The notes beneath the pieces are model-generated. The model saw nothing but the letters and a program-made list of their open reading frames with translations, was not told where the DNA came from and did no database searches. A DNA stretch of 35,588 nt from Kiritimatiellia bacterium (GTDB taxonomy: Bacteria > Verrucomicrobiota > Kiritimatiellia > UBA8416 > JABMPJ01). Position numbers and translations under genes: made by a program. The stretch lies in contig JADHWE010000023.1 in assembly GCA_016783675.1 (NCBI GenBank), positions 1 to 35,588 on the forward strand, written 5' to 3'. Within the stretch, counting starts at the first letter, position 1. Each line of letters opens with the position of its first letter. This document shows, piece after piece, positions 1-35,588 of this stretch.

Positions 1-9
1 CCTCGATCA

Positions 10-36
10 GGTAGGGCGAGCTCTCCGAGCGAGCCG
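10..36. repeat. Intergenic repeat, family R1, single arm
   Basis: This 27-base unit begins GGTAGGGCGAGCTCTCC and ends in GAGCGAGCCG. It is identical to the right arm of the inverted pair at 3744-3770 and similar to the arms near 13.4 kb. It lies just past the stop codon of the flavodiiron gene, so it is in a 3' flank. The partner arm, if there is one, lies outside the window. Confidence 0.85.
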
Positions 37-42
37 TATTGG

Positions 43-1245
43 TTACGCATCCTGCTTCAACGTCTGAGCGAACTTGCGACCGAAGGCCGCCGCCTGGGCG
101 ATGCTCGCGGGCAGGGCGCCCCCTTTGATCTCCAGGCTATCGACCAGGTTCCACTTAACCGGCTCAACGATCTTTACGAGGTCACGCAGGGCGCCGCCGG
201 TCCAGCCGTAGCTGCCGAACATCGCCAGTTGCCGGTTCTTCACGCCCTTGATACGGGCTTCGCGAATGACCTCCCATACCGGCGGGAACAGGGCCCCTTC
301 GTAGGTCGGGGCACCGACCACGACCCCACGACGCGTCCAGAGGTAGGGCAGCATGTAGCTCGAGTGCGTGCGGGCTGCGTCGAAGATCTCCACGTCCAGC
401 CCTTCGGCCGCTATGCCCTGGGCCGCGGCGTTCATGAATGACTCGGTGTTACCGTACATGCTTCCATAGATCAGGGTTACGGCCAAGTCACCGGGGGTAT
501 CGGGATAGTCGCACCACTTCTGGTACAGCTCGATGATCCGCTCCGGGCGCGACCGCCAGATGAGTCCGTGCGACGGCGCAATCATGCGCACATCGACATC
601 GGCCAGTTTCTGGATCGCCTTGCGGACCGACACGCGGAACTTGGCCACGATGTTGACGAAATAGCGCAGCGATTCGCGCTCGTAGAAATCCTGATCCTGG
701 CACTCATCATCAAAGATAGTGCCCTGCAGCGCGCCATATCCGCCAAAGCCGTCGCAGGAGAAGAGAACGCCCTCCGAGGGCTCAAACGTCATCATCGTCT
801 CCGGCCAGTGCACGAACGGTGTTGAGAAGAACTGGAGCGTACGCGTGCCGAGGGAAAGCGTATCGCCGTCGCCCACGATCTGCATGTGGTCATGCACGCC
901 GTAGTAGGCTTCCAGCAGACCGGCGGCCTTCTCGGTGCAGACGATCGTCATGTCCGGTGCCATCTCCTTGAGGATCCGGAGCACGCCGGTGTGATCGGGC
1001 TCAACGTGATTGATCACGCAGTAGTCGATATCGCGAAGCGAGGTGATGTCGGCGATCTGGCCGAAAAAGTCGTCCGTCTTCATCGCCTTGGCGAGATCGA
1101 TGATGGCGGTCTTCTCGTCCTTGATCACGAAGCTGTTGTACGACACCCCTTCGCGTGAAATCGGCCACAGTCCTTCAAACAGGTCCGTGGTACGGTCATT
1201 CACCCCGACCCAATACATGTCTGGCTTGATCTCAACTGCCGGCAT
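43..1245 (-). CDS. Flavodiiron protein (FprA family A-type flavoprotein)
   Basis: A cytoplasmic flavodiiron protein that should reduce O2 to water and/or NO to N2O with electrons from rubredoxin or another flavin carrier. The N-terminal metallo-beta-lactamase-like domain (about 1-245) carries the diiron ligand set H80-x-E82-x-D84-H85, H146 (VHWPE), D165 (CDGFG) and H226 (PSHG). The C-terminal flavodoxin domain starts near 255 and has an FMN phosphate loop (YGSMYGNTES). At 400 residues it is the normal length for the two-domain class, with no added rubredoxin or flavin reductase domain. The ATG at 1245 has an AGGGG ribosome site upstream. It is divergent from the UroD-family gene across 181 bases. 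Whether O2 or NO is the main substrate cannot be read from the sequence. Confidence 0.95.
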   Translation of the reverse strand: MPAVEIKPDMYWVGVNDRTTDLFEGLWPISREGVSYNSFVIKDEKTAIIDLAKAMKTDDFFGQIADITSLRDIDYCVINHVEPDHTGVLRILKEMAPDMTIVCTEKAAGLLEAYYGVHDHMQIVGDGDTLSLGTRTLQFFSTPFVHWPETMMTFEPSEGVLFSCDGFGGYGALQGTIFDDECQDQDFYERESLRYFVNIVAKFRVSVRKAIQKLADVDVRMIAPSHGLIWRSRPERIIELYQKWCDYPDTPGDLAVTLIYGSMYGNTESFMNAAAQGIAAEGLDVEIFDAARTHSSYMLPYLWTRRGVVVGAPTYEGALFPPVWEVIREARIKGVKNRQLAMFGSYGWTGGALRDLVKIVEPVKWNLVDSLEIKGGALPASIAQAAAFGRKFAQTLKQDA

Positions 1246-1426
1246 AGTGGTTCCCCTGCTCTGCTTCCGATTGAAAGGCGGGGATTGTAGCGTGCACCCA
1301 GCCGGAAATCAATAATGCGCTTGGCGTCTTACTATTCACTTGTAAGTCGGATACGGCAGCGACAGACTGCCCCATCACGTCACCCACTGCAGTGACGGCA
1401 CATAAACACAGAGGAGAGACGACCCG

Positions 1427-2509
1427 ATGACGCATAAAGAGAGAATTCTTGCCGCACTGAACCGCGAACCTGTTGACCTTCTGCCCTGCCAGGACACGCT
1501 CTGGGGCGAGACACGTGCAAAGTATATTGAGGAAGGTAAGCTCGGCAGCGACGAGGATGTCATCGCCCATTTCGACACCAGCATTCGTAGCGGCGGGTGG
1601 TTGAACAGTCTGGCTGACCTGGAATTTGAGGAGCAGGTGATCGAGGAAACCGAGGAAACCAAGCTCGTCCTCAACGGTAACGGGGCCACGCTACGCTGGT
1701 GGAAGACGCACAGCGGCACGCCTGAACATGTTGATTTCGAGGTAAAGGAGAGAGCCGCATGGGAAGCGAAGATTAAGCCGCACCTGCTCGAAGTGGATCG
1801 GCGACGCATCCCTGTTGAGGGCTACCGGGAGCAGAAGCGACTGGCCGCTGAGCAGAACCGCGCGTTTTGCTGGAGCGGCGTTGCTCCGTTCGAGCAGATG
1901 CATCCAGTGTGCGGGCACGAATACATGCTCATGGGGATGGCGCTCGATCCGGCCTGGGTCAAGGACATGGTGCAAACCTATGCCGACATGACGATCATGC
2001 ACCAGGAAGCTCTCTTCGAGGAGGAGGGCGCTCCCGACTTTGTCTGGTTCTACGAGGACATGGGGTTCAAGGACAAGCCCTTCATGTCGCCGGCGATGTA
2101 CGAGGACATCGTGCAGCCCGGCCACGCCAAGCTGTTCGACTATGCCCACTCCAAGGGGTGCAAGGTCGTGGTGCATTCCTGCGGCTTCGTCGAGCCGCTC
2201 GTGCCCGGTCTGGTTGAAGCAGGGATGGACTGCCTGCAGGCCATGGAAGTGAAGGCCGGGATGGACATGCCCCGTATCGCCGAGCAGTTCGCCGACCGCA
2301 TCGCCTTCTGCGGCAACATCGACATTCGCATCATCGCCTCAAACGACCGGGCGAAGATCGATGAAGAGCTGAACCGCAAGATCATCCCAGTGCTGAAAGC
2401 GGGGACCGGCTACATCCTGCACTCGGATCACTCGATCCCGCCGGACGTCGAGCACGACACGCTGCAGTACGTCTTCGACCACGGCCGCCGCATCACGGAG
2501 CGGATCTAA
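1427..2509 (+). CDS. Uroporphyrinogen decarboxylase (UroD/MtaA) family protein
   Basis: A 360-residue TIM-barrel protein of the UroD superfamily. The N-terminus (MTHKERILAALNREPVD) is the typical opening of the non-haem branch, and VVHSCGFVEPLVPGLVEAG and FCGNIDI match conserved barrel strands. This branch includes methyltransferases acting on corrinoid proteins (MtaA/CmuA type) and many uncharacterised members that are abundant in PVC and anaerobic bacteria. The H-x-C of VVHSCG could bind zinc as in methylcobamide methyltransferases, but this is inference. No haem biosynthesis gene and no corrinoid protein lies nearby, so true HemE function is unlikely. The ATG is preceded by GAGGAGAG at good spacing. 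Confidence 0.85.
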   Translation: MTHKERILAALNREPVDLLPCQDTLWGETRAKYIEEGKLGSDEDVIAHFDTSIRSGGWLNSLADLEFEEQVIEETEETKLVLNGNGATLRWWKTHSGTPEHVDFEVKERAAWEAKIKPHLLEVDRRRIPVEGYREQKRLAAEQNRAFCWSGVAPFEQMHPVCGHEYMLMGMALDPAWVKDMVQTYADMTIMHQEALFEEEGAPDFVWFYEDMGFKDKPFMSPAMYEDIVQPGHAKLFDYAHSKGCKVVVHSCGFVEPLVPGLVEAGMDCLQAMEVKAGMDMPRIAEQFADRIAFCGNIDIRIIASNDRAKIDEELNRKIIPVLKAGTGYILHSDHSIPPDVEHDTLQYVFDHGRRITERI

Positions 2510-2601
2510 TCGACCACGGCTTGTGCAATTGGTTTGCGATAGACGCTCCGGGTAGGATAGCCTGCTAATTCTGAATTTGACCATTGATAGAGGGGGTTGT
2601 T

Positions 2602-3696
2602 GTGGCATTTGAGAGTGGATCGGTAACCTGTCGTATGTTCTATGTTCCCGGCGGACTGCCGGACGATGCCGTGGAGCGTTTCGCCGCGGCCGCGGCCCCA
2701 CCGGTACTCGACATGGGACGCGAACCGGTCGATGGATGGGTTACGAGCCGCCATCTCCTGGACAACAACATCACGGACGAGAATGCCACGGTGGCCGGCT
2801 ATCTCTACCTCTACCTCATGCAGGCCGAGCGCAAGATTCCCCCTGCCCTGCTGCGGGCCGAATGCCGCATGGAAGAACTGGCCGAGATGCAGGCGCGCGG
2901 CCTGGCCTACCTGCGCCGGTCTGAGCGCAGTGAAATCAAGAAAGCCGTGGTCGACCGGCTGCTGCCCCAGATGCCGCCCACGCTGAAGGGCATTGCGCTG
3001 GTGTATGACCGCAACGACCAGATCGCCTACGCCTCGACTACGAGCGACAAGCAGCTCGATGCACTCGTTCTCCATGTCCGGAGCACAGCAGGCGTCAACC
3101 TGATACCGATTGAACCGGACACGGCGGCCCTGCAGCGTGGCGGCGTGCACCTCTCCGCGCTCACACCCACCTGCTTTGTCCCTGAGTTTGAATACGCCGG
3201 GGCTCCCGACACCGTCGGACAGGATTTCCTGACATGGCTCTGGTACGCATCGGAAGCGGGCGACTTGGGGAGCGCCCTGCCGGACGGCTGTGGTGTCATC
3301 ATTGAAGGTCCGCTGACCTTCGTGTTCGAGGGTGGCGGCGCGCATGAGACGACCCTCCGCAAGGGAGCCCCCATGGTTGCCACGGAAGCCAAGGCGTCCC
3401 TGATGGCCGGCAAGAAACTGCGGCGTGCCGTTCTGACAATGGCACATGGCGAAACGGTCTGGACCACGACCCTCGACGCGGACAGTTTCATCTTCCGCGG
3501 CCTCAAGCTGCCGAAGGGCGAGGCGATGGACCCCGTGGGCAAGTTCGAAGAACGGATGATGGCGCTACGCGTGTTGCGCGAGTCGTTCCTGGGGCTGTTC
3601 GACCACTTCCTCAAACTGCGCACGCATCCGGAGCAGTGGGAACAGACCTTGGCCAGGGTCTACGAGTGGGTCGAGAAGCGTGCGGCGCGGCCGTAG
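2602..3696 (+). CDS. RdgC-like recombination-associated protein
   Basis: The product (364 residues from the GTG at 2602) resembles RdgC, a ring-shaped DNA-binding protein that restrains RecA in Proteobacteria. Matching features are GWV near residue 45, a charged stretch LRRSERSEIKKAVVDRLLP followed by a strand ending in YDRNDQIAYAST (RdgC has the same order: LK-DEV--LLPRAF, then the MMWID-NGLI strand), and a later DFLTWLWY similar to the TEWV segment. It is longer than typical RdgC (about 300). The ORF track uses a TTG at 2584, but the GTG at 2602 sits just behind AGAGGGGG and is preferred. It follows the UroD gene by 92 bases with no terminator seen. Its 3' end faces the O-antigen ligase-like gene across repeat R1. 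The family call is by remembered pattern, not alignment. Confidence 0.62.
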   Translation: MAFESGSVTCRMFYVPGGLPDDAVERFAAAAAPPVLDMGREPVDGWVTSRHLLDNNITDENATVAGYLYLYLMQAERKIPPALLRAECRMEELAEMQARGLAYLRRSERSEIKKAVVDRLLPQMPPTLKGIALVYDRNDQIAYASTTSDKQLDALVLHVRSTAGVNLIPIEPDTAALQRGGVHLSALTPTCFVPEFEYAGAPDTVGQDFLTWLWYASEAGDLGSALPDGCGVIIEGPLTFVFEGGGAHETTLRKGAPMVATEAKASLMAGKKLRRAVLTMAHGETVWTTTLDADSFIFRGLKLPKGEAMDPVGKFEERMMALRVLRESFLGLFDHFLKLRTHPEQWEQTLARVYEWVEKRAARP

Positions 3697-3703
3697 GCAC
3701 GGT

Positions 3704-3770
3704 CGGCTCGCTCGGAGAACTCGCCCTACCAGATCATGGGTGAGGTAGGGCGAGCTCTCCGAGCGAGCCG
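3704..3770. repeat. Inverted repeat pair, family R1
   Basis: Two 27-base arms (3704-3730 and 3744-3770) are reverse complements with one mismatch and flank a 13-base spacer. The right arm is identical to the unit at 10-36. The pair lies between the 3' ends of two convergent genes (RdgC-like and O-antigen ligase-like). It could form a long hairpin acting on transcripts from both sides. No T-run typical of an intrinsic terminator follows it. Confidence 0.9.
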
Positions 3771-3774
3771 CATT

Positions 3775-4992
3775 TCACGATTCTGAAGACCATCCCGTGA
3801 CGACCAGGGCGACCGGGATCAGGCCAGTCATCATGACGCCTACGACGCCCGCGGGCCAATCGGCGAGACCGTAGATGTGCAGGTAGCCGATCAGCAACAG
3901 CACGAGCGCGGGCAACAGTCTCTGACTGATGTTGGGTGACCGTGCGAGTGCAACCAGCAGCTTCGCCACCAACGCAGCCCACCCCACCAGGTGCAACACC
4001 ACCCCGACCAAACCGGTCGTGAACACGATCTGCATGAAGTACTGGTGGGTGTGGTAGTAGTGGAACCACGAAAACGGCGGCGAGGAGCCATGATAGACCT
4101 CCTCAAAGACCGCCTTGCCCCATCCATGCCCGATCCATGGTTGCTGCCGGATCAGAACGGCGGCATGTGACCACACGATGTCGCGACCGGCAAAATTGCT
4201 TACGCTTTCCCAATCTGCGAAGCGTGGGTTGATCAGCGGCGCGTTCACAACCAGTGCGGCGCCGGCAAGCACCATCAGCAGTCCTACCAGCACCTTGCGC
4301 CGCCACCCGACGGGAAGGACGACCGCCGCGAGGCCAAACGTCCCAAGCAGCGCCATCTGTGGACCGCGCGAAGCTATGCACACGGTGTGCCCCAGGCAGA
4401 CCAACGCACCCCCCAGGCACCCGATAGCCACGGCGCGGCGTTGCCATAGCATCCAGGCGAACATGAGCAGAACCAGGCAAGCAGCGCCGCCCATCATGGC
4501 GGAGAGGTTCGAGTGACCGAAAGCGAACGGCTCCAACGCGTGTCCCTGGGCAAGAACCTGCCCCTTGAGTGCAGAGACCAGTCGCGCGAGATCGAATCCG
4601 ACGACAGCGGTCACGGCCCACGCGCTGTAGAATAGGGCCTCCTCTATCTTCTTCCGGGTTGGGAAGAGCGCAGGAAGCGCCAGCGTCGCCAGCACTATGT
4701 CGGCATACTTGATAAGTTCGCGCCCACTGGCCGCGGCCACTCCGGCCGCCGGCAGACGCACGAGGATCAATAGACCCGCCAGGAGAAACGCCGATCCGGC
4801 CGGACGCAGCCATGCCAGGAACCCGCGCGGGTTACGGACAAGGGCATAGACAAAAGCGCCTACCAGGAGCACATCCTGGATTGCCGCCGATCGATAGTTC
4901 CAGACCAGGATACCGATGGCCGTGTACAGCAGGAATCGGACGGAGGCAGGCAGATCCGATAGAGTGGCAATCCGTTTCATCCCGTCGAGCAT
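3775..4992 (-). CDS. O-antigen ligase-like (Wzy/WaaL superfamily) membrane protein
   Basis: A polytopic inner-membrane protein with about ten hydrophobic segments. A large loop in the second half contains GRDIVWSHAAVLIRQQPWIGHGWG and then HTHQYFMQIVFTTGLVG, the R...W...P..G.G and H-x-H...GL-G pattern of the O-antigen ligase/polymerase superfamily. Members join or polymerise undecaprenyl-linked glycans at the periplasmic face. Ligase cannot be told from polymerase here, and no other glycan gene is adjacent. The ORF track begins with a TTG at 5016 whose bases overlap the upstream stop codon (TTGA). In-frame ATGs at 4992 and 4980 are alternatives, none with a strong ribosome site. I report 4992. 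It is the last gene of the pyrK-pyrD-unknown-ligase run. Confidence 0.8.
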   Translation of the reverse strand: MLDGMKRIATLSDLPASVRFLLYTAIGILVWNYRSAAIQDVLLVGAFVYALVRNPRGFLAWLRPAGSAFLLAGLLILVRLPAAGVAAASGRELIKYADIVLATLALPALFPTRKKIEEALFYSAWAVTAVVGFDLARLVSALKGQVLAQGHALEPFAFGHSNLSAMMGGAACLVLLMFAWMLWQRRAVAIGCLGGALVCLGHTVCIASRGPQMALLGTFGLAAVVLPVGWRRKVLVGLLMVLAGAALVVNAPLINPRFADWESVSNFAGRDIVWSHAAVLIRQQPWIGHGWGKAVFEEVYHGSSPPFSWFHYYHTHQYFMQIVFTTGLVGVVLHLVGWAALVAKLLVALARSPNISQRLLPALVLLLIGYLHIYGLADWPAGVVGVMMTGLIPVALVVTGWSSES

Positions 4993-5012
4993 ACGTAAGG
5001 CCGGTCCCGTAA

Positions 5013-6644
5013 TCAATGCCCAACGCGGACGTCCATGGTCCAGGCATCCCGGCCGAGTTCCAGCTTCAGGCTTCCCTCGCCGAAAGGTTCAAGGGCACTC
5101 ACAGCCCGGCCGGTGCGCTCCATCAGGACCACGGCCGGCCCACTGCGCTCGCCCTGTGCAATCTGAACGATGGCATGCAGAGCCATCAGCTTCCGGACCG
5201 CCGACCCGGCGGCCTTGAAGTCAAACCACCCGTGAACCATACCGGGGGTTGCGGCCGCCGCGCTCCACCACGCGCCCTGGGGTGGTTCTGCAGACTGCTC
5301 AATCGCACGACTCACTTCGCGAGCCGCCGCCAGGTTGCTGGCAATGAAAAGCCAGTTGCCCGCCTGCCACAAGGCAGGCTTCTCGCTCGCCTTCATGCTC
5401 GAGTAGATCCCGTTGCGGGCCTCGTCGACAATGAAGACGGGGAAATCGATCCCTTCGCTGCCCCGTTCCCGCGCCAGCAGGGAGAGACCCAGCCGCGCAT
5501 TCCACCGGTCCAGCAGGGGCGGCAGCTCGGCGGCGAGGTCCAGTTCCGAGCTGGTTTTGACCGCCAGCACAAGCGAAGGAGTCTTGATCCCAAGCAGACG
5601 CCCGCTGTAGGTGTCACGCAGCAACCCCAGTGCGATAACGCCCTTCGGGTCAATCTTCTCACGGATCGTCTCGCGATAGAGCGCACCAATGGCCGGGGAC
5701 CGGGCCAACCCCGGCAACACATCCAGTATAGCCGAGGGCACCAGCATGAGTGCGCCGCTAAGTGATCCCAAGCCGGCGCCGAGGTCGCGACGCTCCGACT
5801 CGGAAAGCTGCACGTCTGTCGGCGCATCGACAGGGGGGCACACGATGCCGGCCGCTACAACGGGGAACTCACCGCGATACGTCTCCGGCCGCACGATGGG
5901 CAAGGGCATTCTGGACGACCACGTTGCGTGGACTCCGATTGCATTGGTTGATGGAAGGCTCCACGTGTACTCGGCACGTGGCGCCACGTCGGCCCGGGGT
6001 GTCCAGCACACCTGGACGCGATCCGGCGTCGGCACCGTTTCAACCGGAAGCCGTGAGGCCGGTTGGCCGTAGGCCACGCGGCGCACCATACGCCGCACGG
6101 CGCCGGGATCACGCGAATAAGCAAGCAGCACAACGCCCTCGTAGACCGTTGCGGAAAGAACCGGTCCGGTTCCGGGGCTTCTGAGCGTATAGCAGACGAT
6201 AGGCGACCGACCGGGCAGGCGATCCCAACCGGAAATCAGTCCCGCCTCCATCATCCAGCGCATCACCTGGGCGTGAACCCCACCCCAGCTTGCAGCCATC
6301 CAGGCTGCGGGCGCGCCGACGGGCGAGCGGGGGGCGAAAGCTGTGACCGTGTAGCGTCCACCCAGGCAAGCGGTCAACCATCGTCCGAACCGGCTGGTCA
6401 TGAATTCGTCGATCGCCTCGACGTCCCCTCCCAGTACCTGGATGGATTCTCGGAGCGAAGTATTCTGCAGCAAGAGGTCGGCGTCATCGCCCAGGCGATG
6501 GTGTTCGCCAACCATTAAGGCATGCGAGGGAATCGCGCCACGGACCCGCTCCGGCGCAAAGGGAAACCACACCGACCACCAGAGCGCGAGGCCGAGGAAG
6601 AGCAGAGATCCCACCAGGATCGTGAGCCGGGAACGCCTATTCAC
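5013..6644 (-). CDS. Unknown protein with N-terminal membrane anchor
   Basis: I do not recognise this 543-residue protein. Residues about 5-25 form one hydrophobic segment (LTILVGSLLFLGLALWWSV), suggesting a signal anchor with a large periplasmic domain. The rest is a mix of strands and helices without obvious motif, Cys pairs or repeats. Phrases such as GNWLFIASNLAAAREVSRAIEQ and GVIALGLLRDTYSGRLLGIKTPS recall the loose pattern of DUF3352-like proteins, but I cannot establish that. The GTG at 6644 has GGTGGGG upstream and overlaps the pyrD stop region by 8 bases; the ORF-track start (also GTG, at 6665) lies deeper in pyrD. Coupling to pyrD on one side and the O-antigen ligase-like gene on the other suggests co-transcription rather than shared function. 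Confidence 0.7.
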   Translation of the reverse strand: MNRRSRLTILVGSLLFLGLALWWSVWFPFAPERVRGAIPSHALMVGEHHRLGDDADLLLQNTSLRESIQVLGGDVEAIDEFMTSRFGRWLTACLGGRYTVTAFAPRSPVGAPAAWMAASWGGVHAQVMRWMMEAGLISGWDRLPGRSPIVCYTLRSPGTGPVLSATVYEGVVLLAYSRDPGAVRRMVRRVAYGQPASRLPVETVPTPDRVQVCWTPRADVAPRAEYTWSLPSTNAIGVHATWSSRMPLPIVRPETYRGEFPVVAAGIVCPPVDAPTDVQLSESERRDLGAGLGSLSGALMLVPSAILDVLPGLARSPAIGALYRETIREKIDPKGVIALGLLRDTYSGRLLGIKTPSLVLAVKTSSELDLAAELPPLLDRWNARLGLSLLARERGSEGIDFPVFIVDEARNGIYSSMKASEKPALWQAGNWLFIASNLAAAREVSRAIEQSAEPPQGAWWSAAAATPGMVHGWFDFKAAGSAVRKLMALHAIVQIAQGERSGPAVVLMERTGRAVSALEPFGEGSLKLELGRDAWTMDVRVGH

Positions 6645-7557
6645 GAATGGACCCCACCAACTCACTCACGCTCGCGAGGTCGTGTCGCTGGAGATAGGCC
6701 GCGATGCCGTCAATCACGCGCACCACCGTACCCGGATCGGTAAAGTTGGCCGTGCCCACCGCGACAGCCGCGGCGCCGGCAATGATGAACTCCAGCGCAT
6801 CTTCGGCGGTCTCGATGCCGCCCATCCCAATGACCGGAATCGACACCGCCTGCGCGGCTTCCCATACCTGTTTCACTGCGACCGGGTGTATCGCGGGACC
6901 GGAGAGCCCCCCCACCCGGTTGGCCAGCACGGGCCGGCGGGTCTCGATGTCGATCACCATGGCAGGCAGCGTATTGATCAGCGAGAGCGCATCGGCGCCG
7001 GCCTCCTCAGCCGCCTTGGCGAACAGTCCCACCTGTGGGACGTTGGGCGCCAACTTGGGAATCAGCGGCAGTGACGTGCGCTTGCGCACGCGACCGATCA
7101 GGTCGGCCGCCATCTTAAGATCCGTTCCAAAAGCGATGCCACCCGACTTGACGTTGGGACAGGAGATGTTGAGCTCGAGCCCGGCAATACCTTCGGCATC
7201 ATCAAAGCGGGCCGCGACCTCCTCGTACTCCTCTTCGTCGCGCCCCCAGATGTTGACGATCACCGGCGTATCGAACTGGCGCAGGAACGGCATGTAGGAC
7301 TCGACAAACCCGTCCACGCCGGGGCCCTGCAATCCAATCGCGTTGATCAATCCGCCGCGCACCTCGATCATGCGGGGGACGTCGTTGCCTTCGCACGCCT
7401 CAAGGCAGATCCCCTTGACCACGATCGCACCCAGGCCGTTGATATCAACCAGGTCGGCGTACTCGGGGCCGTAGCCAAATGTTCCCGAGGCCACCATCAC
7501 CGGATTCTTCATCCGGATTCCGGCAATCTCAACACCTATGTCCGACTGCTTGCTCAT
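6637..7557 (-). CDS. pyrD: Dihydroorotate dehydrogenase, type 1B catalytic subunit
   Basis: Oxidises dihydroorotate to orotate in pyrimidine synthesis. The FMN-binding TIM barrel shows NPVMVASGTFGYG near the N-terminus, LNISCPNVKSGG with the catalytic Cys typical of class 1 enzymes, KLAPNV, and the phosphate-binding IPVIGMGGI and GAAAVAVGTA. The Cys (not Ser) and the adjacent pyrK assign it to the NAD-linked type 1B heterotetramer, which does not depend on quinones and suits an anaerobe. The ORF track begins at 7578 inside pyrK. The ATG at 7557, five bases past the pyrK stop codon, gives a normal N-terminus (306 residues). Confidence 0.96.
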   Translation of the reverse strand: MSKQSDIGVEIAGIRMKNPVMVASGTFGYGPEYADLVDINGLGAIVVKGICLEACEGNDVPRMIEVRGGLINAIGLQGPGVDGFVESYMPFLRQFDTPVIVNIWGRDEEEYEEVAARFDDAEGIAGLELNISCPNVKSGGIAFGTDLKMAADLIGRVRKRTSLPLIPKLAPNVPQVGLFAKAAEEAGADALSLINTLPAMVIDIETRRPVLANRVGGLSGPAIHPVAVKQVWEAAQAVSIPVIGMGGIETAEDALEFIIAGAAAVAVGTANFTDPGTVVRVIDGIAAYLQRHDLASVSELVGSIRE

Positions 7558-7561
7558 ATCA

Positions 7562-8344
7562 CTACGCATCCCATTCAATCACTGACGCCTCGAATATCGG
7601 CCCATCCTTGCAGACACGCTTCCAGGCCACGCTGCCGTCCGCTCCGCGAATCTTCTGCACGCAGGCCAGGCAGGCGCCAACGCCGCAGCCCATGTGCTTG
7701 TCGAGCGAGAGCCAGGCGGTATGACCGGCCGCCACGGCGCGCTGGCCTACCGCCCTGAGCATGCCGTCGGGGCCGCAGGCGTAGTACACCGGGGGTGTGC
7801 CCTGCTGCGTGGCCACCCAGGCGTCCAGGGCGGCGGTCACCAGGCCCTTTTCACCGAGCGAGCCATCCTCGGTCGTGATGCGCACGGTCCAGCCCAGCGA
7901 TTCGAAATCGCCGACACAGAGGATATCGCGCGCCGTTGCGCCGCCGATGAAGACTGTGCCGCGCACATCCACCTCCCCGGCCAGGAAGCTGAGCGGAGCC
8001 ACGCCGTAGCCGCCGGCCACAAGCGCCGGATTCTCGCCCATGGCATCGAGGGGAAAGCCGTTGCCCAGTGGGCCGATCATGTCGACCGTATCGCCGACGG
8101 CAATCGTCTCCATGGCCCGCGTGCCGCGCCCGACTGTTTTGTAGAGAATCGAGAGGCGGTCGTCACGGGCCCGATAGATACTAAAAGGGCGTCGCAGCAC
8201 GGAACCGTCGAGGCGCGGCACGCGCAAGTGAACGAACTGGCCGGGCACGGCGGCCTTCGCGGTCACAGGTGCAGTCAGCACCAGTTCGCGATAATCCCCC
8301 CCTACGAGGTCGTGGGTCTTGACAGTAGCCTTCTCGATCTGCAT
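7562..8344 (-). CDS. pyrK: Dihydroorotate dehydrogenase electron-transfer subunit
   Basis: Iron-sulphur flavoprotein partner of PyrD that passes electrons from the FMN subunit to NAD+. The N-terminal FAD domain carries RRPFSIYR, followed by an NAD-binding region (GGYGVAPLSFLAG and YYACGPDGML). The C-terminal [2Fe-2S] site is C-x4-C-x2-C (CGVGACLAC) with a fourth Cys in RVCKDGP. Length (260) is standard. It is the first gene of a four-gene minus-strand run and is divergent from rpsT, with 127 bases between the two start codons. Confidence 0.96.
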   Translation of the reverse strand: MQIEKATVKTHDLVGGDYRELVLTAPVTAKAAVPGQFVHLRVPRLDGSVLRRPFSIYRARDDRLSILYKTVGRGTRAMETIAVGDTVDMIGPLGNGFPLDAMGENPALVAGGYGVAPLSFLAGEVDVRGTVFIGGATARDILCVGDFESLGWTVRITTEDGSLGEKGLVTAALDAWVATQQGTPPVYYACGPDGMLRAVGQRAVAAGHTAWLSLDKHMGCGVGACLACVQKIRGADGSVAWKRVCKDGPIFEASVIEWDA

Positions 8345-8398
8345 GAGGGCACAGTCTGTGGTTTTGGGGCAGCGGGGTCAAGTCACGGATAAAAAGTG

Positions 8399-8426
8399 TT
8401 GACCCGTGGGGCTCGGCGGCTATCAT
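8399..8426 (+). promoter_or_regulatory. Likely sigma70-type promoter of rpsT
   Basis: TTGACC (8399-8404) and TATCAT (8421-8426) are separated by 16 bases and lie 46 bases before the rpsT start codon. Both boxes are one or two bases from the consensus. The position in the pyrK-rpsT divergent spacer fits. Read by eye only. Confidence 0.55.
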
Positions 8427-8471
8427 GTGCGGGCTTTTGAGAACCAGATCCGGTTGGAGAGGAATTAGGGA

Positions 8472-8741
8472 ATGCCGAATATTGAGAGTGCCAAAAAACG
8501 CTTACGCACGTCTGACAAGGCGCGCCAGGGCAACAAGTCCGTCAAGAGTCGCATCGCGACTGCACGCACGAAGTTCTACGCGGCTGTGAAGAGCGAAGAC
8601 AAGGCGGCGGCCGTGACCGCATTCAACACCTTCTGCTCCAGCCTCGACATGGGCGTCAAGCGCGGAGCCATGAAGAAGAACAACGCCAACCGCCGCAAGT
8701 CACGCGCTGCGCTGCGCATGAACGCGGTTTTTGCTGCGTAG
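8472..8741 (+). CDS. rpsT: Small ribosomal subunit protein bS20
   Basis: An 89-residue, highly basic protein that binds 16S rRNA during 30S assembly. It opens with MPNIESAKKRLRTSDKARQGNKS and ends with MKKNNANRRKSRAALRMN, matching bS20 (conserved SAKKR near the start and the N-A-A/N-R-KSRL-type tail). The ATG follows GGAGAGGAAT. It is a single-gene unit: promoter on the left, and only three bases separate its stop codon from that of lptE on the other strand, so no terminator hairpin fits between them. Confidence 0.97.
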   Translation: MPNIESAKKRLRTSDKARQGNKSVKSRIATARTKFYAAVKSEDKAAAVTAFNTFCSSLDMGVKRGAMKKNNANRRKSRAALRMNAVFAA

Positions 8742-8744
8742 GTT

Positions 8745-9254
8745 CTACCAGTACTCCACCACGGTCTTCACGATCTGATGGGCGAGGTCTTTCGCGGCCT
8801 CGGGCAACGCTTCCATTTTACCCACCGACAGGTCTCCGCTCGGCTCGAACGAGGATTCGCCACGGACGAGCCGGCGCGACAAGCGTTCGTCTGACTCGCT
8901 ACGGTAGAAATCAACCTGTGCAATGATGACCAACCGGTATTCCTCCGCCGTACGGCTGTTATCCTCGTCGTAGGCCAGGGGTTGGAGTTTGAATGTCTGG
9001 AGCTGAATATCCAGGTAAGCGTCGGCGGCTTCCTCCGATGCGATGCGCAGCGTGCCATCCTGCTGGAACTCCCGGATCGCGGCCTGCGTGGTCGTGGTTT
9101 CAAGTCCCGGCTCGCCTGTCCGGTTGACAAAGGTGGGGATATAGAGCGACCGGATGCCGGGTGGCAGGGTCGTGCCCAACCGGTACCCCAGGCAGCCGCC
9201 CAGAAGCGGCGTCAGCGTCATCAGCAACACCATCGCTAGTCGCACACGCTTCAT
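8745..9254 (-). CDS. lptE: LptE-family LPS-assembly lipoprotein
   Basis: Outer-membrane lipoprotein that plugs the LptD barrel and helps insert lipopolysaccharide. It has a lipoprotein signal ending in the lipobox LGGC (Cys 21), then CLGYRLGTTLPPGIRSLYIPTFVNRT, the usual GY-L--LP-G---v-Vp-f-N pattern of LptE, and a helix-strand body of normal size (169 residues). The start ATG overlaps the stop codon of the BamD-like gene by four bases (ATGA). Its presence implies LPS or a related lipid in the outer membrane. LptD is not in the window. Confidence 0.88.
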   Translation of the reverse strand: MKRVRLAMVLLMTLTPLLGGCLGYRLGTTLPPGIRSLYIPTFVNRTGEPGLETTTTQAAIREFQQDGTLRIASEEAADAYLDIQLQTFKLQPLAYDEDNSRTAEEYRLVIIAQVDFYRSESDERLSRRLVRGESSFEPSGDLSVGKMEALPEAAKDLAHQIVKTVVEYW

Positions 9255-10258
9255 TTCGATTCCTCGACGGACGCGGTCAACGCCTCCAGCTCGCGCACGC
9301 GAACACTCACTTCCTCGGCCTGCTCCGCGTACGGGAACCGGCGCAGGAAGTCGCCATACGCAATCAAGGCTGACTCGGGGCGCTTGGCGATTCGGTCATA
9401 GTAGGCCGCCCGGTCGTAGTGCATCGTGCATAGCCGACTGCTCAGCCGCTCACGTTCAGCCGTGACCTGCTCCACGTTGGGATCGTCCGGGTAGTCGCGG
9501 ATGAAACCGGCCAGCCCCTCCAGGGCCCGCTGACAGGTTACTTCGTCGCGCTTGCTCTTGTCCGCAAGTCGAACCAGGCAGCGCGTACCGCCGAAGGCGG
9601 CCGTAACGGCCAGCTCATGGCGTGGCCAGCGCTGTCGCAGCGTGTCATAGGCACGGATGGCTCCTTCGTACTGCTTGTCATCTTCCTGGATCCATCCGAT
9701 GTAGAACTGGACCTCGGGTCCCCTTCCCCACGTGGGCGCGTTCTCCGCAATCTGCTCGAACAGCGGCAGCGCGCGTTCGGGTGACTTGAACCCGGGCAGG
9801 AAGAGCAGGCCGCCGTAGCGGCGATTCATGATCTCGTTGGCGATGCGAAACTGGTGGTCCAGTACGTCGCCGTAGTCGAACGCTCCCGCATAGAAGTCGA
9901 CGAGGTATTGAAACTCGTTGAAAGCTGCGTCATACTTGCCAAGGTCCTCGAGAATTTCGGCGTAGGCGCGCTGGGCCTTCACGGCCTCGGGCGTGTCGTG
10001 CCACTCGTGCACAAGCGCCCGGTAGTGCCGGGCCGCTTTCCGCTCGTTGCCTTCCGCCTCAAGCGCCTGGGCATGGGTGAGCTGTTCGGCCGGGGTCTCC
10101 TTTTCCGGACGACGCCAGAATCCGGCACGCTTGCGCTGGACTCCCTCCTGCTCCATCTCGCCGAACCCATCCATGGCGGGATCCTGCGCCCAGGCACCCG
10201 CGGCCAGGAGCAACGTCACAACCGTCATTGAGGCTATCTGGAACCGTCTCGCTTTCAT
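9251..10258 (-). CDS. BamD-like tetratricopeptide periplasmic protein
   Basis: A secreted helical-repeat protein resembling BamD/YfiO, the TPR component of the outer-membrane barrel assembly machine. The signal peptide is MKARRFQIASMTVVTLLLAAGAWA with likely cleavage before QDP; there is no lipobox Cys, unlike classical BamD, so it is not obviously lipidated. TPR-like units include ALEAEGNERKAARHYRALVHEW, FYIGWIQEDDKQYEGAIRAYD and ESALIAYGDFLRRFPYAEQAEE. I start it at the ATG at 10258. A GTG at 10300, overlapping the ABC-F stop codon with GGAG upstream, is a real alternative that would add 14 residues. It lies between the ABC-F and lptE genes in one operon. Confidence 0.72.
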   Translation of the reverse strand: MKARRFQIASMTVVTLLLAAGAWAQDPAMDGFGEMEQEGVQRKRAGFWRRPEKETPAEQLTHAQALEAEGNERKAARHYRALVHEWHDTPEAVKAQRAYAEILEDLGKYDAAFNEFQYLVDFYAGAFDYGDVLDHQFRIANEIMNRRYGGLLFLPGFKSPERALPLFEQIAENAPTWGRGPEVQFYIGWIQEDDKQYEGAIRAYDTLRQRWPRHELAVTAAFGGTRCLVRLADKSKRDEVTCQRALEGLAGFIRDYPDDPNVEQVTAERERLSSRLCTMHYDRAAYYDRIAKRPESALIAYGDFLRRFPYAEQAEEVSVRVRELEALTASVEESK

Positions 10259-10296
10259 CCGGCTAAAGGTAGGCACGAGCGCTCTGCCGGTCAAGC

Positions 10297-12234
10297 TCAC
10301 TCTCCCATCTCCTCGGCGGCGGCCTCCCATTGGCGGGTGGCATAGTCGATCTCATCCTGCAGATCTTTGAGGCGCCGGTTCAGTGTTCCGAAATCTGTCT
10401 CGGGATCAGGGGATGACAGCGCGTTCAGCACCTGGGCCTTCTCCCCTTCCATGAGCTCGATGCGCTTCTCGGCCTTGCGGATGATCTGCTTGTAATGTCG
10501 TTCGGTCGCCCGCTTCTCTTCGCGCTCACGGGCGCGCTCACGCCGGAGTGCTTTCTTATCGCCTGGAGCCGGGACCGCGGATTTCTGTGTGTTGCTTGAG
10601 GCCCGGGCGGCAGATACCTGGCGCGGCGCCTGGTCGACCCGCTCCCTATAGTAGTCGTATCCCCCCGCATAGGCGGTTATGCCGGGCGGCGTCATGGCAA
10701 TGACCGAGGTCGCCACTTTGCGCGCAAAGTCAACATCGTGCGTGACGAGGCAGAGCGTCCCGCTGTAGCTCGACAAGGCCTTCTCAAGCGCCTCGCGCGC
10801 CTGGATGTCGAGATGCGTGGTCGGCTCATCCAGCAGCAGGAAGTTGGGAGGCTTGATCAGCAGTCGCGCAAAGGCCACACGTATCTTCTCGCCACCACTG
10901 AGCACCTGGATGGGTTTATCAATGCTCTCGCCCGAGAAACCAAACCCGCCCAACAGCGTTCGCACTTCCTGGTCGGGGACATCGGCGGCCACCGATTTCA
11001 CCGCTTCGTAGACCGTCTGGCGCGGATTCATGGTCTCGGCGAAATCCTGCGACTGGTACCCCATCACCACCTTGTGGCCAACCACCCGCCGCCCTTCGGA
11101 CAGCGGCAGTACGCCGGAGAGCATACGCAGCAGCGTCGTCTTACCCAGTCCATTCAGCCCCACCAGCACGATCTTCTCGCCGCGCGTGATTCTCAGATCC
11201 AGGTGGCGCAGCACCCAGCGCGAGCCGTCATAGCTCAGCCCTGCTTCATCAAGGCGCATCACTTCCACGCCGCTGTGCGGCGGCGGACGCAGCCGGATAG
11301 TGCCCGGACTTCTCAGGCGCCGGGGGCGCTCGACACGTTCCATCCGTTCAAGCATCTTGATCTTGCTCTGTACCTGCGCCGCCTTGGTGCTCTTGGCCCG
11401 GAAGCGTGTAACGAAGGACTCGATCTGCTCGCGGCGGCGATCCTCGTTTTTCTGGGCGGCCAGGCGCTGCTCGTAGCGCAATTCGCGCTGTGACACGTAG
11501 GCGTCGTAGTTGCCGCTGTAGCGTTCACCCTCACCGCCGGATACTTCCAGTGTCACGCTCGTGAGTGCGTTGAGCAGGTAGCGGTCATGCGAGATCAGTA
11601 GGAGCGTCCCCCTGAACTCGCGCAGGTAGCGCTGCAGCCATTCGATTGTCGGGATGTCGAGATAGTTGGACGGTTCGTCGAGCAGCAACACCTCCGGCTC
11701 CGCCACCAGGACGCGTGCCAGCTCCGCGCGCGACTGCCATCCGCCACTGAACGAGCCAATCGGCTGCTGGAACGCCGCCTCGTCGAAGCCCAGCCCGCTC
11801 AAGGCCTGCTCCGCCCGCGGACGCATGTTGTAGCCGCCCAGGGCTTCGAAGCGCGTCTGGACCTCGCCCAGGCGAGCCAGGAGTTGCGTCTTGGTCGGCT
11901 CTTCCACGTCCTCGAGGCGCGCCTCGATTGCGTGCGTCTCCTTTTCCAGTTCGAGCAACTCAGGGACGGCCGCCTCCACATGATCCAGGAGCGGCCGTTC
12001 GGCGATGCCGCTTGCGGCGTGTTGTCGTACATAACCCAGGCGACAGTCGTTGGGCAGTTGGACATTGCCGCTGTCCGGCTCCATTTCGCCCACGATCAGG
12101 CTGAAGATCGTCGTCTTGCCGGCCCCGTTCGGCCCGACAATACCGATGTGCTCCCCCGGGTTGAACCGGAAGCTCACGTCATCGAGTACGATCTGCGCCC
12201 CGTACCGTTTTGTGACTCCATGGAAATCTACCAT
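10297..12234 (-). CDS. ABC-F family ATPase (translation factor type)
   Basis: A soluble protein with two ATP-binding cassettes and no membrane segments, as in EttA/Uup/YheS proteins that act at the ribosomal E site. Cassette 1 has GPNGAGKTT, the signature SFSGGWQSR and LLLDEPSNYLD. Cassette 2 has GLNGLGKTT, LSGGEKIR and LLLDEPTTHLD. Between them is the basic linker (FVTRFRAKSTKAAQVQSKIKMLERM), and the C-terminus is a charged coiled coil (about residues 560-645) as in Uup. The ORF-track start at 12315 is too early; the ATG at 12234 (MVDFHGVTKRYG) begins cassette 1 normally and gives 645 residues. It heads an operon with the BamD-like and lptE genes. Confidence 0.93.
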   Translation of the reverse strand: MVDFHGVTKRYGAQIVLDDVSFRFNPGEHIGIVGPNGAGKTTIFSLIVGEMEPDSGNVQLPNDCRLGYVRQHAASGIAERPLLDHVEAAVPELLELEKETHAIEARLEDVEEPTKTQLLARLGEVQTRFEALGGYNMRPRAEQALSGLGFDEAAFQQPIGSFSGGWQSRAELARVLVAEPEVLLLDEPSNYLDIPTIEWLQRYLREFRGTLLLISHDRYLLNALTSVTLEVSGGEGERYSGNYDAYVSQRELRYEQRLAAQKNEDRRREQIESFVTRFRAKSTKAAQVQSKIKMLERMERVERPRRLRSPGTIRLRPPPHSGVEVMRLDEAGLSYDGSRWVLRHLDLRITRGEKIVLVGLNGLGKTTLLRMLSGVLPLSEGRRVVGHKVVMGYQSQDFAETMNPRQTVYEAVKSVAADVPDQEVRTLLGGFGFSGESIDKPIQVLSGGEKIRVAFARLLIKPPNFLLLDEPTTHLDIQAREALEKALSSYSGTLCLVTHDVDFARKVATSVIAMTPPGITAYAGGYDYYRERVDQAPRQVSAARASSNTQKSAVPAPGDKKALRRERAREREEKRATERHYKQIIRKAEKRIELMEGEKAQVLNALSSPDPETDFGTLNRRLKDLQDEIDYATRQWEAAAEEMGE

Positions 12235-12343
12235 CCGAAGAGAATCCCTTAACCGGACGAAAAATGCAATGGGCACTTGCGCTCTGCGCCTCGTCCCTTG
12301 TACGCTCCCCCTCAATTATTCACACCCAAACAAGGGGGGTAGC

Positions 12344-13408
12344 ATGACGAGATGGGTAATGGCGGCACTGTTGGTTGTCGCGTTGTTGGCCGGTACCGCG
12401 AGTGCCGGACCGAAGTGGGAGCTTGGCGAAGATTCATGGATGTCGGCCGGTTTCCTGGGACAGGTTCACGGCTCCTACGTGGACGGGGGCACGGATCCGT
12501 ACGACGTATACCTGCGTCGCGGTCGCATCATTGTGGCCGGCCAGGTCATGGACGGCGTTAAGTTCTTCGTCGAGACGGACAACGATAATGCCGGCAAGCG
12601 GGGCACCTCGGTATCCACCGATATCCAGGATGCCTTCGTCGACTTCCAGATCATGGATTCCGATCACTGGGTTGAGGTAGGCCTGATCCTGCTCCCCTTC
12701 TCCTTCGAGAACCGCTCTTCCGCGGCATCGCTGCTCGGCCTGGATTACAACTCCGAGACGGTGAAGTTCGTTAACACCTTCGTCTGGCGCGACTACGGCG
12801 CCGAGCTGCACGGCTCGTTCCTCGACAAGCGCATCTCCTACTGCGTCGGCGCGTTTGACGGCTATGACATGGCCGATAGCGCCAAGAACCCGGATGCCGA
12901 CATGCGCTTCACCGGCCACGTTGCGGTTAACCTGGTTGGCGAAGCCGAAACGGGCTGGTTCTACAGTCAGAACAGGCAGGGCGCCGATGCGTACGTCTCG
13001 CTGGGTGCCGGCTATGACTGGCAGGATAAGGCCACGCTCGTGTCCATTCCCCTGCCCGAGGGATCCGGTCCCGTGACGGTTGAGGCCGATTCCGAAGCGT
13101 GGGTTGTCGATCTGCAGTCCGGTTTCGATCTTGGCTGCAGTGACGTAACGATCAATGCGGCGTGGTACGACTGGGACAACTCCGCCTTCAAGGGGAACAC
13201 CGGTTTCGTAGAGGCAGGCGTCCAGACCGGCAAGACCATGGTGACCGGCAAGTACAGCGTCCAGGACCCGAATGGCGACGCCTACACGGAAGACTACACC
13301 GCCGGCGTGCACTACTTCATGAAGAAGCACAACGCACGCTGCGGCATTGAGTACCGCTGGGGCGACAGCCCGGAGATGGTACTGGCGGGTGTGCAGTTCC
13401 TGTTGTAG
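12344..13408 (+). CDS. Porin of the phosphate-selective O/P (OprP) type
   Basis: An outer-membrane beta-barrel of 354 residues with a signal peptide MTRWVMAALLVVALLAGTASA. Phrases such as YLRRGRIIVAGQVMDGVKFFVETDND, DIQDAFVDFQ and SAASLLGLDY follow the OprO/P pattern, in which alternating strands are broken by turns and the chain ends in an aromatic or hydrophobic strand (MVLAGVQFLL). The long ORF in the track begins far upstream inside the ABC-F gene. The ATG at 12344 has AAGGGGGG just before it and starts the signal peptide. The substrate cannot be told; no phosphate genes are adjacent. Confidence 0.8.
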   Translation: MTRWVMAALLVVALLAGTASAGPKWELGEDSWMSAGFLGQVHGSYVDGGTDPYDVYLRRGRIIVAGQVMDGVKFFVETDNDNAGKRGTSVSTDIQDAFVDFQIMDSDHWVEVGLILLPFSFENRSSAASLLGLDYNSETVKFVNTFVWRDYGAELHGSFLDKRISYCVGAFDGYDMADSAKNPDADMRFTGHVAVNLVGEAETGWFYSQNRQGADAYVSLGAGYDWQDKATLVSIPLPEGSGPVTVEADSEAWVVDLQSGFDLGCSDVTINAAWYDWDNSAFKGNTGFVEAGVQTGKTMVTGKYSVQDPNGDAYTEDYTAGVHYFMKKHNARCGIEYRWGDSPEMVLAGVQFLL

Positions 13409-13422
13409 AGGTGCTCGGGCAC

Positions 13423-13507
13423 CGGCTCGCTGGGACAGCTCGCCCTACCTTACCCTCGATACAGATACGCCTTGGACCAGGTAGGGCGAGCTGTCCCCAG
13501 CGAGCCG
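13423..13507. repeat. Inverted repeat pair, family R1 (CTGTCCC variant)
   Basis: The arms at 13423-13449 and 13480-13507 are reverse complements except for one inserted C, separated by 30 bases. The sequence GGTAGGGCGAGCTGTCCC...AGCGAGCCG is a variant of the units at 10 and 3744. Again it lies between two convergent gene ends (porin and LRR lipoprotein). Confidence 0.9.
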
Positions 13508-13511
13508 TTCG

Positions 13512-14366
13512 CTAGAAGATTACGTGACACTCCGGCAGGGCGGCCTTGATGCGGGCCTTTTCGTCGTCGCTGATCGGGTTTCTCAGCAGGTTCAACCAGC
13601 GCAACCCCGTCAGCTTCTCAATATCCTGCGGCAGGACCTTGATCTTGTTGTACTGAAGGTCCAACCGCTCCAGACCCGTCATCGAGGTGAGGGATGCGGG
13701 CAGTGACGTGAGCTGGTTCTTCGCCGCGGCGAGGTCCGTCAGCGCGGTCAGTCCGCTAACAGCCTCGGGCAAAGCCGCCAGCTTGTTAGCATTCACGTAG
13801 AGGCGCTGGAGGCCTGCCAGGCCGGTGATCTCGGAGGGAATCTCAGCCAGGGCGTTCCCGTTCAGGCGCAGCCACTTCAGTCCCATCATGCCAAGGACGC
13901 AGCGGGGAACCGTGGCCAGCTTGTTGCGGTCGAGGTTAAGATACGAGAGCCCCGTCAGCGCGCTCCACGACTCCGGCAGCGACGTCAACGCGTTGTCGCT
14001 CAAGTACAGAGTCGCCAGGCCCGACATGCCGGCCATGGACGATGGTACGCTGGTCAACCCGCACTCGCCGGCATCGAGCCATTTCAGCGCGGTCAGTGTC
14101 CCCCACTGCTCGGGCAGCGTGGCAGCCTTGTTTCCCCGCACACTGAGTTTGACCAAGGCCGGGTACTCCCCGAGCGATGCGGGCAGACTTTTCAGCCCCG
14201 CACCGTGAAGATCGAGGAACTGTACTTCCTGGGGAGCCGCCTTGGCTTCATCCAGGCTTGTCGCCGCTAGTAACCGATCCGGTGCCCGCCAGGGGAAGCA
14301 CCCCCCGCACAGCGCCAACAGCATGACGACACCGGTTCCCCCTATGATTCTTTTTGCTTTATTCAC
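13512..14366 (-). CDS. Leucine-rich-repeat lipoprotein
   Basis: A predicted lipoprotein (GTG at 14366; signal ending LALCGGC with lipid Cys 23) made almost wholly of about ten 23-residue leucine-rich repeats of the form LxxLxLxxNxLxxLPxx, for example LATLYLSDNALTSLPESW and LSYLNLDRNKLATVPRC. This is the bacterial LxxLP type, a curved surface for protein or glycan binding with no catalytic residues. The ORF track starts 30 residues earlier, but GTG at 14366 has GGGAG upstream and begins the signal peptide directly. It is divergent from the small barrel gene and convergent with the porin. The partner is unknown. Confidence 0.8.
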   Translation of the reverse strand: MNKAKRIIGGTGVVMLLALCGGCFPWRAPDRLLAATSLDEAKAAPQEVQFLDLHGAGLKSLPASLGEYPALVKLSVRGNKAATLPEQWGTLTALKWLDAGECGLTSVPSSMAGMSGLATLYLSDNALTSLPESWSALTGLSYLNLDRNKLATVPRCVLGMMGLKWLRLNGNALAEIPSEITGLAGLQRLYVNANKLAALPEAVSGLTALTDLAAAKNQLTSLPASLTSMTGLERLDLQYNKIKVLPQDIEKLTGLRWLNLLRNPISDDEKARIKAALPECHVIF

Positions 14367-14476
14367 AAGACGGTATCTCCCTGTCTGCGGCCACCTTCGA
14401 ACGGCCTTTTCTCCACGGTGAAGATCAATTATAGGCTTGCCCCCAGCCAAGAGCAAACACTACGATAACCCGCACT

Positions 14477-15190
14477 ATGAAGAAAACATCTATTGCCCTC
14501 ACTGCGTTCGCCATTCTCGCCACCTGTCTCGCTTCCGCCTATGCCATTCCTACCGGCAAAAGCAATGAAAGCGGGCACTATATTTCCGGAACCGGGATTT
14601 CTCATATGCTGAATGCCGGCATCTACGGAGGTTCGATCGAACGTGAAGTGGAGTACAATAACGCGGTGCGGACACTTGAGTCCAAGCAGACCGTCGTCTA
14701 CCTCGGCCTGGAAGTAACGCCGTGGGCGACCGTATTCGTTGGCGGCGGACTTGCCGACCACCAGGTGGGTATGCTCGAGTCGGACACCTCCAGCAAGTTG
14801 GAAGCCGGCATCCTGCTCAACCTGGTCGATCATGTGATCCTCGACCCCACACTTTTTGAAGACAAGCTCCGCATCAACGCGGGCGCCAGCTGGGCCTACA
14901 CCGAGGCCGAGTGGCTGGCGCAGGACGTTCGCTGGCAGGAAGCCACCGCATTCCTGACCGTCAGCATCGTTAACGACACCATCGGCAACAAGTTCTTCAA
15001 CCCCAACAGCGTGGCCATCTACATGGGCCCGATGTTCAATTACATTCAGAGCGGCGAGATCGAGCTCCGCGAGGAATTCGGATTCCTGGCCGGTATCGAG
15101 CTATTCCTCACCGAATCCATCTCGCTCGACATCGGAATGCGCCACCTGGATACAACCGGGTTTGAAGGCGGAATCAACATCGATTTCTAG
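14477..15190 (+). CDS. Outer-membrane beta-barrel-like protein, unknown
   Basis: 237 residues with a clear signal peptide (MKKTSIALTAFAILATCLASAYA). The body has short alternating strands (VVYLGLEVTPWATVFVGGGLAD, LRINAGASWAYTEAEW, FLAGIELFLTESISLDIGMRHLD) and ends with Phe (GGINIDF), a C-terminal signature used by the BAM machine. An 8- to 10-stranded barrel fits. I do not recognise a specific family. No ribosome site is visible before the ATG. The next gene follows after 29 bases, so co-transcription with the 84-residue protein and rsmB is likely. Confidence 0.65.
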   Translation: MKKTSIALTAFAILATCLASAYAIPTGKSNESGHYISGTGISHMLNAGIYGGSIEREVEYNNAVRTLESKQTVVYLGLEVTPWATVFVGGGLADHQVGMLESDTSSKLEAGILLNLVDHVILDPTLFEDKLRINAGASWAYTEAEWLAQDVRWQEATAFLTVSIVNDTIGNKFFNPNSVAIYMGPMFNYIQSGEIELREEFGFLAGIELFLTESISLDIGMRHLDTTGFEGGINIDF

Positions 15191-15219
15191 GCAGCACGAA
15201 GCGAGGAGGGAACTGCAAC

Positions 15220-15474
15220 GTGGCTATTACCGTCAAAAAGAAGACACTGAAGCTTAAGTCTGACGCGCCCGCCGAAGGGGCAGGAGAGCAGCCGGCAGCA
15301 GACGAGCCGCAGCCGGTTCTAGCCACCATGGGCACTCCGTCATCGGTCTCGCAGATCAAGGGGGGGTCGTTCGTGCTCTCTTTTATCATGGGCCTGATTG
15401 CCTGTGCCGTTCTCGGCGCGCTTGTCGCAATACAGTTCATCGAGAACTCGTACTACACCGGCATGGTTCCCTAG
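15220..15474 (+). CDS. Small single-span membrane protein
   Basis: An 84-residue protein starting at a GTG with GAGGAGGG eight bases upstream. The N-terminal half is soluble, first basic (KKKTLKLK) and then rich in Ala, Glu and Pro. Residues about 50-72 form one hydrophobic helix (FVLSFIMGLIACAVLGALVAI), followed by a short aromatic tail. Its stop codon shares one base with the rsmB start (TAGTG). Such an arrangement supports a real translated gene, but I do not know the family or role. Confidence 0.65.
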   Translation: MAITVKKKTLKLKSDAPAEGAGEQPAADEPQPVLATMGTPSSVSQIKGGSFVLSFIMGLIACAVLGALVAIQFIENSYYTGMVP

Positions 15475-16757
15475 TGCCCCCAGTGCCCCCCGCCGACAGC
15501 CGCACCGAAGCCCTGCGCATCATCACGCGCTGGCTCGAAACGAGCGAATTCCCCGACCGCATGATATCCGGTACGGGACGGGAGCGCGCTTTCCTCACCG
15601 AACTCGTATACGGCGTCATACGTCACCGTCGTGCCCTGGAGTGGCTGGCGGTGCAGTGCTCCGACCGTACCCCCACCCCGTCGACGCTCCCTGCCATCAT
15701 GCTGGGGATGCAGCAATTGCTCTTCATGAATGGCGTCCCCGACTACGCCGCCGTGAACGACACCGTGAGTGCCCTGAAATCCACCACTCGCAACCGTGGC
15801 CGCGTCTCCTATGTGAACGCTATCCTGCGACGCGTGATCCGTGAACGCGACGCCCTGCTCAAACGGCTGAGTGAGCAGCCGGTCACTATTCGTGAATCGC
15901 ACCCCGGGTCCCTCGTCCGGCGCTGGACGGCCGCCTATGGCGCCGACCGCTGCGAAGCGCTTTGTCACTGGAACAACACGAAGCCGGGCATTGTCATCCG
16001 TCCACGGTGCACCGCCGACGGATTCGTGGACTACTGCGAACGGCTTCGTGAAGCTGCCATCGCCTTCGAGCCGCACCCCTTTGCCCCGCAGACCTTCCTG
16101 GCCATCGCACACGGCACACGTGCCACGGAGCTGCCCGGATTTGCCGAGGGCGCCGTCGCCATCCAGGATCCGGTGACGGCCGCAGCCGTCGACCTGCTCG
16201 ATCCGCAGCCCGGTGAACACATTCTCGATGCCTGCGCCTCGCCCGGCGGAAAGACGGGCCTGATGGCCGATCGTACGCAAGACCAGGCCACCATCGTCGC
16301 CTGCGATGTCCACGCCGACCGTATCGCGCTGCTGGAGGACACGCTCAGGCGTCTCCGTCTAACGGATATCCAGATCGTCAAGGCCGACCTGCGGAAGGAT
16401 GATCTTCCCGAAGCCCTCACGGAGGCCCCGTTCGACCGCATCCTGCTGGATGTTCCGTGCTCCAACACCGGCGTCCTGCGTCGGCGCCCCGATGCGCGCT
16501 GGCGCTTCGACCCCCAACGCCTCGCCAACACCGTCGCCCTGCAGCACGCGCTGCTGGACCGCACCGCCCAACTGGTCAAACCCGGCGGCCGGCTGGTCTA
16601 CAGTACCTGCAGCCTGGAACCGGAAGAGAACCAGGACCAGGTCCAGGGATGGCTGGAAGAAAACGACCGGTTCACCATGGAAGCGTCCAAGACACTCTTC
16701 CCGCCCGAGACCCAAACCGATGGCGCCTACGCGGCGGCCCTGGTGGCTCGAGCATAG
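15474..16757 (+). CDS. rsmB: 16S rRNA m5C methyltransferase, RsmB type
   Basis: SAM-dependent RNA cytosine-C5 methyltransferase, predicted to modify position 967 of 16S rRNA. The N-terminal NusB-like RNA-binding domain spans about 1-135 (ALRIITRWLE, FLTELVYGVIRHRRALEWL). The catalytic domain shows the SAM loop DACASPGGKT, motif IV DVPCSNTGVLRRRPDARW and motif VI YSTCSLEPEEN, giving the two Cys (PC and TC) used in this enzyme class. Its GTG overlaps the previous stop codon by one base, with another in-frame GTG three codons on. Its stop codon is five bases from that of the PhoH gene on the other strand. Confidence 0.92.
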   Translation: MPPVPPADSRTEALRIITRWLETSEFPDRMISGTGRERAFLTELVYGVIRHRRALEWLAVQCSDRTPTPSTLPAIMLGMQQLLFMNGVPDYAAVNDTVSALKSTTRNRGRVSYVNAILRRVIRERDALLKRLSEQPVTIRESHPGSLVRRWTAAYGADRCEALCHWNNTKPGIVIRPRCTADGFVDYCERLREAAIAFEPHPFAPQTFLAIAHGTRATELPGFAEGAVAIQDPVTAAAVDLLDPQPGEHILDACASPGGKTGLMADRTQDQATIVACDVHADRIALLEDTLRRLRLTDIQIVKADLRKDDLPEALTEAPFDRILLDVPCSNTGVLRRRPDARWRFDPQRLANTVALQHALLDRTAQLVKPGGRLVYSTCSLEPEENQDQVQGWLEENDRFTMEASKTLFPPETQTDGAYAAALVARA

Positions 16758-16762
16758 CGCCA

Positions 16763-18094
16763 CTAGAGCAGATCGCTCGCCAGCTCGGCGAGGTCGGAGC
16801 GTTCGCCCTTCTCGAGGTTGACGTGGGCGTAGATCAGTTGACCACGCATCTTCTCGATCAGGTGGCTGAGGCCGTTTGACTGCGAGTCGAGATAAGGGTG
16901 GTCGATCTGGTAGATGTCGCCGGTGAACACGATCTTGGTCCCCTCGCCCGCGCGCGTGATAATCGTTTTGATTTCGTGGGGCGTCAGGTTCTGCCCTTCG
17001 TCGACGATGAAGAAGGTATTCACCAGGCTGCGCCCGCGAATGTAGGAGAGCGGTGTAATAACCAACTCCTCTTCATCGAGCAGCTTGCGAATGTTCTTGT
17101 GGCGTGTGTCCGACTTGGCGAACTGGTTCCTGATCACCCCCAGGTTGTCGTAAAGCGGTTGCATGTAGGGAGCGAGCTTCTCATCGATCTCGCCAGGCAG
17201 GTAGCCGGTGTCCTTGTTGCTGAGCGGAACAATGGGACGAGCCAGCAGGATCTGTTTGTACTGCTTGCGCGACTCCAGCGCCGCCGCCAGGGCCAGCAAC
17301 GTCTTGCCCGTGCCGGCCTTCCCTGTCATGGTGACCAGCGGGATGGCCGGATTCAACAGCGCGCAAAGCGCAAAGATCTGCTCCGCGTTGCGCGGCATGA
17401 TGTTGTAGACGGGGGTCTTGTCGACGTGCCTGAGCACCTTGCTCTCCGCGTCATACATGCCCAGGCCCGACTTCTTGCCGCTGCGCATAATCACGAATTC
17501 GTTGGGCGTGAGGTCATCGCCGAACGGCAGTTCTTCTACCGGCAGCTCCTGCGGCGCCGTGTAGAGCCGTTCCACCAGCTCCGTCGGCATATCTTCTTCG
17601 AGACGTTTGCCGGTGTAGAGCTCGGAGACATCGCGCACCTTGTCGGTCGTGTAGTCGTGCGCCTTGAGGCCCAGCGCCTTCGCCTTGAGGCGCAGGTTCA
17701 CATCTTTCGACACCAGCACGACCTCCCGCTCACCGCTCTCTTTCGCCATCGTATAGGCGATGTTCAGGATCCGGTGATCCGGCTCGTTGCCGGCGAAGTT
17801 GAGGCGGAGGTCCTGGTGCATCGGACGAGCCAGCCCCACGATCAGGCGGCCCCGGTTCGACCCCATACGGACCCCGTCACCAAACAGCTTGTCGCCGCTG
17901 AGATCGTCCATTTTGCGCAGGAACGTGCGGGCATGGTAGCTGATGCTCTCATGCCCCTTCTTGAAATGGTCCAGTTCCTCCAGCACGACAATCGGGACCA
18001 CGACATCGTGCTCTTCGAACTGGTCGATGCAGGTGCTGTCATGCAGGATGACGTTCGTATCCAGAATATAGATCTTGCGGTCCGCGTCGGTCAT
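16763..18094 (-). CDS. PIN-PhoH fusion ATPase (PhoH2/YlaK type)
   Basis: 443 residues with an N-terminal PIN ribonuclease-like domain (about 1-150: ILDTNVILHD, VVLEELDHFKKG, VLVSKDVNLRLKA, which supply the acidic residues) and a C-terminal PhoH ATPase (Walker A TGKAGTGKTLLAL; Walker B FFIVDEGQNLTPHEIKTII; FTGDIYQID). Fusions of this type (PhoH2) are described as RNA unwinding and cleaving proteins, linked to toxin-antitoxin biology in actinobacteria, though many stand alone. No small antitoxin-like gene is adjacent. The ORF-track start at 18154 is too early; ATG 18094 has GAGGAC upstream and begins with MTDADRKIYILDTN. Confidence 0.92.
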   Translation of the reverse strand: MTDADRKIYILDTNVILHDSTCIDQFEEHDVVVPIVVLEELDHFKKGHESISYHARTFLRKMDDLSGDKLFGDGVRMGSNRGRLIVGLARPMHQDLRLNFAGNEPDHRILNIAYTMAKESGEREVVLVSKDVNLRLKAKALGLKAHDYTTDKVRDVSELYTGKRLEEDMPTELVERLYTAPQELPVEELPFGDDLTPNEFVIMRSGKKSGLGMYDAESKVLRHVDKTPVYNIMPRNAEQIFALCALLNPAIPLVTMTGKAGTGKTLLALAAALESRKQYKQILLARPIVPLSNKDTGYLPGEIDEKLAPYMQPLYDNLGVIRNQFAKSDTRHKNIRKLLDEEELVITPLSYIRGRSLVNTFFIVDEGQNLTPHEIKTIITRAGEGTKIVFTGDIYQIDHPYLDSQSNGLSHLIEKMRGQLIYAHVNLEKGERSDLAELASDLL

Positions 18095-18179
18095 AAAGTC
18101 CTCGTGGCAGGGCGCCCGTCTTCGCTTCGCTTCGCCGCGGCAAGCAAGTGGCAACGGCCGTGATGGGCCTCTGATTGAA

Positions 18180-18665
18180 CTAGGCTTTCAGTTTTTTTAG
18201 CTCGGCAGTGAGCGTAACCAAATGCTGCTTCTCTTCTTCGATAATGAAGTCCACCTTGCCCTTACCCAGGTTCTCCGGCACTACGTCCTTCATCCCGAGG
18301 TAAAAAAGCACGGCGTCCTTCTCAAGGCCAATCGCGAGACGCAGGATGTCTTCCATCGTCTCCTCGCCGGTCAACTGAGCCGTGATCTTCGGTGATCCCT
18401 CAACCTTGTAGGCATCCGCCATCGTGGCGAGATACTGGCCGGCCTCGTCATACAGGTCCATCGACTCTCCCACGTCAGCGAACTGCTCGCGCATGTTCTG
18501 GAAGGTAGAAACATGCTGCTTTTCCATGTCGACCAGGTTCAGGAAGTAGTCGCGGGTCGCTTCATCCTTCTGCATGTCGGCGGCCTGCTGGTAGAACGCC
18601 TGGCCGTTGCGTTCAATCTGTACGGCCATGGCGAAGATCTCGTCGGCGTTGAATGTGATGCTCAT
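18180..18665 (-). CDS. Ferritin-like (rubrerythrin-type) diiron protein
   Basis: A 161-residue four-helix protein with a complete symmetrical diiron set: E18-x6-Y25, E48-x2-H51, E115-x6-Y122, E145-x2-H148, with exactly 30 residues from E18 to E48 and from E115 to E145. There is no rubredoxin tail (no C-x2-C), so it is a ferritin-like or erythrin-type protein, probably in peroxide or iron handling. The track start is a TTG; the ATG at 18665 follows AGAGGAGGA and is preferred. A perfect 18-bp palindrome lies upstream of the ribosome site. The same ligand geometry appears in the fusion protein at 20914, suggesting that the two domains are related. Confidence 0.9.
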   Translation of the reverse strand: MSITFNADEIFAMAVQIERNGQAFYQQAADMQKDEATRDYFLNLVDMEKQHVSTFQNMREQFADVGESMDLYDEAGQYLATMADAYKVEGSPKITAQLTGEETMEDILRLAIGLEKDAVLFYLGMKDVVPENLGKGKVDFIIEEEKQHLVTLTAELKKLKA

Positions 18666-18686
18666 CAATGTCCTCCTCTAATCATG

Positions 18687-18704
18687 CTGTCACCATGGTG
18701 ACAG
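18687..18704. promoter_or_regulatory. Perfect 18-bp palindrome, possible operator
   Basis: CTGTCACCATGGTGACAG is a perfect inverted repeat 21 bases upstream of the ferritin-like gene's ATG, in the divergent spacer with the isomerase gene. A dimeric regulator could bind it; alternatively it may fold in the leader RNA. The regulator is unknown. Confidence 0.4.
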
Positions 18705-18809
18705 AACGAGCCCCTCGACAGCAAGCGTGTTCTGGTTCAGCTTGAATCTTGACGGATTTCCAGCAGGCCGTAGACTTCGACCCTCACGTTCAGAAAAGGC
18801 AGCATCAGC

Positions 18810-19598
18810 ATGTTCAGAACCGGCATCTGCTCCATCACGCATCGGCAGCTCTCGATCGATGAGATCATCGATCTCACCGTCACGTGTGGGCTGGAAGGCA
18901 TCGAGTGGGGCGGCGATGTGCACGTGCCACATGGTGACATCGAACTGGCCGAGGACGTTCTCGACAAGACCCTCGCTGCCGGGCTGCTCTGCCCGTCGTA
19001 TGGATCCTACTATCGGGTCGGTGTCAGCGAAGATGAAGGGCTGCGCTTCGAAGACGTTCTCGATACGGCCGACGCCCTCGGCGTGCCGCTTATCCGGGTA
19101 TGGGCCGGCAACTGTGACCGGGACAAAGCAGCACCCGCCTTTGTCGAGAAAATCGTGAAGGAGACACGCCGGGTTGCTGAGCTCGCCTTTGCGCGCGGCA
19201 TAGCGCTGGCATTCGAGTTTCACGGCGGCACATTGACCAGCAGCGTGGCCGGCACACGCGAGCTGATGGAAGCCGTGGATATGGAGGGTGTGCAGACCTA
19301 CTGGCAGCCGATCCACGGCGCCTCCGCTGACGAGAACGTAGAGGGCATCAAGACGCTTTTTCCCTGGATCCGCAATATCCACACGTTTCACTGGCTGGCC
19401 CGCGCGGACGCAGAGGAGAAGATGCAGATCGAACGTCGTCTCCTATCGGAAGGCGTCGACTGCTGGCAGGCCTACCTGGCTGCACTCGGCGACACCGACC
19501 GTGAACACTGGTTCTACCTGGAGTTCTCCATGAACGACGATCCAGCCCATACGCTCAAGGATGCTACCACACTCAACACGCTCCTGAAGGATCACTGA
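18810..19598 (+). CDS. Sugar phosphate isomerase/epimerase family (xylose isomerase-like TIM barrel)
   Basis: A 262-residue AP-endonuclease-2-type TIM barrel (MFRTGICSITHRQLSIDEIIDL, GLEGIEWGGDVHVPHGD). Likely metal ligands are the Glu in LAFEFHGG, the His of IHTFHW and the Glu of YLEFS near the C-terminus. Members interconvert ketoses or act on inositol derivatives. The neighbour two bases downstream is a Gfo/Idh/MocA dehydrogenase, a pairing seen often for uptake and oxidation of sugars and inositols. A weak AAAAGGCA lies before the ATG. The exact substrate cannot be told. Confidence 0.83.
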   Translation: MFRTGICSITHRQLSIDEIIDLTVTCGLEGIEWGGDVHVPHGDIELAEDVLDKTLAAGLLCPSYGSYYRVGVSEDEGLRFEDVLDTADALGVPLIRVWAGNCDRDKAAPAFVEKIVKETRRVAELAFARGIALAFEFHGGTLTSSVAGTRELMEAVDMEGVQTYWQPIHGASADENVEGIKTLFPWIRNIHTFHWLARADAEEKMQIERRLLSEGVDCWQAYLAALGDTDREHWFYLEFSMNDDPAHTLKDATTLNTLLKDH

Positions 19599-19600
19599 CA

Positions 19601-20842
19601 ATGGCTCTTACACGCTCCTATGGTTGGCAGGCACCCGAGGTGGGTGACTCGGCGGCTTCGAGTGACCACACCGATGCGTCCGTTCGACTGGGACTCATCG
19701 GAACGGGCGGGATCGCCAACTTCACGCTCGACGACATTCTGCCACGCCAAGACGTGGCCATCACCGCGCTGTGCGATGTCGACGCGAGCCATCTTGAAGC
19801 AACCGCCGCACGCGTCGCCGAGGTCCGCGGCGAACACTCCTGCGAGTGCTTTGCCGATTTCCGCGAGCTGAACCGTAGCCCGAATGTCGACGCCGTTCTC
19901 ATCAACACCCCCGACCACTGGCACGCCTGGCAGGCCATCGACGCCATGCAGCAGGGCAAAGATGTTTATGTTGAGAAGCCTCTGACGCTCACCATTGCCG
20001 AGGGACGCCGGCTGTGCGAAGTCGCTGCGGAAACCGGCCGCATCTGCCAGACCGGCAGTCAGCAACGCTCCAGTCGCGAGTTCCGTCACGCTTGCGACCT
20101 GATCCGCAACGGCTATCTCGGGACGCTGCAGTCGGTCGACATCAGCATCCCCAAGAACAATCGCATCAGCGAGACCGTGGGCGAACCTGAGCCGATTCCC
20201 CCGGAGCTGGACTACGAGATGTGGCTGGGGCCGGCGCCGTTCAGGCCCTACCGCGAGGATACTTGCCACTATGCCTTTCGTTTCGTCTCCGACTTTTCGG
20301 GCGGGCAGATCACCAACTGGGGGGCACACAACCTCGACATCGTTCAGTGGGCGCTCGATGCCGACACCTCCGGTCCGGTGCGCGTGCAGGGCACGGGCAC
20401 GTTCCCATCCGACGGCAATTACGACACGCCCGACGATGTGGACGTGGTCTGGGAATACGCCAACGGCGTGGTCGTCCGCTGCACAACCGGCGGCCCGCAC
20501 TATCGCTTCACGGGAACGGAAGGAACCCTCACGGTCGGCCGTGGTCATTTCAAGGCCGTGCCCGAGGCTCTTAACCACGTCACTCTGAAGGATGGAGACG
20601 TGCGCCTCTACCGCAGCGACGATCATATGGGCAACTTCCTCGACTGCGTGCGGACCCGGCGGCAGCCCATCTGTCCACCCGAGATCGGCCACCGCTCGGC
20701 CACCGTCTGCCATATCGGGAATATCGCGATACGACTGGGGCGCCCGCTTGAATGGGACCCTGCCGAGGAGTGCTTTATCAACGATGACGAGGCCAATGCC
20801 ATGCGTTCCCGTCCCATGCGCGCCCCGTGGTCATTGCCGTAA
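19601..20842 (+). CDS. Gfo/Idh/MocA family NAD(P)-dependent oxidoreductase
   Basis: A 413-residue dehydrogenase of sugars or polyols. The Rossmann motif GLIGTGGIA starts at about residue 31, after a 27-residue N-terminal extension of low complexity; this is followed by NTPDHWHAWQAIDAMQQGKDVYVEKPLTL, which contains the family's EKP lysine. The C-terminal domain includes GGQITNWGAHNLDIVQWAL, whose D-x2-QW resembles the catalytic His/Asp region of inositol and glucose-fructose dehydrogenases. The ATG is preceded by GAAGGA. It is coupled to the isomerase (two-base gap), suggesting a shared pathway. There is no twin-Arg signal, so it is cytoplasmic. Confidence 0.9.
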   Translation: MALTRSYGWQAPEVGDSAASSDHTDASVRLGLIGTGGIANFTLDDILPRQDVAITALCDVDASHLEATAARVAEVRGEHSCECFADFRELNRSPNVDAVLINTPDHWHAWQAIDAMQQGKDVYVEKPLTLTIAEGRRLCEVAAETGRICQTGSQQRSSREFRHACDLIRNGYLGTLQSVDISIPKNNRISETVGEPEPIPPELDYEMWLGPAPFRPYREDTCHYAFRFVSDFSGGQITNWGAHNLDIVQWALDADTSGPVRVQGTGTFPSDGNYDTPDDVDVVWEYANGVVVRCTTGGPHYRFTGTEGTLTVGRGHFKAVPEALNHVTLKDGDVRLYRSDDHMGNFLDCVRTRRQPICPPEIGHRSATVCHIGNIAIRLGRPLEWDPAEECFINDDEANAMRSRPMRAPWSLP

Positions 20843-20913
20843 CGGCCCTTGCCGACGCTTGCATGCAGATGCCGTCGCCACTATCCTTGATAAATGCAAC
20901 CCGGAGTGGAGTG

Positions 20914-21648
20914 ATGGATTACCGCCTCTTTCTGAGCACCTTTCTGCTTATCTTTCTCGCCGAGTTGGGAGACAAGACGCAGCTGGCCGCATTGACGCGG
21001 ACGGCGGCAGCCGACGGGAGCAAATGGACCGTGTTCCTTGCCGCCTCAGCCGCATTGGTGCTTTCCACGCTCATTGCTGTGCTGATCGGCGAAGGGCTCT
21101 CCAAGCTGATCGCGCCCCGCACCATCAAGATCACCGCCGGCATCCTGTTCGTGCTGTTCGGTCTCCTGATCCTGAAAGGTGTCTTCATGCCCGCGACAGC
21201 CTCGGCCGAGGCGATCACACCTGCGCCCCTGGCGCGCGTTGTGCTCAAGCTGGCGGCCGAGTTTGAGCACGCGGCCGCGGCAGATTACCGGGCGCTGGCA
21301 GAGAGGACGTCGGATCCGGCCCTGGCCGAGCTGTTCCGTGCGTTGGAACAGGAGGAAGCCGCGCACTTGGCGCACATCGAGCAGGCCGACATGGACCATG
21401 GTGAGACCAAGATGGCTGAGGCCGTTGCCGACGTGGACGCTGACCGCGACCGTCTCGCGCATGATGTTGCGGAGGCCCTGGACGTAGAGCTCTCACACGC
21501 CATTGAACATGAACAGGCCACGGCAGAATTCTACGCCGGTCTTGCCGGCACAACGCCGATCGCAGCACTCAAGCAAACGTTCCTTGCGCTGGCCCGCGAG
21601 GAGGAATCGCACGTGGCACGGCTCAAGGCGTACGCTGATAGGTCCTGA
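20914..21648 (+). CDS. UPF0016/GDT1-like half transporter fused to a ferritin-like diiron domain
   Basis: 244 residues from the ATG at 20914, which follows GGAGTGGAG (the track start at 20827 lies in the previous gene). Residues 1-93 hold three membrane helices with one ELGDKT motif (residues 17-22), the cation-binding signature of the GDT1/TMEM165/UPF0016 family of Mn2+/Ca2+ transporters. Typical members have two such repeats; this has one and would have to dimerise. After a short linker (94-106) comes a ferritin-like domain with a full ligand set: E118-x6-Y125, E148-x2-H151, E200-x6-Y207, E230-x2-H233, again with 30-residue spacings. The layout resembles in concept the membrane ferritin MbfA (ferritin plus VIT1-type transporter), but with an unrelated transporter. 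I infer metal export or storage linked to iron or peroxide sensing. It is 16 bases upstream of the VKOR gene. Confidence 0.83.
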   Translation: MDYRLFLSTFLLIFLAELGDKTQLAALTRTAAADGSKWTVFLAASAALVLSTLIAVLIGEGLSKLIAPRTIKITAGILFVLFGLLILKGVFMPATASAEAITPAPLARVVLKLAAEFEHAAAADYRALAERTSDPALAELFRALEQEEAAHLAHIEQADMDHGETKMAEAVADVDADRDRLAHDVAEALDVELSHAIEHEQATAEFYAGLAGTTPIAALKQTFLALAREEESHVARLKAYADRS

Positions 21649-21664
21649 CAGGGAGAATATACTT

Positions 21665-22888
21665 ATGCTATCGCACCGCCCGGCCCGCATCGCCATCGTC
21701 GTCTTCTCCTGTATTGCGCTCGGCATAGCGCTCTACATCATGGCCGTCGTCAAGTCGGACCAGCCGTTGCCCGGCTGTGGCGAAGACGAGTGCAACGTGG
21801 TCCTCACCAGTCGCTGGGAACACTGGGCTTTTCTCTCCGTGGCCCATCTCGGCGTGGGGGGCTATCTCTCCATGATCTCCGCGGCCATACTGGCAGGGGT
21901 CATTCGGATCCCGGTGATCCGCACCGCCCTGTGGGCCCTGATGATTGTCGAAAGCCTCACAGGCATCGGTTTCATTGCATGGCTCCTGTTCCTGCAGTGG
22001 ATCATCATCAAGCAGTTCTGCGTCTTCTGCCTTTCCTCGCACTTCTTTGGCGCCCTGGCGTACGCCGTGATACTGTTGCGCGCCCCGGCCTGGCACGGGT
22101 TCTACCACGCCCGCAGACGCCTGACCGGTACGGCTGCGGCCCTGCTCGTGTTCCTGATCGCTGTTCACATCTTCGTCGTGCCCGAGATGATGGCGGTCCA
22201 GGCCGCTGACAGTATGGAGGCCGTCGGAAGCGCTGAAGCTGACACGCTTTCAACCGGCATGCTCCAGTTCGGCAAGAAGGAGGCCTCCCGCATGGTACAG
22301 CTTCTGGATGGCAACCTGACCTTCGACCTGCACAAGGTGCCCGTCTCAGGCCCTCACGATGCCGAGCACGTCCTGGTTGAGCTGTCCGACTACTGCTGTT
22401 CTTCCTGCCGCAGCCTCCACCGTCGACTGAAGCAGTTCCAGGAAGACTATGACGTGGAGATGGTGATCGTCCACCTACCCGCACCGATGGATGTGGAGTG
22501 CAACCCCCATATCAAGCGTACCCCGCGAGGCTTTGACAAGGCCTGTAAGTATGCCCGGCTCGCCATGGCCGTGAACCATGTTGATCCGGCGCAGTTCCCT
22601 GCGTTCCACCACTACCTGATGGTCGACCGCTTCCCGCCCAAGATCGAGGAGGCCCAAGCCAGGGCGGAGGCCCTTATCGGCAAGGAAGCCCTCGCCACCG
22701 CGCAGGAGCATGAGGACGTCAAGGCATGGATCCAGAATGGTCTGAACTTGAAGCGTTACCTCAAGGCCACCACGCTCCCAAAGCTCATCACGAAAACCCG
22801 GGTCATCTCCTATTCCGGCGGCTCCAAGGGCGCCTTCAAGAAGACGATGCAAGAGGCCCTGGGGTTGGATGAGCTGAAGAAGAAGTAG
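21665..22888 (+). CDS. VKOR-thioredoxin-fold fusion (disulfide bond formation)
   Basis: 407 residues from the ATG at 21665, with GGGAGA nine bases upstream (the track start lies in the previous gene). The N-terminal part (1-175) is a four-to-five-helix vitamin K epoxide reductase-like domain with loop Cys 38 and 43 (GCGEDECN) and the catalytic CVFC at 119-122, which passes electrons to quinone. The C-terminal part (about 225-407) is a DsbA/thioredoxin-like domain with active site C245-S-S-C248 in DYCCSSCRSLH. Such fusions form periplasmic disulfides without DsbB. The extra Cys 244 beside the active site is unusual. The C-terminal domain is followed by PAPMDVECN and then ATTLPKLI, whose Thr-Leu-Pro could be the cis-Pro loop. 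A terminator follows. Confidence 0.88.
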   Translation: MLSHRPARIAIVVFSCIALGIALYIMAVVKSDQPLPGCGEDECNVVLTSRWEHWAFLSVAHLGVGGYLSMISAAILAGVIRIPVIRTALWALMIVESLTGIGFIAWLLFLQWIIIKQFCVFCLSSHFFGALAYAVILLRAPAWHGFYHARRRLTGTAAALLVFLIAVHIFVVPEMMAVQAADSMEAVGSAEADTLSTGMLQFGKKEASRMVQLLDGNLTFDLHKVPVSGPHDAEHVLVELSDYCCSSCRSLHRRLKQFQEDYDVEMVIVHLPAPMDVECNPHIKRTPRGFDKACKYARLAMAVNHVDPAQFPAFHHYLMVDRFPPKIEEAQARAEALIGKEALATAQEHEDVKAWIQNGLNLKRYLKATTLPKLITKTRVISYSGGSKGAFKKTMQEALGLDELKKK

Positions 22889-22907
22889 GGCTGTGATTCC
22901 AGAAAGA

Positions 22908-22945
22908 AAACCACGCGTCCGGCAGGACGCGTGGTTTCTTCTTTT
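22908..22945. terminator. Bidirectional intrinsic terminator
   Basis: A 13-base-pair stem (AAACCACGCGTCC paired with GGACGCGTGGTTT) closes a four-base loop GGCA and is followed on the plus strand by TCTTCTTTT; on the minus strand the A-rich left flank supplies a T-rich tail. It lies between the convergent VKOR-fusion and FadL-like genes and can serve both. Confidence 0.88.
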
Positions 22946-22960
22946 AGCCTATCGGCTGAC

Positions 22961-24208
22961 TTAGTATGCCCAAGCCATGCTGAAGCTGTAGGAATCCTCC
23001 TCGAGGCTCGCCTCCAGCTCCACGGCGGCAAACGCCGAGGTCTCGGAAACAGTGTTCTCGAAGGCGTGCATGTATCCCAAGTGCATCGACATGTTCTCAG
23101 CTACCTGGTAGGAGAGACCGACTGTCGCGTGCGACTCGACAATCGCCGGGAAGCCGATGATGCGCAGCATCTCGTACCCGAAGGTCGGGACCTGCTTGCC
23201 CTGCACCGTGGTGGTAGCCGTCGGCATCGGGTTCCAGCCGTTGTGCTCTTTCACGGGACTCTCACCGTAGTTGTAACCACAACGAAGAGCCATCTTATCC
23301 GTGGCCTGAAGCTGCGCGCCAATCGCGAAGACCCACTGCGATTCCCAGTCGAAGTCTTGATAGCCTTCAGCGTTGCCCCAGTCCAGGTACTTGGCATCCA
23401 CTTCCACCAGAAGCGTATCCGTCGGCATCACAGCCACACCCACGCCCAGGGAAGCGGGCGCTTCAAGTGTCAGATCGTCCTGCATGCCGTCGAAGTCCAG
23501 ATCGAACACATTCTTGTGCTCAGCCTTCTCCGGCGTTGTGTAGCTGGCACCGATCGCAACCCCACCGAGATCCAGCAAGCAGCCGATCTGTCCGCCAACC
23601 CCGTAGTCGTGCGAACCGCCCTGTTCGAGGTCGAGGTTGTTGTAGGAGCCATGCAGCGCCGCGCCAACGGCCAGGTTGTCCAACAGCTGGTAAGACACCA
23701 TGCCGGCAAACTTCATGATTTCAAGGCGCGTGTAGATGTCGCCCTCGTTGCCCGGCACTGAGGGGTCAAGATCCCAGCCCTTGTCGCGATAATCCACACC
23801 GAGGCCGGAGACACCGTAGGCGCCTACGCCCATGCGCAGCCCTTCGCCCAGGTCCATCGTCACGCCCACCGCGGGGATGATATAGGCCTGACCGCCGCTC
23901 TCGCCTTCGAAATCGGTCGCCACAGCGCCCGTCGCAGGATCCAGCAGCTTGATGCGCGCCGTGACCGTCGGGTCAAAGATCGTCGCCCCGAATACGGTCT
24001 CGGACTTCGCCCCACAGGGACAGGCACCCAATGCGGCCGGGTTGTTGAAGATGGCCGTGATGCTGTCCTGCGGCATGGCAATGCCAACGCCACCCATACC
24101 ACGCGACACCGGGCCTACGCCCATCAGGTTGTCGCCGTTCGTCGCCAGAACCGAGCCGGCCCCGCCAATGATGCTGCATACCAGTGCAGCCACTACGAGT
24201 TTTCTCAC
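22961..24208 (-). CDS. FadL/OmpP1-family outer-membrane transport protein
   Basis: A 415-residue barrel of the FadL family, which moves fatty acids and other hydrophobic molecules across the outer membrane. After a signal peptide (VRKLVVAALVCSIIGGAGSVLA) comes the N-terminal hatch with ITAIFNNPAALG (the conserved NPA motif), followed by barrel strands ending in SYSFSMAWAY with a terminal aromatic. The GTG at 24208 follows GAGGGGGAG and is preferred over the track start 25 residues upstream. ACPCGAK, with two Cys in the hatch, is unusual for a barrel and might be a substrate of the adjacent disulfide machinery (inference). Confidence 0.88.
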   Translation of the reverse strand: MRKLVVAALVCSIIGGAGSVLATNGDNLMGVGPVSRGMGGVGIAMPQDSITAIFNNPAALGACPCGAKSETVFGATIFDPTVTARIKLLDPATGAVATDFEGESGGQAYIIPAVGVTMDLGEGLRMGVGAYGVSGLGVDYRDKGWDLDPSVPGNEGDIYTRLEIMKFAGMVSYQLLDNLAVGAALHGSYNNLDLEQGGSHDYGVGGQIGCLLDLGGVAIGASYTTPEKAEHKNVFDLDFDGMQDDLTLEAPASLGVGVAVMPTDTLLVEVDAKYLDWGNAEGYQDFDWESQWVFAIGAQLQATDKMALRCGYNYGESPVKEHNGWNPMPTATTTVQGKQVPTFGYEMLRIIGFPAIVESHATVGLSYQVAENMSMHLGYMHAFENTVSETSAFAAVELEASLEEDSYSFSMAWAY

Positions 24209-24371
24209 TGCTCCCCCTCTCTTTGTTGTTAGAGACCGGTAACGGCTCACGGCCGTTCCAGTCCACACTGTTTTCACTTGCATTCAACTACCATCATTCC
24301 CCCGTAGCTGTCACGCCATTCCTGAGCACACTTCTCACGTTCTTTCTGCGGCCGGAGATAGTGCAGCTCCG

Positions 24372-26264
24372 CTATCTGGCCAACTGGCGGCACTCGGATT
24401 CGGCAGCGCGCATGAGACGCAGGTTGTCGGCTAGCCTGGAAGGGCGGAATCGTGTGCGCCACAGCGCATCGAAACCGGTGCGCAATGACGCCATGGCGTC
24501 GGCCCACGCCTGCAGCTCGACCGACGGAATCTTGCAGCCGGTACGGTACGCCTGCCCGAGCAACGACCGCTCCGCTGCGAGCGTATCCATGGCCGCCGCC
24601 AGGCGATAGTCGGCCAGGGCCTGCAGCTCGAACTCCGGCAGGGCCGGCCCCGGTTCTGGCCACAGATTTGAAACCGACAGCATGTCAACGACCGACGCCA
24701 ACGCATCGGTCTTGCCCCGCTCAATCATGCTGGGGAACTGGTCGGGATAGTGCCCCACCAGCGACACACGTTTGAACCGCTTCACGAACCGGTTGGCTGG
24801 TCCGCGTATCGGCTCCACGAGCGCGTGGTAGAGGCAGCGGCTGTCAGGGTTCACCAACGGCGCGACCTCCCCGAGCGTCCGAATCGCATCCGCCAGTCGA
24901 CCACTGCGCTCACCAAAAGCCTGCGCAGCGAAGATCTGTGTGAACGTGGCGTCATCCACGCCTGCGTTGTACCACGCCCGGGCGGCGCCATGCGCGTAGC
25001 CGTGCAGGCTGACCCCGAGCGGGTTACGGTGACCGAAGTCGCCCCAGTCCGTATTCAACACGCCATCCACTTTGAACCGCTTACCGGCCCGCACGAAGTT
25101 TGTGACATTGGCCATCGCATTCGGCAGGTCGGTGCCGTGCCGTTGCCAGCCACTCGTTCCGGGACAGACCATCGTAGGCAAGCCGGCATCCGTGAACTCG
25201 CGCGTCCGGGACATCAGGGAGCCCTTGGCCGCATAGTCCCAGTTCAACATCACTACATCCTTCGGGAATTCCGGGATCAACTCCGGGTACTTGAGCACGA
25301 TGTCCCCCCAGATGTTCATCCGCTTGCCCAACTTGCCGCAGAGCTTGTGGAGCTTGAGCAGATAGTTGAGGTAGACCCGCCCGCGTCCAATCCGGTCGGC
25401 CGAGCGCTTGCTGCGCCCCTGCCCCAACTCCCACGGCTCATCGCAGCAGCAGTTGATGTCCTCTGCTTCGAACAGTGGGACGAACTCACGATAGAGATCC
25501 TCGGTCAGACGGAACGCCTTCGGGTCGGTGGGGCACAGCATGGTTCCCCCTTCCCACCCGCCATGCCCCGGCTTCTCGGCCAGGTGGATGTACTCGGGTA
25601 GCTGCAGGGTCAGTTCGTTATGGCTCAACGTCGCCATCGAAGGAACAAAGCGGATGTGATGAAGGCGGCAGTGGGCCTGGATGGCCAGGATGTCGTCCGG
25701 CGTGTACGGACTGAATCCCTTGCCGATCTCCGGATGCGCCGCCCAGGTGAAGGTGTTCTTGATGTAGATCTGGAACTCGTTCAGCTTCCAGTGCGCCAGC
25801 CGCTCAATCAACGCCTTTAGCGTCTCACCCGTCGGCACTTTCCCGCGCGCCACATCGTAGTAGACCCCGCGCCGTGCGAAGTCGGGCGTGTCGTCAATCC
25901 GGCAGCAGGCAAGCTTCCGGCCCTGTGCCCGCACCAGCTCCCGCAGCGTCTGGACACCGTAGTAGATCCCGGCATCGGTTGAAGCCGCGATGACCACACC
26001 GCTCTTCTGTACGTCGAGACGATATCCCTCCGCAGCTTTCACGGCCGGATCGCGACGGAGCACAACACTCCCCTTCCCCACACCGTCGAACCCACATGAT
26101 ACACGTCCGCCCACGTGTTGGATGAGGTCATCCTTCAACTGCTCCAGCGGCACGGCATCGACATCCCGGCTGCTGTTGAGATGAACCGTACCGGGCCAGG
26201 CAAAGACGCCGGGAAATGCGCGATACTTACGAACGGGGATAAGAAGGGACACATCACTCGACAT
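24372..26264 (-). CDS. GH20-like beta-N-acetylhexosaminidase
   Basis: 630 residues. The N-terminal zincin-like GH20b domain (about 1-125, ending AASTDAGIYYGVQTLRELV) is followed by a TIM barrel opening FARRGVYYDVARGKVPT. The acid/base pair is probably the Asp-Glu in NCCCDEPWELGQGRS; classic GH20 enzymes have H-x-GGDE at this place, so this belongs to a divergent branch. WGDIVLKYPELI and MLNWDYA fit later barrel strands. There is no signal peptide, so cytoplasmic recycling of amino sugars is plausible. The ATG at 26264 has AGGAGA seven bases upstream; the track starts two codons earlier at a GTG. The FadL-like gene is 163 bases downstream. Confidence 0.82.
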   Translation of the reverse strand: MSSDVSLLIPVRKYRAFPGVFAWPGTVHLNSSRDVDAVPLEQLKDDLIQHVGGRVSCGFDGVGKGSVVLRRDPAVKAAEGYRLDVQKSGVVIAASTDAGIYYGVQTLRELVRAQGRKLACCRIDDTPDFARRGVYYDVARGKVPTGETLKALIERLAHWKLNEFQIYIKNTFTWAAHPEIGKGFSPYTPDDILAIQAHCRLHHIRFVPSMATLSHNELTLQLPEYIHLAEKPGHGGWEGGTMLCPTDPKAFRLTEDLYREFVPLFEAEDINCCCDEPWELGQGRSKRSADRIGRGRVYLNYLLKLHKLCGKLGKRMNIWGDIVLKYPELIPEFPKDVVMLNWDYAAKGSLMSRTREFTDAGLPTMVCPGTSGWQRHGTDLPNAMANVTNFVRAGKRFKVDGVLNTDWGDFGHRNPLGVSLHGYAHGAARAWYNAGVDDATFTQIFAAQAFGERSGRLADAIRTLGEVAPLVNPDSRCLYHALVEPIRGPANRFVKRFKRVSLVGHYPDQFPSMIERGKTDALASVVDMLSVSNLWPEPGPALPEFELQALADYRLAAAMDTLAAERSLLGQAYRTGCKIPSVELQAWADAMASLRTGFDALWRTRFRPSRLADNLRLMRAAESECRQLAR

Positions 26265-26445
26265 ACTCACATCTCCTTTATGAATGGCCCAACCCTATCC
26301 ACTACTGCCCCCCAGATCAATGTTCAACGATCTGGGACCATCAACCAGCCCCAGCGGAGGAGCATCCCCTTGACACGGCGGTGCCATGGTGATCAAATTA
26401 TCCCGTCGGGTGGCGCGTACGAATGCCACCTCGGGAGGATCGCCC

Positions 26446-28245
26446 ATGTCCAGATTTCTGCCAGTCCTGCTGCTGATCACGATATGCGGCTGTGCGGGCC
26501 CGGAATACAAGATCCACGAGTCACGCGACGATGCGCGTGCCATCAAGACACTGAGCGGCCCCGCCGCGGGTGAGGATCTGCAGTGGCACGGCGTTGGACG
26601 GCTCTCACTCGAGCTAAAGCGGCTGGAAGCTTTCTCGTCCGAACTTTCGGACATCGCCCGGGAAATCACGGGCCTTCATCGTGCCGTCGGCGGCAAGAAG
26701 AAGATCGAGTTCTACTCCATGGACGAGCATGACCGGATCGAGAGCATGCTTTTCCGTTACCTCGTCTGCCGTGAGGCGCTGTGGGATATCGCCAGCTACT
26801 ACGGCAAGCGCCAGGGCCTGTTCACCAGCTCGACCGACAAGGTAAAGGGATTCATCCTCGCCTACAACGCGGCCCTCAAAGTGCAATACACCGACACTAA
26901 GCTGGTCGTCACGTTCCTCGACGAACCGGTCACGGTGACCAAGCTCAACGCCGGCTACGCCCGCTGCCGTATTCCCGCCGGAAGCTTCGATCGCATCTTC
27001 CACGCCGTCACATCGGTGGACCACCTGGAAGCCATGGAGGCATCCTGGAAGTTGTTCAAGGAAGAGGCGGACAACCCGAAATCGAAGATCTCGAAGGTCG
27101 CACGGTCCGACGACGTATACGGGGCCCTCGTCCGCGACATCCGGATCCAGCGACTCTATGCCAAGGCACAGACCGACCGTCTCCTGGACAAGACCTCGAC
27201 CCTCTTCCCTAACATGACGAACCGCATCCGCCAGTCCAAGGTTACCGAGCTGGCCGCCACCACCAGGGACGCGTTCAAGACCGGCATCGGCGCTTGTGGA
27301 TCCCTGGTCGGCGGGGTAACGACCGCACTCATCAAGGCTCCGCTTTCCACGACCGTACAGTGGGGACTCGGCGATCTGAAGAGCATGTTTGCAGCGGCCC
27401 AGCCCGGTGACATCATTCTCACCGTACGCGAAGGCTATCTCTCCAACATTATCATACCCGGCGAGTTCAAGCATGGCCTGACGTTCGTCGGCTCGGTTTC
27501 CCAGCGACGGGCAGCGGGACTCTCGAAGAGCGCCTTGGCCGGTGTCCCGGCCCCTGTGCGACAACGCACCTCGGAGCACTTCTTCCGGTCCAGAGACGCG
27601 ACCGGTGCCGCCGCCAACTGTATCGAGGCCGTTTCGGAAGGCGTTGTCATGAGTTCCACGCGCCGCCTGACGCGGCTGGCCATGAGCAAGGTCCTGATTC
27701 TGCGACCTGTTCTGAGCCCGTCTGATCGTGTTGGGCAGCTCGGCGCGGCGTTTTCCCACCTCGAAGAACCGTACGATTTCAAATTCAACTTTGCTGACAA
27801 CAGCAAGCTCTGCTGCACCGAGTCCATCTACCGGAGCCTCAACGGCCGCGGCAAGGTGGCGTTCAGCCTCGTGAAGCGGATGGGCATCATGACGCTTAGT
27901 GCGGACGACATCATTCGCACCTACTTCCGCACACTTGATGGCGACAATCCCATGCTTGAGTTCATCGCCCTGGCCGAGGAAGTACCCGGGTCGGCAAAGC
28001 ACCTGGGGCGTGTCTTGACCGGGCCGGAAGGCCTTGAACGGCTGCGCGTCATCATGAACATTCCTGCCCCGCGTGCCGACGGAGAGACCGTCAGCGGCCT
28101 TCCCGACGCACCGGCCCTGCGGGACAACGATCCCACACAACTGCGGCTGGCCTGTGCCGCCCCTCTCTCAACATCGCCCTTGTATACCTATGAATCCATC
28201 AACAGGAGGTCGCCATGCTCGATCCCATCACTGCCCTCATTCTGA
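26446..28245 (+). CDS. Lipoprotein with C-terminal YiiX-like (peptidase C92) hydrolase domain
   Basis: 599 residues. The lipoprotein signal ends LLLITICGC (lipid Cys 16). A large, mostly helical N-terminal region of unknown family (about 30-300) is followed by a permuted papain-like domain: QPGDIILTV (about 319), His in EFKHGLTFVG (about 342), EGVVMSSTRRLTRL, then YDFKFN and the nucleophile Cys in LCCTESIYRSL (about 456). This is the GD...H...C-[ST]-E layout of YiiX/DUF830 (C92) hydrolases, which act on peptides or acyl bonds. The ATG at 26446 has GGGAGG before it. The last 20-odd residues read through the ribosome site of the next gene and look non-conserved, so the natural stop may have been lost. 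Confidence 0.75.
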   Translation: MSRFLPVLLLITICGCAGPEYKIHESRDDARAIKTLSGPAAGEDLQWHGVGRLSLELKRLEAFSSELSDIAREITGLHRAVGGKKKIEFYSMDEHDRIESMLFRYLVCREALWDIASYYGKRQGLFTSSTDKVKGFILAYNAALKVQYTDTKLVVTFLDEPVTVTKLNAGYARCRIPAGSFDRIFHAVTSVDHLEAMEASWKLFKEEADNPKSKISKVARSDDVYGALVRDIRIQRLYAKAQTDRLLDKTSTLFPNMTNRIRQSKVTELAATTRDAFKTGIGACGSLVGGVTTALIKAPLSTTVQWGLGDLKSMFAAAQPGDIILTVREGYLSNIIIPGEFKHGLTFVGSVSQRRAAGLSKSALAGVPAPVRQRTSEHFFRSRDATGAAANCIEAVSEGVVMSSTRRLTRLAMSKVLILRPVLSPSDRVGQLGAAFSHLEEPYDFKFNFADNSKLCCTESIYRSLNGRGKVAFSLVKRMGIMTLSADDIIRTYFRTLDGDNPMLEFIALAEEVPGSAKHLGRVLTGPEGLERLRVIMNIPAPRADGETVSGLPDAPALRDNDPTQLRLACAAPLSTSPLYTYESINRRSPCSIPSLPSF

Positions 28246-29009
28246 AGGTCGTCGCTTCGGCGTGCGTCAAGTTCTACCTGTCCAGCCTGCTGGGAGCCGG
28301 CCAGCTCGCCTACGATTCGGGAGAGCTCGGCTACAAGATCCCGAAGTGGTACATGAATCCCGGGCGTGTCAGCAAAACGTTCTACTCGTACGGCACCTCC
28401 GTGAGCGGAGACGAATTTGAATCGCTTGAAGATGCACGCCGCCGGGCCATCGACCAGATGGCTCAACACATCCGACTCAGCAACCGTGCGATCGTCGAGA
28501 AGCAGGTCCGCTACGACGCCAATAGCGTCAAGCAGCGTCGCCTGATCGAGCTCTTCGTGCGTGGTGACGGGCTGGAGCAGTTCATCCGAATGAACGCCAA
28601 ACTGGACAAGAAGCAGCTCGTGCGCGTCACCATGCCACGTGACGACATGCGTGCGTTTGTGCGGATGGATATGAAGGCCAAGACGTATATTGCCTACCAG
28701 AGCAAATCGCTCAATGCCTTGAAGACGCGCCTAATGCAACAGAAGACGGATGATATTCTGGACGAAATGCAGGCCGAGTTGGCGGCATGGGAAAAAGAGG
28801 CGGCCGCCCTGCCCGGCGGTCTGCCGCCTTCCGGATTCAAACCCGGAGAGATCGCGCCTTTGCCGGCGGAGATGCCGGACGCGGATAGCCTGGAGCTCCC
28901 CTCATCCCCCGCCGATCTGCCCTCCCCGGCCGCGGGCCCTGTCCCGGGCGCAGCGACAGGTGGTGGTCCGTGGAGCGACATGGAGAAGGAGCTGAACGAC
29001 GCGAAATAA
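28215..29009 (+). CDS. LPP20-family-like protein
   Basis: 264 residues starting at an ATG with a perfect AGGAGGT, overlapping the end of the previous gene by 31 bases. After a hydrophobic N-terminal stretch (ITALILKVVASACVKF, no good lipobox) comes an LPP20-like domain: PKWYMNPGRVSKTFYSYGTSVSGDEFESLEDARRRAIDQMAQ, i.e. P-x-W, then Y-x-G and A-x3-A helix pattern. A charged helical part follows. The C-terminal 70 residues are rich in Pro, Gly and Ala and probably disordered. LPP20 domains form outer-membrane rings or patches with partners (FlgP of Vibrio is one). Function here is unknown. Confidence 0.7.
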   Translation: MLDPITALILKVVASACVKFYLSSLLGAGQLAYDSGELGYKIPKWYMNPGRVSKTFYSYGTSVSGDEFESLEDARRRAIDQMAQHIRLSNRAIVEKQVRYDANSVKQRRLIELFVRGDGLEQFIRMNAKLDKKQLVRVTMPRDDMRAFVRMDMKAKTYIAYQSKSLNALKTRLMQQKTDDILDEMQAELAAWEKEAAALPGGLPPSGFKPGEIAPLPAEMPDADSLELPSSPADLPSPAAGPVPGAATGGGPWSDMEKELNDAK

Positions 29010-29021
29010 CGGGTTAGCCCG

Positions 29022-29101
29022 GCCCGCTCGGAGAGCGGGCCCTACCTGACCGTTCGCGTAAGCGTGACCATGGGCAAGGTAGGCCCGCGCTCCGCGCGGG
29101 C
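29022..29101. repeat. Inverted repeat pair, family R1 (GCCCGC variant)
   Basis: Two units, GCCCGCTCGGAGAGCGGGC-CCTACC (29022-29046) and GGTAG-GCCCGCGCTCCGCGCGGGC (29078-29101), face each other. Each is itself a hairpin (8-bp stem with 3-base loop; 7-bp stem with 5-base loop). The shared CCTACC/GGTAGG ends tie them to the other R1 copies. Position: just past the LPP20-like gene, between convergent ends. Confidence 0.8.
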
Positions 29102-29105
29102 GGAA

Positions 29106-29155
29106 AGAAAACAGCCGACGGATCGTAAGATCGCGTCGGCTGTTTCGTTTTCATT
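29106..29155. terminator. Bidirectional intrinsic terminator
   Basis: The arms AACAGCCGACGGATC and GATCGCGTCGGCTGTT pair with one bulged G around a GTAA loop and are followed by TTTCGTTTTCATTTTG on the plus strand; the left flank is A-rich, giving a U-tail on the minus strand. It separates the convergent LPP20-like gene and the lipoprotein at 29175. Confidence 0.88.
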
Positions 29156-29174
29156 TTGTTTTGGTGACGCCCGA

Positions 29175-29756
29175 CTACTGGAGCATTCCACCGTCCTGGG
29201 CCTTGAACTCTTCGAACTTCTTAACTTCGTTATCGAGTTCCGCGAAGGCCTGTGAAGCGCGGAAGCGCGTGTACAGGGCCTTGGCCGAGTTCTTCTGGTC
29301 CGCGAACGCATCGGCGATGACCTTCGGATCCTGCACCATCAAGGCCCAGGATGTGGTCGTGTTACCGGTGGTCTCATACTTGATGTCCTTGGGCACCGTG
29401 CCGCGCAGGATCTGGTGAGCAATGCTCTTGCTCGCCGCGCTGAACAGGGCGTTGTACTCGGCTGATTCGCCTTCGCCGATTTCCTCGGTGAAGTCCTTCT
29501 TCAGTGAGTCTACCTTGGTTTCAAGAATATGGGCCAATTCGGTCCGGCCGCGTGTCTTGGCCTTGTCCATCGCCAACGACATCGTGCGCGAAGTTCCGAT
29601 ACCCACGGCCGCCAGGCCGCCGGCATCCGTAATGGCATTCGCCTTCTCCTGCATGATCTCGAATGGCGTCTTCTGACTTGTTACTTCGGTCGACTTGCAG
29701 CCCACCACCGTCGCCATGACCAGCGCCGCGAGCGCCACCAACATGACTTGCTTCAT
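29175..29756 (-). CDS. Lipoprotein with LPP20-like domain
   Basis: 193 residues with a lipoprotein signal (MKQVMLVALAALVMATVVGC, Cys 20). The domain GGLAAVGIGTSRTMSLAMDKAKTRGRTELAHILETKV shows the G-x-G ... A-x2-KA-x2-R--LA pattern of LPP20 proteins. It continues as a strongly charged helical chain with little Cys or aromatic content, ending in KFEEFKAQDGGMLQ. The ATG at 29756 has a near-perfect AAGGAGGT site. It is separated from the upstream lipoprotein gene by 154 bases and may have its own promoter. Confidence 0.75.
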   Translation of the reverse strand: MKQVMLVALAALVMATVVGCKSTEVTSQKTPFEIMQEKANAITDAGGLAAVGIGTSRTMSLAMDKAKTRGRTELAHILETKVDSLKKDFTEEIGEGESAEYNALFSAASKSIAHQILRGTVPKDIKYETTGNTTTSWALMVQDPKVIADAFADQKNSAKALYTRFRASQAFAELDNEVKKFEEFKAQDGGMLQ

Positions 29757-29910
29757 AACCGGACCTCCTTCTGTTGCGCCCTCCCGCGAGAGCATGTCTG
29801 TTTACATTCTACGCATCACCACTGTTCCCAGCATCCGAGCTGATGCTATCCACGTCTTTCCAGAACAATCAAGAGCCTTTTTCCGCTGTCGCGGAGAAAA
29901 CGCAGGCCAC

Positions 29911-30831
29911 CTACTTCCGTGCTACCCCGTTACGAGGTACCCGTACCGTCACCAGGCAGACCCGCCGACCGGGATCGATGACGCGACGCAACACGCGTAC
30001 GCCACGCATACGCAACACGATTTCTTCCCTGACGGCATCCTCCTGCACAGCGTCATCGATCGACCGCGCCGTGCTGAATTGACGCTGCAGGTGGCTGAAT
30101 TTCACAACCATGCTACGCGCCAACTCATGGATCGCCTCTTCTTCCGTGCGCCGGAACGACGCCATCGGGTTGCCATATCCAAAATCGCCGGCTTGCACCA
30201 CCTGGTAGTAGTCCCTGGTCTCGGTCCAACCCGGATGCAAGTCCAACCCCGCAACATAGTCACGATCGAAGCGCTCCATGCCGTCGAGACACTCCCCCGT
30301 TTCGAGCAAAAGGTTCGTGAAGTTCTCCGGCGCGGCCTGCATGGCGTCGGCATGATCGAGACTGAAAAGAACAAAGGCGCCGAACCGGCGTCGCACGTAG
30401 GAGCCCAGCACGTTCATGCGATCGAGTTCCGTATCCGCTTCACCAACGGCGCGGGCGATGGACGCCAGTCGACGCTCGATCCGCCGGCGGCCCACATCGT
30501 AATGGAGTTTGTCCACCACCACGTTGTCTTCGCCGTATTCGTCGGTAATGCTGAAGCGCCGGAACACGCCATTCACCACAAAATCATCCGCTCCCAGGCA
30601 ACGCACCACGCCGTACACCACCCAGGCCGGCAACTTGTAACGGTCACAGAACTGTGCCAGGTGGGCCGGGCAGGTCATGTGCAGGTTGACGGGTGCATCC
30701 TTTTCGAGGATGGCCGACGGTTGCGTCAGCCAGGTCGGCAAGTCCATGCTCCCGCTACGGGGCAACTGGGACGTCGTAGCGCAACCGGACAGAAGGCACA
30801 TGGCAACCAGCAGCAATGATACGCGAGCCAT
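29911..30831 (-). CDS. Lipoprotein, LPP20-like features
   Basis: 306 residues; the lipoprotein signal ends LLSGC (Cys 17). The mature N-terminus contains LPTWLTQPSAI, like the P-x-W start of LPP20 domains. Near residue 220 comes GDFGYGNPMASFRRTEEEAIHELARSMVVKF, a likely G-x-G...A-x3-LA helix of the same kind, here with about 190 residues inserted between them. Family membership is therefore uncertain. The ATG at 30831 shares one base with the M48 gene's stop codon (TGATG), so the two are translationally coupled. Confidence 0.62.
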   Translation of the reverse strand: MARVSLLLVAMCLLSGCATTSQLPRSGSMDLPTWLTQPSAILEKDAPVNLHMTCPAHLAQFCDRYKLPAWVVYGVVRCLGADDFVVNGVFRRFSITDEYGEDNVVVDKLHYDVGRRRIERRLASIARAVGEADTELDRMNVLGSYVRRRFGAFVLFSLDHADAMQAAPENFTNLLLETGECLDGMERFDRDYVAGLDLHPGWTETRDYYQVVQAGDFGYGNPMASFRRTEEEAIHELARSMVVKFSHLQRQFSTARSIDDAVQEDAVREEIVLRMRGVRVLRRVIDPGRRVCLVTVRVPRNGVARK

Positions 30832-32087
30832 CACTGTTGGACCGCCCCCTCTCCGGCGCCGCCGGCGCCGGGCTCCGCCCGGCCGGACATCATGAGAAAC
30901 CGACTCGCCAGACGCTTCTGTCCGGAACGCGCCATCTTGTAGCGGGAGATGCCTGACTGGATCGTCTGTAGCCGTTCACCGATGCCGGGATGGTGACGGA
31001 AGGCATCCATCTCGGCCGACCCACCCACACGCTGCAGGAGCTCAACCATGGCTGTTGGATCGTAACCAGCGGCCGCGGCATAGGCCGTGCCAAACAGGTC
31101 GGCCTCCAGCTCATCCTCCCGCGCACGCCCCCCGATGATCTTGAGGTACGAGGTATCGGCCAGCCGATTCAGATCAGCCTCGATGGCACTGGTGGAACTA
31201 TCCCCCGTGATGGCATCCAGCTCGGCGAAGACGGCATCACGGCGACGATGAATCTCGCGTTTCTTGAACTCGCGCAGTCCATGGTAGAGGCTGACGTGCG
31301 CCATCTCGTGTGCAATCACGCAGGCTAGCTCCGCTTCGTTCTCAATCCGGTCCAGGTATCCCTTCGAGATCAGGATGTAGCCGCCCGGCATGCCGAAACC
31401 GTTGACCGAGTCGTCGTTGAGAATCGCAACCTTGTAGCGGCAGTCGTAGCGTTCCGTGCGCGCGCCCACCAACATGGCCACGCCATTGACGTAATCGATC
31501 AGCTGTCGGTTGTTCACGAACCCGTTCTCGGCGAGGTGCGCCACCATGGCCTGGCCGAGCAGATCCTCGGCCTCGTTGCTGAGGATGATGGTGGCGTCGA
31601 ACGGGCGACGCGGCAGGCGGTCGTACATCCATCCAGCCGGTGCCGGTGCCAGGCGCTTGGCCAGCATCGCGATCAGCGACGGCGATACGTTAATCGACTC
31701 CATCTGCTTGCCAACGTTGACATCGACACCGTGACGGTCGGAATAGGATGACGCAAAGGCCCCCTTCGTGGCGGCGGCAATGTCGACGGAGGACACGTTG
31801 ACCGCCTCGCCGGCGGCGAGCAAACCGGAGTAGTCAATCCCGCGGCGCGGCGCAGTGAGTGCAACGCGAGGAATCCAGCCGTTCGTCACGGCTGTCTCTG
31901 CCTCAACCCAATTACCGAATGCGTCGCCGGCATCAATGAACTGCCCGGCCTTCAGCAATTCACGAACGGGAAAGAAGGCGCCGGGACCGCTGCGCATCGC
32001 CGTGTTGCGCCGCAGCTCTTCCGCCTGTGCCATCGTGAGCGCCAGCAGCAGAACAGATCCGATTCGCACCGCGCTTCTTTGCATCAT
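30831..32087 (-). CDS. Secreted M48-family zinc metalloprotease with SH3-like domain
   Basis: 418 residues with a signal peptide (SAVRIGSVLLLALTMAQA), an SH3b-like domain (about 25-80: LRRNTAMRSGPGAFFPVRELLKAGQF, WVEAET, GWIPRVAL), and an M48 protease domain with the zinc motif HEMAH (about 260-264) and a third ligand in ELEADLFG. MPGGYILISKGYL is the usual strand before the active site. Periplasmic M48 proteases such as BepA degrade or help assemble outer-membrane proteins. Here there are no TPR repeats, and the SH3b domain might bind peptidoglycan. The gene's ATG overlaps the barrel gene's stop codon (ATGATG). Confidence 0.88.
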   Translation of the reverse strand: MMQRSAVRIGSVLLLALTMAQAEELRRNTAMRSGPGAFFPVRELLKAGQFIDAGDAFGNWVEAETAVTNGWIPRVALTAPRRGIDYSGLLAAGEAVNVSSVDIAAATKGAFASSYSDRHGVDVNVGKQMESINVSPSLIAMLAKRLAPAPAGWMYDRLPRRPFDATIILSNEAEDLLGQAMVAHLAENGFVNNRQLIDYVNGVAMLVGARTERYDCRYKVAILNDDSVNGFGMPGGYILISKGYLDRIENEAELACVIAHEMAHVSLYHGLREFKKREIHRRRDAVFAELDAITGDSSTSAIEADLNRLADTSYLKIIGGRAREDELEADLFGTAYAAAAGYDPTAMVELLQRVGGSAEMDAFRHHPGIGERLQTIQSGISRYKMARSGQKRLASRFLMMSGRAEPGAGGAGEGAVQQ

Positions 32088-32626
32088 AGCCTGAATCCAA
32101 TACCCACCGATGCGTTCCATGTATTGAAATCGCTCAGCTTCTCACTAACGGTCTGATCATCAAAATCCAGGTCCAGCCAGATATAGCGGAAGTCTCCCTC
32201 CACGAACACGCGGTCACTCAGCTTGTAATCCAGGCCGAGACCAAGGTGCCATCCAAAATCAAAATCCGAGTCGGACTCATCCTCTTCATCGATCTGGCGC
32301 GCAATGTACGCACCGACGCCCGCGAGAAGGTAGGGCGAGAAATCCAGGTCACGGCGCAGCACAAACACCATCGCGCTCAACTGGATCGGGATCAGTTCGT
32401 ACTCCACCCCGTCTTCGTCGTGCGAGTGATACATGATTGCCCCTTCGGTCATCACAACACTTCGCCAGGGAAGCCTCAAGTAGGCGCCGCCCATGAATGA
32501 GCCCTCACCTTCCTGGAAGCCCTGGTACCCGACACGGAAACCCAAGTCGGCCATGGCATCCCCACCCGCCGTCGCCACCATCGCACACGCAAAAACACAC
32601 ACGACTATGCCCACAACTCTCTTCAT
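32084..32626 (-). CDS. Small outer-membrane beta-barrel protein
   Basis: 180 residues with a signal peptide (MKRVVGIVVCVFACAMVATAGG) and barrel strands: FRVGYQGFQEGEGSFMGGAYLRL, FSPYLLAGVGAYIA, FDFGWHLGLGLDYKLSDRVFVEGDFRY, and a C-terminal NASVGIGFRL. This matches the 8-stranded OmpA/OmpW-like fold. An acidic loop (DEEDESDSDFD) might bind cations. The ORF track begins 81 residues too early; the ATG at 32626 has AAAAGGAG at the right distance. It is coupled to the downstream M48 gene by a four-base overlap. Confidence 0.78.
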   Translation of the reverse strand: MKRVVGIVVCVFACAMVATAGGDAMADLGFRVGYQGFQEGEGSFMGGAYLRLPWRSVVMTEGAIMYHSHDEDGVEYELIPIQLSAMVFVLRRDLDFSPYLLAGVGAYIARQIDEEDESDSDFDFGWHLGLGLDYKLSDRVFVEGDFRYIWLDLDFDDQTVSEKLSDFNTWNASVGIGFRL

Positions 32627-32667
32627 GACTGACTCCTTTTCTCCCCTCGATTTCCGACGTCCGCCTG

Positions 32668-32733
32668 CCCTCCGAAGCTTCAGCGAAGGAGGGACTTCCG
32701 CTTGCCCTCCATAGCCCGAAGGGCGACGAAGGG
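32668..32733. repeat. Intergenic repeat, family R2
   Basis: CCCTCCGAAGCTTCAGCGAAGGAGGG (32668-32693) is an imperfect palindrome, followed at 32704-32733 by a related unit GCCCTCC-ATAGCCCGAAGGGCGACGAAGGG. It lies between two co-directional genes in the lipoprotein run, 42 bases before the barrel gene's ATG, and may affect expression. Confidence 0.75.
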
Positions 32734-32750
32734 ACCTCTGTCCTCCGATA

Positions 32751-33716
32751 CTACTCCAGTCCGAACAGTCCTGCAAAACTGAATCCGAACCCCTGTGCGC
32801 GGGCCCGCATGCCCAACTTGGCACGCGCCCGCGTTTGACGCGAGTCGCATTTTGCCACGCACGAATCACCGAACACGCGTACCGTGCGGGCGATGCCGAC
32901 GACCTGGTCCGAAACCATCTCGCCCATGAGGGCGTTCTGCCGGCTTGTCCGCATCAGAAGCTCCCATTTACGGTCTCGCCGTACCCCTTGGTTGGAGCCA
33001 CGGTTGATCAGGATCTCGCGGGCGGTCTCCCCTACCCCGATGACGTGGCCGGTCAGGGGAAACTGGGTGTAGAGGGGACGGATGATGCGACTGCTCCGGG
33101 CTGCCTGGCGTGCCGCGTTGTGGGCCATCTGGTCTGGCGAAAACTGGTGCGGCTTATCATAGCTGGTCTGGGTCTGCGAGTTCTGGAACTGGATCGTCCG
33201 CGCCATACCCGTCTCGGGAATGACGAGGGTCAAGTGCCCGCTGACGTCTACCTGCGAGTTGTAGATGTAGCGATTCTTCTTCTTGGACTTGTCATACCAC
33301 GATGTTGCGGCGTTGCGCTTGGGCACGGTCATCGCGGTTACGGTCACGCTGACCAGTCCGTCCGCGCTCGCCACTTCGTATTGCAGGTCCGAAACGCGGA
33401 TGTCTTCACCCGACTGTACCTGTACCCGCAACATCTGTTGCAGCATCTGGGTCGTGCGCGCATCGGTGCTGACATTGAGAATGCCATACTTCGCCAGTTG
33501 CTGCTTCAGTTCCGCACTGAAGGTCTGCTCCAACACGCCGTAGCGGCCCGACGTGGGGGAAATCACGACACGCCAGGGCCGGTACACCAGTTGATCCCGC
33601 GAAGGCATCATGTGATCCGGCAGCGGGACCAGCGGGGCGATCGGACCCGTCGATGCACAGCCGCACAGCAATCCCAGCGCGACCATCATCGCCAGTCTCG
33701 CAGACAGGTACTTCAT
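32751..33716 (-). CDS. Lipoprotein, CsgG/FlgT-like
   Basis: 321 residues from the ATG at 33716; lipoprotein signal ending LLCGC (Cys 20). The first part (YRPWRVVISPTSGRYGVLEQTFSAELKQQLAKYGILNV) resembles the CsgG/LpoB/FlgO fold, in which a strand-helix unit precedes V-x-NV. The C-terminal part (LTGHVIGVGETAREILINRGSNQGVRRDRKWELL) looks like the FlgT C-terminal domain, whose pattern is G-V--V----i-iN-G---G---G. These are recalled patterns only. A TTG at 33728 overlapping the upstream stop is an alternative start. Two Cys near the end (DSCVAKC) could form a disulfide. It directly follows the LPP20 lipoprotein gene. Confidence 0.6.
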   Translation of the reverse strand: MKYLSARLAMMVALGLLCGCASTGPIAPLVPLPDHMMPSRDQLVYRPWRVVISPTSGRYGVLEQTFSAELKQQLAKYGILNVSTDARTTQMLQQMLRVQVQSGEDIRVSDLQYEVASADGLVSVTVTAMTVPKRNAATSWYDKSKKKNRYIYNSQVDVSGHLTLVIPETGMARTIQFQNSQTQTSYDKPHQFSPDQMAHNAARQAARSSRIIRPLYTQFPLTGHVIGVGETAREILINRGSNQGVRRDRKWELLMRTSRQNALMGEMVSDQVVGIARTVRVFGDSCVAKCDSRQTRARAKLGMRARAQGFGFSFAGLFGLE

Positions 33717-33724
33717 AGGACGGT

Positions 33725-34795
33725 TCAACCTTCCTCGTTCAACATCGCCGCCACGCCCGCCTCCAGTCGCGCGGCCAGGCGAGCCAGGCTACGCGTCCGC
33801 GAGAGCTGTTCCGAGCTCGACCGGCTGGAGCTGGCCGGCCCGGCCGGTACCGCCCCTTCCAGGATCGTCTTCCCCTTCTCTACCAGTTTAAACGACGAAC
33901 CGGAAGCCACTTCGTAGATCCGCATCGAACCAACCTGGGTCGAGGTCTTGACCTCTACCTGTACCTGCAGCTCACCGGCGGCGTTTGCGTCCACCACGGT
34001 GAAGCCGGCCCGACGCAGCGCCTTGCTTGCCGCCTCACGCAACGAAGCCGGCAGTCGCTTGGCGGAAGCGGAGCGCAGGCTGATGCGCAGCGTGGCCCCG
34101 GCAAGCGCCGTATCGCGCTGGGCGGAGACATCGTCCTTGAAAGACTCGATCTGCCGTTTCGCTTCGCCTTTGCGCGACGGCGCGAAAATTGCAAGGGCCA
34201 CGGCCAGCCGGTCCAGCTCCGTGATCATACGGTCAAGCCGCCGCAAGGCTACCAGGTCATGCACCGGTCCACGCCCCAATCCGGTCAGAACATCGCGCCC
34301 CTGCGCGAGGCGTTGCGCCACCGCTTCCGCCGCGCCCGCGCCCGCCCGCGTCCGGTTGAGTACGGCCAGCGCATGCCAGTTCAGCGCGCGCTCGTCATAG
34401 TAAGTTCTCTTGATCTCCACGCCGCTGAGCATTCCGGTCACGACACGCTTGGTTGTCTGTATGCGCACGCTCTGTTCGAGGAGGCGACCGTTCCGTTCCA
34501 CGCTGGTGTCATAATCTTCGATCGTATCGTTGATCTGCACTTCCACCACGGACGCGATATCCGCCACCGCCATGCCCTCGGCCTGCTTGCGGCTCATGAT
34601 ATCCGTCGTGCCGGCCCCGCCACACACGCCCATCCCGATGAAATTGGAACGACGGGGGTACTGCTTCTCGATAGCCGCCGTATCATACACCCATTCCGGC
34701 ATCCCCTTCCGCCCGCCACTGCTGGCGCAGCCGGACAACAGCACACAAACCCCACCCAGTGCCGCAAGCTGGAGATACAAGTGCCGTCGAGTCAT
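33725..34795 (-). CDS. LPP20-family lipoprotein
   Basis: 356 residues. The lipoprotein signal ends LLSGC (Cys 23). The LPP20 domain is clear: MPEWVYDTAAIEKQYPRRSNFIGMGVCGGAG, then QAEGMAVADIASVVEVQINDTIEDYDT, i.e. P-x-WV, G-x-G and A-x2-A helix. The second half has a helical region (about 140-215) followed by a strand-rich C-terminal domain (ATLRISLRSASAKRLPASLREAASKALRRAGFTVVDANAAGELQVQVEV) of the type seen in LPS-binding or LptE/CsgG-like folds. No clear ribosome site precedes the ATG, which is the first gene of a likely five-gene minus-strand operon. Confidence 0.82.
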   Translation of the reverse strand: MTRRHLYLQLAALGGVCVLLSGCASSGGRKGMPEWVYDTAAIEKQYPRRSNFIGMGVCGGAGTTDIMSRKQAEGMAVADIASVVEVQINDTIEDYDTSVERNGRLLEQSVRIQTTKRVVTGMLSGVEIKRTYYDERALNWHALAVLNRTRAGAGAAEAVAQRLAQGRDVLTGLGRGPVHDLVALRRLDRMITELDRLAVALAIFAPSRKGEAKRQIESFKDDVSAQRDTALAGATLRISLRSASAKRLPASLREAASKALRRAGFTVVDANAAGELQVQVEVKTSTQVGSMRIYEVASGSSFKLVEKGKTILEGAVPAGPASSSRSSSEQLSRTRSLARLAARLEAGVAAMLNEEG

Positions 34796-35169
34796 GATGG
34801 ATCAACTTAGCACCACACCATAGGACAGAAAAGAGCAATCAGCTCCGCAACACCTACCTTGGCGCCAACAAGAATGGACGGTTTCGTAGCCTTGATTCTT
34901 CCTTGCGCCGCCCGTGACTCAAACTCGGCGGACAACACCACCTGGAAATGCCCATGCAGTGGGGCCGAAAGAACTACCAAGACAACCGATAGGGCCACCC
35001 ACTAGAGGTATTGCTCCTCCAAGTATGTGGGCAGTGGTGAGCGTTGTGTCCCTATTCCATGCGACCGCAAATCATCTGTGTCTGCGGAATCGAAGCCACA
35101 CCGTCAGACCGATATACGCTGCGGCTCGCGGCTCGCACGCGGGACCGCCTGCGGAACGCGGAGTGCCTG
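34796..35169. other. 374-base spacer without a supported gene
   Basis: It holds no RNA gene, terminator or repeat of family R1 or R2 that I can see. A 63-codon frame (34807-34998, minus strand, GTG start) is possible but unsupported. GGCTCGCGGCTCGC near 35123-35136 is a short tandem. A promoter for the LPP20-lipoprotein operon is expected here but I could not identify one. Confidence 0.5.
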
Positions 35170-35588
35170 TCACAGGCTGCCGGCCGCCAGACTGATCTCG
35201 GCCATGGGTCTGTACTTCACCTCGCGGCCCTGCTTGTTTCGATGAATCAGTTCGGACTCCAGCAGCCCTTTTGCCGCGCGAGATATGGCCGTCTGGTGCT
35301 TGCCCAGGCGTTCCGCAAGTTGCTTCTGCGTCAACTCGCCGGCTTCGCCTAAAGTCTTCAGAATGGCATATCGGAGCGTGCCTTTACCGACGCCGGCGAG
35401 CCGGGCGGCCGACAGTTCGGCCAGCAGCGTGCACGCCTCCGCTTCGGTAATGGCCTCGTACATTGGGTTCCCCGCGATGGCGAGACACAATTTGGAGCAT
35501 ATGATGAACGTCTCCCGCAGACTGCCTCCCGATGCCTCGTGAATGCGCGCAAGCAGTCTGGGCTCGATCGGGTTGCGCGCCTTCCGGC
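35170..35588 (-). CDS. Winged-helix DNA-binding protein, 5' end beyond the window
   Basis: The ORF track starts this at a TTG (35490), but the frame is open to the right edge without a stop: upstream codons read RKARNPIEPRLLARIHEASG and on to FIICSKLCLAIAGNP, which looks like real protein. I therefore call it partial, at least 138 residues. Residues from LRYAILKTLGEAGELTQKQLAERLGKHQTAISRAAKGLLESELI form a MarR/ArsR-type winged helix, with the recognition helix around KHQTAISRAAKGL and the wing in NKQGREVKYRP. What the N-terminal part does is unknown. Internal starts (ATG at 35463) cannot be excluded. There is no gene close downstream. Confidence 0.65.
   Translation of the reverse strand, partial: RKARNPIEPRLLARIHEASGGSLRETFIICSKLCLAIAGNPMYEAITEAEACTLLAELSAARLAGVGKGTLRYAILKTLGEAGELTQKQLAERLGKHQTAISRAAKGLLESELIHRNKQGREVKYRPMAEISLAAGSL

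Follow-up and report, generated by a model that had tools for sequence, protein, structure and literature searches.

The window, a stretch of 35,588 nucleotides from a Kiritimatiellia bacterium, contains an intact open reading frame in which a single GDT1/UPF0016 repeat is followed by a ferritin-like domain. The frame starts with ATG, 7 bases downstream of a Shine-Dalgarno-like GGAG, and ends with TGA at 21646-21648. The features of the locus, all on the plus strand, are listed below.

20914-21648, plus: GDT1-ferritin-like fusion gene, intact frame of 244 amino acids and a stop codon
20914-21189, plus: GDT1/UPF0016 single repeat, residues 1-92, with three predicted membrane helices (PF01169 and AlphaFold2)
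20962-20979, plus: ELGDKT, residues 17-22, the GDT1 cation-site motif, invariant in all aligned fusions
21190-21228, plus: variable linker, residues 93-105, with low pLDDT and raised dN/dS
21229-21645, plus: ferritin-like four-helix domain of the erythrin/COG1633 type, residues 106-244 (PF02915, PDB profile matches, Foldseek)
21265-21267, plus: codon of predicted ligand E118 (alignments)
21355-21366, plus: codons of predicted ligands E148-x2-H151 (alignments)
21511-21513, plus: codon of predicted ligand E200 (alignments)
21601-21612, plus: codons of predicted ligands E230-x2-H233 (alignments)
21665-22888, plus: VKOR-thioredoxin-like (DsbA-type) gene, 16 bases 3' of the fusion gene

The VKOR-thioredoxin-like gene is possibly co-transcribed with the fusion gene; it is also found beside the fusion in two congeners (L018 and L004) and is absent from this position in other lineages. 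No common operon was found around the fusions, their neighbors varying by lineage (VKOR-thioredoxin in the congeners, IspH in a second branch, and unrelated ones in the remaining lineages), and no genes shared by the fusion neighborhoods across lineages indicate metal or peroxide stress. In the IspH branch, which belongs to Kiritimatiellota, a gene of about 110 amino acids overlaps the fusion stop codon and precedes the IspH gene (L027, 6747-7100; L029, 897-1217). A stand-alone rubrerythrin-like gene lies in the window 2.2 kb away from the fusion (18180-18668, minus strand), and three ferritin-like or rubrerythrin genes stand 5' of the fusion in locus L021 (720-1304, 1776-2315, and 2486-2977). 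Neither the Mn riboswitch (yybP-ykoY) nor another metal-linked RNA element of Rfam was found in the window and 21 fusion loci, where the only Rfam elements are one tmRNA and one tRNA.

The two domains and the predicted metal site

The GDT1 proteins, exemplified by human TMEM165, plant PAM71, and bacterial MneA, are widespread Mn2+/Ca2+ transporters, the regulation of which is, to our knowledge, poorly understood. Residues 7-83 of the window protein match the Pfam family PF01169 (E=2.7e-20, 72.9 bits against a cutoff of 27), and ELGDKT in the first helix represents the motif E-hydrophobic-G-D-(K/R)-(S/T). Transport by MneA requires the Glu, Asp, and Lys residues equivalent to those of this motif (PMC7380456). 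The AlphaFold2 model, a monomer built from 65 aligned sequences, has membrane helices at 3-18/21-32, 37-65, and 68-91, the first of them broken at G19-D20 of ELGDKT, then a low-confidence linker at about 92-105, and a four-helix bundle (106-131, 135-162, 189-213, and 217-243) with pLDDT mostly 86-97. The original prediction held that GDT1 proteins normally have two repeats and that a half-size one is unusual. The former is partly right, but single-repeat proteins are a recognized bacterial class, thought to form antiparallel dual-topology homodimers (PMC4067407), so that the half size is not unusual in itself.

For the C-terminal half, Pfam places PF02915 (Rubrerythrin) at residues 111-239 with a near-cutoff score (E=1.5e-4, 22.6 bits against a curated cutoff of 22.8). 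Among 29 aligned relatives, GDT1 was matched in all 29 and Rubrerythrin in 28 (E<=0.01, the best E being 2.2e-13). The family profile matches the solved ferritin-like proteins 2fzf (E=8e-11) and TM1526/1vjx (E=5e-10), and Foldseek, queried with the whole chain including the membrane part, matched the bundle to TM1526 (1vjx), PA2169 (4etr), and the Mn catalase KatB with probability 1.0 and E of about 0.02. The rubredoxin Cys4 domain is absent, and the 244-residue protein has no Cys at all. Together with the model, these matches bear out the early description of the protein as a GDT1 repeat with ELGDKT joined to a complete ferritin-like diiron-type domain. By sequence, the fusion belongs to the GDT1 family, and the domain it carries to the ferritin-like superfamily.

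The predicted ligands E118, E148, H151, E200, E230, and H233 stand exactly where they had been placed, with a 30-residue spacing within each half of the domain. All six are invariant in the alignment of the window protein with 10 homologs from the same order, and are kept in 35 of the 42 distinct fusions compared (the window protein and 34 of the 41 others). None of these 42 sequences departs from H151 or Y207, and the eight positions that vary least in the domain include E118, E230, E200, and H233. Ligands are lost in the fusions L037, L040, L057, L121, L122, L124, and L126. In L040, L121, L122, and L126, the site is changed alike across relatives to E-H-H-Q-E-(L/M) with the fold kept, the form in L040, L121, and L122 being E-H-H-Q-E-L.

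Distribution, selection, and split genes

The 42 full-length fusions come from Kiritimatiellota/Verrucomicrobiota, Lentisphaerota, Planctomycetota, Spirochaetota, and Fibrobacterota. A scan of contigs, with one genome per species, found them under Kiritimatiellia/Verrucomicrobia, Lentisphaerota, Planctomycetota, Spirochaetales, and Chitinivibrionales/Chitinispirillum titles, and whole-genome searches added further fusions in the window's phylum, Spirochaetota, and Planctomycetota, for five phyla overall. About 20 of 388 genomes of the window's phylum have a fusion. Within the order, it is full-length in 11 genomes (42-100% identity) and cut by contig ends in a twelfth. The nearest named record (L017) is 86% identical and comes from a Kiritimatiellia metagenome assembly. 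Thus the frame is neither broken up in relatives nor a lone artefact: it is intact in dozens of genomes, and the two spirochaete splits described below are adjacent genes.

In four congeners, dN/dS, where computable, ranges over 0.02-0.11 in the GDT1 part and over 0.05-0.19 in the ferritin-like part, whereas for the linker it is 0.19-1.43, against 0.02-0.19 for both domains; all these values are rough, with synonymous sites near saturation. On these estimates, purifying selection acts on both halves and the linker changes freely. In the tree of the GDT1 part, a weak one of 96 columns, the fusions cluster, with six state changes against 33 for shuffled labels, and this is weakly consistent with a single origin. 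Some plain GDT1 singletons nest among the fusions in the same 96-column tree and look, again weakly, like secondary losses of the tail. Because of these nested singletons and of the ligand losses in some fusions, the ferritin-like domain appears to be dispensable in places. A different C-terminal extension follows the GDT1 repeat in the Planctomycetota loci L045 (3569-4105), L175, and L176; it has conserved Cys and His residues (C-x2-C, HDHPELR, DHH, and C-x2-C) and is perhaps another metal-binding tail.

In two spirochaete loci, a GDT1 singleton is directly followed by a separate ferritin-like gene matching the fusion's domain. In L058, the two genes are 1 base apart, and the ferritin-like product retains all ligands (E=5.5e-20 to the fusion's domain); in L070, the adjacent gene matches with E=1.2e-12. 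The split ferritin-like gene lacks an obvious signal peptide. Halves that form one gene in some genomes and two neighboring genes in others are classical evidence that they are functionally linked. At about 1593-1712 of locus L063, 3' of a GDT1 singleton, a piece resembling the end of the ferritin-like gene was observed (QDTGHLLVLLKLMG), possibly a remnant of such a gene.

Two other spirochaetes, G417 and G444, each have a gene pair in which a diverged fusion stands 5' of a plain GDT1 gene. Adjacent GDT1 gene pairs were seen in the spirochaete loci L142 (1194-2220, minus strand) and L144 (1181-2226, minus strand). As of 2014, GDT1 gene pairs were known from cyanobacteria only (PMC4067407).

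Copy number and membrane topology

Every fusion genome of the order, and 15 of the 16 from the wider set, gave a single GDT1 match; most of these genomes are metagenome-assembled, and the counts are subject to their incompleteness. In the window's own genome (a metagenome-assembled genome, MAG, 71.6% complete), the fusion is the only GDT1 gene found. Within the limits of the assemblies, this rules out a missing partner half, since fusion genomes other than the two spirochaetes with pairs each have one GDT1 match.

Single-repeat GDT1 proteins show little K+R bias, and antiparallel homodimers have been proposed for them (Demaegd et al., PMC4067407), whereas the cyanobacterial pairs have opposite biases, the 5' gene being positive in even loops (PMC4067407). 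For the partnerless fusions, the K+R bias (odd minus even loops) averages -0.08 (sd 1.1) and is exactly 0 in 25 of 48. In the G417 and G444 pairs, the bias is -3 for the fusion and +5 and +4 for the partner. Judged by charge counts alone, and as a prediction rather than an observation, the solo fusions would have dual topology. By the same counts, the bias of -3 predicts a cytosolic ferritin-like domain in the paired fusions, where the orientation is fixed; the split genes for soluble ferritin-like proteins point the same way.

It is possible, although we rather doubt it, that the solo fusions form antiparallel homodimers from copies inserted in both orientations, with di-metal domains on both faces binding or oxidizing the metal at entry and exit, and that in some spirochaetes a duplication gave rise to one subunit with a cytosolic domain and one without it. 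The dual topology of the solo fusions is directly testable, as the large soluble domain marks the side which each copy faces.

Possible functions and comparison with known systems

MbfA of Bradyrhizobium and Agrobacterium consists of a ferritin-like domain and VIT1. We suggest, with belief and doubt in about equal measure, that the fusion is an MbfA-like Mn2+/Fe2+ exporter built on GDT1 instead of VIT1. It would be a secondary transporter of divalent cations, assembled from an antiparallel pair of three-helix repeats, that most likely moves Mn2+ and/or Fe2+ out in exchange for protons. The C-terminal di-metal domain, tethered via the short linker, would bind the metal, and possibly oxidize it, where the transporter opens to the cytosol, thereby feeding or gating export like the ferritin-like domain of MbfA. 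In the original prediction, an exporter gated or fed by a diiron (or Mn/Fe) center would perhaps protect an anaerobe from iron or peroxide stress. Substrate, direction, coupling, and any ferroxidase or sensor activity are proposed here by analogy: every characterized GDT1 member moves Mn2+, and MneA exports it (PMC7380456), while the ferritin-like domain of MbfA is a cytoplasmic ferroxidase needed for iron export through VIT1 (PMC7762939). Against the exporter reading stand the lack of a metal-linked RNA element and of a telling neighborhood in the loci analyzed, the lost ligands of some fusions, the plain singletons nested among the fusions, and the absence of mutual exclusion with VIT1. Further, if the solo fusions are dual-topology, half of their ferritin-like domains would be outside the cytosol.

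The main rival to export feeding, in our view a rather unlikely one, is that the domain is a sensor, in which binding of Mn2+/Fe2+ or reaction with O2/H2O2 controls the GDT1 transporter allosterically, as an on/off switch. A switch of this kind would suit the short and disordered linker that connects the domain with the membrane part, and the lineages that kept the fold but lost ligands (L040, L121, L122, L126, and L037), with part of the site preserved in L040, L121, and L122, fit regulation more easily than catalysis, a slight point in its favor. However, most members retain a complete site of the catalytic type, E-x6-Y pairs with the invariant Y207 included. It is less likely still that the domain is a tethered oxidase or peroxidase that guards the membrane or the Mn pool and is co-located with the transporter but not coupled to transport. 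The rubrerythrin-type ligand set, the Mn catalase KatB and erythrins among the fold matches, and the rubrerythrin-like genes that lie close to the fusion both in the window and at L021 agree with this role, but no rubredoxin or other electron-donor domain is present, and the tight one-to-one fusion with a single transporter family, together with the linkage in split operons, suggests a direct functional link. Import of metal, for instance loading Mn or Fe into or from the domain, seems improbable: the direction of GDT1 transport is not set by sequence, and plant members act in either supply sense, but bacterial MneA exports Mn and confers Mn tolerance (PMC7380456). Finally, an assembly or gene-prediction artefact, which mostly metagenome-assembled genomes might bring to mind, is ruled out by the identical architecture in independent assemblies of five phyla, and, given this recurrence and dN/dS values far under 1 for either half, the chance that the domain is a functionless lone accretion is negligible.

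Compared with the described GDT1/UPF0016 singletons (PF01169, about 100 amino acids, three membrane helices; Demaegd et al. 2014, PMC4067407), the exporter proposed here has the same domain and E-x-G-D-K-T motif but adds a 140-residue ferritin-like domain, with which the known members have not been described. With the COG1633/TM1526-type ferritin-like proteins, among which 2fzf and 1vjx are its closest solved relatives, and with rubrerythrins, that domain shares the four-helix bundle, the E/ExxH/E/ExxH ligands, and the E-x6-Y spacing, but it is membrane-tethered and has no rubredoxin domain. The G417 and G444 pairs resemble the cyanobacterial GDT1 pairs in adjacency, gene order, opposite charge bias, and the predicted cytosolic C-terminus of the 5' gene, but their 5' partner bears a diverged ferritin-like tail.

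VIT1 had no match in the window's genome (MAG, 71.6% complete). Within the order, it occurs in none of the 12 fusion genomes and in 6 of the 19 others (P about 0.04, without correction for kinship), and across the phylum in 6 of 21 fusion genomes and 74 of 388. With no mutual exclusion across the phylum, functional replacement of VIT1/MbfA by the fusion was rejected; replacement of MntP gave no signal either (1/12 against 9/45). Apparent open frames combining a ferritin-like domain with VIT1 were observed in genomes G069, G085, G103, G122, G183, G206, G312, G347, G370, G005, and G045 of the window's phylum; these MbfA-like frames are distinct from the GDT1 fusions. A review confines MbfA to α-proteobacteria (PMC7762939).

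The likeness to VIT1-type MbfA that had been proposed is apt, as the MbfA domain is cytoplasmic, acts as a ferroxidase, and is required for export (PMC7762939). Both proteins follow one plan, a ferritin-like di-metal domain fused to a divalent-metal transporter, the domain being likely cytosolic and likely serving export (PMC7762939). The fusion is not an MbfA, because it lacks two defining features, the VIT1 domain and the N-terminal position of the ferritin-like domain: its transporter is a half-size GDT1 (PF01169) rather than VIT1 (PF01988), its ferritin-like domain is C-terminal, and it occurs in other phyla. A UPF0016-ferritin fusion is not known to have been described before, as the original prediction noted, and our literature search, subscription papers and domain-architecture databases aside (where automatic listings may exist), found no paper joining UPF0016/GDT1 with a rubrerythrin or ferritin-like domain. 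The recurrence of the fusion suggests that metal export can be coupled to the binding or oxidation of metal in a manner not yet described, and the di-metal domain hints at which metals this GDT1 branch handles. In mirroring MbfA on an unrelated transporter, the fusion suggests that ferritin-like domains became coupled to the export of metals on more than one occasion.
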